Assembly (NCBI RefSeq): GCF_003330765.1
Contig: NZ_CP024904.1
Coordinates: 186,001-250,000 of the forward strand
Origin: Burkholderia pyrrocinia
GTDB lineage: Bacteria; Pseudomonadota; Gammaproteobacteria; Burkholderiales; Burkholderiaceae
Length of the DNA: 64,000 nt
Direction of reading: 5' to 3'
The position numbers were made by a program, and so were the translations under genes. A model generated the notes under the pieces. It searched no databases. It had not been told where the DNA came from and saw only the letters and a list, made by a program, of their open reading frames with translations. Below are positions 1 to 64,000 of this stretch, piece by piece (the first letter of the stretch is position 1; each line of letters begins with the position of its first letter).

Positions 1-383
1 CGCTCATCCACTACTGTCGCGTGTGGCTGCCGACGTTCGCCGGCATCGCGCCGCGAGTGGCGGCCGCAGCAGTGGCACCGGATCGTACGGGTGATCGCGA
101 TGACCGGCCTGACCGTGTTCCTGGTTCCTGATCTACCAGTGGATCGATCGCAAGGCATCGCGACCTGAAAGCAAACTGGAAGCTCGTGGTGAATACCACG
201 GTTCGGTCACGTTGTCCGCGAGGCGGAGGACACGTCCGATCATGTCCGATCCGCTCGAATGTTTCATTCCTGGCGGCAATCGCATCGATACCTTGAGTTT
301 CATCATCCGCCGCGCTACATTGCCGCTCGCAGAATTCCGTACGGACACCTGCGCACCCTGTAACGCGTACGTAAGGAACCCCG
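1..383. other. Left edge: no intact gene; frame-broken coding remnants
   Basis: No reading frame here passes as a complete gene. On the plus strand, short stretches in three frames read like one membrane-protein C-terminus if two frameshifts are allowed: LIHYCRVWLPTFAGIAPR (from base 3), then EWRPQQWHRIVRVIAMTGL (from base 55), then FLIYQWIDRKAS (from about base 128). The shifts could be real decay or assembly error. Just downstream, around 171-200, the text ANWKLVV resembles the core of ring-hydroxylating dioxygenase alpha subunits, but no Rieske or iron-site context follows. The last 100 bases should hold the promoter of the gene that starts at 384. Confidence 0.3.
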
Positions 384-2279
384 ATGGGGCAACAGGCGGA
401 AGGCAACGACGACATTCCCGACGGCCCGGCCGGCCGTGACGCACTCGCGCCGGTCGCAGGGGCCGCCGCGTTGCTGGTCGCCGCGCTCGGCACGCTGAGC
501 GCCGTCGACATCCTGCCAGTCGACCTGCGCTGGTGCGCACCGCTCGCAAGCGCATGGTGCAACGTGCTCGTCGTCGCGATCGGCGTGCTGCTCGCCGACC
601 GCGCGCGCCGCCACCCGCCGGACGGATCGGCTGCCGGCCTGCTCACCGACTGGTTGAGCAGTGCGTTCCGCCGCAAGCAGGCGCCGGCGCCTCCCGACAA
701 CCCGTGGCCGGCGATTGTCGCTGCGATCGACTGGCGGCCGTGGGCCGTCACGGCAAGCGCCGCGCTCTCCGTCGCGATTGCCGCGCTCGCATGGCAGCCA
801 CCGTCGCCCGCCACGCTGATCCGCGCGATGGCTGCCCCCGAACCCACGCTCGCGGCCGGCGCGGCATGCATCGTCCTCGCCTTTCTCACGCTCGTCACCG
901 AACGCCATCATGCGGCGGCCGCATGCGGTTCGGCGGTATCCGCATCGCTCACGCGGGCGCTGCGCGTGGCGCTCGTCACCGCGCTTACGGGCGCCCTGGC
1001 CGCGGCATGGTTCGCATTCCGGCACCGCGCGGCAGACGGGCTCGTGCATGCCGTTGCGCTGCTCAACGCCGTCGTAGCCGCCGAACTGGCCATCCGCGGC
1101 GTGCTGTCGTGGTTTGCGGCGCGACGCGGCGCCGTCGTGCCGACCAGCGCGATCGCCGGCCTGCTGAGCCGTCGCCCGTCGCCGTTCGCGTCGCTCGGCG
1201 CCGAACTGCGCGATCGTTACGGCATCGACCTGCGGCAAAGTTGGGGCTGGCGCAGTTTCGTGCGGCTGCTGCCCGGCGCGCTCGGCGCCACCATCGCCTG
1301 CGCGTGGCTGCTCACCGCCGTCGTCGTACTGAACCCGGAGCAGCGCGCGGTCTATGAACGTTTCGGCGCGCCGGTCGCGGTCTGGCAGCCCGGCCTGCAC
1401 GTCGGCCTGCCCTTGCCGTTCGGCCGTGCGCGCATCGTCGACAACGGCGCCGTGCACCAGGTCGCGATCGCGGGCAGCGCGAACGACGGCAGCGCCGACA
1501 CGCCTGCCGCGCTTGCGGACGGCCCGACGCCCGAACGCCTCAACCGCCTGTGGGATGCGCCGCATCCGTGGGAAACCACGCAGGTGATCGCCGGCGCGAA
1601 CGGCGACCGCCAGAACTTCCAGATCGTCAACGCCGATGTGCGGGTCGACTACCGTCTCGGCCCGACCGATGCCGACGCCCGTGCGGCGCTCTATCGCACG
1701 ATCGATCCGGAAAGCACGGTGCGCGTGAGCGCCAATCGCGAACTGGTCCACTACCTCGCGTCGCATACGCTCGAATCGCTGCTCGAGACGAATCAGGCTG
1801 CGATGGCCGACCATCTGAAGCGCGCGATCCAGCAACAGCTCGACCGGCTGCAGAGCGGCGTCGACGTGATCGCGGTCGTGATCGAGAGCGTGCACCCGCC
1901 GACGGGCGCGGCGGCCGCCTTTCACGACGTACAGGCCGCGCAGATCCGCGCACAGGGCAGCGTCGCGCAGGCGCGCGGATTCGCGGCCGGCCTGCTCGGC
2001 AACACGCAGCAGCAGGCGTTCGCACGGGTCGCGCAGGCCGAAGCGCAAGCGGGCGATACGTTGTCGTCGGCGCGCGTGCAGCGGATCGATTTCGACGCCG
2101 ATCTGGTTGCTTACCGGCTCGGCGGCCCCGCGTTTCCGTTCGAGTATTACCTCGACCGACTGCAACGCGGCCTGCGCAATGCACGCATGACGATCATCGA
2201 CGACCGGCTTGCCGACGGCACGCGGGCGACCGTCGACCTTCGCAATACTCCCGCCGGCGATCTGGCCGGCATCCATTGA
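384..2279 (+). CDS. Polytopic membrane protein with C-terminal SPFH/band-7 domain
   Basis: The 631-residue product starts at an ATG with an AAGGA ribosome site 7 bases upstream. Residues 1 to about 310 are mostly hydrophobic, with several membrane segments. A last segment near 295-313 leads into an SPFH (stomatin/prohibitin/flotillin/HflK) domain beginning NPEQRAVYERFG and running to about 560, with a charged helical stretch rich in Ala, Gln and Glu behind it. HflK and HflC modulate FtsH protease as a membrane-bound pair. This protein is longer than HflK because of the polytopic N-terminal half. It is the first gene of a packed operon with two more SPFH proteins and a P-type ATPase, so a scaffold role for that ATPase is more likely than housekeeping HflK function. 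That role is inference. Confidence 0.75.
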   Translation: MGQQAEGNDDIPDGPAGRDALAPVAGAAALLVAALGTLSAVDILPVDLRWCAPLASAWCNVLVVAIGVLLADRARRHPPDGSAAGLLTDWLSSAFRRKQAPAPPDNPWPAIVAAIDWRPWAVTASAALSVAIAALAWQPPSPATLIRAMAAPEPTLAAGAACIVLAFLTLVTERHHAAAACGSAVSASLTRALRVALVTALTGALAAAWFAFRHRAADGLVHAVALLNAVVAAELAIRGVLSWFAARRGAVVPTSAIAGLLSRRPSPFASLGAELRDRYGIDLRQSWGWRSFVRLLPGALGATIACAWLLTAVVVLNPEQRAVYERFGAPVAVWQPGLHVGLPLPFGRARIVDNGAVHQVAIAGSANDGSADTPAALADGPTPERLNRLWDAPHPWETTQVIAGANGDRQNFQIVNADVRVDYRLGPTDADARAALYRTIDPESTVRVSANRELVHYLASHTLESLLETNQAAMADHLKRAIQQQLDRLQSGVDVIAVVIESVHPPTGAAAAFHDVQAAQIRAQGSVAQARGFAAGLLGNTQQQAFARVAQAEAQAGDTLSSARVQRIDFDADLVAYRLGGPAFPFEYYLDRLQRGLRNARMTIIDDRLADGTRATVDLRNTPAGDLAGIH

Positions 2280-2372
2280 CATGTCGCGGCGATTTCCGCG
2301 CGGGCGGCGCAAGTCGGCGGCAGGCCGTGCCGCCGCACCGCACGCGTGCGACGCCGCACCCGGGGTGACATC

Positions 2373-3410
2373 GTGAGTCTGTTTCATTCGCACGCGCATG
2401 ATCATGCGCACCACGGCCATGGCCACGACCACCACGCGCATCGCGGCGCACCGCAACCACCCGGCGCGTTCCGCCTGCGCGTCGCCGTCGCGCTGCTGTG
2501 CGTGCTCGTCGCGCTCGCGGTCGCGAGCTTCGTGCAGGTGCGCGCCGGCGAGGCATCGGTGATCACGCGCTTCGGGCGTCCCGTGCGCGTGCTGCTCGAA
2601 CCCGGGCTGGCGTGGCGCCTGCCTGCGCCGATCGATGCGGTGACACCCGTCGACCTGCGCCTGCATACGACGTCGAGCGGTCTGCAGGACGTCGGCACCC
2701 GTGACGGACTGCGCATCATCGTCGAGGCCTACGTCGCGTGGCGCGTGCCGGCCGATGCGCACGACATCGGGCGTTTCATGCGGGCAGTCGGCAACGAACC
2801 GGACGAAGCGGCACGGCAGATCCGCTCGCTCGTCGGTTCCGTGCTGCAGACGACGTCCGCCGGGTACGACCTCGCGTCGCTCGTGAACACCGATCCGGCA
2901 CAGGTGAAGATCGGCGAATTCGAGGACACGCTGCGCCGGCAGATCGACGCGCAGCTCTATGCGGCCTATGGTGTGCGCGTTGCCCAGGTCGGGCTCGAGC
3001 GGCTCACGCTGCCGGCCGTCACGCTCGCCGCGACCGTCGACCGGATGAGCGCGGAGCGCGAGACCGTGGCCGCGCAGCGCACCGCGGACGGCAATCGCGA
3101 GGCCGCGCAGATCCGCTCCGACGCCGAGCGCGACGCCCGCATCGCGCTCGCCGATGCGAACGTGAAAGCGGCCGACATCGAAGCGCAATCGCGCAAGGAC
3201 GCGGCCGATATCTACGGCAAGAGCTATGCGGGCAACCCGCATCTGTACACGATGCTGCGTTCGCTCGACACGCTGAACTCGGTGGTCGGCACCAATACGA
3301 ACCTGATCCTGCGCACCGATGCCGCGCCGTTCCGCGTACTCGTGCAGGGTCCGGCCGACGCGTCGGGCCCGGCCGCGCCGGCGCCCAAAGCGCACAAGGC
3401 CGCACGATGA
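2373..3410 (+). CDS. SPFH/band-7 protein with histidine-rich N-terminus (HflK/HflC-like)
   Basis: About 345 residues. The chosen start is GTG at 2373, with GGGGTGAC just upstream; an in-frame GTG at 2346 is possible but lacks a better site. The first ~22 residues contain eleven histidines in alternating pattern (FHSHAHDHAHHGHGHDHH), the look of a metal-binding tail. One membrane segment follows (about residues 35-55), then an SPFH domain beginning EASVITRFGRPVRVLLEPG, then an Ala/Glu/Arg-rich coiled region ending in YAGNPHLYTMLRSLDTL, a signature also seen in HflC. The stop overlaps the next gene's start as ATGA. The adjacent P-type ATPase has no N-terminal metal-binding domain, so this tail could present metal to it; that is inference. 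Confidence 0.78.
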   Translation: MSLFHSHAHDHAHHGHGHDHHAHRGAPQPPGAFRLRVAVALLCVLVALAVASFVQVRAGEASVITRFGRPVRVLLEPGLAWRLPAPIDAVTPVDLRLHTTSSGLQDVGTRDGLRIIVEAYVAWRVPADAHDIGRFMRAVGNEPDEAARQIRSLVGSVLQTTSAGYDLASLVNTDPAQVKIGEFEDTLRRQIDAQLYAAYGVRVAQVGLERLTLPAVTLAATVDRMSAERETVAAQRTADGNREAAQIRSDAERDARIALADANVKAADIEAQSRKDAADIYGKSYAGNPHLYTMLRSLDTLNSVVGTNTNLILRTDAAPFRVLVQGPADASGPAAPAPKAHKAAR

Positions 3411-4450
3411 GCGTCCAGTCTGCAGCGCCGCTCGGGCCCGGCGCCCAGGCCGTGCGCCTGTCGTTCTGGTTCGTCGCCGCGCTCGCGGTGCTCGCCGCAT
3501 GCGCGTGGGCCGGCTCGAACATCCGGCGGATTCCGGCGGACAGCCGCGCAGTCGTGATGCGCTTCGGCGCGCTTGTGCGCACGCAGGACGCCGGGCTCGT
3601 GATCGCGTGGCCGCGACCGTTCGAGTCGGTCTTGCTCGTGCCGGGCACCGCACGTGTGCTCGAGCAGAAGATCCGCTCGCTCGACCGCGATCCGCGGGCG
3701 CTCGTGCCGTCCGCGTCGGGCGGCGCGCGGCTGCCCGACGCGCTCGCCGGTTCCGGCTACGTGCTGACAGGCGACGGCGGCGCCGTCGCGTTGAGCGCGG
3801 TCCTCTACTACCGGGTCAGCGATCCGTACGCGTATGTGCTGCAGCAGGACCGTCTCGACGCGGCGCTCGAGCGGATCGTGTCCGCGTCGGCCGTCGAGGT
3901 CGCGGCGACCCGCGATCTCGACGCGATCCTGGTCGCACGCCCCGAACAGTTGGCCGCCGACCGGCAGATGGCCGCACGTCGCGAACGGCTGCGCGGCGAT
4001 CTCGCCGACGCGATCGCGCGGCACCTACGCGCGCTCGACGCGGCGCACGCGGGGCTCGGCATCGAAGTCGCGCGCGTCGACGTGCAGCCCGCGTTTCCCG
4101 GCGCGGCAGCCGATGCATTCAACTCGGTGCTGACGTCGCTGCAGCTCGCCGAGCGGACCATTGCCGAAGCCCGTACCGCCGCCGAACAGCGGCGGCAGGA
4201 CGCGCAGCAGGACGCCGACCGGATCGTCCAGGATGCACAGGCACGCGCGACCGAACGCGTCGCGACCGCGCAGACCGACACGCTGGAAATCCGGCAGCTC
4301 GACGCGACGCTGCGCGAGAACGGCGATCCGGGGCTGCTGGCGCGGCTTTATCGCGATCGCGTGCAGCGCGTCCTGTCGAAAGCAGGGCGCGTGACGACGA
4401 TCGATCCGCACGACACCTCGAACCTGATCCTGCCCGGGAGCGCCCGATGA
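3407..4450 (+). CDS. SPFH/band-7 protein (HflK-like), third of the set
   Basis: 347 residues, starting at ATG 3407 in an ATGA overlap with the gene before it. One N-terminal membrane segment (about residues 20-40) is followed by an SPFH domain: SRAVVMRFGALVRTQDAGLV, then GAVALSAVLYYRVSDPYAY. After that comes a long Ala/Arg/Glu/Gln-rich helical region, typical of proteins that form HflKC-type ring or cage oligomers in the inner membrane. Its stop again overlaps the next start (ATGA), so all three proteins are probably translationally coupled to the ATPase. No gene for FtsH is present, which argues against this being the standard hflKC locus. Confidence 0.78.
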   Translation: MSVQSAAPLGPGAQAVRLSFWFVAALAVLAACAWAGSNIRRIPADSRAVVMRFGALVRTQDAGLVIAWPRPFESVLLVPGTARVLEQKIRSLDRDPRALVPSASGGARLPDALAGSGYVLTGDGGAVALSAVLYYRVSDPYAYVLQQDRLDAALERIVSASAVEVAATRDLDAILVARPEQLAADRQMAARRERLRGDLADAIARHLRALDAAHAGLGIEVARVDVQPAFPGAAADAFNSVLTSLQLAERTIAEARTAAEQRRQDAQQDADRIVQDAQARATERVATAQTDTLEIRQLDATLRENGDPGLLARLYRDRVQRVLSKAGRVTTIDPHDTSNLILPGSAR

Positions 4451-6387
4451 ATCTGCTCGCCGAACCGGCCGCGCGGTCGGACCCCGTGCCCGCCGCGACG
4501 GTGTACGCGCTATCCACCGACGAACGTCGCACGATCACGCGGCAGATCGCGCTGGCGCTGCTCGCGGGCGGGTTGCTCGTGCTGTCGTTTGCGTGGCGGA
4601 CGCTGTCGGCCGGCGGCGAAACGCTCGCGCAAATGCTTGCTGCGCTCGCATCGCTGATCGTCGCGGGGCCCGTCTTTGCGAGCGCGTGGCACAGCCTGCG
4701 CGCGCCGAGCCTGCACGGCGTGACCGATCGCCTGATCGCGCTCGCAATGCTTGCCGCGTGGGCGATCGGCGACATGACGACGGCCGCATTGCTGCCGATC
4801 GTGATGACGTTCGGGCACGCGCTCGAAGAGCGCAGTGTGCTCGGCTCGCAGGAAGCGATCCGCGCGCTCGGCCGGCTGACGGCCGGCCGGGTGCGCCGCA
4901 TCGGCGCAGACGGCAGCGTTGCCGAAGTCGCTTACGACGCGCTCCGCGTGGGCGACCGGATCGAAGTGGTGGCCGGCGCGCGCATTCCGGTCGACGGCGT
5001 CGTGTATGCCGGCACGTCGAGCGTCGACAACGGACCGATCACGGGCGAATCCGTGCCGCTCGACGTCGACGAAGGCAGCGTCGTTTATGGCGGTGCGCTG
5101 AATCTCGACGGCGTGCTGCGCATCGAGGTCACCCACACCGGCAAGGATTCGACGCTCGGCAAGATCATCGCGCTGATGCAGCACGCGGAACAGGCGAAGC
5201 CGCCCGTCACGCAGGTGCTCGAGCGGCACATGGGCGCCTATCTCGCGCTGGTCCTGCTGATCGCGGCGATCGTCTGGTTCACGTCCGCGAGCGCGTCGGC
5301 GATGCTCGCGGTCATCGTGGCCGCATGCCCGTGCGCGCTGGTGCTCGCCGCGCCGTCCACGGCCATCGCCGGGATCGCGGTCGGCGCGCGGCACGGCATC
5401 CTGTTTCGCAACGCCGCCTTCCTCGACAAGATAGCCGAGGTCGACTCGCTCGTGATCGACAAGACGGGCACGCTCACCCGCGGGGAATTGCAGGTCCGGC
5501 AGGTGTGGCTGCAGCCCGGCGTCGACGGTGTGCAGGCGCGCGCGCTGGCCGCCCGGCTCGGCGAAAGCAGCGCGCATCCGGCGAGCCGCGCGCTCGTCCG
5601 CGATGCCGCCGCGTCCGGCCTCGCGGGCGCAGCCGTTGCGCCGTTCGAGCGGACCCGGGAATTGCGCGGGCTCGGCGTCGTCGCCGACACACCGGACGGC
5701 ACGGCGGTACTGGGCCGGCCCGCGCTGCTTGCCGATCATGCCAGTGCGTTGCCGCCGCCTCCCGACGGTTTCGACGGGCCGCTCGTCGGCCTCGCGCTCG
5801 ACGGGCGGCTGCTCGCGTGGTTCGGTTTTGCCGACACGCTGCGGCCCGACGCGCATGATGCGCTCGCCGAGCTGCGTGCGCTGGGCCTCGCGCGGCAGAC
5901 GCTGCTGACGGGCGACCTCGAGCCCGTCGCACGCAAGGTCGCGGCCGAGACCGGCATCGAGCGGGTGGTCGCGCAGGCGCTGCCGCACGACAAGCTCGAC
6001 TACGTGATGCGCGAGATTGGCGCCGGCCTGCATCCGCTCGTCGTCGGCGACGGGCTGAACGACGTGCTGGCGATCAAGGCCGGCTCGACCAGCATTGCGA
6101 TGGGCGACCACGGCGTGGACATCGCGATCGCGTCGGCCGACGTCGTCCTGCTTGGCGACGACCTGCGGCGGATTCCGACCTGCATCCGCCTCGGCCGGCA
6201 CTGCCGGCGCACGGCGACGACCAATGCGGCGATCGGGCTCGCGTGGACGCTCGCGGTGATCGCGCTGGCCGCGACCGGCGTGCTCGGCGCGGTGTGGGCC
6301 GCGATCCTGCACAACGTCGGCACGTTCATCGTGATTGCCAACGCCGGCCGGCTGCTGCGGATCGACGAGCCGGCGCGCGCCGCATGA
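4447..6387 (+). CDS. Heavy-metal-type (P1B) P-type ATPase
   Basis: 646 residues; ATP-driven metal-cation pump of the inner membrane. Visible motifs in order: TGES actuator loop at 199-202, CPC transmembrane metal site at 294-296 (ACPCALVLAAP), phosphorylation motif DKTGTLT starting at D338, the P1B-diagnostic HP pair at 377-378, and GDGLND at 534-539. There is no CxxC metal-binding domain before the first membrane helices. Six to eight membrane segments are apparent. CPC ATPases usually move Cu+, Ag+, Zn2+, Cd2+ or Pb2+; the ion cannot be decided from this sequence. It is the last intact gene of the operon, overlapping the preceding SPFH gene by four bases. Confidence 0.9.
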   Translation: MNLLAEPAARSDPVPAATVYALSTDERRTITRQIALALLAGGLLVLSFAWRTLSAGGETLAQMLAALASLIVAGPVFASAWHSLRAPSLHGVTDRLIALAMLAAWAIGDMTTAALLPIVMTFGHALEERSVLGSQEAIRALGRLTAGRVRRIGADGSVAEVAYDALRVGDRIEVVAGARIPVDGVVYAGTSSVDNGPITGESVPLDVDEGSVVYGGALNLDGVLRIEVTHTGKDSTLGKIIALMQHAEQAKPPVTQVLERHMGAYLALVLLIAAIVWFTSASASAMLAVIVAACPCALVLAAPSTAIAGIAVGARHGILFRNAAFLDKIAEVDSLVIDKTGTLTRGELQVRQVWLQPGVDGVQARALAARLGESSAHPASRALVRDAAASGLAGAAVAPFERTRELRGLGVVADTPDGTAVLGRPALLADHASALPPPPDGFDGPLVGLALDGRLLAWFGFADTLRPDAHDALAELRALGLARQTLLTGDLEPVARKVAAETGIERVVAQALPHDKLDYVMREIGAGLHPLVVGDGLNDVLAIKAGSTSIAMGDHGVDIAIASADVVLLGDDLRRIPTCIRLGRHCRRTATTNAAIGLAWTLAVIALAATGVLGAVWAAILHNVGTFIVIANAGRLLRIDEPARAA

Positions 6388-6450
6388 ACGAATAGACGAT
6401 CGAAGGGCTGGTGCAGGGCGGCAGGCTGTCGCCGTTGCAGCATCAGCGCG
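6384..6450 (+). pseudogene. Remnant start of a fifth gene of the SPFH/ATPase operon
   Basis: An ATG at 6384 overlaps the ATPase stop as ATGA, the same coupling used throughout this operon. The frame reads MNE, then an in-frame TAG at 6393, then continues as plausible protein (TIEGLVQGGRLSPLQHQR...) until it meets the 3' end of the convergent hydrolase gene at 6451. This fits a lost downstream gene whose first codons survive: CAG or GAG to TAG, plus deletion of the rest. Its family is not recognisable from about 20 residues. Confidence 0.4.
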
Positions 6451-7713
6451 TCACGGCCGCCCTTCGCTCGGCACTTCCGCCGCCTTGCTGAGCTCGCCCA
6501 TGATGATCTGCGCGATCACGTTGGCCGGCGCGCGTCCATCGGGCGCGGCAGCCGTGTTCGTCCACGTGACGATCGTCGTTTTCGTGACCGGGTCGTAGCC
6601 CATGAAGGTATTGAAACCCGGTATCTCGCCCGTGTGTCCGTAGAACGTGCCGAATTTGGCCAGGCCCATGCAGTAGCTCGGCGACATCGGGTCGGACGGA
6701 TTGAGCGGCGTGCAACTGGCGAGTCGTTGCGCCTGCAGGTTGGCGTTCAGGTAGCCGCCACCGACCATCCGCTGCACGTACGCGGCCAACTCCGTCACGG
6801 TCGAAATGCCTGAGCCGGCCGTCCATGCCCACGACGTGTTGACACCGGTCACGTTCGTCGGTTGCAGCGTGCCGTTTTTCGCGGCCGCCTGGCGTTCGGG
6901 CGATAGTGCGTCGCTATCGGTCGTCTCGGCATTGGTGCCCCATTGATAGCCCTGCGGAGCCGGCGCCGGCAGCGACGTATTGTTCTGCGGCGGAAGAAAC
7001 GTGTTGGTCAGGCCGAGCGGCGCAAAAAGACGCGCGTTCATCGCATCGGCCGCGCTCATGCCGGTGAGTTGCTCGATGATGAGCCCGAGCAGCACCGTGT
7101 TCGTGTTCGAGTAGCGAAAATCCGTACCCGGCGCGAAATAGACCGGCTGGTTGTCCGCGATGTCCAGCAATTCCGCCGTGGTCCATACCTTGTCCGGCTG
7201 CGCATCGAGCGTCTGGTTGAACGCGAGATTGGTCGAGTAGTTGTAGAGGCCGCTGCGCATGGTCAGCAACTGCTCGATCGTGATCGAATTGCCGTTGGGC
7301 ACGTTCGCGATGAACTTGCCGACGGTGTCGCCGAGGCTCAGCCGGCCTTCCTGGACGAGCTGCAGAATCACCGTGCCGGTCCATGTCTTCGTCACGCTGC
7401 CGACGCGAAAGTGTGCGTTCGTCGGGATCGGCGTATTCGACCCTCGCACGGCCGTGCCGAACGATTCGAGCCAGTTGCCCTGCGGCGATTGCACGAAGAC
7501 GACCGCGCCGGGCGTCATCGTGTCCGCGAGCAACGCGTTGATCTGCGGGCGCGCCGCGTTCGCGTAGGCGGGCACGCTGGAAGTCGGCGAATTGTCGCCG
7601 CCACACGCGGACACGGTGACGCCGATCACCACGGCCGGTGCGACGGCAACGATGCCATGCACCAGCCGCTTCGCCGCGTTCGACAAAAACCGGGAGCTTG
7701 CTGAAGTAGCCAT
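6451..7713 (-). CDS. Serine beta-lactamase-like / D-Ala-D-Ala carboxypeptidase-type lipoprotein
   Basis: 420 residues with AGGAAGGGA upstream of the ATG. A hydrophobic signal ends in a lipobox (VSAC, Cys37), so the mature protein should be a lipoprotein. The class C beta-lactamase fold motifs are clear: SVTK with Ser106 and Lys109, YSN at 201-203, and HTG near residue 376. This superfamily includes carboxypeptidases, esterases and true beta-lactamases, and the sequence does not separate these. It lies convergent to the P-type ATPase operon, and its 3' end abuts the remnant of that operon's fifth gene. Confidence 0.82.
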   Translation of the reverse strand: MATSASSRFLSNAAKRLVHGIVAVAPAVVIGVTVSACGGDNSPTSSVPAYANAARPQINALLADTMTPGAVVFVQSPQGNWLESFGTAVRGSNTPIPTNAHFRVGSVTKTWTGTVILQLVQEGRLSLGDTVGKFIANVPNGNSITIEQLLTMRSGLYNYSTNLAFNQTLDAQPDKVWTTAELLDIADNQPVYFAPGTDFRYSNTNTVLLGLIIEQLTGMSAADAMNARLFAPLGLTNTFLPPQNNTSLPAPAPQGYQWGTNAETTDSDALSPERQAAAKNGTLQPTNVTGVNTSWAWTAGSGISTVTELAAYVQRMVGGGYLNANLQAQRLASCTPLNPSDPMSPSYCMGLAKFGTFYGHTGEIPGFNTFMGYDPVTKTTIVTWTNTAAAPDGRAPANVIAQIIMGELSKAAEVPSEGRP

Positions 7714-7771
7714 CGCGCATTCCCTTCCTGTTCGTGACGTGCTGCTCTCCTTGCTTCTCCAGAACTATAGG

Positions 7772-7804
7772 ACAGGCGCGCCTGTGCCGGCGGCGCGCCT
7801 TTTA
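7772..7804 (+). terminator. GC-rich hairpin followed by a short T run
   Basis: GGCGCGCC arms at 7773-7780 and 7790-7797 enclose a 9-base loop and are followed by TTTTATT on the plus strand. It lies between two minus-strand genes. In the minus direction the A run precedes rather than follows the stem, so it is a weaker terminator for the outer-membrane gene upstream. No plus-strand gene ends here. Confidence 0.4.
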
Positions 7805-7849
7805 TTCGTCTTGGGATAACGATCCGGTGCGCTCATTCGATCGCGAGCA

Positions 7850-8806
7850 TCACTGGAAGTGATGCACATAGCGCAGCACCATCCGCGTCCCCTGCGGGCG
7901 GTTGCGCGTAAAGGTCTCGAAGTACGCGTTGAACAGCAGGTGATCGTGCGGCGAGAAGCTGACCATGGCACCCGGGCCGATCGCGAACACGGCCTCGCGC
8001 GTGCCCGGCACGTCCTGCCCGTTCTCCTTCATGTCGGTGGTCTGGCGCAGCCAGTAGCCGTTGAGCCCCAGCCGCAGGCCGGGGCGCACTTCGTACTCGG
8101 TCGCGAAATTGGCATGGATCGCCTGGCCGGCCTGGGTCGACGTCACGTCGGGGCCGAGCGACGTGGCCGGCTGATGGTTGGTCGCGTTCCACAGATAGTG
8201 CAGCCGCCATGACACGGTCCATTTGGGCGTCAGCCACAGCGTCGCCGCCCAGTACGGATCGAACGACCAGACATGACTGCCCGGGTTGATCGCGCGCGAC
8301 GGATCGTACGCGCCGGTCGGTGCGATGAACTGGAATTCCACGCGCTGCGCGAAGCGCGGGCCCTGCGCACCCATCACCGGGTCGAACTGGATGAACGGGC
8401 CGATCAGCAGGTCGCCGAAACCGGCGCGCGCATTCAGCGCGACGTTGCCGATGCCGTCGTCGGACCGCGCGGACGCGATCCACGGCAGGATCACGTCGAG
8501 GCCCGGATGCATCCCGGCGAACGTCAGCGGCGACTGGTAGACGAGCTGGCTCAGCCCCGCGAACAGATCGATGTCCTGCTTCGGCAGGCCGACCTTGTTG
8601 CCGGCATTGTCGTTGACGCGGCCGGCCGTGTAGTACTGGAAGTACTGCGTACCGTACCAGCCGGAGCCGGCCGGCGGCATCCCGTCGAGGAAACTGGTCA
8701 TGCCGAGGTTGACCGACGGCAGATCGGTCGCGTTGGCCGGCGCGTGACCGGTCATGCCGGCGATCGCGAGGCCTGCGACGACGAGCAGGCGAGAGCCGAA
8801 TTTCAT
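7850..8806 (-). CDS. Outer-membrane protein of the phenol meta-pathway (SphA/MetA-like) family
   Basis: About 318 residues. The start is taken at the second ATG (8806) because AGGAG lies nine bases upstream of it but directly against the first ATG (8815). A signal peptide ends near ANATDLPS. The remainder is beta-strand-like with many aromatic residues and ends in FQ, as expected for an outer-membrane barrel. Proteins of this family accompany aromatic degradation operons and are thought to aid uptake of hydrophobic aromatics. It is the last gene of the iif-like indole cluster, 36 bases after the flavin reductase stop, which supports a role in substrate entry. Confidence 0.72.
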   Translation of the reverse strand: MKFGSRLLVVAGLAIAGMTGHAPANATDLPSVNLGMTSFLDGMPPAGSGWYGTQYFQYYTAGRVNDNAGNKVGLPKQDIDLFAGLSQLVYQSPLTFAGMHPGLDVILPWIASARSDDGIGNVALNARAGFGDLLIGPFIQFDPVMGAQGPRFAQRVEFQFIAPTGAYDPSRAINPGSHVWSFDPYWAATLWLTPKWTVSWRLHYLWNATNHQPATSLGPDVTSTQAGQAIHANFATEYEVRPGLRLGLNGYWLRQTTDMKENGQDVPGTREAVFAIGPGAMVSFSPHDHLLFNAYFETFTRNRPQGTRMVLRYVHHFQ

Positions 8807-8842
8807 GTTCACCATCTCCTGTGTATTTATTCGTATAGCTAA

Positions 8843-9370
8843 TTAAACGGTGCGTAAAAGATCGGGATGATCGGCGATCGCACGATACTGGCCGGCATGG
8901 AACACGAGCGGCGCCTTGCCGAACGCATCGAACTGCTCGATCTGGCCGATGAAGAGCAGGTGGTCGCCGCCTTCGTAATGACCGATATTGCGGCACACGA
9001 AGCACGCGCTCGCGCCGTCGAGGCAGGGCACGCCACCGGTATCGGCATCCACGTGAAGCACGCCGTCGAACTTGTCGGCGCTGGGCGTCGCGAAGCGGCG
9101 TGACAGGTCGATCTGGTCGTGCGCGAGGATGTTGATCGCGAAGTGGGTGGCCGCGACGAAATCGGGGCGGCTCGGCGCGACCTTCCGGAGGCTCCACAGC
9201 ACGAGCGGCGGATCCAGCGACAGCGACGAGAACGAATTGGCCGTGAGGCCCACCTTGCGCCCGTCGGCCGCGCACGTGGTGATCACGGTGACGCCGGTCG
9301 GGAACTGCCCGAATACGGCGCGCAATTGCATCGGGTCGATGGCCGGACTGCCGGTAACGGTGGTTTCCAT
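8843..9370 (-). CDS. Flavin reductase of a two-component monooxygenase (iifD/styB type)
   Basis: 175 residues with the flavin_reduct domain: VFGQFPTGVTVITT near the N-terminus, VGLTANSFSSLSLDPPLVL for FMN/FAD binding, then INILAHDQIDLSRRFA, and GHYEGGDHLLFIG near the C-terminus. It supplies reduced FAD from NAD(P)H to the adjacent monooxygenase. The start ATG has GGAG eight bases upstream; that GGAG overlaps the end of the monooxygenase gene, so the two are coupled. The pairing StyA-like plus StyB-like is what makes a styrene/indole epoxidase. Confidence 0.85.
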   Translation of the reverse strand: METTVTGSPAIDPMQLRAVFGQFPTGVTVITTCAADGRKVGLTANSFSSLSLDPPLVLWSLRKVAPSRPDFVAATHFAINILAHDQIDLSRRFATPSADKFDGVLHVDADTGGVPCLDGASACFVCRNIGHYEGGDHLLFIGQIEQFDAFGKAPLVFHAGQYRAIADHPDLLRTV

Positions 9371-9375
9371 GTCGG

Positions 9376-10614
9376 TCACTCCGAACGTGCGCTGTGTTCG
9401 CGGATCAGCGCCGCGCAGGCCGACGGCTCGAACCACCACGGCGAGAACCGGCGCGGGTCGTCGAAGCCGTCGACGATCGCCGCGGCGAGCGAAGGCAACT
9501 GGCCGGCCGCGCCGAGCAGTTCGAGGATGTGCGGCGGCGGCGGCGTGAGCAGCGAGTTGGTCCAGCGCACGACATGCTGCGCGTAGGCCCAGTAGCCTTC
9601 GAACGTCTGCTGCATCCAGTCTTCGCCGAACGGCGCGGCCTCGCGCGCGACGATCGCGTCGAAATACGCGTGCGCGCATTTCGCGGCGTTGTTCGATCCC
9701 TGGCCGGTGATCGGATCGTTGACCACCACGGCGTCGGCCATCCCGAACACCGTGCGGCCCGACGGCAGCCGGAAGAACGGCTTGCGCACCGTCGGCGCGA
9801 AGCGCCCGGACAGCGTGCCGTTCGGATCGGTGAGCTCGACGTCGCGGCAGCGTTCGAATTCCCACGGCACGTAGTGCTGCAGGAACGACAGGCTCCGGTC
9901 GAGATGCTGTTCGGGTGTCTTCACGTCGGTCCAGCAGTCGAGCGGCCCGCCCGGAATGCCCTCGAACACCATGATTTCGCACGGGCCTGTCGTGGTCAGC
10001 GCGGGGAACACGAAGTACTCGCCGATGCCGGGCAGCAGGTTGAAGCGCACGCGCGAATACGGCTGGCTCGGCGTCATCCCTTTCACGTAGGTGAGGGCGA
10101 GCGCGCGTTGCGGGCGGTCGAACGCGCTGCGCGCGTCGTCACGGCCGAGCAGGTTGACGATTTCGCCTTTGCCGGCCGCGAGCAATACGAGGTCGTGGCT
10201 GCGCGCCAGTTCCTCGAGTTCGGGCACGCCGACGTCGCCAATGCGCACGTCCGCGCCGCGACGCCGGACGCCATCGAGCCAGTCGGCCATCTTCACGCGC
10301 TGGTCGACGGACTGCGCATAGCGGGTCAGCCGCGACGACCAGTCGATCGCCTTGCGGCCGTTGCCGTCCGGATGCGGCACCGCGATGCCGATGCCTTCGA
10401 CGGACGGGCAGGCTTCCTCCCACGTGTTCAGGCCGAGATCGCGCTCGATCTGCAGCGCGGTATGGAACATGCATTGGCTCGACATGACCTTGCCCGAGCG
10501 GATCTGCTCGGCGTCGCGGTTGGTCGCGAGCGTGACGTGGTAACCCTGGTCGAGCAGGGCGAAGGCGAGTTGCAGGCCGGACTGGCCGGCGCCGACGATA
10601 GCGATGCGTCTCAT
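9376..10614 (-). CDS. FAD-dependent styrene/indole monooxygenase, oxygenase component (iifC/styA type)
   Basis: 412 residues, matching the length of StyA/IndA-type enzymes. The N-terminal Rossmann motif is GAGQSG (residues 8-13). A styrene-monooxygenase substrate-binding region follows (about 150-330), and a late FAD contact reads GMADAVVVNDPITGQGSNNAA. These enzymes epoxidise styrene or oxygenate indole, giving indole-2,3-epoxide/dihydrodiol or indoxyl (indigo when it leaks). The flavin reductase lies directly downstream, with SDR and hydrolase genes upstream. Gene order and neighbours match iifABCD (indole to anthranilate) better than the styrene (styABCD) operon, since no epoxide isomerase or phenylacetaldehyde dehydrogenase is present. 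Confidence 0.85.
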   Translation of the reverse strand: MRRIAIVGAGQSGLQLAFALLDQGYHVTLATNRDAEQIRSGKVMSSQCMFHTALQIERDLGLNTWEEACPSVEGIGIAVPHPDGNGRKAIDWSSRLTRYAQSVDQRVKMADWLDGVRRRGADVRIGDVGVPELEELARSHDLVLLAAGKGEIVNLLGRDDARSAFDRPQRALALTYVKGMTPSQPYSRVRFNLLPGIGEYFVFPALTTTGPCEIMVFEGIPGGPLDCWTDVKTPEQHLDRSLSFLQHYVPWEFERCRDVELTDPNGTLSGRFAPTVRKPFFRLPSGRTVFGMADAVVVNDPITGQGSNNAAKCAHAYFDAIVAREAAPFGEDWMQQTFEGYWAYAQHVVRWTNSLLTPPPPHILELLGAAGQLPSLAAAIVDGFDDPRRFSPWWFEPSACAALIREHSARSE

Positions 10615-10678
10615 GGGAATGTCCTTGGGTGGCCGGATTCCGGCCGAAATGGTTGCAGGGAGCGGTGGCGAAGCGCGG

Positions 10679-11467
10679 TCACTCGGCCAGGCGTGGAATG
10701 GCCGGCACCGCCTGCTCCGGGCCCATCGCGGAATAACCGCCGTCCACCGCGTAGTCGGCGCCCGTCACGAAGCTCGCCGCGTCGCTGCACAGGAACGTCA
10801 CGACCTGAGCGACCTCCGACGGATCGCCGACACGGCCGAGCAGGTGAAACGGCGCGGCGACGCGATCGGTCTTCGCGCGGTCGCCGCGCGTCATCTCGTC
10901 CATCACGCGCGACCACGTCCACCCCGGCGACACCGAGTTGACGCGAATCCGATCGGGCGCGAGATCCATCGCCATGCTGCGCGTGAGCTGGCGGATCGCC
11001 GCCTTGGACGTCGGATACAGCCAGCGGCCGGTTTGCGCGCACCGGGCCGAGATCGAACTGAAGTTCACGATCGCGCCGCCGCCGCGCCGCGCCATGTGCG
11101 GGTGAACGGCCTTCGCCAGCATCGCCGCCGACACGACGTTGACGTCCATCGCGGCGAGCCAGTCGTTGCGGGTCGCGTGGATGCCGTTGTCGACGTAGCT
11201 GCACGCGAGGTTGACGAGTACGTCGATCGCGCCGAACCGTTCGGCGATGGCCGATACCGCATGCTCGATCGCGCGGTCGTCGGTGATGTCGATCGCGACG
11301 AACATCGCGCGTTCGCCCAGCGAATCGGCGACGCGTGCGCCGTTCTCCGCATCGAGATCGAGTATCGCGACGCACGCGCCGGCGCGGCTCAGGTCCTGCG
11401 CGACCGCGGCGCCGATCAGCGTGGCGCCGCCGGTGACGATCGCGACTTTGCCAGCAAGGGCTGTCAT
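10679..11467 (-). CDS. Short-chain dehydrogenase (iifB-like, indole dihydrodiol dehydrogenase candidate)
   Basis: 262 residues; start ATG 11467 with GGGAG upstream. Classical SDR features: TGGATLIG cofactor loop at 12-19, NLACS in place of NNAG at 86-90, catalytic Ser near 138, Tyr151 and Lys155 in YPTSK. In the iif route an SDR oxidises the indole-2,3-dihydrodiol to 3-hydroxyindolin-2-one. The position between the hydrolase/SnoaL gene and the monooxygenase fits that job. The variant NLAC motif is a deviation from the usual NNAG but is seen in some SDRs. Confidence 0.8.
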   Translation of the reverse strand: MTALAGKVAIVTGGATLIGAAVAQDLSRAGACVAILDLDAENGARVADSLGERAMFVAIDITDDRAIEHAVSAIAERFGAIDVLVNLACSYVDNGIHATRNDWLAAMDVNVVSAAMLAKAVHPHMARRGGGAIVNFSSISARCAQTGRWLYPTSKAAIRQLTRSMAMDLAPDRIRVNSVSPGWTWSRVMDEMTRGDRAKTDRVAAPFHLLGRVGDPSEVAQVVTFLCSDAASFVTGADYAVDGGYSAMGPEQAVPAIPRLAE

Positions 11468-11507
11468 GGGGTATCTCCCGGAATCGATGGGTGAGGGAAG
11501 GGCGGCA

Positions 11508-12755
11508 TCAACGCGCACCCGGCGCCGGCTCGCTGTCCTGCCAGCGGCGCATCAGGCGGTTCGACGGCACGGTCTCGTCGAGCAGCTTGCGGGCCGTTTC
11601 GGCGCCCGCGACCGGCAGGCCGGCCGGGTCGAGCAGGCCGATCTGCACGAGCACGCTCGCCTGATCCCAGTAGATGTGTTCGTGATAGAGCTTGTCGCCG
11701 CGAAACTTGACGATCGCGACGAGCGGGATCTCGACCCGCTTGCCGGTCGGCGCGACGCCGGGCAGCATCCAGTCGATCTCGGTGGTGTGCGTGAAGCGGA
11801 ACAGCAGCTCGTCGACGATCTGGCTCGCGCCGATCGTGCGCGAGATCGGCGTGATCGTGGTGTCGGGCGGATTCGCATGCACGAAGTGATGCGTGTAGAA
11901 ACGCTTGAGCTCGTCGTAGCCGACGCCGCCCGTCAGTGTCGGAATATGGTTGACGTATGGCTCGGCGACCATCGTGGCCATCGTCGCGTCGACGTTGCGC
12001 GTGTCGAATTCGTGCTTGAGATGCGCTTCCCACAGCGCGGAGAGGTCGTAGTGCGGGCCGAGCGCACCGCGGAAGGCGGCGATCGCGCGCTGATGGGCCA
12101 TGGTCGCGGCAGCCTTGTCGAAATGATCGCCGCCGATGCGGGCGAACGCGTGATCGACACCCGGATAGACATACACTTCGACGCCTTCGCGCCCGCCCAG
12201 CGCTGCGGCGATGCGCTGCTGCGCGTCGGGCGGGCAGAAGCGGTCTTGCCCGGCAATCTGCAGCACGAGCCGCCCGCGCAGTTGCGCAGCCTCGTCCAGT
12301 GCATGCTCGATGCCCACGCCGTAATAGCTGACCGCCGCGGCCACGCCCGGCAGCCGGCACGCGGCGAGATACGCGAGCTTGCCGCCGAGGCAGTAGCCGA
12401 GCACGCCGGCCGCGCCCGTGCATTCCGGCCGTTGCGTGAGCACGCTCAGCGCGGCGCCGATGTCCTCGACGCCCTTGTTTTCGTCGTACTCGCGGTACAG
12501 GGCCATCGCGCGCTCGACATCGGCCGCGGCGTGGCCGAGCTCGATGCCGGGAGACTGGCGCCAGAACAGGTCGGGCACGAGCACCGTATAGCCTTCCTCC
12601 GCGAAGTAGTCGGCCGTTTCCCGCATGGTCGCGTTCGCGCCGAAGATCTCGTGACACAGCACGATGCCCGGCCCCGTGCCGCCGGCCGGCGTGCTCAGGT
12701 ATGCGCAAAACGTCCCGCCGTCCGGCGACGGAATCTCGATGTGACGTCCTTTCAT
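11508..12755 (-). CDS. Dienelactone-hydrolase-fold protein fused to a SnoaL-like domain (iifA-like)
   Basis: 415 residues; ATG 12755 with GGAGGG upstream. Residues 1 to about 240 are a dienelactone hydrolase with the full triad numbering of that family: Cys122 (GYCLGG), Asp171, His202, and Glu36 in CHEIFGAN. Residues 250-400 are a second domain of SnoaL/NTF2-like type (HEFDTRNVDATMATMVAEPY ... HIYWDQASVLVQIGLLDP). This fusion is first in an operon ordered fusion, SDR, StyA-like, flavin reductase, which corresponds to iifA-B-C-D. IifA acts on 3-hydroxyindolin-2-one towards anthranilate without a cofactor. Which domain would do the chemistry here is unknown. Confidence 0.75.
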   Translation of the reverse strand: MKGRHIEIPSPDGGTFCAYLSTPAGGTGPGIVLCHEIFGANATMRETADYFAEEGYTVLVPDLFWRQSPGIELGHAAADVERAMALYREYDENKGVEDIGAALSVLTQRPECTGAAGVLGYCLGGKLAYLAACRLPGVAAAVSYYGVGIEHALDEAAQLRGRLVLQIAGQDRFCPPDAQQRIAAALGGREGVEVYVYPGVDHAFARIGGDHFDKAAATMAHQRAIAAFRGALGPHYDLSALWEAHLKHEFDTRNVDATMATMVAEPYVNHIPTLTGGVGYDELKRFYTHHFVHANPPDTTITPISRTIGASQIVDELLFRFTHTTEIDWMLPGVAPTGKRVEIPLVAIVKFRGDKLYHEHIYWDQASVLVQIGLLDPAGLPVAGAETARKLLDETVPSNRLMRRWQDSEPAPGAR

Positions 12756-13107
12756 GTGTCCCTCCATGCTGTTGGTGTTCGTGACGGGCCCAGTATTGGC
12801 GGACGAAACGCGCGTTTCTATCCGCTTTCTTCGGCCGGTATCCGAGAATTCCGGAAACCTGACGATCCGGCCGCCGCGCCTGGACGCGCGCGCGGTCGAC
12901 TGCGGGTATGTGCGGATGCGGAAGTCCCGCACAGTTTTCTACGATGCGCGAACGGTCCGCTTCTTGCGTCGTTTGCGCGGGACTTGCGTGTGTGGATGGC
13001 CGGACTGTCCGGATACGCCGGGCGCTGTCCGGATCGTGCGACGGATTCCCCGATACCGGGAACGCATGCACGGCGCGAGTGCGATCGAGCATGACGGGAG
13101 AACTTCG
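12756..13107. promoter_or_regulatory. Divergent promoter region of the iif-like operon and its AraC regulator
   Basis: 352 bases without a gene separate the minus-strand indole operon from the plus-strand regulator. It should contain both promoters. The most distinctive content is a 20-base-period direct repeat of CTGTCCGGAT at 13005-13034 (listed separately). Confidence 0.6.
13005..13034. promoter_or_regulatory. Tandem operator candidate for the AraC regulator
   Basis: The decamer CTGTCCGGAT occurs at 13005-13014 and again at 13025-13034, exactly two helical turns apart. AraC/XylS regulators typically bind two direct half-sites spaced about 21 bases. It lies about 75 bases ahead of the regulator's ATG, so autoregulation and control of the divergent operon are both possible. 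Confidence 0.5.
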
Positions 13108-14133
13108 ATGGCGCAATTTTCCGAAACCGGCTGGCTTGCCGACGCCGCCTGTTTCAATCACGACAACCTGATGCTGCAGTCGAACGATGTCGACGAAGTT
13201 CGCGCACGCGTCGCCGATGTCTTCAAGCCGCATCGGCTCACGCCGACCGGCGAATCGCGCGCGCTGCACAGCTGCATGCATCATGCGCGCTGGGGCAACC
13301 TGTCGCTGAACCTGCTCGATTACGGCGGCGGCGTCAGCATCGAGCCCGGGCCGCTCGAGCATTTCTTCCTGTTGCAGATCCCGCTGCGCGGCGACGCCGA
13401 GATCGAATGCGGCTCGACGCGCTTCGTGTCGTCGCCGGGCACCGCGTCGCTGATCTCGCCGACGCTGCCGCTCAAGATGCGGTGGGGCGATGCGTGCCCG
13501 CAAGTCATCCTGCGCATCGAGCGCGAGGTGATGGAGCGGCACGCGCAGCGGCATTTCGGCGACGAGCGGCGCGTACCGGTCGAATTCGAGCCGGAATTCA
13601 GCCTGTCGTCGCCGCAGGGGACGTGCCTCGCCCAATTGCTGCCGATCCTCGCCGGCGCGATCGCGACGGACGCGCATCCGCTGCGTCACCCGCTCGCGTT
13701 CGAGCAGCTCGAATCGACGTTGCTCAACCTGCTGCTGCACGGCCACCCGAACAGCGCGCGCAACGGCACGCGGTACCTGCCGATGGCGCTCGCGCCGTTC
13801 TATGTGCGGCGCGCCGAGGAGTACATCCGCGCGCATCTCGACGAACCGCTGACGATCGAACGGCTCGCCGAACTCGCCGGCGTCAGCCCGAGCACGCTGT
13901 TCGCGGGCTTCCGGAATCGCCACGGGATCACGCCGATGGGCTTCGTGCGGCAGTTGCGGATGCAACATGTGCGCGAGGAACTGCTGGCCGACGACACGCC
14001 GGGGCTCGCGTCGGTGACGGACATCGCGCTGAAATGGGGGTTCGCGCACCTCGGGCGGTTCGCGATCGAGTACAAGCGCGCGTTCGGGGAGTCGCCGTCG
14101 GCGACGCTCAGGATGCGGCGCGTGCGGGGGTGA
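13108..14133 (+). CDS. AraC-family regulator of the iif-like operon (iifR-like)
   Basis: 341 residues. The start is ATG 13108 with GGGAG seven bases ahead; longer in-frame starts back to 12754 would run through the operator and are rejected. Residues 20-200 form an AraC_binding_2 sensor domain; the C-terminal ~100 residues carry the double helix-turn-helix (RRAEEYIRAHLDEPLTIERL, LAGVSPSTLFAGFRN, ... VTDIALKWGFAHLGRFAIEY). It is divergent from the indole operon, the usual arrangement for its activator, with indole or a product as likely effector. Confidence 0.82.
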   Translation: MAQFSETGWLADAACFNHDNLMLQSNDVDEVRARVADVFKPHRLTPTGESRALHSCMHHARWGNLSLNLLDYGGGVSIEPGPLEHFFLLQIPLRGDAEIECGSTRFVSSPGTASLISPTLPLKMRWGDACPQVILRIEREVMERHAQRHFGDERRVPVEFEPEFSLSSPQGTCLAQLLPILAGAIATDAHPLRHPLAFEQLESTLLNLLLHGHPNSARNGTRYLPMALAPFYVRRAEEYIRAHLDEPLTIERLAELAGVSPSTLFAGFRNRHGITPMGFVRQLRMQHVREELLADDTPGLASVTDIALKWGFAHLGRFAIEYKRAFGESPSATLRMRRVRG

Positions 14134-14176
14134 AGGAAACGGCAGGCCCGCATTCAGCGCGCCCGTCCGCCGATCA

Positions 14177-15190
14177 TCAGGCCGGCGCCGTACCGGTCGA
14201 TTCCCGCACGACGAGCTCAGGCGTACCGATCGTATGCACGGCCGCGGTCGGCTCGATCCCGTCGATCATGTCGAGCGTCAGGGCGATCGCGCGCGCGGCG
14301 ATCAGTGCGGTCGGGAAACGAACCGTCGTCAGCGCAGGACGGAACTGGTGGGCGAGCTGGATATCGGTCATGCCGACGATCGACAGGTCGGCCGGCACGC
14401 GCCGGCCAAGATCGGCCGCCGCCTGCATCGCGCCGATCGCCATCAGGTCGTTGGTCGCGAACAGCGCGGTGAGGTCGGGCTTCGCGCGCAGCAGCGCGGC
14501 GGCCGCCTCGTAACCGCCTTCGATCGAGTCGTGCGCCGACACGGTCGTCACCGCGTCCGGCGGATGGCCGCGTGTCGCGAGTTCGTCGGTAAAGCCGCGC
14601 AGCCGCATCGACTGCGGGCCGCCCGAACCCTTGCCGACGAGCGCGCCGAACGCGCGATGCCGCAGCCCGGACAGGTGCGCGGCCGCGAGCGCGCCCGCCG
14701 CCGCGAAATCGACGGTCACGCAGGGCAGCGCGCGCGACGCGTGCACGTGCTCCCACATGCACAGCACGATCGCCGCACCATGGCGCGCGATGTCGGCGAG
14801 TTCGGCCTCGGCGAGGTCGGTGTTCATCACGATCGCGCCGGCCGCAAGCGTGCCGGCGATCCGCTCGAGATAGTTGCGCGTGATCGCCGGGTCGTCGTCG
14901 GTATTGGACACCAGCAGGTAATGGCCGCGCTTGCGCGCCTCGCGCTCGGCGGCGAGCACGAACTCCGGATAGAACGGGTTCGTGATGTTCGACAGCATCA
15001 GCGCGAGCGTCGACGTGCGGCCCTCGGCGAGCGCACGTGCGGTGAGATTCGGCCGATAGCCGAGCTCGCGAATCGCCGCCATCACGCGTTCGACGGTCGC
15101 CAGCTTCACCTTCTGCGGATTCCGCAGCACGTTCGAGACCGTCGCCGCGGTGACGTTCGCGCGTCGCGCGACTTCCGCGAGCGTTACCAT
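14177..15190 (-). CDS. LacI-family repressor of the galactan utilisation regulon
   Basis: 337 residues, starting at ATG 15190 (MVTLAEVARRANV), which places the helix-turn-helix at the N-terminus as in all LacI proteins; an upstream frame extension to 15277 is not needed. The hinge NPQKVKLATVERVMAAIRELGY is followed by a periplasmic-binding-like sensor domain (LALMLSNITNPFYPEFVLAAE ... VVRESTG). It is divergent from an ABC sugar transporter, with a TTTAAGCGTTTAAA palindrome between them. The same palindrome lies ahead of the endo-galactanase gene. The effector is probably galactose or a galacto-oligosaccharide. Confidence 0.85.
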   Translation of the reverse strand: MVTLAEVARRANVTAATVSNVLRNPQKVKLATVERVMAAIRELGYRPNLTARALAEGRTSTLALMLSNITNPFYPEFVLAAEREARKRGHYLLVSNTDDDPAITRNYLERIAGTLAAGAIVMNTDLAEAELADIARHGAAIVLCMWEHVHASRALPCVTVDFAAAGALAAAHLSGLRHRAFGALVGKGSGGPQSMRLRGFTDELATRGHPPDAVTTVSAHDSIEGGYEAAAALLRAKPDLTALFATNDLMAIGAMQAAADLGRRVPADLSIVGMTDIQLAHQFRPALTTVRFPTALIAARAIALTLDMIDGIEPTAAVHTIGTPELVVRESTGTAPA

Positions 15191-15370
15191 GCGCGGCCAC
15201 CGGCCTGGCGGGCAGCGCCGTGCGGGATGGATGAAGCGGGGGTGTGTTTGCTCATATTCTGGGAGCGCATCCCACAAGTTGCACAGGGGCAGGCGATACG
15301 CTAATTTCTCGACACATCACATGAAGGAGACGACATGGTACGGCGAACGAGGCGGATCGCGCCATCGGAA

Positions 15371-15384
15371 TTTAAGCGTTTAAA
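15371..15384. promoter_or_regulatory. LacI operator 1 (upstream of the ABC transporter operon)
   Basis: TTTAAGCGTTTAAA within AATTTAAGCGTTTAAATTT, a near-perfect palindrome with the central CG typical of LacI-family sites. It is about 42 bases upstream of the ATP-binding gene and matches operator 2 at 24641-24654 in 13 of 14 positions. Confidence 0.75.
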
Positions 15385-15425
15385 TTTTTCGATTCGACAC
15401 GCGTGATTCAAGAGAGGAGGGCGCG

Positions 15426-16580
15426 ATGACCGCCATTTCATTGAAGGACGTCTCGAAGCGCTACGGCGACCATGCGCCGGTGCTGCGCGACGTGAACCTC
15501 GAGATCGCGTCGCACGAGTTCTGCGTGTTTCTCGGCCCGTCGGGCTGCGGCAAATCCACGCTGTTGCGGATGATTGCCGGGCTCGAGGACGTGAGCGAAG
15601 GCGAACTGCGAATCGGCGGCGCGCGCATGAACGACACGCCGCCGGCCGAACGCGGCGTCGCGATGGTGTTCCAGAGCTACGCGCTGTTTCCGCACATGAC
15701 CGTGTTCGACAACATCGGTTTCGGGCTGCGTATCGCCGGCGTGCCGAAGGACGAAATCCGCCGCCGCGTGACCGAGGCCGCACGCGTGCTGCAGCTCGAC
15801 GCGCTGCTCGAGCGCAAGCCGAAGGCGCTGTCGGGTGGCCAGCGGCAGCGCGTCGCGATCGGCCGCGCGATCGTGCGCGAGCCGCGCGTGTTCCTGTTCG
15901 ACGAACCGCTGTCGAATCTCGACGCGACGCTGCGCGGGCAGACGCGTGTCGAGATCGCGCGCCTGCATGCGCGCTTCACGCAATCGAGCTCCGTTTACGT
16001 GACGCACGACCAGATCGAGGCGATGACGCTGGCCGACCGGATCGTGTTGCTGCACGCGGGCGACGACGTCGCCCGCTTCGGCAGCATCGCGCAGTCCGGT
16101 GCGCCGCTCGAGCTGTATCACCGGCCGGCCAACCGCTTCGTCGCGGGCTTCATCGGCTCGCCGCGGATGAACTTCCTGCCGGCGGTGGTCGTATCGAACG
16201 ATGCGCACGGATGCCGGCTGCGTCTGGATGGCACGGACGAAGTGCTGACGTTGCACGACCGTCCGTTGCCGTCCGGCGTCGGCCCGGGCGCGCGCATGAC
16301 GCTCGGCATCCGTCCCGAGCATCTGTCGGCCGGCCCGGCCGGCGACGCCGGGCTGCCCGCGATCGTGCGCGAGGTCGCGCTGGTCGAGCAACTGGGCGAA
16401 GCGGCCTACGTGCATCTCGACCAGCCCGGCGGCGTGCCGCTGCTCGCGAAGCTGCCGGGGCAGGCCGCGCTGCGGCGCGGCGAGCGCCATGCGTTTCGCG
16501 TGCCGCCGGCGTGCTGCCACCTGTTCGACGAGGCCGGACTCGCATTACCGGCCGTGCGTGCCGAGGCGACCTTCGCCTAG
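15426..16580 (+). CDS. Sugar ABC transporter ATP-binding protein (MalK/UgpC/MsmX type)
   Basis: 384 residues; GAGAGGAGG ribosome site. Walker A GPSGCGKST at 37-45, Q-loop MVFQSY, signature LSGGQ at 135-139, Walker B LFDE at 157-160, H-loop VYVTHDQ, and a C-terminal TOBE/MalK-type regulatory domain after about residue 240. It energises the permease pair encoded downstream. It is the first gene of the galactan transporter operon, under the LacI operator. Inserting the ATPase gene first rather than last is common in Burkholderia sugar operons. Confidence 0.9.
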   Translation: MTAISLKDVSKRYGDHAPVLRDVNLEIASHEFCVFLGPSGCGKSTLLRMIAGLEDVSEGELRIGGARMNDTPPAERGVAMVFQSYALFPHMTVFDNIGFGLRIAGVPKDEIRRRVTEAARVLQLDALLERKPKALSGGQRQRVAIGRAIVREPRVFLFDEPLSNLDATLRGQTRVEIARLHARFTQSSSVYVTHDQIEAMTLADRIVLLHAGDDVARFGSIAQSGAPLELYHRPANRFVAGFIGSPRMNFLPAVVVSNDAHGCRLRLDGTDEVLTLHDRPLPSGVGPGARMTLGIRPEHLSAGPAGDAGLPAIVREVALVEQLGEAAYVHLDQPGGVPLLAKLPGQAALRRGERHAFRVPPACCHLFDEAGLALPAVRAEATFA

Positions 16581-16643
16581 CGGCGCGACGCCGATCCGCC
16601 GCGCGCGACGCGGCACCCATCACACCAATACCAGGAGACAACG

Positions 16644-17882
16644 ATGAGATTTCGTGCGAGCCGACTGCTGCTTGCCCTGACGACTGCCGCCGCGTTCGCC
16701 GCGGGTACGGCCGACGCGGGCACGCTGAAGGTGAACGTAGCCGCGCGCGGTAACCAGCGCGCAACGTGGCAAGCGGTGTTCGACCAGTTCCACAAGGCGA
16801 ATCCGGACATCGACCTGAAGGTCAGCTACGTCGGCGAGGAGGCGTACAAGGTGCAGATGTCCGGCTGGCTCGCGACCGATCCGCCCGACGTGCTGAGCTG
16901 GAACAACGGAGAACGCCTTGCGTACTTTGCGAAGCGCGGGTTGATCGAGGATCTTGCGCCGGACTGGCAAAAGAACGGCTGGAACGACGCGTATGCCGCC
17001 GTGAAGCAGTCGTCGACCTATGGCGGCAAAATCTACAGCCTGCCGCTCGGCTATGACGCGTATGGCCTGTTCTACCGCAAGGATCTGTTCGAGAAGGCAG
17101 GCATTCATGGCGAGCCGGCCGACTGGGCGCAGTTTCTCGACGCATGCCGCAAGTTGAAGGCGGCGGGCATTGCGCCGATCGCGGTGGCCGCGCGCGATGC
17201 GTGGACGCTTGCCGCGTGGTTCGACTATCTCGACCTGCGGATCAACGGCTACGCATTCCATCAGAAGCTGATGTCGGGCGACGTCGCTTATACCGATCCG
17301 CGCGTGCGTGCCGTGTACGCGGCATGGAAGAAGCTGATCGACGACAAGTATTTCATCGACAACGCGCTGTCCTACGATGTCGATTCGCTGAGCCCGTTGA
17401 TCGTCAACGGTCAGGCCGCGATGACGCTGATGGGCACCTGGTATTCGGCGGGCTTGCTGAGCGCGACGCGCAACCCGATCAGCTTTTTCCGCTTCCCGGT
17501 GATCGACGCGTCGGTGCCGCTTGCCGAGGACGGCCCGGTCAACGTGCTGATCATCCCGGCGAAGGCGCACAACAAGACGGATGCCCGGCGCCTGCTCGCG
17601 TTCATCGGGCAACCTGCGATCAACGGCGAATTTTCGAAGGGCATGGGGCAGCTGCCGTCGAACAACAAGGCGCCCGAGCCGCAGGACCCGATCTCGAAGA
17701 TCGGCTTCCACACGCTGGCGACGACGCCGGGCGGCATCGCGCAGTTCTACGACCGCGACATGACGAAGGAAATGGCGGACGAGGGGATGAAGGCGATGCA
17801 GCAGTTCCTGTCCGACCCGACGCAGCTCGACGCGATCCTCCAGCGCCTCGAACAGACCCGCAAGCGCATCTACCGGAAGTAG
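16644..17882 (+). CDS. Sugar ABC transporter extracellular substrate-binding protein
   Basis: 412 residues with a Sec signal peptide ending near GTADAGTLK and AGGAGA upstream of the ATG. It belongs to the family-1 solute-binding proteins (maltose/galacto-oligosaccharide type): WQAVFDQFHKANPDIDLKV early, PPDVLSWNNGERLAYFAKRG, then SLPLGYDAYGLFYRKDLFEK. Given the neighbouring GH42 and GH53 enzymes, the ligand is probably galactobiose or longer beta-1,4-galacto-oligosaccharides, as for GanO/GanS-type binders. That ligand is inferred from context. Confidence 0.88.
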   Translation: MRFRASRLLLALTTAAAFAAGTADAGTLKVNVAARGNQRATWQAVFDQFHKANPDIDLKVSYVGEEAYKVQMSGWLATDPPDVLSWNNGERLAYFAKRGLIEDLAPDWQKNGWNDAYAAVKQSSTYGGKIYSLPLGYDAYGLFYRKDLFEKAGIHGEPADWAQFLDACRKLKAAGIAPIAVAARDAWTLAAWFDYLDLRINGYAFHQKLMSGDVAYTDPRVRAVYAAWKKLIDDKYFIDNALSYDVDSLSPLIVNGQAAMTLMGTWYSAGLLSATRNPISFFRFPVIDASVPLAEDGPVNVLIIPAKAHNKTDARRLLAFIGQPAINGEFSKGMGQLPSNNKAPEPQDPISKIGFHTLATTPGGIAQFYDRDMTKEMADEGMKAMQQFLSDPTQLDAILQRLEQTRKRIYRK

Positions 17883-17961
17883 CGCGCCGCTCGACCGGAC
17901 CGGCCCGGCCGGTCCGGCGCTCCGTCGTCACCGTCATGTTCGTTTCGTCGAAGGTCACATC

Positions 17962-18879
17962 ATGTCAACCAGCCTGTCCGAAGGCGCCGCGCGTCGCGAC
18001 GCCGGCCCGCAGCGGCCTGCCCGCGCGACGCTCGCGCGCCGACGCAACCGCGCCGCGCTGCTGTTCGTGCTGCCGGGTTTCGCGCTCTTCACCGTGTTCG
18101 TGCTGTACCCGATCGTCAGCAGCATCTGGCTGAGCTTTCATCACTGGGACGGGATGACGCCGATGACCTATGCGGGGCTCGACAATTATCGCGAGCTGCT
18201 GCAGTCCGACACGTTCTACGTCGCGCTGAAGAACAACCTGGTCTGGCTCCTGCTGTTTCTCGCCGCACCGCCGCTCGGCCTCGCGCTCGCGCTTTACCTG
18301 AACCAGAACGTGTTCGGGATCCGGCTCGTCAAGTCGCTGTTCTTCGCGCCGTTCGTGCTGCCGGGCGTCGTCGTCGGCCTCGTGTTCTCGTGGTTCTACG
18401 ACCCGACGTTCGGGTTGCTCAAGCTGGTCGTCGGGCACGGCATCCCGGTGCTCGGCGATCCGCGCTATGCGACCTACGGCGTGATCGTCGCGGCGCTGTG
18501 GCCGCAGATCCCGTTCTGCATGATCCTCTACCTGACCGGGCTCACGGGCATCAACAGCGAAATCGTCGAGGCCGCACGGATGGAAGGCGCGCGCGGCTTC
18601 ACGCTGCTGTGGCACGTGATCCTGCCGCAGTTGCGCCCCGCCACGTTCATGGCGGTGGTGCTGACCGTGATCGGCGCGCTGCGCAGCTTCGACCTGATCT
18701 CGGTGATGACGGGCGGCGGCCCGTTCGACAGCTCGACCGTGCTCGCGTACTTCATGGTCGACCAGGCGATCAAGTACTACCGAGAAGGCTATTCGGCCGC
18801 GATCGCGGTGGTGCTGTTCGCGATCATGCTCGTCTATATCGTGTGGCAGCTGCGCAAGCTGGTGCGCGTGGAATCTTAG
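17962..18879 (+). CDS. Sugar ABC transporter permease (MalF/GanP type)
   Basis: 305 residues with six membrane segments and the EAA coupling loop (EAARMEGARGFTLLWHVILPQLRP) near residue 205-230. Forms the membrane channel with the permease encoded at 19204. The final residues are LVRVES followed by TAG. That TAG lies inside the left terminal inverted repeat of the 318-bp repeat element that starts at 18875, so the natural C-terminus may have been trimmed by a few residues when the element arrived. Confidence 0.88.
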   Translation: MSTSLSEGAARRDAGPQRPARATLARRRNRAALLFVLPGFALFTVFVLYPIVSSIWLSFHHWDGMTPMTYAGLDNYRELLQSDTFYVALKNNLVWLLLFLAAPPLGLALALYLNQNVFGIRLVKSLFFAPFVLPGVVVGLVFSWFYDPTFGLLKLVVGHGIPVLGDPRYATYGVIVAALWPQIPFCMILYLTGLTGINSEIVEAARMEGARGFTLLWHVILPQLRPATFMAVVLTVIGALRSFDLISVMTGGGPFDSSTVLAYFMVDQAIKYYREGYSAAIAVVLFAIMLVYIVWQLRKLVRVES

Positions 18880-19192
18880 GGTCTGTTTACATATGGAACG
18901 CACAAGCGAATGCCCGAAATCGCTCGTAGGGCAAGAAGTGAGGAGCGCCGTTTGGCCGAGCCAAACGCCCCGAAGGAAGTCCCCTTGGGGGACAAGCGAC
19001 GAGCGACGCCGCCATACGGGCGATTTCGGGCATTCCCGTGGAATGTATTTTTTAATTTGGGGTTGCCACGAGAACGACCGCTCGCCGCGTTGCGCTCCTT
19101 GCGAATACGTCAGTATTCGCGGCGTCACGCGCCTCGCGAGCGGCCGTTCTCGTGGCAACGCTTGTGCGTTCCATATGTAAACAGACCCTAAG
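18875..19192. mobile_element. 318-bp MITE-like element with perfect 34-bp terminal inverted repeats
   Basis: The arms at 18875-18908 (CTTAGGGTCTGTTTACATAT...) and 19159-19192 are perfect reverse complements over 34 bases. Inside are two further large palindromes: GAATGCCCGAAATCGC at 18908-18923 pairing with 19020-19035, and a 23-base arm at 19062-19084 (GTTGCCACGAGAACG...) pairing with 19137-19159 with one mismatch. Each encloses small hairpins (18949-18967, 18979-18993, 19101-19120). The single strand would fold as a three-way junction. It has no coding capacity and sits between two permease genes. The outermost bases supply the upstream gene's stop and part of the downstream gene's AAGGA site. 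No clear target duplication is seen. Confidence 0.8.
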
Positions 19193-19203
19193 GACCGCCA
19201 TTC

Positions 19204-20055
19204 ATGTACCCGATGCCCGTATCACGCTGGGGACGTTCGTCCCGCTGGCTGTACCGCCTGTCGCTGCCGTGCGCGCTCGTGCTGTGGCTCGTGCCGCTGC
19301 TCGCGGTGCTCGTCACGTCCATTCGCTCGACCGACGAGGTGATGGCCGGCAATTACTGGGGCTGGCCGAAGCAGTTCGCGTTCGTCGACAACTACGGCAC
19401 CGCGCTCACGCAGACGCCGATGCTCCACTACTTCGCGAACAGCCTGCTGATCACGCTGCCGTCGGTCGCCGCATCGATCCTGCTCGCGTCGCTCGCGGGC
19501 CATGCGCTCGCGAACTACCGGTTCCGCGGCAACGCCGTGCTGCTCGGGCTGTTCGTCGCCGGCAATTTCGTGCCGATCCAGATCCTGATGATTCCGGTGC
19601 GCCAGATCATGCTCGACATCGGCCTCTACAACACCGTGTGGGCGCTCGTGCTGTTCCATACCGCGTTCCAGACCGGGTTCTGCACGCTGTTCCTGCGCAA
19701 CTTCATCCGCGAGTTGCCGTTCGAGCTGATCGAGGCCGCGCGCGTCGAGGGCGCGTCCGAGTGGGCCATCTACTGGCGCGTCGTGCTGCCGCTCGTGCGG
19801 CCGGCGCTCGCGGCGCTCGCGATCCTCGTGTTCACATTCGTGTGGAACGACTACTTCTGGGCGCTGTGCCTCACGCAAGGCGACGATGCGGCACCGATCA
19901 CCGTCGGCGTCGCCGCGCTCAAGGGGCAGTGGACCACCGCCTGGAACCTCGTGTCGGCCGGTTCGGTGCTCGCCGCGCTGCCGTCGGTCGCGATGTTCTT
20001 CGCGATGCAGAAGCACTTCGTCGCAGGGCTCACGTTCGGCGCGACGAAAGGCTGA
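19204..20055 (+). CDS. Sugar ABC transporter permease (MalG/GanQ type)
   Basis: 283 residues, six membrane segments, EAA loop EAARVEGASEWAIYWRVVLPL near residues 178-198. It pairs with the permease at 17962. The ATG at 19204 is preceded by AAGGA at 19190-19194, which straddles the right end of the inserted 318-bp element; a second ATG at 19213 is possible. Separation from the first permease by a strongly structured element is unusual for an obligate heterodimer partner. Confidence 0.87.
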   Translation: MYPMPVSRWGRSSRWLYRLSLPCALVLWLVPLLAVLVTSIRSTDEVMAGNYWGWPKQFAFVDNYGTALTQTPMLHYFANSLLITLPSVAASILLASLAGHALANYRFRGNAVLLGLFVAGNFVPIQILMIPVRQIMLDIGLYNTVWALVLFHTAFQTGFCTLFLRNFIRELPFELIEAARVEGASEWAIYWRVVLPLVRPALAALAILVFTFVWNDYFWALCLTQGDDAAPITVGVAALKGQWTTAWNLVSAGSVLAALPSVAMFFAMQKHFVAGLTFGATKG

Positions 20056-20093
20056 ATCCGTCCACCCCTTCCTCTTCCTGCAAGGAATCCACG

Positions 20094-22070
20094 ATGCACC
20101 TCGGCGTTTGCTACTACCCCGAACACTGGCCGCGCGAACAATGGGACCGCGACGCGCGGCGGATGGCCGAACTCGGCCTGACGCACGTGCGGATCGCCGA
20201 ATTCGCGTGGAGCCGGATGGAGCCGGAGCCCGGCCGCTACGACTGGGCGTGGCTCGACGAAGCGATCGACACGCTCGCGCGCCAGCACCTGAAGATCGTG
20301 CTCGGTACGCCGACCGCAGCGCCGCCGAAATGGCTCGTCGACCGTCATCCGGAGATCCTGCCGGTCGGCGCGGACGGCACCGTCCGGCAGTTCGGTTCGC
20401 GTCGCCATTACGACATCTCGAGCCCCGTGTATCGCGAACACTGCGTGCGGATCGTCGACGCGATGGCGCGGCGCTACGGCGCGCATCCGGCCGTGATCGC
20501 GTGGCAGACCGACAACGAACTCGGCTGCCACAACACGCTGCCGAGCTACACGCACGCGGCGTTGACGGTTTTTCGCGCATGGCTCGCCGCGCGCTACGGC
20601 GACGTCGGTGCGCTGAACCGCGCGTGGGGCAACGTGTTCTGGAGCATGGAGTATCGCGGCTTCGACGAGATCGAACTGCCGCACCATACGCCGACCGACG
20701 CGAATCCCGCTCACGTGCTCGATTTCCGCCGCTTTCAGTCGGACGAGGTCGCGCGCTTTCATGCGGCACAGGTCGATGCGATCCGCGCGCACGCGCCGGG
20801 GCGCGACGTGCTGCACAACTTCATGGGCTTTTTCACCGAGTTCGATCACTACGCGTTCGCGCGCACCGGGACCGGGCTCGATGTCGCCGCGTGGGACAGC
20901 TATCCGGTGCCGCGCACCGAAGTGCTGCCGCTCGACGAGCAGGACAAGCATCGCTGGGCCCGCACGGGCCATCCGGACGTGTCGGCGTTCTCGCACGATC
21001 TGTATCGCGGCGTCGGCAACGGCCGGATGTGGGTGATGGAGCAGCAGGCGGGGCCCGTCAACTGGGGGCCGCACAACCCGGTGCCGCATGCCGGTGCAGT
21101 GCGGCTGTGGACGTGGGAAGCGTTCGCGCACGGCGCGGAACTCGTGTCGTATTTCCGCTGGCGGCAGTATCCGCACGCGCAGGAGCAACTGCATTCGGGC
21201 CTCAATGCCCCCGACGACAAGCTGTCAGCGGGCGGACATGAAGTGGCGCGCGTGGCCCGCGAGCTGGCCGCGTTCGACCGCGCGCTTGTCGAGGGCGCGG
21301 CCGCTCCAGCGCGCGTCGCGCTGCTGTTCGACTACGAGGCCGACTGGATGATCCGGATCCAGCCGCACGGTGCCGATTTCGACTATCAGCAGCACGCGTT
21401 CGACTGGTATCGCGCGCTGCGCGAGCTGGGGCTCGACGTCGACATCGTCGCGGCCGATGCCGACGTGTCGCGTTATGCGCTGGTCGTCGTGCCGACGCTG
21501 CCGGTCGTCCCGGATAGCGTCGCCGCGCAGGTCGCGCGCGGGGGTACGCACTGGCTGTTCGGGCCGCGCACGGGTTCGCGCACGGCCGACTTCGCGATCG
21601 TGCCGGGCCTTGCGCCCGGCAAGCTGCGAGACGTGCTGCCGATGCGGATCGCGCAAGTCGAATCGCTGCGGCCGTCGCTCGCACCGCGCGTCGCGTTCGA
21701 CGGTATCGACGGTCACGCGGTGAAATGGCGCGATCACGTCGACATGGACGCGGCGACCGGAATCGACGTGCTCGCGGCGTGCGACGACGGCGTACCCGCG
21801 CTGGTGCGGCGCGCGCACGTGACGATGGCGACCGCGTGCTTCGATCGCGCGCTGTTGCGCGCGATCATCGGCCGCTGCGCGCGCGATGCCGGATTGTCCG
21901 TGGCGGCGCTGCCCGACGGCCTGAGATTGCGCCGGCGCGGGCGCGTCGTGTTCGCGCTGAATTACGGCGACGCGCCGTGCACGCTGCCCGCGCCGGCCGG
22001 CGCGCGATTCGTGCTCGGCGGCCCGGAACTCGGCGCGGTCGACCTGGCCGCATGGGTCGAGCCGGACTGA
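20094..22070 (+). CDS. GH42 beta-galactosidase
   Basis: 658 residues, no signal peptide, AAGGA upstream of ATG 20094. Opens with the GH42 signature GVCYYPEHWP. The acid/base is Glu142 in TDNELGCHN and the nucleophile Glu316 in MWVMEQQAG, both with the usual family context. The catalytic barrel (1-390) is followed by the trimerisation domain and a small beta domain ending near 658, the normal length. In this operon it would cleave imported beta-1,4-galacto-oligosaccharides to galactose, as GanA does in galactan utilisation. Confidence 0.92.
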   Translation: MHLGVCYYPEHWPREQWDRDARRMAELGLTHVRIAEFAWSRMEPEPGRYDWAWLDEAIDTLARQHLKIVLGTPTAAPPKWLVDRHPEILPVGADGTVRQFGSRRHYDISSPVYREHCVRIVDAMARRYGAHPAVIAWQTDNELGCHNTLPSYTHAALTVFRAWLAARYGDVGALNRAWGNVFWSMEYRGFDEIELPHHTPTDANPAHVLDFRRFQSDEVARFHAAQVDAIRAHAPGRDVLHNFMGFFTEFDHYAFARTGTGLDVAAWDSYPVPRTEVLPLDEQDKHRWARTGHPDVSAFSHDLYRGVGNGRMWVMEQQAGPVNWGPHNPVPHAGAVRLWTWEAFAHGAELVSYFRWRQYPHAQEQLHSGLNAPDDKLSAGGHEVARVARELAAFDRALVEGAAAPARVALLFDYEADWMIRIQPHGADFDYQQHAFDWYRALRELGLDVDIVAADADVSRYALVVVPTLPVVPDSVAAQVARGGTHWLFGPRTGSRTADFAIVPGLAPGKLRDVLPMRIAQVESLRPSLAPRVAFDGIDGHAVKWRDHVDMDAATGIDVLAACDDGVPALVRRAHVTMATACFDRALLRAIIGRCARDAGLSVAALPDGLRLRRRGRVVFALNYGDAPCTLPAPAGARFVLGGPELGAVDLAAWVEPD

Positions 22071-22074
22071 CGCG

Positions 22075-23394
22075 ATGCGATTGCTGCGGTCGCTGCATGC
22101 GCATTTCGGCGGCCTGGCCGGGATCGCGCATTTCGTTCCGCTGTCCGCCGCGGCGCTGATGCTCGGCGTCGCGATGTCGTTTACCGCGCCGTACCTGTCG
22201 CTGTTCGGCGTCGAGGCGGCCGCGATGTCGCCGTTTCTCGCGGGCGTGTTCATGACGCTGATCGCGGCGAGCGGCGTCGTCGCGAGCGCGTGGGCCGGCC
22301 GCTGGTCCGATCGCCGCGACCGGCACCGGCCGCTGCTCGTCGTGTCGCTCGCGGCCGCTGCGCTCGGGTTCGCGCTGCTGTGCGTGCTGCGCGCGCCGGT
22401 GCCGGTGATCGCGGCCGGCACGATCCTGCTCGGCGCGGGCGCCGTGTCGCTGTCGCAGATCTTCTCGTTCGCGCGGGCGGTGCTGCCGGTCGACAGCGAC
22501 GCGCAGCGCGAGCTGGCCTCGGCCGCACTGCGCACGATGTTGTCGGTCGCATGGGTGTTCGGCCCCGCGCTCGGCGCGCTGATCCTCGCGCAGGCGGGCT
22601 TCACCGGGCTCTTTCTCGCGGCGGCCGCCGGCTTTGTCGCGTGTGCGGTGATCGTCGCGCGGATTCCGGAACCCGCGCGCCGGCCGGCGGCGGCCGATGC
22701 GGACAGGGCAGCCACGACGCGTGCATCCGGCAGCGATCCGGTGCTGCCGGACGAGCACGCGCCGGTCGACGCGGCGCCGGCCGTCGTCGCGCCGCGCGCA
22801 GTCGTGCTGCGCACGCTTGCCGCACTCATGCTGATCGGGCTCGCGGCGAACGCGACGATGATCGTGCTGCCGCTGTATATCGTGCGCGGGCTGGGCGGCA
22901 CACCGACCAACGTGTCGGCCGCGCTCGGCCTCGCCGCGTTGCTCGAGATCCCGATGATGCTGTGGCTCGGCGTCCGTTCGACCCGGCTGAACAAGGCGCG
23001 CTGGCTGACGGGGTGCGCGGCCGTGCATGCTGTGTACTTCGCCGGGCTCGCCGCGGTGACGCGCGTCGACGCGATCCTGCCGCTGCAACTGCTGAGCGCG
23101 TGCGTGGTCGCGATCACGTCGTGCCTCGGCATGACGCGCGTGTGCGACCTGATGCCGACGCGCCCCGGCACCGCGACCGCGATGTTTTTCAGTACGGCGC
23201 GCGTCGGCTCGATCGTGTCGGGTGTGCTGTCGGGCGCGTGCGTCGACCTGTTCGGCTATCGTGCGACGTTCGCGGGCTGCGGCGCGCTCGCACTCGTGGC
23301 GCTCGCGCTGCTCGTTCACGATGCGCGCGACCCGCAGGCCGGCGCAACACGCGTGCCGAAGCGGCCGCGCGGCCGCTTCGACGCACCGCACTGA
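22075..23394 (+). CDS. MFS transporter, sugar efflux (SetA-like) family
   Basis: 439 residues with about twelve membrane segments. The A-motif-like loop GRWSDRRDRHRP lies after the second segment, and a hydrophilic Ala/Pro-rich central loop (about 205-240) splits the two halves. The C-terminal half contains FFSTARVGSIVSGVLSGACVDLFGYR, similar to sugar efflux transporters. It begins four bases after the beta-galactosidase stop, so it is co-translated. A plausible job is exporting excess galactose or lactose-like sugars during galactan breakdown; import of monosaccharide cannot be excluded. Confidence 0.75.
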   Translation: MRLLRSLHAHFGGLAGIAHFVPLSAAALMLGVAMSFTAPYLSLFGVEAAAMSPFLAGVFMTLIAASGVVASAWAGRWSDRRDRHRPLLVVSLAAAALGFALLCVLRAPVPVIAAGTILLGAGAVSLSQIFSFARAVLPVDSDAQRELASAALRTMLSVAWVFGPALGALILAQAGFTGLFLAAAAGFVACAVIVARIPEPARRPAAADADRAATTRASGSDPVLPDEHAPVDAAPAVVAPRAVVLRTLAALMLIGLAANATMIVLPLYIVRGLGGTPTNVSAALGLAALLEIPMMLWLGVRSTRLNKARWLTGCAAVHAVYFAGLAAVTRVDAILPLQLLSACVVAITSCLGMTRVCDLMPTRPGTATAMFFSTARVGSIVSGVLSGACVDLFGYRATFAGCGALALVALALLVHDARDPQAGATRVPKRPRGRFDAPH

Positions 23395-23418
23395 CGCGCG
23401 GCGCGCGCCAGTGCGGTG
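23384..23418. terminator. Bidirectional hairpin between converging galactan genes
   Basis: CACCGCACTG at 23384-23393 and CAGTGCGGTG at 23409-23418 are perfect reverse complements, with further CGCGCG pairing inside. The stem covers the stop codon of the MFS gene and lies six bases from the end of the convergent galactanase gene. No T run is present. Confidence 0.5.
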
Positions 23419-23423
23419 GCGGG

Positions 23424-24587
23424 TCAGCGTCGCCGGTATGCGTCGAGCGACGACAGCGCGTGGCCGTGGAAGTCGAACAGCGTGTTGTTGTCCCACTGAT
23501 CGCCCGCGCCGAGCTTCCAGCCGACGCCCGGTGTCGGGATCCATTCCGGTTCCCACCAGAACACGCCCGAGCCGCGGTTGCCCGGCACGCCCTTCACGAT
23601 GTCGACCACGGCCGAGAGGAACTGCGCCTGCCCGGCCGGCGACGGCGGGAAAGCCGTCGATCCGGTGTTCGTCATCGCGTTCGGCTCCGAATCGCCATCG
23701 CTCGTGGTCCACGGATACGCGGTTTCCACGACGATCAGCTCCTTGTCGTAGCGCACCGCGAGATCGTTCGCGTTGTTGCGCAAGTCGTCGAGCGCGCCTT
23801 GCCATTGCGGGTAGTACGACAGGCCGATCACGTCGAACGCGACGCCGCGCTGCGTCGCGCTGTCGAACCACCAGCGGCTCTTCCCGTTGTCGCCGCCGCT
23901 GTCGACGTGCAGCATCACCTTGATGCGCGGATCGACGGCCTTCACCGCGTCGTGGCCCGTCTTCAGCAATTGCGCGAGGTTGTCCCACTGATCGTAGCGA
24001 CCGAGCGGCCACAGCATGCCGCCCGTGATCTCGTTGCCGATCTGCACCCACTCGGGCCGCACGCCGACGCGTTCGAGCCGGCGCAGCACGTCGGTCGTGT
24101 ACGCGGACAGCAACGCACAGGTGTCGGCCAGGTTCTTGCCGGCCCACGCATGCGGCGGGTATTGCTTGCCCGGATCGGCCCACCAGTCGCTGTAGTGGAA
24201 GTCGATCAGGATGCGCATCCCGAGCGCGGCCGCACGTCGCGCGAGCGCAATGGCGTGCGCCGCATCGTTGTAGCCGGCCGCGGCGCTCTGGTTCGCGGGG
24301 AAGAAGTCCGGGTTGCCGGGGTCGTTCCAGACCTTGATGCGGATCGCGTCGACGCCGTGCGCCCGCAGGATCTTCAGGCAGTCGCGCGCGGCGCCGCCGC
24401 GGTCGAAGAAGGTTGCGCCATGGGCTTCGAGTTCCGGCAGCGTCGATACGTCGGCACCCATCGCGAACGGGCTCGCCGCCGCGCCGCGCGCGGTGCGTTG
24501 CGCGAAGGCCGGCAGCGGGCCGGCCAGGTCGAGGCACGCGAGCGCCGCGGTTGAAACGCTCCAGCGCAACATCGATCGTCTGTTCAT
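23424..24587 (-). CDS. GH53 endo-beta-1,4-galactanase, secreted
   Basis: 387 residues; the second ATG (24587) is chosen because GGAGG lies six bases ahead of it. The N-terminus NRRSMLRW followed by a hydrophobic stretch to AFAQ suggests a Tat or Sec signal. GH53 landmarks are clear: GADVSTLPELEAHGATFFD, RIKVWNDP, LIDFHYSDWWADPGKQ, acid/base Glu186 (GNEITGG) and nucleophile Glu288 (VVETAYPWT). It cuts arabinogalactan type I or potato galactan outside the cytoplasm, feeding the ABC transporter. A LacI operator palindrome lies 54 bases upstream. Confidence 0.92.
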   Translation of the reverse strand: MNRRSMLRWSVSTAALACLDLAGPLPAFAQRTARGAAASPFAMGADVSTLPELEAHGATFFDRGGAARDCLKILRAHGVDAIRIKVWNDPGNPDFFPANQSAAAGYNDAAHAIALARRAAALGMRILIDFHYSDWWADPGKQYPPHAWAGKNLADTCALLSAYTTDVLRRLERVGVRPEWVQIGNEITGGMLWPLGRYDQWDNLAQLLKTGHDAVKAVDPRIKVMLHVDSGGDNGKSRWWFDSATQRGVAFDVIGLSYYPQWQGALDDLRNNANDLAVRYDKELIVVETAYPWTTSDGDSEPNAMTNTGSTAFPPSPAGQAQFLSAVVDIVKGVPGNRGSGVFWWEPEWIPTPGVGWKLGAGDQWDNNTLFDFHGHALSSLDAYRRR

Positions 24588-24640
24588 CGTCATCCTCCAG
24601 TAATGGGCCCGGTCGCTCGACGGATCACGGGCTTCTGAGA

Positions 24641-24654
24641 TTTAAGCGCTTAAA
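24641..24654. promoter_or_regulatory. LacI operator 2 (upstream of the galactanase)
   Basis: TTTAAGCGCTTAAA, a perfect 14-base palindrome (16 bases counting the flanking A and T). It differs in one central base from operator 1 at 15371. Both are flanked by a TTTTTCGA/TTTTCGA tract on one side. Confidence 0.8.
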
Positions 24655-24736
24655 TTTTCGACCTCGATACGAGGCCGGATCGAGCGTAGCGCAGTCGCCG
24701 TTGCACACGCAAAGAACGCATGCGTTGCCTACTATC

Positions 24737-24766
24737 TGGCGATGGCGATGGCGATGGCGATGGCGA
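24737..24766. repeat. Hexanucleotide tandem repeat TGGCGA x5
   Basis: Five perfect copies of TGGCGA upstream of the galactanase promoter. It is outside any convincing gene, so slippage here would change spacing rather than a protein. Confidence 0.8.
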
Positions 24767-24814
24767 TGACGACGCAAACCGTACGACGTGCACCGGAGCG
24801 CATGCGCTTGTCGT

Positions 24815-24967
24815 TCATGCGTCGAGCGTGCGCCCGGTCGCCGCGATAAACGTTCGTACCGCGCTCAGCCGCGAGGGCGCGCTACGCGCGAACCGCCACA
24901 CGATACCGGGTCGTCTGCCGATAGGTGTCGCGGCCGAACCGGCGGTGAGGTGGCCGGGCCGGGATGC
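24815..24967 (-). pseudogene. C-terminal fragment of a LysR-family regulator
   Basis: The minus frame ending at TGA 24815-24817 reads TPIGRRPGIVWRFARSAPSR, then LSAVRTFIAATGRTLDA and stop. This resembles the last 35-40 residues of LysR effector domains (proline-aromatic strand followed by the RLSAVRxFI helix). Nothing upstream in any frame continues into the rest of a LysR protein, so it is read as a truncated relic. Confidence 0.35.
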
Positions 24968-25060
24968 TGCGGGCGCGGGCGCGGTCGCGATACGCTCTCG
25001 GCGTCCGCGCGTGGCGCCTGCCCGCGTGTCCTTGTCTGGCGCGCCGGCAGGCGCATCGCG

Positions 25061-25231
25061 CTACGAACGGTCGCGATTCCGTGCGCGCGTCGCACCGGTA
25101 ATGACCGCGATGCCGAACAGAACGACGGCCACGATCGCGATGATGTGCTGCGAGACATGCAGCGTCGTCAATCCCCACGCCACGCCGCCGATGAAAATGA
25201 TCCATCCGACCAGGTAGATAAGCAGGGTCAT
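25061..25231 (-). CDS. Small membrane protein, 56 residues
   Basis: MTLLIYLVGWIIFIGGVAWG is followed by LTTLHVSQHI, a second hydrophobic helix (IAIVAVVLFGIAVITG), and a basic tail ATRARNRDRS. It is preceded by AAGGAG seven bases before the ATG, a good ribosome site. Two membrane helices with a positive C-terminus are the whole protein. No family is recognised with certainty. It lies among gene remnants, yet its intact frame and site suggest it is expressed. Confidence 0.65.
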   Translation of the reverse strand: MTLLIYLVGWIIFIGGVAWGLTTLHVSQHIIAIVAVVLFGIAVITGATRARNRDRS

Positions 25232-25255
25232 CGTTTTTCTCCTTGCGGTTTGGTT

Positions 25256-25507
25256 TCATAGCGCGGACTGCTGGCGCGCGGCGTGCCGAAACGTGAAACC
25301 CGGCGGCGTTTGCTCGTACCCGTGCAGCCAGCTGTCGAAAGCTTGCAAGCTGTAATGCGTACCGTTGATTTCAATCGTTTGCATCCGACCCGATGCGTAC
25401 CGCAGCTCGGCGGCCTGCTTCAGCCCTTTCGGATCGAAGGTGCCGCGCCAGCCGTCATGGCGCCAGCTCGAGATGCCGATGTGAATTTCGCCTGATTTGC
25501 TTGTCAC
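25256..25507 (-). pseudogene. Truncated DUF72 (YecE-like) protein, N-terminal third
   Basis: 83 residues starting at a GTG: IHIGISSWRHDGWRGTFDP, LKQAAELRYASGRMQTIEI, NGTHYSLQAFDSWLHGYEQT, PPGFTFR, all characteristic of the start of DUF72 TIM-barrel proteins, which normally run to 250-300 residues. After GFTFR the homology ends (HAARQQSAL, stop) and the small membrane-protein gene follows 24 bases later. A deletion has removed the rest. Confidence 0.7.
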
Positions 25508-25543
25508 GTCGATGCCCGGAGGTTAGTGGATGCCGTCGCGAGC

Positions 25544-25580
25544 AGCAAAGTACGTGCCGCCGCGCGGCACGTACTTTGCT
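25544..25580. repeat. Perfect 15-bp inverted repeat with 7-base loop
   Basis: AGCAAAGTACGTGCC at 25544-25558 and its exact reverse complement at 25566-25580; the loop GCCGCGC can pair further. It lies between two truncated genes and has no adjacent T run. It could be a terminator relic, a recombination site, or one arm pair of a lost element. Confidence 0.7.
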
Positions 25581-25677
25581 TCGGGTGGAGGATCATCAGT
25601 TCGGGCCAACGGCGAGCGAAGCCGACACCTTGCCGTTGGTCCGTGCGCTGCGGCGCGAACGGGCCGGCTTGCGCCGC

Positions 25678-25896
25678 AGCGGCGCGCTCGGGCTGCAGCA
25701 GATCAGCGAACTGAAGGTGACGCCCGGCATCGATTTCGCGGGTCCGCTGCCGGCCGACGTGCAGAAGACGAGCATGATTTCGTCCGCGATCGCCGCGCAT
25801 GCACGGGCAGCCGACGCGTCGCGTGCATTCGTGGCGTTCCTGAAGACCGCGCCGGCCGCGGCCATCCTGCAACGCAGCGGTCTCGATCCGCGGTGA
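25678..25896 (+). pseudogene. C-terminal fragment of a ModA-like solute-binding protein
   Basis: The frame ending at TGA 25894-25896 reads LQQISELKVTPGIDFAGPLP, then ADVQKTSMISSAIAAHARAA, then DASRAFVAFLKTAPAAAILQ and RSGLDPR. This is the standard ending of the molybdate/tungstate-binding-like proteins often annotated simply as substrate-binding domain protein. The N-terminal two thirds are absent; the upstream frame is unrelated. It points the opposite way from the neighbouring DUF72 relic. Confidence 0.65.
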
Positions 25897-25969
25897 CGCG
25901 AGCGCCCGGACGGCGCTCGCGACGAGACGTTCGAAGCGGGGAACGTTCCGCCGACGCGCCGCGTGTCGG

Positions 25970-27928
25970 CTACGCCGCCGACAACGTGATCGACACGCCC
26001 GTCGCCGTATAAACGGGCGTCGCCTTGAACCCGTCGACCGTCACCGTCGAGAACTTCGCCGAACCGGCTGCGCCATCGATCAGCGCGATGGTGTCGCCGG
26101 CTTTCGGCGCATAGCCGTTCACGAACTTCACGTGCAGCGTGCCGCCCGCGACGGTGAGCGCGCCGCCCACGCGCAGGCGCCCGCCGCCGTTGCCGTCGAT
26201 GTCGAGTTCGAGCGTCGTATTGTCGAGCTGCGTATAGCGGGTCGCGACCGTCACGGGCGCGCCTGCCGCGATCCGGATGCCGCCGCCGGCGCCGACATAC
26301 ACGTCGCCGTTGCCGAACGCTTTCGCTGACGCGGCAGCGAGCGTGCCGCCGCCGACCTGCGTGCCGCCCGTATAGCTGTTGTTGCCGGCCAGCGTCAGCG
26401 TGCCGGTGCCTTGCAGCGTCAGCTTGCCGGCGCCCGCGATGTCGTTGCGCCACAGGTCGGCGGCGTTGAGTCCGCCCTTCGACGCGTCCATCGACACGAT
26501 CACGTTGCCGTTGAATGCACCGTACCCATCGGCGGCGGCGAACAGGTTCAGGCGGCCCCAGCCTTCCGCATCGTCCATCACAGGGAAGCCGGACGGCAGT
26601 TCGGTGGTCTTCAGCACGACGCGCCGCTGGTCGGCGCCCAGATACGGGAAGCGCGTCTGCAGCAGGATCTCGGCGCCCTTCGGCACGACCGGCGGCGCGT
26701 CGGTCGATTCGATCGCGCCGAAGCCGAACGTCATGCGCCGCATGAACGCCGCCTTGCTCGTCGCGTAGTTGGCAAACCGGTCCGTCGTGGTCGTGCCCGA
26801 GCGCGCGAACGTCGTGAACGTCGCATCGGTGGTGCCGGTGAGCTGCTGCAGCGTCTGGTGCGCCTGGCCATACGCGGCTTGCGCGTCGCCGGTGTACGCG
26901 GTCAGGTTGGCCGCGCTGACGGCCAGCGCGAGCATGCGGCCGCCGATCACGTCGAGCGGCGAGTGCATGCCGGCCAGAATCCGGTTCTCGCCCAGTTCGA
27001 GGCCGCGGCCGACCATTTCCTGGAATCGCTCCGGCACGAGCCATGCCATCGTCATCGCATCGCGCATCGCTTCGGCTTCGTGGCCGCTGATGAAACCGCC
27101 GTCGGTCGCGGGCGTCGTGCTTTCCGCGGGAACGAGCGTCGGCGCGACGACGACGCTCGTGCTCCAGCGATACGGTCGCGCATACTTGTAGAAGCGCTTC
27201 GCGGGTTCGGTCGACGCGTTGTTGCCCATCTCGTTGAGCAGGTCGACGACTTTCCCAAAATTCGCGTTGCCGCTGCTGCCGACGCCGACGTTGTTGCCGC
27301 TGTCGTTGTACAGGACGGTCGTGGCATCGGCGGGAACGCTGGTGATGCTGGTCGTCTGCTGCGCCGCGGTGCGCCATGCCGTGGTGAGCGGGCCCATGCC
27401 GTCGGTCACGCTGTAGCCCTTGCCGCGCCGGTCGTCGTAGTACGCGGCATCCGCCTGCTGCTGCGTGCGCGCGGTCGTCGCGTTGACCACGTACTGCACG
27501 TTGGCCGACAGCACCGTGCCGTTCAGGATCGTGCCGCACGGTGTGCCGCTGCCGGGCAGTCCCGAGCAGGTGGACGGCGAGATGGCCGGAAACGCGCCGT
27601 TGGCCGGCGCGGTGACGCCCGCATCGACCAGCATGGTCGACGGTTGCCACAGATCGAGGAAGCGGCTCACCACGCGCACGGCGGCGTTCGTCGACAGCGT
27701 CGCATAGCGCGCGTCGCCACGCTGGTTGGTCGCGATGTTGTCGACGAAGGCCGCAACGCTCGGCACGGGCGCGCTGTCGACGAAGCCGGGGTCGGCCGGC
27801 GGCGCCGGAACTGCCGCAGTTGTCGGGTTAGTCGAGACGACATCGTCGCCGCCGCCGCAGGCAGCCAGTACGATCGCGCTCGACAGGGCTGCGACGTGCA
27901 GCGGGAAACGGCTTCGTGATGCAAACAT
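25970..27928 (-). CDS. PAP2-type acid phosphatase lipoprotein with autotransporter-associated repeat
   Basis: 652 residues; start ATG 27928 with GGAG six bases ahead. The signal ends in a lipobox (LAAC) followed by GGGDD. The PAP2/haloperoxidase triad of motifs is present: KYARPYRW (K...RP), FISGHEAE (SGH) and ENRILAGMHSPLD (SR-H-D type), covering about residues 60-350. After about residue 490 comes a passenger-type beta-helix stretch with one autotransporter-associated repeat (GTGTLTLAGNNSYTGGTQVG, GGTLAAA). No beta-barrel translocator follows. It probably acts as a periplasmic or surface phosphatase. The combination of lipobox and repeat without a barrel is the odd point. Confidence 0.78.
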   Translation of the reverse strand: MFASRSRFPLHVAALSSAIVLAACGGGDDVVSTNPTTAAVPAPPADPGFVDSAPVPSVAAFVDNIATNQRGDARYATLSTNAAVRVVSRFLDLWQPSTMLVDAGVTAPANGAFPAISPSTCSGLPGSGTPCGTILNGTVLSANVQYVVNATTARTQQQADAAYYDDRRGKGYSVTDGMGPLTTAWRTAAQQTTSITSVPADATTVLYNDSGNNVGVGSSGNANFGKVVDLLNEMGNNASTEPAKRFYKYARPYRWSTSVVVAPTLVPAESTTPATDGGFISGHEAEAMRDAMTMAWLVPERFQEMVGRGLELGENRILAGMHSPLDVIGGRMLALAVSAANLTAYTGDAQAAYGQAHQTLQQLTGTTDATFTTFARSGTTTTDRFANYATSKAAFMRRMTFGFGAIESTDAPPVVPKGAEILLQTRFPYLGADQRRVVLKTTELPSGFPVMDDAEGWGRLNLFAAADGYGAFNGNVIVSMDASKGGLNAADLWRNDIAGAGKLTLQGTGTLTLAGNNSYTGGTQVGGGTLAAASAKAFGNGDVYVGAGGGIRIAAGAPVTVATRYTQLDNTTLELDIDGNGGGRLRVGGALTVAGGTLHVKFVNGYAPKAGDTIALIDGAAGSAKFSTVTVDGFKATPVYTATGVSITLSAA

Positions 27929-28248
27929 GCAAGACTCCATCCTGATGATCGAAGATGGCGAATTGTGGTGGTCGATCGTGACGCGGCGGTTAAGGATTTG
28001 CTTCGATTCGTTTGTGCGCGTGAGCGTGTCTCATCCTCTCGGGATGATGTTTAGTCAGCGTTCCTGAACGGCATGAGCGTTGGAGGAAAAGCGCCGGTCG
28101 ATGCCGGTACGTTCGTCGCGGGAACGAGCGGGCCGTCGCCGTGTACGGCCGGCCTGCCGTCACCATCGAAACCGGCGTGTCAGTCGGGCACGCCGGTTTC
28201 GTCGATGAAGCGCATCGCGTAATGAAATTGAAAGAAACGGGCGCGCGA
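27929..28248. other. 320-base intergenic region with one hairpin
   Basis: Between two minus-strand genes. GAAACCGGCGTG at 28168-28179 pairs with CACGCCGGTTTC at 28189-28200, a 12-bp stem with a 9-base loop about 50-80 bases beyond the aldehyde dehydrogenase stop; it may end that transcript, though no T run follows. The rest should carry the phosphatase promoter. Nothing else recognised. Confidence 0.5.
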
Positions 28249-29721
28249 TCAGTCGAGCCCGCCCTGGCACAGGTACTTGATCGACAGGTAGTCGTCGAGG
28301 CCGTGGCGCGAACCTTCGCGGCCATAACCCGATTCCTTCACGCCACCGAACGGCGCGGCCTCGCTCGCGAGCGCGCCCTCGTTGATGCCGACGATGCCCG
28401 TTTCGAGCCGTGCCGACACGCGCGCGATCCGCCGGACGTCCTGCGTGTAGAAATACGCGGCGAGCCCGAACGGCGTGTCGTTCGCGGCGCTGACGGCTTC
28501 GTCCTCGGTGTCGAACGGAAACAGCGCGGCGACCGGCCCGAACGTCTCCTCGCAACCGAGCTGCATGCCGGGAGTCGCATCGGCGAGCACGGTCGGCGCG
28601 TAATAGTTCGGCCCCAGTTCGGGCAAGCGCCTGCCGCCCGTCAGTACGCGGGCGCCGCGCTCGACCGCATCGTCGACGTGACGCGCGATCTTGTCGACCG
28701 CGCGCGCGTTGATCATCGGGCCGATCTGCGCGGCCGGGTCGGTCGCCGGCGCGACTTTCAACGCACCGACCCGCGCGGCGAGCTTCGCGGCGAATGCGTC
28801 GTAGATTCGCGCCTGCACGTACACGCGATTCGGCGACACGCACGTCTGGCCGCCGTTGCGGAACTTGGCGGCCATCAGCCCGTCGACGGCGGCGTCGAGC
28901 TCGGCATCGTCGAACACGATGAACGGCGCATTGCCGCCGAGCTCGAGCGACAGCTTCTTGAGCGTCGCGGCCGATTCGCGTGCGAGCAGCTTGCCGACGG
29001 GCGTCGATCCCGTGAACGTGATCTTGCGTACGCGGCCGTCGGCGAGCCAGTCGGCCACCGCGTTGATGCCGTGCTCGCGCGATGCGGCGATCATGTTCAG
29101 CACGCCGGGCGGCACACCGGCTTCCTGCGCGAGGAACGCCAGCGCGAGTGCCGTGAGCGGCGTGTCTTCGGCCGGCTTCGCGACGACCGTGCAGCCGGCC
29201 GCGAGCGCGGGCGCGATCTTGCGCGCGATCATCGCGAGCGGGAAATTCCACGGCGTGATCGCGGCGACGACGCCGATCGGCTCCATGACCGCACTCAGCC
29301 GCTTGCCGCGCTGCTGTTGCGGAATCAGGTCGCCGTACGTGCGGGTCGCTTCCTCGGCGAACCACATCACATACGACGCGCCATACGCGACTTCGCCGCG
29401 CGCTTCGGCGAGCGGCTTGCCTTGTTCGCGCGACATCAGTTTCGCGAGATCCTCGGTGTGCGCAACGATCGCCGCATGCCACGCCCGCAGGATCGCCGCG
29501 CGTTCGCGGGCCGGTGTCGCGCGCCACGCGGGCAGCGCGCGCGCGGCCGCGTCGGTCGCGGCCCGTGCGTCGGCGGCGCCGCTGTCGGGTGCGTCGGCGA
29601 CGCGCTCGAGCGTTGCCGGATCGGTGACCGTGAAGTGACGGCCGTCGAGCGCGTCGCGCCACGCGCCGTCGATCAGGTTGGCACTGCGAACGAGTTCGGT
29701 GCGAGAGAGGGTAAGTGACAT
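28249..29721 (-). CDS. NAD(P)-dependent aldehyde dehydrogenase (succinate-semialdehyde dehydrogenase type)
   Basis: 490 residues, full family length. Motifs: TPWNFPLAMIARKIAPALAA, cofactor FTGSTPVGK, catalytic Glu in LELGGNAPFIV, catalytic Cys in GGQTCVSPN, and the C-terminal PFGGVKESGYGREGS. These place it in the GabD-like group that oxidises succinate semialdehyde and related omega-aldehydes. It lies behind an Lrp regulator and an aminotransferase, which would generate such an aldehyde from an omega-amino acid or diamine. Confidence 0.85.
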   Translation of the reverse strand: MSLTLSRTELVRSANLIDGAWRDALDGRHFTVTDPATLERVADAPDSGAADARAATDAAARALPAWRATPARERAAILRAWHAAIVAHTEDLAKLMSREQGKPLAEARGEVAYGASYVMWFAEEATRTYGDLIPQQQRGKRLSAVMEPIGVVAAITPWNFPLAMIARKIAPALAAGCTVVAKPAEDTPLTALALAFLAQEAGVPPGVLNMIAASREHGINAVADWLADGRVRKITFTGSTPVGKLLARESAATLKKLSLELGGNAPFIVFDDAELDAAVDGLMAAKFRNGGQTCVSPNRVYVQARIYDAFAAKLAARVGALKVAPATDPAAQIGPMINARAVDKIARHVDDAVERGARVLTGGRRLPELGPNYYAPTVLADATPGMQLGCEETFGPVAALFPFDTEDEAVSAANDTPFGLAAYFYTQDVRRIARVSARLETGIVGINEGALASEAAPFGGVKESGYGREGSRHGLDDYLSIKYLCQGGLD

Positions 29722-29822
29722 GGCAGGTCCTTGGATGAGGGCGGCTCGACGGCGGCCGGCGGACCCGTCGCGACGACGCGCGTATGGCGCGCGGCTGCGC
29801 TCGGGGTAGCCGCCGCCGCTCG

Positions 29823-30314
29823 TCAGTGCCGGTCGCCGAACAGAGACTCGAGCGGATAGTGCCGCTTGACGAACGGCGACTTGATGATCACGTAGCTGAA
29901 ATACTTCTCGATGCCGATGTTCTGCTCGAGCAGCCCTTCGACGATCGTCTGGTAATGGCTCACGCTGCGCGTGACGAACTTGAGCAGATAGTCGTAGCCG
30001 CCGCTCGCGAGATGGCATTCGACGATCTCGTCGACATTGCGGATCGCCGCGACGAACCGGTCGAAGTCCTCGCGCCGGTGGTCGGCCAGCGTGACCTCGG
30101 TAAACACCACCTGCACGTCGCCGAGCTTCTCGAGCTGGATGTGCGCGCCGTACCCGGCGATGTAGCCGGCTTTCTCGAGCCGCTTCACGCGGATCAGGCA
30201 CGGGCTCGGCGACAGTCCGACTGCATCGGCCAGTTCGACGTTGGTCATGCGCCCGCGCTTTTGCAACTGGGAAAGAATGCGCAGGTCGATCCGGTCTAGC
30301 TTGCTATCCGTCAT
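29823..30314 (-). CDS. Lrp/AsnC-family transcriptional regulator
   Basis: 163 residues. N-terminal helix-turn-helix (LDRIDLRILSQLQKRGRMTN, VELADAVGLSPSPCLIRVKRL) and C-terminal RAM/AsnC ligand domain (DEIVECHLASGGYDYLLKFV). These regulators sense amino acids. It sits between the class III aminotransferase and the aldehyde dehydrogenase, all on the minus strand, and is the likely local regulator of both. Confidence 0.88.
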   Translation of the reverse strand: MTDSKLDRIDLRILSQLQKRGRMTNVELADAVGLSPSPCLIRVKRLEKAGYIAGYGAHIQLEKLGDVQVVFTEVTLADHRREDFDRFVAAIRNVDEIVECHLASGGYDYLLKFVTRSVSHYQTIVEGLLEQNIGIEKYFSYVIIKSPFVKRHYPLESLFGDRH

Positions 30315-30411
30315 GTTCGCGTGAGAAGGCAGAAATGGAATGTCCGGTTACTTTAGAGTCGAACGGTAGCCGCCACAAGCCCGGCTTTCCCTCGCCCGAT
30401 TCACGCCCGAC

Positions 30412-31812
30412 TCACGCCGGCTGCGCGTGGGCGGCGTCGAGCGCGCGCTGCACGCCCGCGTCGGCCAGCACGTCGTCGAGCGTCTTGCGCAAGCGATCGA
30501 ACATCAGGTCGAATTCGCCGGCGGTAAAGCTCAGCGCCGGCGCGAAACCGAGCACGCCGTCGCCGAACGCGCGGAACACGATGCCGTTCGCGTACGCGGC
30601 CGCCGTGATCCGGTCGGATAGGTTCAGCGCCGGGTCGAAGCGCGTCTTGCGCGCCTTGTCGGCTACCAGTTCGAGCGCGCCGAGCAGGCCAACCGAACGC
30701 GCATCGCCGACCAGCGGGTGATCGCGCAGTGCGGCAAGGCCCGCCGCGAAGCGCGGCGCCATCGCCTGGCCGTTCGCGAGCAGCCCGCCGTCGTGATAGA
30801 GCTTCAGCACCTCGAGGCCGATCGCGGCGCTGACCGGATGCGCGGAATACGTCTGGCCATGCCCGACCACCGCGGAATCGGTGCGACTGCCCGCGATCCC
30901 TTCATAGATCTCGTCGGACATCAGTACCGCGCCCATCGGCGCATAGCCGGCCGTCAACCCCTTGGCAACGGTCATCAGGTCCGGCTCGACGCCTTCGGTC
31001 TCGCACGCGAACAGCGGGCCCGTGCGGCCGAAGCCGGTGATCACCTCGTCGGCCACGAACAGGATGCCGAGGCGCCGGCATGCGTCGCGCATCGCCTTCA
31101 GCCAGCCTGCGGGCGGCACGATCACGCCGCCCGAGCCTTGCACCGGCTCGCAGAAGAATGCCGCGACGTTGTCCGCGCCGAGTTCCGCGACCTTCGATTC
31201 CAGCGCGGCGACGGATGCGGCGATCAGCGCCTGCGGATCGTCGCCGAGCGGGTGGCGATACGGGTAGGGCGACGGAATGTGGTGCTGGTCGGCGCGCGGC
31301 AGGTCGAAATGTCGATGGAACGCCGGCAACGCGGTGAGTCCGGCGCCGATCGACGACGAGCCGTGATAGCCGCGCTCGAGCGCGATCATGTGCTTTTTCG
31401 ACGGGCGGCCGGTGGCGTTGAAATAGTGCGTGATGAAGCGCACCGCGGAATCGACGGCGTCCGAGCCGCCGAGCGTGAAGTACACGCGGTTGAGCGACGC
31501 GGGCGCGAGGGCCGCGAGCCGCTCGGCGAGTTCGATCGCCGGCTGCGACCCGAAGTGGAAATAGCCGGTTGCGTACGGCAGCTTCGCCATCTGGTCGGCT
31601 GCCGCCTTGACGATGCTGTCGCGGCCGTAGCCGACGTTGACGCACCACAGGCCGGAGAACGCATCGAGCAGCGTGTGGCCGTCCGCGTCGCGCAGGAACA
31701 CGCCGTCGGCGGATTCGAGCACGGTGACGCCGCGCGCTTCGTGCACGCGATAGTTGACGACGGGATGGATCAGGTGTTGACGATCGGCTTCGATCAGCGC
31801 GGATTGGGTCAT
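30412..31812 (-). CDS. Class III PLP-dependent aminotransferase (omega-amine:pyruvate type)
   Basis: 466 residues, the length of SpuC-like putrescine/beta-alanine:pyruvate aminotransferases. Recognisable blocks: DAFSGLWCVNVGYGRDSIVK, YHGSSSIGAG, the PLP-contact FVADEVITGFGRTG, and the Schiff-base lysine in TVAKGLTAGYAPMGAV. It transfers the terminal amino group of a diamine or omega-amino acid to pyruvate, leaving an aldehyde for the dehydrogenase at 28249. The exact amine is not readable from the sequence. Confidence 0.85.
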   Translation of the reverse strand: MTQSALIEADRQHLIHPVVNYRVHEARGVTVLESADGVFLRDADGHTLLDAFSGLWCVNVGYGRDSIVKAAADQMAKLPYATGYFHFGSQPAIELAERLAALAPASLNRVYFTLGGSDAVDSAVRFITHYFNATGRPSKKHMIALERGYHGSSSIGAGLTALPAFHRHFDLPRADQHHIPSPYPYRHPLGDDPQALIAASVAALESKVAELGADNVAAFFCEPVQGSGGVIVPPAGWLKAMRDACRRLGILFVADEVITGFGRTGPLFACETEGVEPDLMTVAKGLTAGYAPMGAVLMSDEIYEGIAGSRTDSAVVGHGQTYSAHPVSAAIGLEVLKLYHDGGLLANGQAMAPRFAAGLAALRDHPLVGDARSVGLLGALELVADKARKTRFDPALNLSDRITAAAYANGIVFRAFGDGVLGFAPALSFTAGEFDLMFDRLRKTLDDVLADAGVQRALDAAHAQPA

Positions 31813-31970
31813 GGCGGGGCGGGACTCTCGTCGGGTGTCAGAGGTGAACCCATCCTAACGAGCGAGAAAGCCCCGCGTGCCTTCAATTTGCAGCCTGAAA
31901 CGTACGGATGCGGCGTTTGCACGGGGCGCATCGACATTTTCTGCTGCGCCCCCGGCCCGGCGCGGGTCAC

Positions 31971-31997
31971 CCGTTCAACCCGTTCAATCCGTTCAAT
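31971..31997. repeat. Three 9-bp tandem repeats (CCGTTCAAY) over a stop codon
   Basis: CCGTTCAAC, CCGTTCAAT, CCGTTCAAT in a row at the 3' end of the reductase gene. On the coding (minus) strand this produces three in-frame TGA codons nine bases apart. Confidence 0.7.
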
Positions 31998-32928
31998 ATC
32001 CGCGCACGCGATCGACGACGCCGATCATCGGCTGTCCTGCACGGTGGCGCGCGAGGTTCGCGAGCACGGCGTCGACGGCCGTGTCGGGCCGCGTCGCGCT
32101 GGCAATATGCGGCGTGATCCGGATGCGCGGATGCAACCAGAACGGATGGCCGGCCGGCAAAGGTTCGGGGTCGGTCACGTCGAGGATCACGCTGTCGAGC
32201 CGGCCGCTGTCGAGCGCCGCGAGCAGCGCGTTCGCGTCGAGTTGCGGGCCGCGTCCGACCTGCACGAGCGACGCGCCGTCCGGCAGCGCGTCGAACACGC
32301 GCGCGCCGAGCAACCCGCGCGTGTCGTCCGTCAGCGGCAGCAGGCAGATCAGGATGTCGGTGCGCGCCAGGAACGCATCCAGCGCCGTGTCGCCCGCATG
32401 GCACTCGACGCCGTCGAGCGTGCGCGGCGTGCGGCTCCAGCCGGCGCACGGGAAGCCGAAGCGCCGCAGCATGTCGAGCACGGCCTGGCCGAGCGTGCCG
32501 AGCCCGAGCACGCCGATGCGGCGCGACGCGGCCGCGCACACCGGCCGCTCGTGCCATACCTGCGCGCGTTGCTGCGCCGCGTAGTCGAACAGGTCGCGGT
32601 GGATCGTCAGCACGGCCTGCGTCACATACTCGACCATGCCGTCGACGATGCCGGGCTCGATCATCCGCACGACCGGGATGTGCGCGGGCACGCGCGACAG
32701 GTCGAACTGGTCGATGCCGGCGCCGACGGAGAACACGATCTCGAGGTTCGGCAGCAGCGCGACCGGATCGTCGGGCGGTTGCCATGCAGCGAGGTAGCGC
32801 ACCGCGTCCGGATCGCCGATGTCCGGCCAGATCCGGAACGCGAGATCGGGCGCCTGTTGCGCGAAGCGGCGTGCCCATTGCGCGCCGCGCACCGGATCGG
32901 CCTTGTAGACGAAGCTCGTCTCACCCAT
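31993..32928 (-). CDS. ghrA: Glyoxylate/hydroxypyruvate reductase A (D-2-hydroxyacid dehydrogenase)
   Basis: 311 residues, close to GhrA length (312). The cofactor loop GVLGLGTLGQAV, the conserved LPLTDDTRGLLGARVFDALP, VGRGPQLDANALLAALDSG, DVTDPEPLPAGHPFWLHPRI and the catalytic His in ITPHIAS are all present. It reduces glyoxylate or hydroxypyruvate with NAD(P)H. The start lies three bases after the stop of the GNAT gene, so the pair is co-translated. Its role in this amine cluster is presumably disposal of a two- or three-carbon oxo-acid product, which is inference. Confidence 0.82.
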   Translation of the reverse strand: MGETSFVYKADPVRGAQWARRFAQQAPDLAFRIWPDIGDPDAVRYLAAWQPPDDPVALLPNLEIVFSVGAGIDQFDLSRVPAHIPVVRMIEPGIVDGMVEYVTQAVLTIHRDLFDYAAQQRAQVWHERPVCAAASRRIGVLGLGTLGQAVLDMLRRFGFPCAGWSRTPRTLDGVECHAGDTALDAFLARTDILICLLPLTDDTRGLLGARVFDALPDGASLVQVGRGPQLDANALLAALDSGRLDSVILDVTDPEPLPAGHPFWLHPRIRITPHIASATRPDTAVDAVLANLARHRAGQPMIGVVDRVRGY

Positions 32929-32931
32929 CGC

Positions 32932-33792
32932 TCAGCCGAGCGCCTGGTTGACGATCGCGAATGCGCGCAGCGCCGGATCGCGCGCGGGCGCCGCGCCGCG
33001 CACCATCGCGACGACCGTGTCGACGCGAGGCAACCCGAGCCCCTGCAACCAGTCGGACAGCCCGCTGTCGCCCGGCGCGTCGAGGCGCACGAACATGCCC
33101 TCGTGCAGCGCGAGCCAGTGGCTGATGAGCGCCTGCGCGCGCAGCGCATCCGGCGCGATCACCGGGCCGATCGCATGGCCGCGGCCGAACCGGCGAAACA
33201 GCGCGAAGCCGAGCAGTTCGCCGTCGCGATCGAGCGCGATGCCGTTGGCGACGCCGAGCAGCGCATCGATCACCCCGTCGCGCGGATAGCCGGCCGCCCG
33301 CGACGCGAGCGCGGCGAGTCGCGGGCCGTCGTTCGCGCCGATCGGCCGCAGTCGTTCGCCGGGCGGCAGCGAGATCAGCGGCGGCTGGAACGCGGCGCCC
33401 TGGTGCTGATCGATCGTGTCGACCACCTCGAATCCGAATTTCTCGTACAACGGTTCGCCGGCTGGCGTCGCATGCAGAAAGACGGTCCGCTCGCCGAAAC
33501 TGTCGACGATCCGCGCGAGGAGTTCGCGGCCGATGCCGCGGCCCTGGTACTCGGGCGACACGATGACCATGCCGAGCGACGCGTGCGACTCGCCGAAACG
33601 CCAGCCGAGCGCGGTGCCGACGACGCCGGTCTCGTCCTCGGCGACGAAGCCGCTGCCGAGCTGCAGCACGAAGCGCCAGTCGTCGACCCGATGCGGCCAG
33701 TTGAACGCTTCAGACAGCCGATGCGCGGCGGGCAGGTCGCGTTCGGCGAACGGGCGATAGGTAAGCGTGCGGGAAGGGTTGAGGTCGGCCAC
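32932..33792 (-). CDS. Two-domain GNAT N-acetyltransferase (module 1)
   Basis: 286 residues. N-terminal GNAT domain with the acetyl-CoA loop VIVSPEYQGRGIGRELLARI and HATPAGEPLYEKFGFEVVDT; C-terminal second domain (about 150-286) with GIALDRDGELLGFALFRRFG, RGHAIGPVIAPDAL, resembling Acetyltransf_18. A clear paralogue is encoded at 51068-51970 next to the second amine module, with the same domain order and the shared blocks FLHATPAG(E/Q)PLYEK and RRFGRG. The repeated linkage to amine oxidases suggests the substrate is an amine or amino acid. No substrate is known. Confidence 0.8.
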   Translation of the reverse strand: MADLNPSRTLTYRPFAERDLPAAHRLSEAFNWPHRVDDWRFVLQLGSGFVAEDETGVVGTALGWRFGESHASLGMVIVSPEYQGRGIGRELLARIVDSFGERTVFLHATPAGEPLYEKFGFEVVDTIDQHQGAAFQPPLISLPPGERLRPIGANDGPRLAALASRAAGYPRDGVIDALLGVANGIALDRDGELLGFALFRRFGRGHAIGPVIAPDALRAQALISHWLALHEGMFVRLDAPGDSGLSDWLQGLGLPRVDTVVAMVRGAAPARDPALRAFAIVNQALG

Positions 33793-34214
33793 GCCGGACT
33801 CCGGATCGGTAGGAATGACGCATCCACTCTGCCAGCGGCGGTACGGCGCGGATAGGACGATTCGCCTGTTTTACGCCGGCAGCGGCCGGTTGCGCGAGAT
33901 CGACGCAAACCCGCTCGACCAGCGCGACGGAACGCGCGCTTCGTGCCGCGCGGGACGGTCATTCCGGCAGCTTCTGCTGCGCACGCGCCAGTACGATTGA
34001 AGCAGTGCGAGGTGCGGCGCGTTGCTGTCTCGCAGCATCCCGCGCACGGTCCGGGCGGCGCCGCAGATCGTGCCGTGCAGGCCCGGCAACACGCGGCGGT
34101 TCTGCGTTTTGAGCGGCGCGGAACGACGTGCGAAGGATTTTTTGCCTTGATTCAATTTCGTTCAACCCAGCCCGTCCCCGGCCCTGCCGGGGCTTTACAC
34201 CGACAGGACGTCAC
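33793..34214. promoter_or_regulatory. Divergent promoter region, GNAT versus HAD genes
   Basis: 422 bases with no credible gene. ATCGTGCCGTGCAG at 34067-34080 followed about 40 bases later by GCGTTTTGAGCGG resembles the arrangement upstream of the ABC transporter operon (35431-35473). On the minus side, AAAACAGGCGAATCGT (33857-33872, reading minus) resembles AAAACGGTCGAATCGT at 35420. Both may be degenerate copies of one regulator's site. Confidence 0.4.
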
Positions 34215-34883
34215 ATGATCAACTTTGAACCGAAATTCATCACGTTCGACTGCTATGGCACGCTGACCCGCTTCCGGATGGGCGACATGGCGCGCGAGAT
34301 TTACGCGGACCGGCTCTCTCCGGTCGATCTCGAGGAATTCGTGCGCGTGTTCTCCGGATACCGGCTCGACGAGGTGCTCGGTGCCTGGAAGCCGTACCGC
34401 GACGTCGTCGTCAATGCGATCCGGCGCACCTGCGACAGGCTCGGCGTGAAGTTCGACGAAGCCGAGGCCGAACGCTTCTATCTGGCCGTCCCGACCTGGG
34501 GGCCGCACCCGGACGTGCCGGCCGGCCTGTCGCGGCTCGCGAAGAAGTACAAGCTGGTGATCCTGTCGAATGCGTCGGACGACCAGATCATGAGCAACGT
34601 CGACAAGCTGGGCGCGCCGTTCCACGCGGTCTTCACCGCGCAGCAGGCGCAGTCGTACAAGCCGCGCATGCAGGGTTTCGAATACATGTTCGGCAAGCTC
34701 GGCTGCCAGCCGCAGGACGTGCTGCACGTGTCGTCGAGCCTGCGCTACGACCTGATGACGGCCGAGGATCTCGGCATCAAGCACAAGGCATTCGTCAATC
34801 GCGGCCACGAGCCGGGCACGCCGTTCTACAACTACTACGAGGTATCCGACATCGGCCATCTCGCGACGCAGCTCGGTCTGTAA
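34215..34883 (+). CDS. Haloacid dehalogenase, type II
   Basis: 222 residues. HAD motifs in order: motif I FDCYGTLT (Asp near residue 10), motif II VILSNASD, lysine motif AQSYKPRMQGFEYM, and the late HVSSSLRYDLMTAEDLGIK, where many relatives have acidic residues. L-2-haloacid dehalogenases of this class hydrolyse 2-haloacids, but many Burkholderia members next to amine clusters are probably phosphatases or have unknown substrates. It reads toward the cupin gene and is separated from it by a strong terminator. Confidence 0.8.
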   Translation: MINFEPKFITFDCYGTLTRFRMGDMAREIYADRLSPVDLEEFVRVFSGYRLDEVLGAWKPYRDVVVNAIRRTCDRLGVKFDEAEAERFYLAVPTWGPHPDVPAGLSRLAKKYKLVILSNASDDQIMSNVDKLGAPFHAVFTAQQAQSYKPRMQGFEYMFGKLGCQPQDVLHVSSSLRYDLMTAEDLGIKHKAFVNRGHEPGTPFYNYYEVSDIGHLATQLGL

Positions 34884-34892
34884 GCGACCGTC

Positions 34893-34932
34893 GCCTGCCG
34901 CGTACCCGGGAGAACCCGGGTACGCGGCAGGC
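34893..34932. terminator. Perfect 18-bp stem, bidirectional terminator
   Basis: GCCTGCCGCGTACCCGGG at 34893-34910 and its exact reverse complement at 34915-34932, with AGAA as loop. It lies between the converging HAD and cupin genes. No U tract is visible, but the stem is long and very GC-rich. Confidence 0.75.
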
Positions 34933-34940
34933 TGTCGGCG

Positions 34941-35285
34941 TCAGAAGATCACGTAGACCTTGCGCATCGTTTCGCGCACCTGCCACAGCCCTTCGGTATT
35001 CGCGGCGAAGAACAGCGTGTCGCCCGCGCCGAACTCGGCCGCCTCCTCGCCGTTCGGCGCAAACGTGCCGGCACCCGCGAGGAAATGCATCACCTCCGCT
35101 TCCTTCACCGTGCGCCGGTAAGTGCCCGGCGTGCATTCGAATACGCCGGTGTCGAACGCCTCGCTGCCCGGGATGACCACCTGGCGGCCCGCCACGCGGG
35201 CGGGCTCGGTGCCGGGCAATCCGGCCGTGCCCCAGTCGTCGGGCAGATCGGCTTCGTGCAAACGGGAAATCTTCTGAACTTTCAT
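34941..35285 (-). CDS. Small cupin-domain protein
   Basis: 114 residues forming one cupin barrel of the DUF861 (ethanolamine-utilisation/ureidoglycolate-like) group: TGVFECTPGTYRRTVKEAEV, MHFLAGAGTFAPNGEE, FGAGDTLFFAANTEGLWQV. The usual metal-binding histidines of cupin motif 1 are not complete (one His in MHFL), so it may bind a ligand rather than catalyse. It is divergent from the transporter operon and could be controlled from the same intergenic region. Confidence 0.75.
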   Translation of the reverse strand: MKVQKISRLHEADLPDDWGTAGLPGTEPARVAGRQVVIPGSEAFDTGVFECTPGTYRRTVKEAEVMHFLAGAGTFAPNGEEAAEFGAGDTLFFAANTEGLWQVRETMRKVYVIF

Positions 35286-35595
35286 GCGTGTTTTCCTGGA
35301 GACGGTGGAGAGGGCGGCTCACTGCGGCATGCGGGCGTCGCGGCCGACCAGGACATTCGGCTCGCCTCGACCATCTCCGGCTCGCGGACGCGCAGCAAAT
35401 CATGCTGCGCAGACGGCCCAAAACGGTCGAATCGTGTCGTGCAGCCGCCCCGAATCGCGACAACCGGCATTTTGGCGGTGCTTAAATGAACTCAATACGC
35501 AAGACGTTGCGCTCGCCACCAGCCGGCGGGCGCGGCGGGATTCTCGAACCACGCTGGACCCCAGGACCCACTTTCCACAGTCAGGAGCAGTTCGG
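35286..35595. promoter_or_regulatory. Divergent promoter region, cupin versus ABC transporter
   Basis: 310 bases without a gene. The right half contains a block (35419-35487) whose elements recur with identical spacing ahead of the FAD oxidase at 41273 (listed separately). Confidence 0.6.
35419..35487 (+). promoter_or_regulatory. Shared promoter block A (ABC transporter operon)
   Basis: CAAAACGGTCGAATCGTG begins at 35419, then CGAATCGCGACAACCGGC, TTTTGGCGGTG and TTAAAT at 35482-35487. The copy at 41149-41217 has CAAAACGGTGGATTG, GCGAATACGGGGCAACTGC, TTTTTGACGATG and TTAAAT. The distance from the first C to TTAAAT is 63 bases in both. TTAAAT may be the -10 element; the upstream blocks are candidate sites for the AraC regulator encoded at 42852. 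Confidence 0.6.
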
Positions 35596-37188
35596 ATGAG
35601 CGACGATATCGACAACGGCGGCGACAAGGGCGGCTTTACGCGCCGCGACATGATGCGGGTCATGGCAGCGAGCGGCATGATGGCCGTTGGCACCGGCGGG
35701 CTGCTGATGGGGACGAAGTCAGCGTTCGCCGCGCCCGCGCCCGTGCCGAAGCGCGGCGGCAAGATCCGGGTGGCGAACGAATCGAGCTCGACGGCCGATA
35801 CGCTCGATCCGGCCAAGGGCTCGACGGGCGCCGACTACATCCGCTTCTTCATGTTCTACAGCGGCCTCACGCAGCTGGATGCAAGCCTGACGCCGCAGAT
35901 GAACCTGGCCGAGTCGCTGCAGACGACCGACGCGAAGACCTGGATCATCAAGCTGCGCAAGGGCGTCACGTTCCACGACGGGAAGACGGTCGGCCCGGCC
36001 GACGTCGTGTTCTCGCTGATGCGCCACAAGAACGCGGCCACTGCATCGAAGGTCAAGACGATCGCCGACCAGTTCACCGACGCGAAGGTGACCGGCCCCG
36101 ACGCGGTCACGCTCACGCTCGCCAGCGCGAACGCGGACCTGCCCGTGATCCTCGCGACGCCTCAACTCGTGATCGTCAAGGATGGCACGACCGACTTCAC
36201 GACCGGCATCGGCTGCGGTCCGTACAAGCTGAAGTCCTTCAAGCCCGGCGTCTCGACGGTCGGCGTGCGCAACGACAGCTACTTCAAGCCCGGGATGCCG
36301 TATCTCGACGAGGTCGAGCTGATCGGCATCAGCGACAGCGCCGCGCGCCTGAACGCGCTGCTGTCGGGCGACGTGCAACTGGTGAATGCGATCGATCCGC
36401 GCTCGACGCAGCGTGTCGCGTCGACGCCCGGCTATGCGCTCAAGGAAACCAAGTCGGGTCTTTATACCGACCTCATCATGCGCAGCGAAAGCCCGCTGAC
36501 CGCGAACCCGGATTTCGTCGAGGGGATGAAGTACCTGTTCGACCGCGAGCAGATTCGCTCGGCGGTGTTCCGCGGCTACGCGGTGATCGGCAACGATCAG
36601 CCGATTCCGCCGGGCCATCGCTACTTCAACGCGTCGCTGCCGCAACGACCGCACGATCCGGACAAGGCGAAATTCCTGTTCCAGAAGGCCGGCGCGCTGG
36701 GCGTCGCGCTGCCGCCGATCTACGCGACGTCGGACGCGAACGGGTCGATCGAAATGGCCGTGCTGCTGCAGCAGGCCGGCCAGAAGATCGGGCTGAACCT
36801 GCAGGTGAACCGCGTGTCGCCCGACGGCTACTGGTCGAACCATTGGATGAAGCATCCGCTCGGCTTCGGCAACATCAACCCGCGCTCGAGCGCCGACGTG
36901 CTGTTCACGCAGTTCTTCAAGTCGGATGCGCCGTGGAACGAGTCGGGCTGGAAGAACCCGAAGTTCGACCAGTTGCTGCTCGCCGCGCGTTCGGAGACCG
37001 ACGATGCGAAGCGCAAGCAGATGTATGGCGACATGCAGGTGCTCGTCGCGCAGCAGGGCAGGATCGGCATCCCGGCATTCATCAGCTTCCTCGACGGGTA
37101 CGACAAGCGCCTCGCGGGCCTCGGTTCGATCCCGACCGGCCCGATGATGGGTGGCATGTTCGCCGAGCACGTGTGGTGGACCGCTTGA
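35596..37188 (+). CDS. ABC transporter periplasmic binding protein (peptide/opine SBP family 5)
   Basis: 530 residues. The N-terminus FTRRDMMRVMAASGMMAVGT has a twin-arginine motif and hydrophobic stretch ending at FAAPAPV, so Tat export is likely. The SBP_bac_5 domain is plain: TWIIKLRKGVTFHDGKTVGP, YKLKSFKPGVSTVGVRN, GMKYLFDREQIRSAVFRGYA. It delivers a peptide, opine or other amine compound to the DppBC-type permeases encoded next. Its promoter matches that of the FAD oxidase at 41273, linking import to oxidation. Confidence 0.88.
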   Translation: MSDDIDNGGDKGGFTRRDMMRVMAASGMMAVGTGGLLMGTKSAFAAPAPVPKRGGKIRVANESSSTADTLDPAKGSTGADYIRFFMFYSGLTQLDASLTPQMNLAESLQTTDAKTWIIKLRKGVTFHDGKTVGPADVVFSLMRHKNAATASKVKTIADQFTDAKVTGPDAVTLTLASANADLPVILATPQLVIVKDGTTDFTTGIGCGPYKLKSFKPGVSTVGVRNDSYFKPGMPYLDEVELIGISDSAARLNALLSGDVQLVNAIDPRSTQRVASTPGYALKETKSGLYTDLIMRSESPLTANPDFVEGMKYLFDREQIRSAVFRGYAVIGNDQPIPPGHRYFNASLPQRPHDPDKAKFLFQKAGALGVALPPIYATSDANGSIEMAVLLQQAGQKIGLNLQVNRVSPDGYWSNHWMKHPLGFGNINPRSSADVLFTQFFKSDAPWNESGWKNPKFDQLLLAARSETDDAKRKQMYGDMQVLVAQQGRIGIPAFISFLDGYDKRLAGLGSIPTGPMMGGMFAEHVWWTA

Positions 37189-37267
37189 CGCCGCTGCGTG
37201 CCCGCGTTGCGTTGCCGGCGCGGGTTCCCGCTCCGGCAACGGACGCCCTTTCCGGGAGTGCCGCGCC

Positions 37268-38221
37268 ATGAACCGTATCCTGCTCGGACTGATCGGCCGC
37301 CGCATCGCGGTCACCGCGCTGACGCTGCTGATCGTGTCCGTGATCATCTTCACGATCACGAACCTGCTGCCGGGCGACGCCGCGCAGGCCGCGCTCGGCC
37401 AGTCCGCGACGCCGGAGACGGTCGCCGCGCTGCGTCAGCAGTTCGGCCTCGACATGCCGGCCCACGTGCGCTACGTGCACTGGCTCGCGGGCCTGATGCA
37501 CGGCGATTTCGGCCGCTCGCTGTCGAGCGACATGCCGGTGTCCGACATGATCGGCGGCCGCTTGCCGAAATCGCTGACGCTCGCGGCGATCACGACCGCC
37601 GTGTCGGTGCCGATCGCGCTGCTGTTCGGCATCCTCGCCGCGGTCAAGCGCGGGTCCGTGATCGATCGCGTGATCAGCCTCGGCACGCTGTCGCTCGTCG
37701 CGACACCGGAATTCCTGATCGCGACGGTCGCCGTGCTCGTGCTCGCCGTGAAGCTGCACTGGCTCTCCGCACTGTCGTACAGCGGCCCGATCGAAAGCGT
37801 CCACGACTTCCTGCGTGCCTATGCGATGCCGGTGCTGACGCTCTGTGCGGTGGTGATCGCGCAGATGGCACGGATGACGCGCGCCGCGGTGATCGAGCAG
37901 TTGAGCGCATCGTATGTCGAGATGGCCGTGCTCAAGGGGGCGAGCCCCGCGCGCGTCGTGCTGCGCCATGCGCTGCCGAACGCGATCGGGCCGATCGCCA
38001 ATGCGATCGCACTGAGCCTGTCCTATCTGCTCGGCGGCGTGATCGTCGTCGAGACGATCTTCAACTATCCGGGCCTGGCCAGCCTGATGGTCGATGCTGT
38101 CGGCAACCGCGACTTCCCGCTGGTGCAGGCGTGCACGCTGATCTTCTGCGTGGCCTATCTGATGCTCGTGCTGTTCGCCGACCTGTGCTCGATCGTGTCG
38201 AACCCGCGACTGCGGACCTGA
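37268..38221 (+). CDS. ABC transporter permease, DppB/OppB type
   Basis: 317 residues with six membrane segments. Typical OppB start (RRIAVTALTLLIVSVIIFTI, LLPGDAAQAALGQSATPETV) and the EAA-like loop SASYVEMAVLKGASPARVVL, RHALPN. Inner-membrane channel subunit of the importer, paired with the next gene product. Confidence 0.9.
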   Translation: MNRILLGLIGRRIAVTALTLLIVSVIIFTITNLLPGDAAQAALGQSATPETVAALRQQFGLDMPAHVRYVHWLAGLMHGDFGRSLSSDMPVSDMIGGRLPKSLTLAAITTAVSVPIALLFGILAAVKRGSVIDRVISLGTLSLVATPEFLIATVAVLVLAVKLHWLSALSYSGPIESVHDFLRAYAMPVLTLCAVVIAQMARMTRAAVIEQLSASYVEMAVLKGASPARVVLRHALPNAIGPIANAIALSLSYLLGGVIVVETIFNYPGLASLMVDAVGNRDFPLVQACTLIFCVAYLMLVLFADLCSIVSNPRLRT

Positions 38222-38250
38222 TCGCCCACCATTCTCCCGAGAGACGGACC

Positions 38251-39210
38251 ATGCACCCGACCGAACCCGTACAACGCAGCAGCGCGCTGCCGCCGCCCGG
38301 CGATCCGCTCCCGTCGTGGGGCGACCCGCCACCGCCCGCCGCGCCTTCCCCGGACCGGCCGCGCAAGCGCCGCGCCATGCGCCTGAGCCTGACGACGGGC
38401 GGCTGGGTCGGCCTGTCGATGGTCGGACTGATGCTGTTCATCGCGGTGTTCGCGCCGCTGCTCGCGCCGCACGAGGTCGGCTCGATCGTGACGCCCGACG
38501 TGTTCGCACCGTTCGGCGCGAAGTTGCCGTTCGGTTCGGACTTCCTCGGCCGCGACATGTTGAGCCGGATCCTGTACGGCACGCGACTGACCGTGCTGCT
38601 CGCGCTCGCGGCGGTGCTGCTCGCCGCGCTGTCCGGCACCACGCTCGGGCTGCTCGCGACGGTGTCGGGCCGCGTGGTCGACGAGACGATGAGCCGCGTG
38701 CTCGACGCGCTCACGTCGATCCCGTCGAAGATGTTCGCGCTGATGATCGTCGCCGCGTTCGGCTCGTCGCTGCCGCTGCTGATCCTGACCGCGGCGATCA
38801 GCTACATGCCGGGTTCGTACCGGATCGCGCGCGCGCTGGCGGTCAACATCAGCACGCTCGAGTTCGTGCAGGTCGCGCGAGCACGCGGCGAGAGCGCGCT
38901 GTATATCGCCTGCGTCGAGATGCTGCCCAACATGATTCACCCGATGCTCGCCGACACCGGGCTGCGCTTCACGTTCGTCGTGCTGCTGCTGAGCGGCCTC
39001 AGCTTTCTCGGGCTCGGGGTGCAGCCCCCGTATGCGGACCTCGGTTCGCTCGTGCGCGAGAACATCGCAAGCCTCGGCGACGGTTCGGCCGTCGCGATCA
39101 TGCCCGCCGTTGCGATCGCGATCCTGACGGTGGGCGTCAACCTGTTGATCGACGGCTTGCCGCATCGCGGCCGCCGCAAGGCCGCGGCCGGCGCTGCGGG
39201 AGGACACTGA
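38251..39210 (+). CDS. ABC transporter permease, DppC/OppC type
   Basis: 319 residues. A proline-rich cytoplasmic N-terminus (about 40 residues) precedes six membrane segments. Family marks: PFGSDFLGRDMLSRILYGTR (the OppC_N motif), ARARGESALYIACVEMLPN (EAA loop) and GVQPPYADLGSLVRENI near the end. Its TGA overlaps the ATG of the ATPase gene by one base (TGATG). Confidence 0.9.
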   Translation: MHPTEPVQRSSALPPPGDPLPSWGDPPPPAAPSPDRPRKRRAMRLSLTTGGWVGLSMVGLMLFIAVFAPLLAPHEVGSIVTPDVFAPFGAKLPFGSDFLGRDMLSRILYGTRLTVLLALAAVLLAALSGTTLGLLATVSGRVVDETMSRVLDALTSIPSKMFALMIVAAFGSSLPLLILTAAISYMPGSYRIARALAVNISTLEFVQVARARGESALYIACVEMLPNMIHPMLADTGLRFTFVVLLLSGLSFLGLGVQPPYADLGSLVRENIASLGDGSAVAIMPAVAIAILTVGVNLLIDGLPHRGRRKAAAGAAGGH

Positions 39211-41072
39211 TGCGACACGAATCGAACCCGCTCGTCGAGGTGCGCGGGCTGCGCGTGGTCGGCGGCCGGCCGGGCGGTGCGGAAACGACGATCGTCGACG
39301 GCGTCGACTTCGATATCCGGCGTGGCGAGGTACTCGCGCTGATCGGCGAATCGGGCTCGGGCAAAACCACGATCGCGTTGTCGCTGATGGGCCACGCGCG
39401 CGCCGGTTGCCGGATCGCCGGCGGCTCGGTCAAGCTCGACGGCAAGGACCTCTGCACGCTGTCCGCGCAGGCGCTGACCGCGCTGCGCGGCCGCCGGGTC
39501 GCCTACATCGCGCAGAGCGCCGCCGCCGCGTTCAATCCGTCGCGCACGATCCTCGACCAGGTGATCGAGAGCGCGCTGATCCACGGGACGATGACGAAGC
39601 GCGACGCGCAGGCGAAAGCGGTCGAGCTGTTCCGCGCGCTCGCGCTGCCGGAGCCCGGGACGATCGGCAAGCGCTATCCGCACCAGGTGTCGGGCGGGCA
39701 GTTGCAGCGGCTGATGGCCGCGATGGCGCTGATCACCGATCCGGAGCTGGTCATCCTCGACGAGCCGACGACGGCGCTCGACGTGACCACGCAGATCGAC
39801 GTGCTGCAGGCGTTCAAGAGCGTGATCCGGCGCTGCGGCATGAGCGCCGTGTACGTCTCGCACGATCTGGCCGTCGTCGCGCAGATGGCCGACCGGATCG
39901 TCGTGTTGAGCGACGGCGTGATCCGCGAATCGGGCGATACCGAACAGATCCTGCATGCGCCCGCGCATCCGTACACGCAGAGCCTGATCGCGGCGGTGAC
40001 GCCGGGCGAGGCCGAACGGGACGCGAAGCCCGCGCCGGCGCCGCTGCTAGACGTGCGCGGCGCGGTCGCCGGCTATGGTGGCCGCACCGCGAAGGGCTGG
40101 CCGGCGAAAGTGATCCTGCATGAAGTCGACTTGCGCATCGGGCGCGGGCAGACGGTCGGCGTGATCGGCGAATCGGGTTCGGGCAAGACGACGCTCGCGA
40201 AGGTGATCGCGGGCCTGGTGCCGGCCACGGGCGGGCAGATTCTGCTCGACGGCGAGCCGCTCGCGCGCGATGTCGGCAAGCGCACGAAGGAGCAGCATCG
40301 CCGCGTGCAGATCGTGTTCCAGAACGCGGATACCGCGCTCAATCCGGTGCATACCGTCGAGCGCACGCTCGCGCGGCCGCTCGCGTTCTATCACGGGATC
40401 CGGGGTGCGCGCGCACGGCGGCGCGTCGCGGAACTCCTCGAACTCGTGCGGCTGCCGCAGGCGGTCGCCGGGCGACGCACCGGCGAGCTGTCGGGCGGGC
40501 AGAAGCAGCGCGTGAACCTGGCGCGCGCGCTCGCGGCCGAGCCCGACCTGATCCTGTGCGACGAAGTCACGTCGGCGCTCGATACCGTGGTCGGCGCCGC
40601 GATCATGGATCTGCTGCGCGACCTGCAGGCGAAGCTCGGCGTGTCGTACGTGTTCATCACGCACGACATCGCGAAAGTGCGCGCGATCAGCGACGACATC
40701 GTCGTGCTGTATGCGGGCCGCCGTGTCGAGACGGGCAGCCGCGACGCGCTGTGCGCACCGCCTTACCACCCGTACTCGCACCTGCTCGTCTCGTCGGCGC
40801 CGGAGCTGCGCGCGGGCTGGCTCGACGATGCGGCCGAGCGCTGCCACCGTCCGCTGGTGCCGATCGGCGCGAGCGTCGATGAAGCCGAACTGTGTCCGTT
40901 CCTGTCGCGCTGCTCGATGCGGGTGGACGGCGTCTGCAACCGGACCGCGCCCCCGCTGTGCACGCTCGACAACGGCGCGCAAGTGCTGTGTCATCGCAGC
41001 GAAGAAGACCTCGTGCGCTTCCAGGCACAGCCGGTGGCGGTCGTCCTGCCGGTGCAACCGGCGCGCCTGTAG
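39210..41072 (+). CDS. Fused double ATP-binding protein (DppD-DppF type)
   Basis: 620 residues containing two complete ABC ATPases in one chain. The first (about 1-275) has GESGSGKTT, SGGQLQRLMAAM and VILDEPTTALD; the second (about 280-600) has GVIGESGSGKTT, LSGGQKQRVNLARAL and LILCDEVTSALD, followed by an oligopeptide-transporter C-terminal cysteine-containing tail (CPFLSRC...C). The signature of the first half is a variant (SGGQLQR). Such fusions replace separate DppD and DppF genes and complete the importer. Confidence 0.9.
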   Translation: MRHESNPLVEVRGLRVVGGRPGGAETTIVDGVDFDIRRGEVLALIGESGSGKTTIALSLMGHARAGCRIAGGSVKLDGKDLCTLSAQALTALRGRRVAYIAQSAAAAFNPSRTILDQVIESALIHGTMTKRDAQAKAVELFRALALPEPGTIGKRYPHQVSGGQLQRLMAAMALITDPELVILDEPTTALDVTTQIDVLQAFKSVIRRCGMSAVYVSHDLAVVAQMADRIVVLSDGVIRESGDTEQILHAPAHPYTQSLIAAVTPGEAERDAKPAPAPLLDVRGAVAGYGGRTAKGWPAKVILHEVDLRIGRGQTVGVIGESGSGKTTLAKVIAGLVPATGGQILLDGEPLARDVGKRTKEQHRRVQIVFQNADTALNPVHTVERTLARPLAFYHGIRGARARRRVAELLELVRLPQAVAGRRTGELSGGQKQRVNLARALAAEPDLILCDEVTSALDTVVGAAIMDLLRDLQAKLGVSYVFITHDIAKVRAISDDIVVLYAGRRVETGSRDALCAPPYHPYSHLLVSSAPELRAGWLDDAAERCHRPLVPIGASVDEAELCPFLSRCSMRVDGVCNRTAPPLCTLDNGAQVLCHRSEEDLVRFQAQPVAVVLPVQPARL

Positions 41073-41148
41073 CGTGCCGCACCCTTCGTTCATCGCACGC
41101 GCCTGCGCCGGCGATCGGCTTTCCGCATGGTGTGCTGCGGCAGTCGCA

Positions 41149-41217
41149 CAAAACGGTGGATTGCACGCGCGCCGTGCGCGAATACGGGGCAACTGCGCTT
41201 TTTGACGATGATTAAAT
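41149..41217 (+). promoter_or_regulatory. Shared promoter block B (FAD oxidase operon)
   Basis: CAAAACGGT at 41149-41157 and TTAAAT at 41212-41217, 63 bases apart as in block A at 35419. The intervening CGAAT, CAAC and T-rich CGRTG segments align without gaps. It lies 56 bases before the chosen oxidase start. Confidence 0.6.
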
Positions 41218-41272
41218 GGCTTTCAATGGGCGATCGCCGATCGTCGTCGCCGGAATGCTCGAGAAGGATGCG

Positions 41273-42550
41273 ATGAAATTCGAATCGTACTGGCTGGATA
41301 CCCGCCCCGCGTTTCGCACCAGCTGCGAAGGGCCCGTCGAAGGGCGCGCCGACGTGGTCGTGATCGGCGGCGGCTTCACCGGCCTGTCGGCCGCGCTCGC
41401 GCTCGCACAGCGCGGCGTATCGGTGATCGTGCTCGAAGCCGCGCAGGTCGCGGGCGAAGCGTCCGGCCGCAACGGCGGCCAGTGCAATACCGGCGTCGCG
41501 CAGGACTACGCGTCGCTCGTCGCGCGGATCGGCGCCGAGCAGGCGAGGCAGTTCTATCGCGCATACGAAAGCGCGGTGAAGAGCGTCGAGACGATCGTCG
41601 CCGAACACGCGATCGACTGCGACTTCCGGCGTGCAGGCAAGCTGAAGCTCGCCGCGAAGCCGCAGCATTTCGCGGGGCTCGCGAAGACATTCGATGCGTT
41701 GCGGCGGGACGTCGATCCGGACATCGAACTGATCGAGCCGTCGCAGATCCGCGACGAAGTCGGCTCCGACGGTTTCCACGGCGGGCTGTTGCAGCACAAT
41801 GGCGCGCAGATGCACATGGGCAAGTTGGGCGTCGGGCTCGCGCAGGCTGCCGTGCGGGCGGGCGCACGCATCTACGAGCACGCGGCCGTCACGCAGCTCG
41901 AGCGGCTCGAAGGCGAGCGCCACGTGATCACCTGCACGCGCGGCACGATCGTCGCAGACCGCGTGCTGGTCGCGACCGGCGCATCGCAACACGGCCCGTT
42001 CGCATGGTTTCGGCGGCGTATCGCGCCGGTCGGCAGTTTCATCGTCGTCACCGAGCCGCTGCCCGACGCACAGCTGAGCCGGCTGTTCCCGCACCGCCGC
42101 GCGTACGTGACGTCGCGCCAGATCGGCAACTACTTCCGCGTGACGCCCGACAACCGGCTGCTGTTCGGCGGCCGCGCGCGCTTCGCGATGTCGAGCCCGC
42201 GCTCCGACGCGAAAAGCGGCGACATCCTGCGTGCCGGCATGGCCGGCTATTTCCCGGAACTGGCGAACGTGCGACTCGATTACTGCTGGGGCGGGCTGGT
42301 CGACATCACCGCCGACCGGCTGCCGCGCGCGGGCCAGCACGACGGGCTCTATTACTCGATGGGCTATAGCGGCCACGGCGTGCAGATGTCCGTGCACATG
42401 GGCCGCGTGATGGCCGACGTGCTGTATGGCGCGGCCGCATCGAATCCGTGGCGCGAGCTCGACTGGCCGGCGATGCCCGGCCATTTCGGGCACGCGTGGT
42501 TCCTGCCGTTTGTCGGCGCGTATTACCGGATGCAGGACTTCCTGCATTGA
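41273..42550 (+). CDS. FAD-dependent amine oxidoreductase (PuuB-like, DAO family), module 1
   Basis: 425 residues from ATG 41273 (AGAAGGA upstream), which aligns its MKFESYWLDT with MHFGSYWLDT of the paralogue at 46725; the longer in-frame start at 41216 would cover promoter block B. FAD motif VVVIGGGFTGLSAALALAQR, then GEASGRNGGQCNTGVAQDY, and a late YYSMGYSGHGVQMSVHMGR. Close in length and layout to gamma-glutamylputrescine oxidase (PuuB), which oxidises a secondary amine to an aldehyde. Here a 2Fe-2S protein follows, as in opine-type oxidases, so electrons may go to the respiratory chain. Confidence 0.85.
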   Translation: MKFESYWLDTRPAFRTSCEGPVEGRADVVVIGGGFTGLSAALALAQRGVSVIVLEAAQVAGEASGRNGGQCNTGVAQDYASLVARIGAEQARQFYRAYESAVKSVETIVAEHAIDCDFRRAGKLKLAAKPQHFAGLAKTFDALRRDVDPDIELIEPSQIRDEVGSDGFHGGLLQHNGAQMHMGKLGVGLAQAAVRAGARIYEHAAVTQLERLEGERHVITCTRGTIVADRVLVATGASQHGPFAWFRRRIAPVGSFIVVTEPLPDAQLSRLFPHRRAYVTSRQIGNYFRVTPDNRLLFGGRARFAMSSPRSDAKSGDILRAGMAGYFPELANVRLDYCWGGLVDITADRLPRAGQHDGLYYSMGYSGHGVQMSVHMGRVMADVLYGAAASNPWRELDWPAMPGHFGHAWFLPFVGAYYRMQDFLH

Positions 42551-42573
42551 AGCGAGTGCCCGGGGGATTCGAT

Positions 42574-42855
42574 ATGACAGTGCGATTCGTTCGTCTTGCT
42601 GAAGCCGGCCGGCGCCCCGTCGCGTTCCGGACCGACGGCGGGATCGTGAACGGGCTCGAAGGCGATACGTTGCTGGTTGCGATGCCGACGCAGACCGGTC
42701 ACGTGCGGCAGTCCGGGTTCGGGCCCGAGGAGCGGGCCGGATGCTGCCTGACGGGCGCATGCCACGATTGCCGGGTATGGGCCGCCGACGGTGCGCGCCT
42801 CCGCGCATGCACGACCGTTGTCGCGTCGCCCACTGCCGCGCAAGCGGCCGCATGA
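42574..42855 (+). CDS. 2Fe-2S small subunit of an amine/opine oxidase
   Basis: 93 residues with a ferredoxin-like fold of the Fer2_4 type: DGGIVNGLEGDTLLVAM early, then GCCLTGACHDCRVW and RACTT, giving the four cluster cysteines. Such small subunits (as in HcnA or SoxA-type N-termini) partner with a FAD oxidase; the oxidase gene ends 23 bases upstream. It overlaps the next gene by four bases (ATGA). Confidence 0.8.
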   Translation: MTVRFVRLAEAGRRPVAFRTDGGIVNGLEGDTLLVAMPTQTGHVRQSGFGPEERAGCCLTGACHDCRVWAADGARLRACTTVVASPTAAQAAA

Positions 42856-43322
42856 GGACGGCGAGCATGGTCACCCTGTTCCACGATCCGCTCGACGCGG
42901 CGACGATCCGCACCGCGAACGTTGGGCGGACAGTCTCGCCGGCGATCGGCGACGTGCTGCGCACCATCGATGCGTCGTTCGCGCAGCCGCTGAACCTCGA
43001 CACGCTCGCAGCGGTGGCCGGATTGAGCGTGTCGCGTTTTACTGCGCGTTTTCGCAGCGAAGTCGGGTTGTCGCCGCATCGGTATCTGTGTCTGGTGCGG
43101 GTACGGCGCGCGCAGGACTTGTTGCGCGCCGGTCTGGCACCGTCGGTCGTGGCGACCGAAGTCGGTTTCTTCGACCAGAGCCACCTGTGCCGGCATTTCC
43201 GGCGCGTGCTGGGGATGACGCCGCGCGATTACGTGGTCGCGCGGCCGGGTGGCGCGCCGGCGCGAATGTCGCCGATGCGCACGCGCGTTGAACGACGCGA
43301 CGCGTGCTGTCATGCCGTGTAG
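42852..43322 (+). CDS. Short AraC-family regulator
   Basis: 156 residues, essentially only the AraC DNA-binding domain: VLRTIDASFAQPLNLDTLAA, VAGLSVSRFTARFRSEVG, PHRYLCLVRVRRAQDLLRAG, EVGFFDQSHLCRHFRRVLGM. There is no sensor domain; about 30 residues precede it. The ATG at 42852 overlaps the 2Fe-2S gene; an in-frame ATG at 42867 is an alternative. Position at the end of the oxidase operon makes it the prime candidate for binding blocks A and B. Confidence 0.82.
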   Translation: MRTASMVTLFHDPLDAATIRTANVGRTVSPAIGDVLRTIDASFAQPLNLDTLAAVAGLSVSRFTARFRSEVGLSPHRYLCLVRVRRAQDLLRAGLAPSVVATEVGFFDQSHLCRHFRRVLGMTPRDYVVARPGGAPARMSPMRTRVERRDACCHAV

Positions 43323-43520
43323 GCGCCAGGCGCGGAGGGCGTGCATGCCCGGCGCGCCCGTGGCCGAAGAGCGCGTGCGTCGAACCGGCCTGGCGAACAC
43401 TACCCGTTTAAAAAGATTAATTATCCTGATCGTTTCGAATTGAGAATCCCCGGGAACAACGATTTCCGATACCGCGCGACGGGTTCCGACCGGATCGTCG
43501 CGCAATGCGCAGGAGCAGAA

Positions 43521-44255
43521 ATGACCGCAGCGTTCGTGTTGCACCGTGCCGACGGCACGCCTTCTTCAACCGTCTTTCGCAGCGGGGCATTCGGCGAGCA
43601 CGACCCTTTTGCGCGGCATCGGGAGATCGCCTGGGAAGGGCCCGACTCGATGGCGGCGGGGCGTATCAGCTTCGTCGGCGAACTCGATATATCGAGCTTT
43701 CCCCACATCGAAACCATCGTCGTTGTCGAAGGCGTGCTGACGCTCGAAGCGGCGGGGGCGGCGCCGCTGGTGCTCGGTCCGCGAGAGGGCGCAGTCATCG
43801 GTAGCGGCACGGCGCTTCGCGTCAATGCGGAATCGCACGTGCTTTTCATGTTCTGCGCAGCCGCTTGCGGGAAACCGACGAAGCGCGGCCTCTTCCCGTT
43901 GCGCGCCGACGCTGACTTCAAGCCGTCCGCATCGCTGCCGGCGGAGGTGCTGCTTGGCCCCGCTCCGCAGTGCCGCAGCGACAATGTCTTCATTGACGAC
44001 GGCGCGGAATACTGCGCGGGTACGTGGGATTCGACGCCCTACCATCGGATCATTCGCCCGCATCGCGTGAACGAGTTCATGCAGCTGCTGGACGGCAGCG
44101 TACGGTTCGCCGCGCCTGACGGCAGCGTGCTGTCGCTCGGTGCCGGCGATGCGCTTTTCATACCGCGGGGCACATCGATCGGTTGGGAAAGCAGCGATCG
44201 TGTGGCGAAATTCTACGTCGTGCAAAACGTCCGCGCATCAACCGAACGAGAATGA
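43521..44255 (+). CDS. Bicupin protein
   Basis: 244 residues from ATG 43521, which has AGGAG five bases ahead; the open frame extends to 43341 but without a site. Two cupin halves: IETIVVVEGVLTLEAAGAAP in the first and YHRIIRPHRVNEFMQLLDGS plus GDALFIPRGTSIGWESS in the second. Function unknown; bicupins of this group occur next to amino-acid oxidases. It overlaps the FAD oxidase gene that follows (ATGA), so the two act together. An AT-rich stretch at 43410-43440 probably contains the promoter. Confidence 0.72.
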   Translation: MTAAFVLHRADGTPSSTVFRSGAFGEHDPFARHREIAWEGPDSMAAGRISFVGELDISSFPHIETIVVVEGVLTLEAAGAAPLVLGPREGAVIGSGTALRVNAESHVLFMFCAAACGKPTKRGLFPLRADADFKPSASLPAEVLLGPAPQCRSDNVFIDDGAEYCAGTWDSTPYHRIIRPHRVNEFMQLLDGSVRFAAPDGSVLSLGAGDALFIPRGTSIGWESSDRVAKFYVVQNVRASTERE

Positions 44256-45583
44256 TCATGTCGCCTCCGCTGCGCCATATACAAACTTCACCCACGCCGC
44301 CCGCCGCGGCCGACGTCGTCGTGATCGGCGGCGGCATCATCGGCGTCTTTACCGCCTACTATCTGGCCCGGCGAGGCGTTTCAGTCGTCCTGGTCGAGAA
44401 GGGGATGATCGGGGCCGAACAATCGAGCCGCAACTGGGGCTGGTGCCGGCAGCAGAATCGCGACGCCCGCGAATTGCCGATGGCCAGCAAGAGCCTCGAT
44501 CTGTGGGAACGATTTGCCGTCGAATCCGGTGAAGACACGGGCTTTCATCGCTGCGGGCTGTTGTATCTGAGCAATGACGAGGCCGAGCTGTCACGTTGGT
44601 CCAGTTGGGGCGAGTTTGCAAAGACCGCCGGCGTGACGACGTCCATGCTCGACAGCCGGCAAGCGAGCCAGCGGGGTCACGCAACCGCGCGGACCTGGAA
44701 AGGCGGCGTCTTCTCGCCCACCGACGGCACGGCCGACCCCGGGAAGGCCGCGCCGGCCGTGGCGGCTGCACTCATGAAGCTCGGCGGCAGCGTCCACCAG
44801 CACTGCGCGGCTCGCGGCATCGAGCTGGAGGGCGGCCGGGTCAGCGGCGTCGTCACGGAGGCAGGGGTCATCAAGACCAGGACGGTGGTGCTTGCCGGTG
44901 GCGCGTGGGCGTCGTCGTTCTGCCGCCAGCTCGGCATCCGTTTTCCTCAGGCATCGATCCGCCAGTCGATCCTGAGCGTGTCCCCTGTCGAACATCGGTT
45001 GCCGGATGCGCTGTTCACCTCTGGCGTGTCCATTACGCGCCGCAGCGACGGACGCTATGCACTGGCCATCAGCGGCCGCGCGCGCGTAGACGTGACGCCG
45101 CAGTTCCTGCGATTCGCGCCTCATTTCGTGCCGATGTTCGCCAAGCGCTGGCGCAGCCTGCTTCCGGGAGGCCTGGAAGGCGTGCGCGGCGGCCATGAAA
45201 CGCTGAAGCGGTGGCGGCTCGATGCACCGACACCGATGGAGGCAGTGCGCATCCTGGATCCGAAGCCCGACATGCCGACCGTCAACGAAACGTATCGCCG
45301 TGCCGTCGAACTGCTGCCCGAACTTCGCGAAGCAACGATCACGCACGCGTGGGCCGGGTTCGTCGACAGCACGCCGGACGGCGTGCCGGGGATTGGCGAA
45401 GTCCCGGGCGTGCCGGGCTTGATCCTCGCAGCAGGCTTTTCCGGCCACGGCTTTGGCATTGGCCCGGGCGCGGGGCACTTGATCGCGGATCTCGCTACCG
45501 GTGCGCAACCGCTGGTGGACCCCGTACCTTATCGGCCGGGCCGATTCGGCGATTCCGCATGGGGCAAGGTCGCCGATTTTTAG
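44252..45583 (+). CDS. FAD-dependent oxidoreductase (DAO family), module 2
   Basis: 443 residues from ATG 44252; ATG 44258 is equally possible. FAD motif DVVVIGGGIIGVFTAYYLAR, then EQSSRNWGWCRQQNRDAREL, and a late AGFSGHGFGIGPGAGHLIAD. The NWGWCRQQ segment sets it apart from the two PuuB-like enzymes at 41273 and 46725 and is typical of a D-amino-acid dehydrogenase/sarcosine-oxidase-like subgroup. Substrate unknown. It is co-translated with the bicupin and converges with the LysR gene. Confidence 0.8.
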   Translation: MIMSPPLRHIQTSPTPPAAADVVVIGGGIIGVFTAYYLARRGVSVVLVEKGMIGAEQSSRNWGWCRQQNRDARELPMASKSLDLWERFAVESGEDTGFHRCGLLYLSNDEAELSRWSSWGEFAKTAGVTTSMLDSRQASQRGHATARTWKGGVFSPTDGTADPGKAAPAVAAALMKLGGSVHQHCAARGIELEGGRVSGVVTEAGVIKTRTVVLAGGAWASSFCRQLGIRFPQASIRQSILSVSPVEHRLPDALFTSGVSITRRSDGRYALAISGRARVDVTPQFLRFAPHFVPMFAKRWRSLLPGGLEGVRGGHETLKRWRLDAPTPMEAVRILDPKPDMPTVNETYRRAVELLPELREATITHAWAGFVDSTPDGVPGIGEVPGVPGLILAAGFSGHGFGIGPGAGHLIADLATGAQPLVDPVPYRPGRFGDSAWGKVADF

Positions 45584-45655
45584 TTCGTGGGCGTCACGCG
45601 GCAGACGGTAGCGGCATCTGAACGATGCCCTTTGGTCGGCAACCGGAACTCGGCG

Positions 45656-46576
45656 TCAATTCCGCCAGGGCGGGAGGGTAAAGGCTTGTTTCGCTGCTTC
45701 CAGAAAGACGCGCTGACGGATCGTCAGGCCCTGGCGCGTCGGCATCAGTGCCATGACCGGTGCGGAATCCAGGCGCCATGCCGGCAACACGCGCATCAGT
45801 TTTCCGTCCGCGATCAGCCGTGCGCAATCCCATTCGGATCGCGCGACGATTCCGAGGCCGTCGACTGCCCAGTCGGTGATCACGTTGCCGTCGTTCGACG
45901 ACAACGCGCTGTTCAGCCGGACCGTAACGGCTTTGCCTGCCCGTTTGCCTGCGGCATCGTGTTGAGTGAAACGCAGGCGGGTCACGTCTTCGTCGTTCTC
46001 TCTCAAGCTCAGATATTCGTATCGAACGAGTTCGGACGGATGCCTGAGCGTCGACAGGCTGCGTGCAAGGGCAGGGCTTGCGCACAGGAGGCGGTCGTTC
46101 GGGGCCAGAAAATGTCCTATCCACGACGACCCTTTGATGTGGCCGATGGAAACGACCACGTCGGCGCTCGACGCGGCTGCGAGCGGGCTTTCGACCAGTA
46201 CGAGCGAAATCGCGAGATTCGGGTGCGAGCGATGCAGGTCCCGAACCAGTGGTGCGACATAGCGGCGGCCGAACCCGAACGGTGCCACGACGCGCAGATG
46301 GCCGGTTACGCTGCCCGACTCACCGGAAACGCGCGACGGAATCGACTCGATTCGTTCGAGGATCTCGATGGCTTCCTGAACGAGGCGCTGACCTTCGTCA
46401 GTGACGGAAACGCCTCTGGCGGTGCGCGTGACGAGGCGTACCCCCATCCGCTGTTCGATGCGCTGAAGGCGCACCGTGACGGCGGGCGGTGTGAGATCCA
46501 GCAGCCTTGCGGCGGCGGCAAGCGATTGCGATACGCCAAGCGCACGCAGCAGTTGCATGTCTTCCAGTTGAAGCAT
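45656..46576 (-). CDS. LysR-family regulator of amine module 2
   Basis: 306 residues. N-terminal winged helix (MQLLRALGVSQSLAAAARLL, DLTPPAVTVRLQRIEQRMGV, RLVTRTARGVSVTDEG) and a LysR substrate-binding domain (GHLRVVAPFGFGRRYVAPLV). It is divergent from the PuuB-like operon at 46725. A 55-base promoter block in between is repeated ahead of the GNAT gene at 51068, making both the likely targets. Confidence 0.87.
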   Translation of the reverse strand: MLQLEDMQLLRALGVSQSLAAAARLLDLTPPAVTVRLQRIEQRMGVRLVTRTARGVSVTDEGQRLVQEAIEILERIESIPSRVSGESGSVTGHLRVVAPFGFGRRYVAPLVRDLHRSHPNLAISLVLVESPLAAASSADVVVSIGHIKGSSWIGHFLAPNDRLLCASPALARSLSTLRHPSELVRYEYLSLRENDEDVTRLRFTQHDAAGKRAGKAVTVRLNSALSSNDGNVITDWAVDGLGIVARSEWDCARLIADGKLMRVLPAWRLDSAPVMALMPTRQGLTIRQRVFLEAAKQAFTLPPWRN

Positions 46577-46586
46577 TAAGAACTCT

Positions 46587-46641
46587 TTAACGATGGGTTC
46601 ATTGGATATTAAACACGACGAAAATATTTTTTCCTATAGTG
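46587..46641 (+). promoter_or_regulatory. LysR-type promoter block 1
   Basis: TTAACGATGGGTTCATTGG at 46587 runs on to ATATTAA and CACG, and CCTATAGTG is at 46633-46641. The block recurs at 50878-50932 with 46 bases between the first T of TTAACG and CCTATAG in both. TATAGT is a good -10; the upstream TTAA...TTAA dyad is the likely regulator site. Confidence 0.72.
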
Positions 46642-46724
46642 GGTCGCGTGTGCTCGACACCAGCGTGGACCGATCGACGCTGCCGGAGGACTGATGCGGT
46701 GTCCATATAAGTCTGGAGAGTGTG

Positions 46725-48002
46725 ATGCATTTCGGTTCTTATTGGCTGGATACGTCCGAGCCATTCGTCAGTACCTCACCTGACATGCGTGGCGGAAGTT
46801 GCGACGTGGTTGTGGTGGGTGGGGGGATTACAGGCTCAGCGGCTGCATTGGCGCTAGCAAAAAAAGGCGCGCGCGTCATCGTCTGCGAAGCGGGAACCGT
46901 GGGGCAGGCGGCGTCGGGCCGCAATGGCGGCATGTGCAACAACGGCTTCGCGCAGGATTATGCGTCGCTGTCGCAGCGGATCGGTGCCGAATTGGCCAAC
47001 CGGTTGTATCTGGCGTTCGACGCGGGTGTCGACACGGTCGAGCGGCTGGTCAGGGAAGAGTCGATCGACTGCGATTTCGTTCGCCGGGGAAAGCTCAAGC
47101 TCGCGGCGAAGCCGGAGCACTTCGACAAGCTCGTGCGAAGTCAGGCGTTGCTCGCGGAGAGCGTGGACCCGGATACGCGCATCGTGACGAAGGCAGAGCT
47201 GCGTGACGAGATCGGCTCGAACCGTTATCACGGCGGGTTGATCTTCGAGAAGAGTGCCGGGATGCACGTCGGACGCTACGTGCGTGGCCTGGCGAACGCC
47301 GCGCAAGCGCGTGGCGCGCACATTCTGGAGCATGCGCCGGTTCTCGGGTTAAAGAGGGACGCGGGTGGCGCATACGCGGTGCGAACGCCGCTCGGAGAGA
47401 TCCGTGCGCGCCAGGTGCTGCTGGCGAGCGGCATTTCGCAGGTGGGGCCGTTCGGCTGGATCCGGCGCAGGATCGTGCCGGTCGGCGCTTTCATCATCGT
47501 CACCGAGCCTTTGCCGCACGAACTGCTCGACAGGTTGCTGCCGACCCGCCGCATGGCCACCGACACCAAGAATTTCGTCAACTTCTTTCGCGTCACGCCC
47601 GACAACCGGATGCTGTTCGGCGGGCGCGCGCGTTTCGCGACGTCGAATCCCCGTTCGGACGAAAAAAGCGGGCTGATCCTGCGGCAGCAGATGGCCACTG
47701 TGTTTCCCGAACTGGCGAACGTGCGCATCGACTATTGCTGGGGCGGCATGGTCGACATGACGGCCAACCGCCTGCCGCGCGCGGGCCAGCGACACGGCGT
47801 CTACTACTCGATGGGCTATAGCGGGCATGGCACGCACATGGCCACGCTGATGGGCACACTGATGGCGGAGATCATGGACGGGCGCGCGGATCTCAACCCG
47901 TGGAAAGGTTTCGACTGGCCCGCTATTCCCGGTCACTTCGGCAAACCATGGTTCTTGCCGTTCGTGGGCGCGTGGTACCGACTCAAGGACACCTTACAAT
48001 GA
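46725..48002 (+). CDS. PuuB-like FAD amine oxidoreductase, module 2
   Basis: 425 residues from ATG 46725 with GGAGAG upstream (the in-frame GTG at 46722 is not needed). It is a clear paralogue of the enzyme at 41273: same length, same start (MHFGSYWLDT), FAD motif VVVVGGGITGSAAALALAKK, ASGRNGGMCNNGFAQDYASL, and end YYSMGYSGHGTHMATLMGTL. No 2Fe-2S gene follows here. It should oxidise an amine, perhaps an acylated polyamine, to an aldehyde handled by the dehydrogenase whose start overlaps its stop (ATGA). Confidence 0.87.
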   Translation: MHFGSYWLDTSEPFVSTSPDMRGGSCDVVVVGGGITGSAAALALAKKGARVIVCEAGTVGQAASGRNGGMCNNGFAQDYASLSQRIGAELANRLYLAFDAGVDTVERLVREESIDCDFVRRGKLKLAAKPEHFDKLVRSQALLAESVDPDTRIVTKAELRDEIGSNRYHGGLIFEKSAGMHVGRYVRGLANAAQARGAHILEHAPVLGLKRDAGGAYAVRTPLGEIRARQVLLASGISQVGPFGWIRRRIVPVGAFIIVTEPLPHELLDRLLPTRRMATDTKNFVNFFRVTPDNRMLFGGRARFATSNPRSDEKSGLILRQQMATVFPELANVRIDYCWGGMVDMTANRLPRAGQRHGVYYSMGYSGHGTHMATLMGTLMAEIMDGRADLNPWKGFDWPAIPGHFGKPWFLPFVGAWYRLKDTLQ

Positions 48003-49468
48003 ATTCACCTGCCAATTCGCCTGTTCGTCACCTGATGCAAGCTGGAAGGCTGGATCGGTTCTTCATCGACGGCGAATGGATCGTGCCCGACGGCGGCGAT
48101 CTGTTCGCGGTCGTCTGCCCGTCCACTGAAGACACGCTGTGCGAAATCCCGCTTGGGAACGCACGCGACGCCGACCGCGCGGTACAGGCCGCGCGCAACG
48201 CGTTCGAACGCTGGTCCGCGACTTCGCCACAGGAACGCGCCGCGCTGCTCGACCGCGTTCATGCGCTGATACTCGAGCGTGCGGAACTGTTCGCCACGGC
48301 GCTCGCGATGGAAATGGGCGCGCCGATCGGCTATGCGCGCGGCGCCCATGTGCCGCTCGCGGCTGAACATATTCGGGTTGCGCGTGACAACCTGGCCAGC
48401 TACCCGTTCGTCACCCGCCGGGGGACGACCGCGGTCGTACGCGAGCCGATCGGCGTGTGCGCGCTGATCACGCCGTGGAACTGGCCGATCTATCAAATCA
48501 CGGCAAAGGTCGGCCCGGCGCTTGCGGCAGGTTGTACGGTTGTCCTGAAACCCAGCGAACTGTCGCCGCTCAGCGCGTTGCTGTTTGCGGAAGTCATTGC
48601 CGATGCGGGCGTTCCCGCGGGCGTATTCAATCTGGTGAGCGGCAGTGGAACGGAAGTGGGCGCGTCGCTTGCATCGCACCCCGAGGTCGACATGGTGTCG
48701 ATCACCGGTTCGACGCGCGCCGGCGTGCTGGTCGCACAAGCGGCTGCTCCGACGGTCAAGCGCGTCGCGCAGGAGCTTGGCGGCAAGTCGCCGAACATCG
48801 TGCTGCCCGACGCTGACCTGGCGCGTGCGATCCCCCCGGGCGTTGCCGCCGCGTTTCGGAACATGGGGCAGTCGTGCAGCGCGCCGACCCGTCTGATCGT
48901 GCCGCGCAATCGGCTCGGCAGGGTCGAGGAACTGGCCGTCGAGGCAACGGAACGGATGGTCGTGGGCGACCCGTTCGCCGACGCGACAACGCATGGCCCG
49001 CTGGCCAATCGTCCGCAGTTCGACCGGGTTCAGCAGATGATCGAAGCGGGCATCGACGAACGAGCGAAGCTCATCGCCGGCGGCCCCGGACGGCCCGCAG
49101 GATTCGACAGGGGCTTCTATGCGCGGCCGACCGTCTTTTCCGATGTCCGCACCGATATGACGATTGCACGGCAGGAGATCTTCGGGCCGGTCCTCGCGAT
49201 CCTGCCTTACGATACCGTCGAAGAAGCGATCGCCATCGCGAACGACACGGTGTACGGGCTCGGCGCACATGTGCAGGGCACCGACGACGCACTCGTGCGT
49301 GCGGTGGCTGCGCGCATCCGGTCGGGGCAGGTGCATCTGAACTATCCGGCATGGGACCCGCAAGCGCCGTTTGGCGGGTACAAGCAATCGGGGAACGGCC
49401 GCGAGTACGGGATCGAAGGGATGGAAGAGTACATGGAGGTCAAGTCGATCCTCGGGTTCTACGATTGA
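47999..49468 (+). CDS. Aldehyde dehydrogenase, module 2
   Basis: 489 residues. Motifs: TPWNWPIYQITAKVGPALAA, ITGSTRAGVLVAQAAA, catalytic Glu in AQELGGKSPNIVL, catalytic Cys in MGQSCSAPTR, and APFGGYKQSGNGREYGIEG at the end. It oxidises the aldehyde made by the preceding oxidase, with NAD(P)+. It differs from the GabD-like enzyme at 28249 and is closer to general or betaine-type dehydrogenases. The 4-base overlap with the oxidase gene shows tight coupling. Confidence 0.87.
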   Translation: MNSPANSPVRHLMQAGRLDRFFIDGEWIVPDGGDLFAVVCPSTEDTLCEIPLGNARDADRAVQAARNAFERWSATSPQERAALLDRVHALILERAELFATALAMEMGAPIGYARGAHVPLAAEHIRVARDNLASYPFVTRRGTTAVVREPIGVCALITPWNWPIYQITAKVGPALAAGCTVVLKPSELSPLSALLFAEVIADAGVPAGVFNLVSGSGTEVGASLASHPEVDMVSITGSTRAGVLVAQAAAPTVKRVAQELGGKSPNIVLPDADLARAIPPGVAAAFRNMGQSCSAPTRLIVPRNRLGRVEELAVEATERMVVGDPFADATTHGPLANRPQFDRVQQMIEAGIDERAKLIAGGPGRPAGFDRGFYARPTVFSDVRTDMTIARQEIFGPVLAILPYDTVEEAIAIANDTVYGLGAHVQGTDDALVRAVAARIRSGQVHLNYPAWDPQAPFGGYKQSGNGREYGIEGMEEYMEVKSILGFYD

Positions 49469-49528
49469 AGCAGCCGCTGCGCCTGAACGAGGCGGCAGCA
49501 CAGATTCGAATCCGTTTGCTTTCCAAAG

Positions 49529-50722
49529 GTGCAGAAATTGGAATTTCCCATCATCCCCGAAACGTCGCTGAGAACGCATCACGCACACTGGGCGCAACTG
49601 CGCCGCGACCTGCATGCTCATCCCGAGTTGCGATTTGAAGAACACAGGACGGCCGACGTCGTTGCCCGCGAGCTTGAAGACATCGGCTATGCGGTGACGC
49701 GTGGGCTGGGAGGCACGGGAATCGTCGCGAGCCTGCCCGGTTCGAACCCGGGCCGGGGGATCGTGCTCCGTGCGGACCTGGATGCGCTGCCGATCCAGGA
49801 AGCGAATGACTTCGCACACGCATCGGGCGCGCAAGGGATCATGCATGCGTGCGGGCATGACGGCCATACCGTGATGTTGCTGGGGGCGGCGCGCATCCTG
49901 AAGGACTTGCCGCAGTTGCCGGGCACGGTTCATTTCGTGTTTCAGCCCGGAGAAGAGGGCGGCGCGGGCGCGCGCAAGATGATCGACGACGGGCTGTTCG
50001 AGCACTGTCCGACGGAAGCGGTATTCGGCATGCACAACTGGCCCGGTTTGCCTGCCGGGCATTTCGGGTTGCGCACCGGCCCGATCATGGCCGCGGGCTC
50101 CCGGTTCAGGATCACGGTAACGGGCAAGGGCGCGCATGCGGCGCAGCCGCATCTGGGCGTCGACCCCATACCGCTCGCGTGTTCGATGGTGCTGCAGTGT
50201 CAGACCATCGCTGCGCGGCACAAGGATCCCGTGGATCCGGCCGTCATTTCCGTCTGCATGTTCCAGGCAGGCAGTACCGACAATGTCATTCCGGACAGCG
50301 CCGAGTTGCGCGGGACGATTCGCACGCTGTCGTCGGCATTGCAACTGAAGCTGCAGCGCGACGTCCAGCTCATGTGCGAGGGGCTGGCCTCCGCGTATGG
50401 TGCGCAAGTCGAGGTGACGTTTTTTCAATACTACCCCGCGACGATCAATACGCCGGCGGAGACGGCACTCTGCGAAGCGGTCATTCGCGAGACGTTCGGC
50501 GACGCACGCCTGTACCGCGATGTGCCCCCGAACATGACGTCGGAAGACTTCGGCTTCATGCTCGAGGAGCGGCCCGGCGCTTATGTGCTGATCGGTAACG
50601 CCCCCGAAGGCATGGCGGCGCCGGCGCTGCATCACCCGAAATACGATTTCAACGACGCCATCATTCCGGCCGGCGTCCGGTATTGGGTCGCTTTGGCGCA
50701 GCATTACTTCCGCACCGTGTAA
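49529..50722 (+). CDS. M20D-family amidohydrolase
   Basis: 397 residues if started at GTG 49529; TTG 49538 has the better spaced AAAGG and may be the true start. Zinc-peptidase fold of the hippurate/indole-acetylamino-acid hydrolase type: LRRDLHAHPELRFEEHRTA, RADLDALPIQE, the metal block HACGHDGHTVMLLGAA, FQPGEEGGAGA and the late TSEDFGFMLEERPGAYVLIG. These enzymes cleave N-acyl bonds. After the oxidase and dehydrogenase, it could release the acyl group from an N-acyl-amino acid, the job PuuD does for gamma-glutamyl compounds. Confidence 0.85.
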   Translation: MQKLEFPIIPETSLRTHHAHWAQLRRDLHAHPELRFEEHRTADVVARELEDIGYAVTRGLGGTGIVASLPGSNPGRGIVLRADLDALPIQEANDFAHASGAQGIMHACGHDGHTVMLLGAARILKDLPQLPGTVHFVFQPGEEGGAGARKMIDDGLFEHCPTEAVFGMHNWPGLPAGHFGLRTGPIMAAGSRFRITVTGKGAHAAQPHLGVDPIPLACSMVLQCQTIAARHKDPVDPAVISVCMFQAGSTDNVIPDSAELRGTIRTLSSALQLKLQRDVQLMCEGLASAYGAQVEVTFFQYYPATINTPAETALCEAVIRETFGDARLYRDVPPNMTSEDFGFMLEERPGAYVLIGNAPEGMAAPALHHPKYDFNDAIIPAGVRYWVALAQHYFRTV

Positions 50723-51067
50723 CGCGGCGTTAAGCCGCATTGAACGGTAATGCGCGAAGGCGCCATGGGGGCTGCGGGTGGGCGCGAGATGCGGCAGCCG
50801 CGCGGCTGAATCAAGCAATCGTGCTGCGCAACGGACCGAACAGTTCAATGCCGTCCGATTTGAATATTAAAGACGAGTTAACGATGGGTTTATTGGTTGT
50901 TAAGCACGGCCAAGACATTCCTTCCTATAGTGCGTTCGATGAACTTGCCGGTGGGCGTGCCACGGACGCTGAATGCCAGGCGCGGATGCTGCTCACGCCC
51001 GGTGACACCCGCTCGCGCCGCGTTGCGCGCCCGGTTGCGGAACAACACGATCTGGAAGGGACGGTTG
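50723..51067. promoter_or_regulatory. Intergenic region with the GNAT promoter
   Basis: 345 bases without a gene; open frames here are chance. It contains promoter block 2 (50878-50932, listed separately) and a leader of about 130 bases before the GNAT start. Confidence 0.6.
50878..50932 (+). promoter_or_regulatory. LysR-type promoter block 2
   Basis: TTAACGATGGGTTTATTGG at 50878 continues to TTGTTAAGCACG, with CCTATAGTG at 50924-50932. It matches block 1 (46587-46641) in nearly every position of the dyad and the -10, with identical spacing. It points at the GNAT gene at 51068. Confidence 0.72.
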
Positions 51068-51970
51068 ATGAAACAGGAACGCGATATCAACGTTGCGCTG
51101 TCGATGACGAAGCCTCGCTATCGAAGATTCGCTCCGGCCGACATACCAGCGGCCCACGCTCTTTCGATGGCGCTTGCCTGGCCATTCAGAGCGGAGGACT
51201 GGCAGTTTTCAGCCGATACGTCGATCGGGTTCGTGGCTGAAGAAAGCGGCATCGTCATTGGTACGGCAATGTGCTGGAAGTACGGCGCGGACCGCGCTTC
51301 CCTCGGACACGTCATCGTGTCGTCCGCGCACCAGGGCAGAGGTATCGGACGCGTGTTGATGGAAACCGTCCTCGAAGAACTCGGACCACGGATGACGTTC
51401 CTGCATGCAACGCCGGCCGGCCAGCCTCTTTACGAAAAGCTCGGTTTCAACGTGTGCGGATCGCTGGATCAATATCAGGGAAACGTCGGCCACGCTGCCC
51501 CGGTTGCATTGCTCGATGGCGAGCGACTGCGCGCCGGGACGCCTGCCGATTTGCCGCGTCTCATCGAACTGGATGCGCGCGCTTCCGGTCTCGAGCGCGA
51601 TGCGCTTCTGTCGGCATTGCTGAAGCGGGCGGAAAGCGTCGTGCTCGAACGTGACGGCGAGATCGTCGGATTTTCGGTGCTGCGCCGCTTCGGCCGCGGT
51701 TATGTGATCGGCCCGGTGGTCGCGCCGGATTCGCGCGACGATGCGCGCGCGGGGGCTTTGATCGGCTACTGGCTGACGCGTCGAGAGAGCGAATTCGTTC
51801 GTATCGACGTGCCTTCGGGAACAAGCTTGCCGGGCTGGATGAACGAGCAGGGATTGAAGCGAGTGGACACCTGCTCGAAGATGGTCCGCAACGCGCCCGC
51901 CGGCGCATACGGCGGGGCGCCCGATCCGGCATGCAGGCTGTACGGGCTTCTCAGTCAAGCCATGTTGTAG
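51068..51970 (+). CDS. Two-domain GNAT N-acetyltransferase (module 2)
   Basis: 300 residues from ATG 51068 with GGAAGGG upstream; the frame opens earlier at 50897 but that would include the promoter. GNAT loop VIVSSAHQGRGIGRVLMETV, then FLHATPAGQPLYEKLGFNV, and a C-terminal second domain (VVLERDGEIVGFSVLRRFGR, GYVIGPVVAPDSRDD). Paralogue of the protein at 32932. It shares its promoter type with the oxidase-dehydrogenase-amidohydrolase operon, so all four are probably induced together. It would be suited to acylate the amine substrate first; that is a hypothesis. Confidence 0.82.
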   Translation: MKQERDINVALSMTKPRYRRFAPADIPAAHALSMALAWPFRAEDWQFSADTSIGFVAEESGIVIGTAMCWKYGADRASLGHVIVSSAHQGRGIGRVLMETVLEELGPRMTFLHATPAGQPLYEKLGFNVCGSLDQYQGNVGHAAPVALLDGERLRAGTPADLPRLIELDARASGLERDALLSALLKRAESVVLERDGEIVGFSVLRRFGRGYVIGPVVAPDSRDDARAGALIGYWLTRRESEFVRIDVPSGTSLPGWMNEQGLKRVDTCSKMVRNAPAGAYGGAPDPACRLYGLLSQAML

Positions 51971-52044
51971 GCCTCGGCCGGTCGGGCAGGTCGCGCGTCG
52001 CCGGATGCTGCCCGTGCGTGTCAAGGCATGCACACCGGCACGCA

Positions 52045-54258
52045 TCACGCTCGCTGCGCGAGCGCCTTCACCTGGTCGGCCGACATCGCGCCGCGATAGA
52101 CGCGGAACTCGTCGATCGAGCCGTTGAAGAACGGATCGGACGGATACTGCGAACGTCCGATCCAGTTCTGCGCGGTGTGCCCGATGCGCCAGGGCGCGAA
52201 GATGACGTCGCTCGCCGTGCCGATCGCGTTGCCGTTCAGATAGAGCGTCGCCGTCGTTGCCGCCAGCGTGACGGCCACGTGCGCCCATTGTCCGGCCGGC
52301 AGTGCGGCGTTGCCGTCGATCGCGCGTTCGCCATGTCCGCCATTGGTCGTGATCGCAAAGCGCATCGTCCCGCCATGACTCCTCGGCGTGACGAACAGAT
52401 AGCGTCCGGTGCCCGAACCGAAATCGAAGAGGCGCGCCCACGTCTGTCCGCCGTTCCAGTTCACCCAGGCCGCGATCGTGAAATCCGACACGTCGGCGAC
52501 GATGTCGTTCGGCAGCGCAACGTAGCCGGTCGAACCGTCGAGCGACACGGCGTTGCCGGTTTTCCCGGGTACATGCGACACGCCGCCGGCGAGCGTACCC
52601 GCATGACCGTTGCCGGACGAGTCCGCGGCGGCCGTGCCGCCCGTTTCGTCGAAGGTCAGCAGCGTATGCAGTTGCAGTGCCGTCGACGCGGCGACTTCCG
52701 CCGAATTCGCGGTTTCACCCGACGCGGTCTGCGCGCTGATCACGTAGTACCAGGTGCCCGTCGCCGGGCTGTCCGTGCAGGTCAGCGGATCGACGATGCC
52801 GCTCGCGACGGTCGTGTAGGGGCCGCCCGAAGCGGATGCGCGCTTCACGTCGTAGCTTGTCGCATTCGCCACGCCCCACCACGACAGCACGACCTGTCCG
52901 GCGGCCGGCCACGCGGTCAGACCGCTCGGCGCGGCGGCGGGCGCGACCCGATCGCGCGTGCAGGTGAGCGTGCCGTAGCCGAGCTGATCGTAGCCGCCGC
53001 TCGCTTCGCCGTAGTTGCCGCCACCGCCTTCGGGCTGGAGCGCGAGCGCGAACTTCGTCGACCACGGCGCCGACAGCCCCTTGCGGTTCACGTAGTGGTT
53101 GTAGACGAGCGCCCAGCACGGACGGATCGTCCCCTGGCTGGCGGTCGAGAATTGTGCCTGCGTGACATCGACGTTCGCGTACTGGACGTACGGCACCGAC
53201 AGAAACGTGCCGTCCGGCTGCACGAGGTTCGCCTTCGCGACGTATTCGGCGCCGGCGAGAAAGCGGTTGTTGTCGTAACCGTACAGGTCGATGCCCTGGT
53301 TCCACGCCATCTCGCAGATCGCGCCGCCAAGCGCGATGCCGAGCGTGTTGTGCCCCTGGTCGCGGCCCGACTCCTGCCATTGGCCCAGGTGGCCGGGGTG
53401 CACGTAGTAGACGGCCTGCGCGATCGCGCCGTTGCCGGGCCCGTCGATGAAATAGTTGACGGCCTCGTCGAACTTCGCGTGATCGTCGCACAGCACGCCG
53501 ATCGCCATGAGCGATGCGAGGTTGCACAGATCCCAGTTGGCCCAGTAGTGCGTGATGTCTGTGTTGTTGTGGCGATTCAGGAAGTCGGCGTTGATCGGGT
53601 AGAACTTGTCGACCATCATCGTCCGGAACGCGGCGAAGTCGGCCGCCGCCCAGCCGGGATAGGTGCGCATGATTTCGCCGGCGTTGGCGAATTCGTAGCC
53701 GTAGATGCCGGCTGCCAGATCGACGTTCGAGTCGCCGGCGAGATTCTGCAGCGTCGACGACCACGCGTTCATGATCTGCACGGCCTTGTCCGCATACGCG
53801 GCATTGCCCGAGATCTTCCAGCGCAGCGCGCATGCATAGGCGGCTGCGATGTCCTTGTACAGCACCGGGTAGTTCTGCGTGCCGGTGCCGCCGCGCGTCA
53901 CGACGGCCTGCGGTCGCGGCGACCACGACAACTGTGCATGACCGTTCGTAATCAGCCTGTTCCAGCCGTCGAGCCAGGGCGACGCGGCGGCCGATACCTT
54001 TTGTGCGATCCGGTCGAAATCGGCTTGCGTGTGCAGCAATCCCGGATGCGCGAATGCTTGATCCGTGGCGATGCTCGCGTTGCCCGTCGCCACGCGCGCG
54101 AGCGCGCGGTTGCCAGCAGTGGTGGGGGCGATGCCGGGGGCACTCTCGGTTGCCTCCGTGCCGCCGCACGCTGAAAGCGCGAGCGCACCGATGCTGTAAA
54201 GGAAGGTGCGACGGGAGATGCTCGTACCGGATCCGAACTGAAATGGCGTGTCGTTCAT
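52045..54258 (-). CDS. Alginate-lyase-family polysaccharide lyase with Fn3-like and LamG-type domains
   Basis: 737 residues from ATG 54258. The N-terminus has both a Tat motif (ISRRTFLYS) and a lipobox (LSACGG), so it is likely exported folded and lipidated. Residues about 70-420 match the alginate-lyase alpha/alpha barrel (GLLHTQADFDRIAQKV, NWDLCNLASLMAIG, GHLGQWQESGRDQGHNTLGI, the Asn/His/Tyr-rich cleft). A fibronectin-III-like segment (about 450-540) and a C-terminal LamG/concanavalin-like sugar-binding domain (about 550-735) follow. The substrate may be polyuronate; the neighbour is a divergent polygalacturonase, so pectic polymers are as likely as alginate. Confidence 0.78.
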   Translation of the reverse strand: MNDTPFQFGSGTSISRRTFLYSIGALALSACGGTEATESAPGIAPTTAGNRALARVATGNASIATDQAFAHPGLLHTQADFDRIAQKVSAAASPWLDGWNRLITNGHAQLSWSPRPQAVVTRGGTGTQNYPVLYKDIAAAYACALRWKISGNAAYADKAVQIMNAWSSTLQNLAGDSNVDLAAGIYGYEFANAGEIMRTYPGWAAADFAAFRTMMVDKFYPINADFLNRHNNTDITHYWANWDLCNLASLMAIGVLCDDHAKFDEAVNYFIDGPGNGAIAQAVYYVHPGHLGQWQESGRDQGHNTLGIALGGAICEMAWNQGIDLYGYDNNRFLAGAEYVAKANLVQPDGTFLSVPYVQYANVDVTQAQFSTASQGTIRPCWALVYNHYVNRKGLSAPWSTKFALALQPEGGGGNYGEASGGYDQLGYGTLTCTRDRVAPAAAPSGLTAWPAAGQVVLSWWGVANATSYDVKRASASGGPYTTVASGIVDPLTCTDSPATGTWYYVISAQTASGETANSAEVAASTALQLHTLLTFDETGGTAAADSSGNGHAGTLAGGVSHVPGKTGNAVSLDGSTGYVALPNDIVADVSDFTIAAWVNWNGGQTWARLFDFGSGTGRYLFVTPRSHGGTMRFAITTNGGHGERAIDGNAALPAGQWAHVAVTLAATTATLYLNGNAIGTASDVIFAPWRIGHTAQNWIGRSQYPSDPFFNGSIDEFRVYRGAMSADQVKALAQRA

Positions 54259-54754
54259 GGTTGCGTCGTGCGTTGAAGAGACCCGGTTGAAACAAACGAT
54301 TCGCGCGACGGTGGACGGGGCCGGCCGCGGCTCGCACACACGGCAAGCGAGCGGGGCGACCCTCCGTCGAATGTCGCCTCGAGCGACGACGAAATCAGTC
54401 GTCGCATAACGACGCGGATTGTAGCGGAAGCAACACCCTTCGGGAGCGCAAATTTGTCACGGGACAACTCGTTTATCCGATATCGATTGTCACGGATTCG
54501 TTGATTAACATGCTAATAAAACGGAAACGAATGACGATTGAACCGTTTGCGAGATATTATCGTCGCCGGCCTGCGAGCAGGAGACGCTTCACGTGTGCCG
54601 ATCGATACCTGGCAGCTATTTTTATGGTTGTCACACAACCGACAACATAATGAGCTTTCCGCGTACGGCATGCCAGCCCGCGGGCCAGTGCAACCCCATC
54701 CCGGCGCAGCAACGCCGGCGTCGCTCGACGTACTAAAAACCGGAGAACAACACG
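54259..54754. promoter_or_regulatory. AT-richer divergent promoter region of the polysaccharide enzymes
   Basis: 496 bases between divergent genes, visibly poorer in GC than its surroundings (for example around 54480-54560). Contains GGTTGTCACACAACC at 54626-54640, an inverted repeat of the form GGTTGT-n-ACAACC that could be a regulator site. No gene is supported. Confidence 0.45.
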
Positions 54755-56359
54755 ATGACGAGCAGGATCGCAGTCCTTGACAATCGATTCGCACGACGCG
54801 CGGTTTGGATGGCTTCACTTGCCGCGCTGGCCGGCGCGGGCGGGATGGTCGTGCCGGCCACGGCCGCGACGACGGTCGGCACGCAGTGGGGCACCGTCAG
54901 CGAGCCGGCGCTGCCGACGCGCGTATGCGGCACCGTCGCGGCGCAGCTCACGCCGGCCGGCGGCTCGGTCGACGCGCTCGACTCGACCGCATCGAATGCC
55001 GAACACGATACGACGCGAATCCAGAACGCGATCGCGCAATGCGCGGCCGGCTCCGCCGTGCATCTGACCGCCGGCGCGAGCGGGCAGACAGCGTTCATCA
55101 GCGGGCCGCTGACACTGAAATCGGGCGTGACGCTGTGGCTCGACAAGGGCGTCACGCTGTTCGCGTCGCGCAATCCCGCGCTGTATGACAACGGTGTCGG
55201 CACCTGCGGCACGGCGACCTCGAGCAGCAAGAAATCGTGCAACCCGTTCATCAGCGCGTCCGGCACGGTGAATGCGGCGCTCGTCGGCGATGGCGTGATC
55301 GACGGGCGCGGCGGCAGTCTGCTGACGAGCGGGCCGAATGCGGGCCTGCGCACATGGTGGGACGTCGCGTACCAGAACAAGACGCAAGGCTTGAACCAGC
55401 AGAACCCGCGGCTGCTGGAAGTGAAGGGCGGCAGCAACTTCACGCTGTACCGGATCACGCTGCAGAACTCGCCGAACTTCCACGTCGTGACCAACGGCGT
55501 GACCGGTGTGACAGCGTGGGGCATCAAGATCGTCACACCGAGCGCGGTTTACACGAAGAGCGGTTACGCGTGCCCGACCGGCACCCAGCCTAACGAGACG
55601 ACGCCCGCGACCTGCTTCACGCCCGATACGGTGAAGAATACCGACGGCTTCGATCCGGGGCAGTCGAGCCAGGTGCTGCTCGCGTTCTCTTACATCAGCA
55701 CCGGCGACGATCATGTCGCCGTGAAGTCGAGCGCGTCGCCCGGCGTGAAGCAACTGACGATTGCGCACAACCACTTCTACTACGGCCACGGCATGTCGAT
55801 CGGCAGCGAAACGAATGCCGGCGTGTCGGACGTGGACGTGCGCGACCTGACGATGGACGGCTTCGACAGCCCGAACGGCAACGGCCTGCGGATCAAGTCC
55901 GATTCGTCGCGCGGCGGCCTGGTGAACAACGTGCGCTTCGCGCAGGTCTGCATGCGGAACGTCGCGCGGCCGCTCGTGTTCGATCCGTTCTACAGCACGT
56001 CGACCGGTACGCTGTATCCGGATTTCAAGAACATCACGGTTCAGGATTTTCATTTCGTCGGCAGCACGAAATTCGGCGGCGGAAAGGTCAGGTTCTCCGG
56101 CTACGAAGCGAACGGGCAGCACTTTCCGCTCGGCATCACGCTGAACAACGTGGTGTTCGACGGCACGCAACCGACGTTCGAGCAGGACGTCGCGACGCAC
56201 TATACGCTCGGACCGGGCGCCGTGAGCTTCTCCGGCTCGATCGTCACGTCGAGCGCGAACGACGTGACGGTCACGGGCACGCCGGGTACGTCCGCACCGT
56301 ACGACTGCAGCGCTGCGTTTACGACGCTGAAATCCGTCGCGCCGACTTCGCCGATCTGA
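54755..56359 (+). CDS. GH28 polygalacturonase, secreted
   Basis: 534 residues; GGAG before the ATG. A signal peptide runs to about residue 37 (VPATAAT). The GH28 set is complete: NTDGFDPGQS, GDDHVAVKS, GHGMSIGSE and RIKSD, giving the three catalytic aspartates and the conserved His. Length suits an extracellular endo-polygalacturonase like PehA of plant-associated Burkholderia and Ralstonia, which degrades pectate. A run of T follows about ten bases after the stop, without a clear stem. Confidence 0.9.
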   Translation: MTSRIAVLDNRFARRAVWMASLAALAGAGGMVVPATAATTVGTQWGTVSEPALPTRVCGTVAAQLTPAGGSVDALDSTASNAEHDTTRIQNAIAQCAAGSAVHLTAGASGQTAFISGPLTLKSGVTLWLDKGVTLFASRNPALYDNGVGTCGTATSSSKKSCNPFISASGTVNAALVGDGVIDGRGGSLLTSGPNAGLRTWWDVAYQNKTQGLNQQNPRLLEVKGGSNFTLYRITLQNSPNFHVVTNGVTGVTAWGIKIVTPSAVYTKSGYACPTGTQPNETTPATCFTPDTVKNTDGFDPGQSSQVLLAFSYISTGDDHVAVKSSASPGVKQLTIAHNHFYYGHGMSIGSETNAGVSDVDVRDLTMDGFDSPNGNGLRIKSDSSRGGLVNNVRFAQVCMRNVARPLVFDPFYSTSTGTLYPDFKNITVQDFHFVGSTKFGGGKVRFSGYEANGQHFPLGITLNNVVFDGTQPTFEQDVATHYTLGPGAVSFSGSIVTSSANDVTVTGTPGTSAPYDCSAAFTTLKSVAPTSPI

Positions 56360-56550
56360 TCCGCATTTTTTTAAAGACCGCGCCACGTTCCGCCGGTATG
56401 ATCGCTGCGCTCGCGAACGACGCCCGTGGTCAGTGCATACCGCCTCGCGCGCAACCAGCATCGCCAGCACAGCAATACAGGACGGCCGCCGGCGGCGCGC
56501 CGCTCCACGATCGGGCCGAATCGGCCAGCAGCACGACGGAGCATTGAACA

Positions 56551-58740
56551 ATGGCAACGGGGACAGGGGCGGCGCGACACGCAATGGCGATCGCGGCCGG
56601 GGGAGCATTGTGCGTGGCGGCAGCGGGCGCCGCGCACGCGCAGGCATCGAGCGCAGCCGCGACGCCGCAGGCCAACGCGGCGGCCGTGCTGCCGGCAATC
56701 GACGTGAAAGGGCAGGCCGACGCCTCGTCCGTCGGGCTCGTCGGGCTGCGAACCACGGCCGGAACGAAGACCGACACGCCGGTGGCCGAGATCCCGCAAA
56801 CGATCAACATCGTGACCGCGCAGCAGATCGAGATGACCGGCGCGGCCAACCTGAACCAGGCGTTGCGCTACGTGCCGGGTTTCGCGACGTTCGGCGCCGA
56901 CAGCCGGACCGACTGGTACGCGGCGCTGCGAGGCTTCACGCCGACGCTGTACGTCGACGGCGTGCCGGCGCCGAATACGACCACCATCGCGAACTGGCGT
57001 GTCGATCCGTACACGATCGACTCGATCGCGGTGCTGCGCGGCCCGACGTCGGTGCTGTACGGCGCGGGCGAGCCCGGCGCGATCGTCGACGCGCACACGA
57101 AGCTGGCCGACGGCGAGCGCGTTCGCGAAGCCGGCGTGCAGATCGGAGACTACGCGCGCAAGCAGTTCATGCTCGACGTCGGCGACACGCTCGACCCGGA
57201 CGGCCGGTATGCGTATCGCTTCGTCGGCGTTGCCCGCGACGGCAATGCGCTGACCGGCCCGCATGGCGACCGGCGCGTCGCGCTGGCGCCGTCGTTCCGA
57301 TGGCGGCCGAACGCCGACACGTCGCTGACGTTCTCCGCATCGTTCCTGCAGGACAGCAGCGACATCACGTCGAGCTTCCTGCCCGCGTCGGGCACGGTGC
57401 TGCCGAACCCGAACGGACGCCTGTCGCCGGACATCTACATGGGCGACCCCGGGTTCAACGACTACCGGAAGAAACAATGGTCGCTCGGCTACACGCTGGA
57501 GCACCGCGTGAATGCGATGTGGACGCTGCAGCAGGACGTGCGCTGGTCGCACCTGTCGCTCGACGACGCGACGGTGTTCGGCAATGGCCTGGCGCCTCGC
57601 AGTACGACCAACATGATGCGTGTTGCGGGGCTGTTCCAGCTCAACTACAGCCGGCTCGATATCGACAACCACGCACAGGCGCGCTTCGGCACGGGGCCGC
57701 TCGAACACACGCTGCTGCTCGGCGTGCAGTTCGACCGGCAGACGACGACCAACAGCGTGTGGCTCGCGGTGGCGCCGTCGCTCAACCTGTACCACCCCGT
57801 CTATCGGCCCGTGACGGCCGCGATCTTTTCCGGCCCGACATCGCTCGGCCATGTCGACCAGTACACGGCGATGAACGCGTTCGGCGTGTACGCGCAGGAC
57901 CAGATCCGGTGGAAGCGCTGGACGCTGACGCTCGGCGGCCGTGAGGACTGGGCGAATGCGCGGTTCGACGACCGGACGGCCGGCACGCAGACGCAGCAGG
58001 ACGTCAGTGCGTTCTCCGGGCGTATCGGGCTCACCTATCAGGGCGACGCCGGGTTGTCGCCGTACGTGAGCCATTCGACGTCGTTCGATCCGGTCATCGG
58101 CGTGCGCCTGTACGGTGGCGGCTTGCCGAAACCGACGCGCGGCACACAGACGGAGGCCGGGCTGCGCTGGCAGCCGCCCGGCAAGAACCTGATGCTGGGC
58201 GCGGCCGTCTATCAGATCGACCAGACCAACGTCGTGACGCCGACGCCGGTGAATCTCGACCCCACCGGCACGTCGTCCGTGCAGACCGGCAAAGTGCGCT
58301 CGCGCGGCATCGAGCTGAGCGCGGTGGGCAAGGTGACTCGCGAGCTGTCGATCGTCGCGTCGTATGTCTATCAGGACGTCAAGAACGTGCAGGCGAACGA
58401 CGCGTCGCTGAACAACTGGCCGGTAGCCGTGCCGCTGCCGCGGCAGATGGCGTCGATGTGGGCCGACTGGACCTGGCATACGGGCGCGCTGTCGGGCCTC
58501 GGGATCGGCGCCGGCGTGCGCTACCAGAGCGCGTTGGCCGGCGCAACCGACAATTCGCTGACGGTGCCGAGCACGACGCTGTACGACCTGGCGATGCACT
58601 ACGACATGCCGCACTGGCGCTTCGCGTTGAACGTCGCGAACCTGTTCGACCGCCATTACATCAGCGGCTGCCAGTCATACGCCGCGTGCGTGTTCGGCAA
58701 CGAGCGGACCGTGCTGGCCAGCGCGAAATACAACTGGTAA
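56551..58740 (+). CDS. TonB-dependent outer-membrane receptor (siderophore type)
   Basis: 729 residues; GGAG nine bases before ATG. Signal peptide to about residue 31 (AAHAQASS), then an extension, then a plug domain: TPVAEIPQTINIVTAQQIEM, LNQALRYVPGF, LRGFTPTLYVDGVPAP, IAVLRGPTSVLYGAGEPGAI. A 22-strand barrel follows and ends in SAKYNW, with a terminal aromatic as required for insertion. Layout resembles FhuA/FpvA-class ferric-siderophore receptors. A response regulator on the opposite strand ends 22 bases downstream; no siderophore synthesis genes are in the window. Confidence 0.87.
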   Translation: MATGTGAARHAMAIAAGGALCVAAAGAAHAQASSAAATPQANAAAVLPAIDVKGQADASSVGLVGLRTTAGTKTDTPVAEIPQTINIVTAQQIEMTGAANLNQALRYVPGFATFGADSRTDWYAALRGFTPTLYVDGVPAPNTTTIANWRVDPYTIDSIAVLRGPTSVLYGAGEPGAIVDAHTKLADGERVREAGVQIGDYARKQFMLDVGDTLDPDGRYAYRFVGVARDGNALTGPHGDRRVALAPSFRWRPNADTSLTFSASFLQDSSDITSSFLPASGTVLPNPNGRLSPDIYMGDPGFNDYRKKQWSLGYTLEHRVNAMWTLQQDVRWSHLSLDDATVFGNGLAPRSTTNMMRVAGLFQLNYSRLDIDNHAQARFGTGPLEHTLLLGVQFDRQTTTNSVWLAVAPSLNLYHPVYRPVTAAIFSGPTSLGHVDQYTAMNAFGVYAQDQIRWKRWTLTLGGREDWANARFDDRTAGTQTQQDVSAFSGRIGLTYQGDAGLSPYVSHSTSFDPVIGVRLYGGGLPKPTRGTQTEAGLRWQPPGKNLMLGAAVYQIDQTNVVTPTPVNLDPTGTSSVQTGKVRSRGIELSAVGKVTRELSIVASYVYQDVKNVQANDASLNNWPVAVPLPRQMASMWADWTWHTGALSGLGIGAGVRYQSALAGATDNSLTVPSTTLYDLAMHYDMPHWRFALNVANLFDRHYISGCQSYAACVFGNERTVLASAKYNW

Positions 58741-58762
58741 TCGCGATCGGGCCGAACCCGGC

Positions 58763-59569
58763 CTATGCGCCGCGTTGCGGTTCCCGCGTCGCGGCGGGCG
58801 TGCCTGCGTTGCGCTGGCGGCGCCACTCGGTCGGCGTGATGCCGAACCGTTCGCGGAAGGCGGTCGCGAAATTCGCCGGCGTGGAAAAGCCGATTTCCTT
58901 CGCGATGCTGGCAATGCTGAGCGACGTCGAATCCAGCAGATCCTGCGCGATGCGCAGCCGCTCGTGTCGCAGATACTCGAACACCGTCTGGCCGAGATTG
59001 TCGCGAAACGCGCGCGACAGCCGCTTTTCATGCGTGCCGACCGCGCGCGCCAGTTGCTCCACCGTCGGCGGATCGTTCAGCGTGCGCGACAGGTGGCGGA
59101 TCGCCGCGCGCACGATGATGTCGTCGTCCTTGCCGGCCTCGAACGGGCTTTCCGTGTCGACAGGCCGTTCGGGCTTCGCCCGCGCGAGCTGCACGCGAAT
59201 CCGTGCGAGCACTTCGGCCGGCTCGAACGGCTTTACCACATAGTCGACGCCACCGATTTCCAGCCCCTCGAGACGTTCGTGCAATTCGCCGGCCACGGTC
59301 AGGAAGATGACCGGAATCGTGCACGTCAGCGGATCGGCGGCAAGCAGCCGGCACGCGGTGAAACCGTCCATGCGCGGCATGCGGACATCCATCAGGATCA
59401 GGTCGGGCATCAGGGCCTGCGCGCGCTCGCACGCTTGCGCTCCGTCGAATGCGATGCTGATCCGGCACCCGGTGCTGCGCAGGATGTCGATCAGCAAACG
59501 CAGCTGGTCGGGTTGATCGTCGACGATCAGGATATGGGTGTCGCTCAATGCGGAGATCGATGGAGGCAT
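58763..59569 (-). CDS. Response regulator with AraC-type output domain
   Basis: 268 residues. Receiver domain: acidic pair Asp17-Asp18, phospho-acceptor Asp61 (LILMDVRMPRMDGF), Thr/Lys at FLTVAG and VVKPFEP. The C-terminal AraC helix-turn-helix reads PPTVEQLARAVGTHEKRLSR, LDSTSLSIASIAKEIGFSTP and ANFATAFRERFGITPTEWRR. AraC-type receivers of this layout often control uptake of iron compounds or polysaccharide enzymes. It is convergent with the TonB receptor gene. No histidine kinase is next to it, so it must be phosphorylated by a kinase encoded elsewhere or be unphosphorylated. Confidence 0.85.
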   Translation of the reverse strand: MPPSISALSDTHILIVDDQPDQLRLLIDILRSTGCRISIAFDGAQACERAQALMPDLILMDVRMPRMDGFTACRLLAADPLTCTIPVIFLTVAGELHERLEGLEIGGVDYVVKPFEPAEVLARIRVQLARAKPERPVDTESPFEAGKDDDIIVRAAIRHLSRTLNDPPTVEQLARAVGTHEKRLSRAFRDNLGQTVFEYLRHERLRIAQDLLDSTSLSIASIAKEIGFSTPANFATAFRERFGITPTEWRRQRNAGTPAATREPQRGA

Positions 59570-60650
59570 CGTGCACCTGTTCTGGAAAGGCTGCTGGCTG
59601 CGTTCCTGCGGGTGGTCGGCCCGGTTCGGATATTAGTTGGAAGCCGCGCGATGAAGACGCGCAAACGCATCGCACGCTCGCATCGACATCCGGATTTCGC
59701 CGGACGACGCGGCAGGCAACCGGCCGGCGCGATACACGGCGTTCGTTGTTTTGATCGCTGAGCCGGTAAAGACGCAGAGCATTGCCGTAGTCGCGCCTGG
59801 AATGCAAGCGGCTGCCGGTATCGATGCGAGCGGAATTGTAGGAGCATATTTCGATTCCCGCCAGACGCGTTGACTCTATTTACGCCATTTCACTTTCCGG
59901 ATTTGCCGTCATGTGTTGCGGTTTCCACGTGTGTCCGACGCGCAATCATGCAGTCGGCCGGTTTTTCGGCAGCGATTTGTCTGGTGGCATTTAATTCGCA
60001 TCCGCTCCGGCAAAGTATTTATCCGTTTCTAAAAACATTTCGATTAATCGCGGTGGCGCGAAATCGTTTGCGCGATGGCTATGTTTTACCTAACTCATTG
60101 AATATAATGGGTTTTACAATCTATAAAGAATGTCGCCTTTAATAAAAACCAATCGTGTCTCATAATTCGTCCGAGCTTTGAATGACGGGTAGCGCAGGGC
60201 AACGGAAGGCACGGCGGGTTGTGACGGACGTTGCGCGATTCGGGTCCGGGGCATCATTTGATGCGCGTTCGAACGAATGTTCGTTGCACGGAAACGAAAA
60301 TCCGGCTGTTGCAGATGAAATAAAAGAAACGGGGTTGGTCGCGGTCGGCGCGACATCAAATCAGGGTTGTTTATAACGGCGAGTTGAATCTCCGGATTCA
60401 GTCGGGAGCGAACTCGTCCATAAACAACACTATGTATTCCTGACGTAATTATCGGATTAACGGAACGGGCCGTAAGACGAACGGCGTGCCCGGGCCTTCG
60501 AACGCCTTGTCGATGCGTGTCGCCTTCGACATGGCCAGGCCGGGCATCGGAAACAGGTTCCGAACGGGAGTCGCAATCGAAGTCGTAGCTGTCAATAAAA
60601 ATCAGTAGTCCGTATTCAAACCAGACGAATCAAAAACGGAGCAGAACAGC
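59570..60650. other. 1.1-kb region without a gene, AT-rich in its right half
   Basis: The first 300 bases are GC-rich but hold no convincing frame. From about 59870 to 60650 the base composition is clearly lower in GC than the rest of the window, with sequences such as TTGAATATAATGGGTTTTAC (60096-60115) and repeated A/T tracts. It probably contains the response-regulator promoter on the left and a long leader and promoter for the adhesin on the right. The low GC may mark foreign origin or a silencing protein's binding region. Confidence 0.5.
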
Positions 60651-63600
60651 ATGAAGAGGAATCAGATTTCGGCGCTCGCCGCCGCGATGTTCACGGGTGC
60701 AGGTGTCCTGATCGCGGGCGTCGCGCACGCAGACAATTTCGTCGACCGCGGCAACCCGGACAACGCGTTGAACGGCCAGTGCATCGACGGGACGAATCCG
60801 CTCTGCGTGGCAACGAAGAGCGGGAGTTTCGTGGCGGTGAGCACCGCAAACGTGACGATGGGAACGAATGCAAAGGCCGGCACCAGCGGCATCGCGATCG
60901 GCGACCAGTCGAATGCAGGCAGCAACGGCGGCACCGGCAGCGGCGGTGCGATTGCGATCGGCGTCGGTTCGCAGGCGCTGGCGAACTCGTCGATGGCGAT
61001 CGGCACGGTGGCGGTTGCGCAAGGTAATACGGCACTCGCGGTCGGCCGCCAGTCGGCTGCGGTCGGCGATTTCTCGATGGCGCTCGGCAACGTCGCGGAT
61101 GCGCACGGCACGAGCTCGATCGCGCTCGGCCACTCGGCGCTGGCCAGCGGCGATCGCTCGATTGCGATCGGCGGCGCGAATCCGACCACGAGCGACGGCG
61201 TATCGAACGGCGCATCCTACGATGCGGCGACGCAGACGCGCGCGGGCGGCACGCAATCCGTGGCGATCGGTGCCGGCGCGCAGACGAACGACAACAACCA
61301 GGTGGCGATCGGCTCGGGCAGCGTCGGCGCGAACAACGGCGGCACGCCGGTGTTCGGCGGCACGGCCGCGCCGGTCGGCGGCGCGGTGTCGTTCGGCGCG
61401 CTCGGCAGCGAACGCCAGCTCAAGAACGTCGCGGCTGGCGCGGCCGATACGGACGCCGTCAACGTCCAGCAGCTGAAGAACGTGAACAGTGCGCTCGGCA
61501 CGAGCATCAGCAACGTCGACGCACGCGTGACGTCGGTCGGCAATTCGCTGTCGACCACGATCTCGAACGTCGACCAGCGCGTGACCAGCGTCGGCAACAG
61601 CCTCAGCACGAGCATCGTGTCGGCGACGCAGAACGTCGTGAAATACACCGACAATTCGCATGCGGCGATCGCGCTCGACGGCAGCAACGGCACCACGATC
61701 GGCGGCGTCGCGGCCGGCGTGGCCAATACCGACGCGGTGAACGTCGGCCAGTTGAAGGGCAGTATCGCGCCGCTGCAAACGTCGATTTCGACGGCGGCTT
61801 CGAACATCACGAACCTGCAGAACAGCGTATCCGGCATCAACACGTCGCTGAGCACGGCGACCTCGAACATCGGCAACCTGCAGGCGGCCGATACGCGCAA
61901 CGTGAAGTACGACGGCGCGAGCGGGTTCGACTCGGTGACGTTCGCCGGCACGAACGGCACGACGCTGCACAATGTCGCGGACGGCAAGGACGTGCACGAC
62001 GCCGTCAACGTCGGGCAACTGAACGGCGGCCTGGCTTCGCTCAGCACCAGCGTGACGAACAACCTCAGCACGACGCTCGGCAACCTGAGCACGTCGATCA
62101 CCAGCCAGATCGGCAACGCGACGAAGAACGCCGTGCAGTACGATGACGACGCGCACGGCGGCGTCACGCTCGGCGGCCAGGGCGCGCAGGCGCCGGTCGG
62201 CCTGCACAACGTCGCGGACGGCACGGCCGCGAGCGACGCCGTCAACGTGGGTCAGCTCGGCAAGGCGACCGACACGCTCAATCAGTCGATCACGACCGTC
62301 GGCAACCAGGTCACGGCGAACACGGGCAACATCGCGGCGCTCCAGCAGGATGCGCTCCAGTGGAATCCGAGCCTCGGCGCCTACGATGCGAGCCATGGCG
62401 GCACCGGCCCGCACCTCATCAGCAACGTCGCGGCCGGCAAGAACGGAACCGACGCGGTCAACGTCGACCAGTTGACCACGGCGATCCATGACGGCACGAG
62501 CCAGCTCGATGCGCTGGCCGTGAAGTACGACGATGCGAGCAAGCAGCAGGTTTCGCTCGGCGCGGGCAACGGCGGCAGCCCGGTGCGCGTGACCAATGTC
62601 GCGGAAGGCAACGTGGCGTCCGGCAGCACGGACGCGGTGAACGGCGCGCAACTGCGCCGCGCGATCGACGGTACCGCGGCCGCGCTGGGCGGCGGCGCGA
62701 CGGCGAACCCGGACGGCTCGATCAGCGCGCCGGCCTACAAAGTCGGCGGCGGCTCGTTCAACAACGTCGGCGACGCGCTCACGAACCTCGACGGCCGCGT
62801 CGGCAGCAACACGACGACGCTCGAGAATCACGAAACGCGCATCGGCAATGCCGAAACGAACATCGCCGGCAACACGGCCGCGATCGCCGGGCTGCAGCAG
62901 GACGCGCTGCAGTTCGACCCGAAACTCGGCGCATACAGCGCGGCGCGCGCCGGTGCCCCGACGAAGCTGACGAACGTGGCCGACGGCAACGTCGCCGCGG
63001 GCAGCACGGATGCGGTGAACGGCGGCCAGCTGTCGGGCGTGAAAACCACGCTCGAGCAGCAGATCACGCAGGTGTCGAACCAGACCGGCGAAGCCGTGAA
63101 GAACGTCGTCAAATACGATGTCGACACGAACGGCAACCGGCTGAATTCGGTATCGCTCGTCGGCGGGGACGCCAATTCGGCGGTCGTGCTCAAGAACGTC
63201 GCCGCAGGCACCAGCGACACGGACGCGGTGAACGTGAAGCAACTGAAGGACGTGCAGTCGAATCTCAACCAACTCGGCGCGCTCGCAGTGCAGTACGACG
63301 ACAGCTCGAAGAGCTCGATCACGCTCGGCGGTGCGGGCGGCACGCGCATCACCAACGTGAAGGCCGGCACGCTCAGTGCAACCAGCACGGATGCGGTGAA
63401 CGGCTCGCAGCTCTACGCGACCAACCAGCAGGTCTCGAAGAACACCACCGATATCGCGAACCTGCAGGGCAACGTGACCAACATCGCGAACGGCAAGGCC
63501 GGCCTCGTGCAGCAGCAGGATCCGAACGGCGCGATCACGGTCGGGAAGGATTCCGGCGGCACCAGCGTGAACTTCTCCGGTACGTCGGGAGACCGCGTGC

Positions 63601-64000
63601 TGACCGGTGTCGCGGCCGGCGTGAACGCCAACGACGCGGTCAACATGGGGCAGTTCAACGAAGCAATGAAGAGCGCGGCTGCCAACGACCAGATCCGCGC
63701 GGTGGCGACCGATGCGAACACGTCGTGGATCGCGCGTGCCGATGCAGGCTCGATCGGCTCGACGGCGACCGCGACCGGGAAGAATGCGGTGGCGGTCGGC
63801 CAAGGCTCGGTTGCCGATCGCGACAATTCGTTCTCGGTCGGTGCGAAGGGCAGCGAGCGCCAGATCACGAACGTCGCGGCCGGATCGGCGCCGACCGACG
63901 CGGTGAACGTGCAGCAACTGAACGACAACCTCACGTCGGCTTCGACGCAGGCGAAGAGCTACACCGACCAGCGCATCGGGCAGGTGTACAACTCGTTCAA
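60651..64000 (+). CDS. Trimeric autotransporter adhesin (YadA-like), truncated by the window edge
   Basis: The frame is open from ATG 60651 (GGAG upstream) to the edge, more than 1116 residues. A signal peptide (MKRNQISALAAAMFTGAGVL, ending AHA) is followed by a YadA-type head of repeated left-handed strands (AIAIGVGSQALANSSMAIGT, ALAVGRQSAAVGD, SIALGHSALASGDRSIAIGG), then many neck and stalk modules carrying the motif NVAAG...DAVNV.QL. Near the edge the text KNAVAVGQGSVADRDNSFSV and QRIGQVYNSF marks the final neck before the four-strand membrane anchor, of which only the start is inside the window. It should mediate surface adhesion or serum resistance. Its long AT-rich upstream region suggests regulated expression. 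Confidence 0.92.
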   Translation, partial: MKRNQISALAAAMFTGAGVLIAGVAHADNFVDRGNPDNALNGQCIDGTNPLCVATKSGSFVAVSTANVTMGTNAKAGTSGIAIGDQSNAGSNGGTGSGGAIAIGVGSQALANSSMAIGTVAVAQGNTALAVGRQSAAVGDFSMALGNVADAHGTSSIALGHSALASGDRSIAIGGANPTTSDGVSNGASYDAATQTRAGGTQSVAIGAGAQTNDNNQVAIGSGSVGANNGGTPVFGGTAAPVGGAVSFGALGSERQLKNVAAGAADTDAVNVQQLKNVNSALGTSISNVDARVTSVGNSLSTTISNVDQRVTSVGNSLSTSIVSATQNVVKYTDNSHAAIALDGSNGTTIGGVAAGVANTDAVNVGQLKGSIAPLQTSISTAASNITNLQNSVSGINTSLSTATSNIGNLQAADTRNVKYDGASGFDSVTFAGTNGTTLHNVADGKDVHDAVNVGQLNGGLASLSTSVTNNLSTTLGNLSTSITSQIGNATKNAVQYDDDAHGGVTLGGQGAQAPVGLHNVADGTAASDAVNVGQLGKATDTLNQSITTVGNQVTANTGNIAALQQDALQWNPSLGAYDASHGGTGPHLISNVAAGKNGTDAVNVDQLTTAIHDGTSQLDALAVKYDDASKQQVSLGAGNGGSPVRVTNVAEGNVASGSTDAVNGAQLRRAIDGTAAALGGGATANPDGSISAPAYKVGGGSFNNVGDALTNLDGRVGSNTTTLENHETRIGNAETNIAGNTAAIAGLQQDALQFDPKLGAYSAARAGAPTKLTNVADGNVAAGSTDAVNGGQLSGVKTTLEQQITQVSNQTGEAVKNVVKYDVDTNGNRLNSVSLVGGDANSAVVLKNVAAGTSDTDAVNVKQLKDVQSNLNQLGALAVQYDDSSKSSITLGGAGGTRITNVKAGTLSATSTDAVNGSQLYATNQQVSKNTTDIANLQGNVTNIANGKAGLVQQQDPNGAITVGKDSGGTSVNFSGTSGDRVLTGVAAGVNANDAVNMGQFNEAMKSAAANDQIRAVATDANTSWIARADAGSIGSTATATGKNAVAVGQGSVADRDNSFSVGAKGSERQITNVAAGSAPTDAVNVQQLNDNLTSASTQAKSYTDQRIGQVYNSF

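Follow-up and report, generated by a model that had tools for sequence, protein, structure and literature searches.

An unannotated branched palindrome between two permease genes

The window, by which we mean the whole 64-kb stretch of DNA analysed, carries two genes for ABC transporter inner-membrane permeases on the + strand (17962–18879 and 19204–20055, both PF00528), and further upstream lie genes with matches to an ABC ATPase and to a solute-binding protein. Between the two permease genes lies a 312-nt sequence (18878–19189; + by the order of its two arms, 1 then 2) that begins with AGGG and ends with CCCT, and that we interpret below as a complete copy of subfamily A of a family of non-autonomous transposons (MITEs). 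It consists of a 285-nt element and a nested 27-mer. The TAG stop of the upstream permease gene (18877–18879) stands at its left edge, and directly 3′ of it follows AAGGA, the likely ribosome-binding site of the downstream permease; the position of the stop and the AAGGA are both intact despite the insertion.

An earlier interpretation of this DNA from its letters and open reading frames (hereafter the sequence-only reading) had described a perfect 34-bp outer inverted repeat, abutted exactly by inner pairs of 16 and 23 bp, and had proposed that the whole folds as a three-way junction. The outer repeat was recovered as described (18875–18908 and 19159–19192, 100% complementary). Its outermost three bases (CTT/AAG) are flank, which leaves 18878–19189 as the element proper and 31-nt terminal inverted repeats that form the outer stem, P1, at 18878–18908 (left arm) and 19159–19189 (right arm), both given, like the stems and hairpins below, on the + strand. 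The first 15 nt of the left arm, AGGGTCTGTTTACAT, are also both ends of an insertion sequence (IS), L366, discussed below. The perfect 16-bp stretch at 18908/19035 is present within inner pair 1, whose full extent is 18903–18932 and 19011–19040 (30 nt, 87%). Within it, 18908–18932 and 19011–19035 form the stem of arm 1 (P2), which carries a distal hairpin, GTTTGGCCGAGCCAAAC (18950–18966), common to subfamilies A and B. Inner pair 2, the stem of arm 2 (P3; 19062–19085 and 19136–19159), was also found; it is not perfect, having one mismatch over 24 nt (96%). The distal hairpin of this arm is GCGAATACGTCAGTATTCGC (19101–19120), and a T-rich linker of 26 nt (19036–19061) separates the two arms. 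The stems abut to within one base rather than exactly: positions 18908 and 19159 each close two stems.

Folded as RNA, the sequence adopts the predicted outer stem with two arms, at a stability far beyond that of shuffled sequence (−210.2 kcal/mol compared with a shuffled mean of −114.7; z = −16.4; 0 of 100 shuffles as good). The DNA fold gave z = −16.8, again with 0 of 100 shuffles as good. Rfam covariance models run against the 64-kb window returned no match at the gathering cut-off, a promoter scan found none, and a terminator scan found one where 0.6 were expected. We agree with the sequence-only reading that no protein is encoded: the program-made open reading frames inside the element reach 93–95 amino acids (fewer than 100), and their frames are apparently not kept, because A copies without a deletion and without the nested 27-mer range from 282 to 287 nt and differ by lengths that are not multiples of three.

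The element is one of a dispersed family with two subfamilies

Copies elsewhere in the same genome, matches throughout the genus and the empty sites described below rule out that the element is unique or a piece of some longer gene. Its own genome (8.0 Mb, 3 contigs) holds five full copies of subfamily A, the window copy included, the other four being 87–88% identical to it, and seven copies of a sister subfamily, B (ends AGGGCCTGTTCCCGC...), six of them full and one internally deleted. Matches at E ≤ 1e-3 occurred in 27 of the 41 genomes searched. These comprised all 25 genomes of the same genus, own genome included (19 of them at E ≤ 1e-80), with at most 18 candidates scored per genome, and two of the 16 genomes from outside the genus, both with weak matches. 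Among named Burkholderia and Paraburkholderia genomes, 29 stretches contained the exact 23-base A end. A plasmid search with the whole element yielded eight records, all of them element copies, and extended the hosts to Paraburkholderia sprentiae and a Caballeronia (L129 and L130). The eight records from a plasmid search with the element end alone contained no IS, and a phage search with the element gave no matches.

In total we collected 73 distinct copies, 64 of subfamily A and 9 of subfamily B, some of which are mutually orthologous. Six of the 64 A copies are internally deleted. Two copies, L069 and L088, are identical and occupy two different sites of one genome. P1 measures 31 nt in both subfamilies, and the stems and the 50–51-nt arm interiors are found again in copies of A and of B and in those from Paraburkholderia and Caballeronia. 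Between A and B, the distal hairpins of both arms are largely conserved and the basal stems are different; the Caballeronia copy L130 looks intermediate in this comparison.

Two lines of evidence on the copies were set aside. Orphan ends were considered as ends of longer elements, and 20 were fetched, two of which (L258 and L259) reached contig ends. None had an opposite end at IS distance except L257, the one for which open reading frames were listed, and there we judged the opposite end to be a chance match, since it falls on a 496-aa reading frame. We also dropped a count of open frames that end at the TAG of the element (45 of 73), given that GC-rich DNA often has such frames by chance.

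Flanks suggest TA targets; empty sites fit less uniformly

At the window site, three of the 14 loci listed carry the element (own genome, G050 and G044) and 11 have a plain operon junction, which identifies the window element as an insertion. The sequence is TC-(G or A)-TAAGGA without the element and TCTTA-GGG...CCC-TAAGGA with it. The presumed 2-bp target duplication would be the TA at 18877–18878 on the left, which is also the TA of the upstream permease stop, and the TA at 19189–19190 on the right. Other sites are likewise found in both states: at that of L183, G019 carries the element and G024 has an empty site, and that of L069 is empty, and reads CTAG, in 20 of 20 loci. Across the collection, 47 of 73 copies are flanked by T...A, with CT/AG in 19 and TT/AA in 13; as background, TA makes up 1.3% of the dinucleotides in the 64-kb window and CTAG occurs there four times. 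These flanks fit a duplication of TA together with a preference for palindromic targets.

Empty sites gave a less uniform picture. We queried 22 insertion sites and obtained a readable empty counterpart for 17 (none for L007, L064, L070, L186 and L187). Exact TA was present at five of the 17: L001, L010 (4 of 5 loci), L069 (all 20), L183 (1 of 1) and L182 (1 of 3). At six others (L002, L006, L073, L166, L184 and L188), the empty site was one base off TA: the empty relatives have CA, AA, TC or TG where the inserted element is bounded by TA at left and right. Another six (L003, L004, L005, L009, L012 and L013) gave no clean fit. The one-base-off sites may represent targets that were TA in particular lineages or a replacement of two bases, and both are possible. 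Because TA is rare, insertion may pick lineages in which the site had just become TA; such new, lineage-specific TA sites could cause part of the mismatch at empty sites, not all of it.

An IS5-family element has the same ends

A full-length transposon with the same ends was found through its transposase, the ends being read afterwards. A scan of four genomes with PF13340 gave 23 loci, only one of which, L314 (G019), had ends like those of the MITE family. When the first reading frame of L314 was used as a protein query, 17 loci were obtained, two of them, L341 and L342, with ends of the A type. The second of these two, L342, is 828 bp long and encodes a 263-aa transposase with PF13340 and PF01609 domains. 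This protein scores 287 bits against NF033580 (cut-off, 110), a type of IS5-family transposase that we take to be the group named IS427. One end of L342 matches the MITE in full and the other has one difference. In L366, a relative of about 828 bp on a Burkholderia aenigmatica plasmid, both ends read TAGGGTCTGTTTACATT, and each agrees with the MITE in 15 of 15 bases. In other IS copies the likeness is lopsided: on plasmids of Burkholderia multivorans, Burkholderia glumae and Pandoraea, one end is a good match and the other a poorer one. In several copies (L365, L367, L370 and others), a good match is confined to one end.

L342 and L366 thus share with the MITE its first 15 bases (at one end and both ends, respectively) and the TA flanks, but differ from it in size, in carrying a transposase gene and in their interior. 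The interior of L366 matches that of the MITE no better than shuffled sequence does. As its interior owes nothing to the IS, the MITE is not a simple deletion derivative of it. For subfamily B, the nearest counterpart is L314 itself, an IS5-family element whose ends, TA-GGGCGTGTTCACACTAT, resemble the B ends, GGGCCTGTTCACGCTAAT, and which is flanked by CTAG, although the match to the B ends is only partial. Proteins related to that of L314 were detected at E ≤ 1e-15 in 10 of 65 genomes of the genus, own genome not among them.

L342-like transposases (E ≤ 1e-30) were present in 13 of 65 genomes of the genus, and in none of own genome, G024 and G019. G024 and G019 hold several MITE copies that are about 98% alike. 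Conversely, G006 contains the IS and gave only three weak element matches among up to 18 candidates scored. IS and MITE are therefore not found together where the copies look youngest, and they match in kind, not yet in company.

The three helices keep their pairing as the sequence changes

We counted covariation in 49 of the 64 A copies, leaving out the six with internal deletions, seven with the nested 27-mer, L088 and L199. Pair cells were standard in 97.2% of cases, compared with 94.3 in shuffles. Both sides had changed in 36 of 114 pairs (9.8 in shuffles) and in 139 cells (21.3 in shuffles), counts that are inflated by relatedness among the copies; sliding the pairing partner abolished the signal. 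In helix 1, two-sided changes were seen in 84 cells and one-sided changes in 5, and the inner helices were 99.1% (helix 2) and 99.6% (helix 7) paired, with compensated changes.

When the subfamilies are compared, P1 has 11 pairs, and the base of P2 nine, that differ on both sides between A and B with the pairing kept. For P3, the same comparison showed eight one-sided, unpaired changes at the base, which we attribute to a misalignment by one column because the P3 of B is paired in its own fold. Orthologous copies show the paired change directly: those at the window site, and those at another site common to four genomes, have changed in both arms together, in place. Hence all three helices keep their pairing as the sequence changes: between copies, between subfamilies (counted for P1 and the P2 base, and for P3 in the fold of B itself) and in place at two orthologous sites.

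Covariation of this strength, together with distal hairpins that are largely conserved between A and B where basal stems are not, could also be expected of a functional structured RNA family, either a non-coding RNA or an mRNA-processing element, whose fold is selected on the transcript and whose mobility is secondary. The sequence-only reading had named a family of structured RNA as one possibility, beside a MITE and a dispersed repeat with a role in mRNA processing. Selection on one RNA strand predicts that G-U is tolerated over A-C and that one strand folds better than the other. Among copies of at least 280 nt (58 of 64 A and 8 of 9 B), the + strand folded better in 52 A copies, which are related and so do not represent 52 independent events, and in three B copies, which amounts to no strand preference in B. 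Within the pairs common to the folds of both strands, G-T exceeded A-C by 26 to 13 columns and by 58 to 30 cells. However, an A-C mismatch occurs at P1 position 25, outside that set of pairs, in 20 of 58 copies, and counting it brings the cells to 58 G-T compared with 50 A-C. An earlier count on the + strand fold was dropped, as that fold admits G-T but not A-C. The preponderance of two-sided over one-sided changes in helix 1 and the lack of an Rfam match in the window also speak against an RNA under selection. Of the structured-RNA proposal, then, strongly conserved base pairing stands, and selection on one strand was not shown in both subfamilies.

The pattern of pairing instead speaks for correction of one arm from the other through template switching, more than for selection on one RNA. 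According to PMC8794818, template switching should give compensated changes that span several bases; the hairpins treated there, whose stems are kept perfect by such changes, belong to RNA genes, and the stems here to a mobile element. We prefer correction of this kind as the likely source of the covariation and regard a functional RNA as a minor and unlikely rival.

A MITE probably mobilized by an IS5-family transposase

The suggestion, first made from the sequence, that the element is a MITE is supported by the number of copies, by the empty sites, by flanks centred on TA and by the IS5-family element that shares its ends, and we think it probable that it was mobilized in trans by an IS5-family transposase. 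A transposase of the NF033580 type would have bound the common ends of about 15 bp and moved the element in trans, duplicating TA. Replication template switching would then largely keep the pairing: where one arm is copied from the other, compensated pairs arise in one event. At the window site, the insertion landed at the junction of stop codon and ribosome-binding site between the two permease genes and places a branched hairpin of about 310 nt in the presumed operon mRNA, where double-strand-specific RNA processing would probably act on it. According to PMC10969869, mRNAs that contain Correia or ERIC elements are changed in their processing or stability, and by analogy the window element might have a similar effect on the operon mRNA.

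A more far-reaching idea, to which we give some small chance, is that the branched fold serves as a conserved mobile chassis. Stem lengths and distal hairpins would be fixed, terminal repeats would be swapped by paired changes to suit different IS5-family transposases, and insertion would replace a near-TA dinucleotide with the TA ends of the element itself rather than plainly duplicate TA.

Two further explanations of the pairing compete with this one. Hairpin-dependent transposition is known from REP/IS200-like systems, and the pairing might be kept because a folded single DNA strand is needed for movement, in place of movement by an IS5 DDE transposase. The whole-element pairing on DNA would accord with this, as would the many sites without a clean duplication, six of which resemble a two-base replacement by TA; the match of both element ends and flanks to an IS5-family IS makes such a route very unlikely. 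An ordinary decayed MITE, with an outer repeat kept only by transposase binding and inner arms that are chance relics, would agree with the near-invariance of P1 end positions 2–4 and 7, within the first 11, and with the internally deleted copies, but is scarcely credible given the paired inner helices with their compensated changes, the recurrence of stems and arm interiors from A and B to Paraburkholderia and Caballeronia, and P1 positions 20–22 and 29–31, which lie beyond the part shared with the IS and are at least as invariant as the first 11.

We regard the element, probably mobilized in trans, as part of a new family of MITEs, of a kind already known, in which whole-element pairing is unusually strong. 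The best matches in the open-licence PMC literature included no paper on it. As portrayed in PMC10969869, bacterial MITEs such as Correia elements, ERIC and QMITE2 resemble it in being short, non-coding and dispersed, with terminal inverted repeats and stable stem-loops, and in being presumed to be mobilized in trans by an IS. What may set the Burkholderia family apart is its three-way junction of the whole element, with two arms of about 100 nt and co-varying helices; it also has two subfamilies with different ends and the same interior plan.

This reading accounts for an unannotated structure that recurs across Burkholderia. It also provides a natural case of a mobile DNA element with strong covariation, a feature usually taken to prove a functional RNA, and the orthologous copies form a data set for the rate at which one arm of a palindrome is corrected from the other. 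The youngest-looking copies raise the question of which transposase moved them.

Nested insertions in arm 1

The window copy itself carries an insert, a nested 27-bp hairpin, GCCCCGAAGGAAGTCCCCTTGGGGGAC (18967–18993, +), which L099 shares and the orthologous copy L091 lacks. The hairpin is GC-rich (GCCCC..AGGAAGTCCCCTTGGGGGAC), and its 25-bp core occurs 14 times in own genome with at most two mismatches (reversed control, 0); six of these 14 copies are nested in MITEs. Others lie in core genes: in etfA, kdpA and kdpB (loci L372, L381 and L383), own genome is longer at the hairpin by 27 bp (nine codons, in frame) than a relative, which was a Burkholderia cenocepacia plasmid in the case of etfA and Mycetohabitans in that of the two kdp genes. 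At kdpB, Burkholderia arboris (L388) has the same length as own genome and a diverged sequence. This effect resembles that of the in-frame Rickettsia palindromic elements, which PMC10969869 names. At L371, L380, L382 and L384, also in own genome, the short hairpin stands in a common longer context (ctcaagaaaacgccgggccgcc... with variations) that is apparently another dispersed repeat.

An IS110-family element with an RNA-guided transposase (PF01548, PF02371) lies inside two MITE copies of G024, L165 and L166. We rejected it as the autonomous partner: it is a passenger that occupies one and the same position within arm 1 of the two copies. An IS110 end-like remnant was also seen in the B copy L266, and this remnant and the shared position in arm 1 suggest that the MITE may be a preferred target of IS110.
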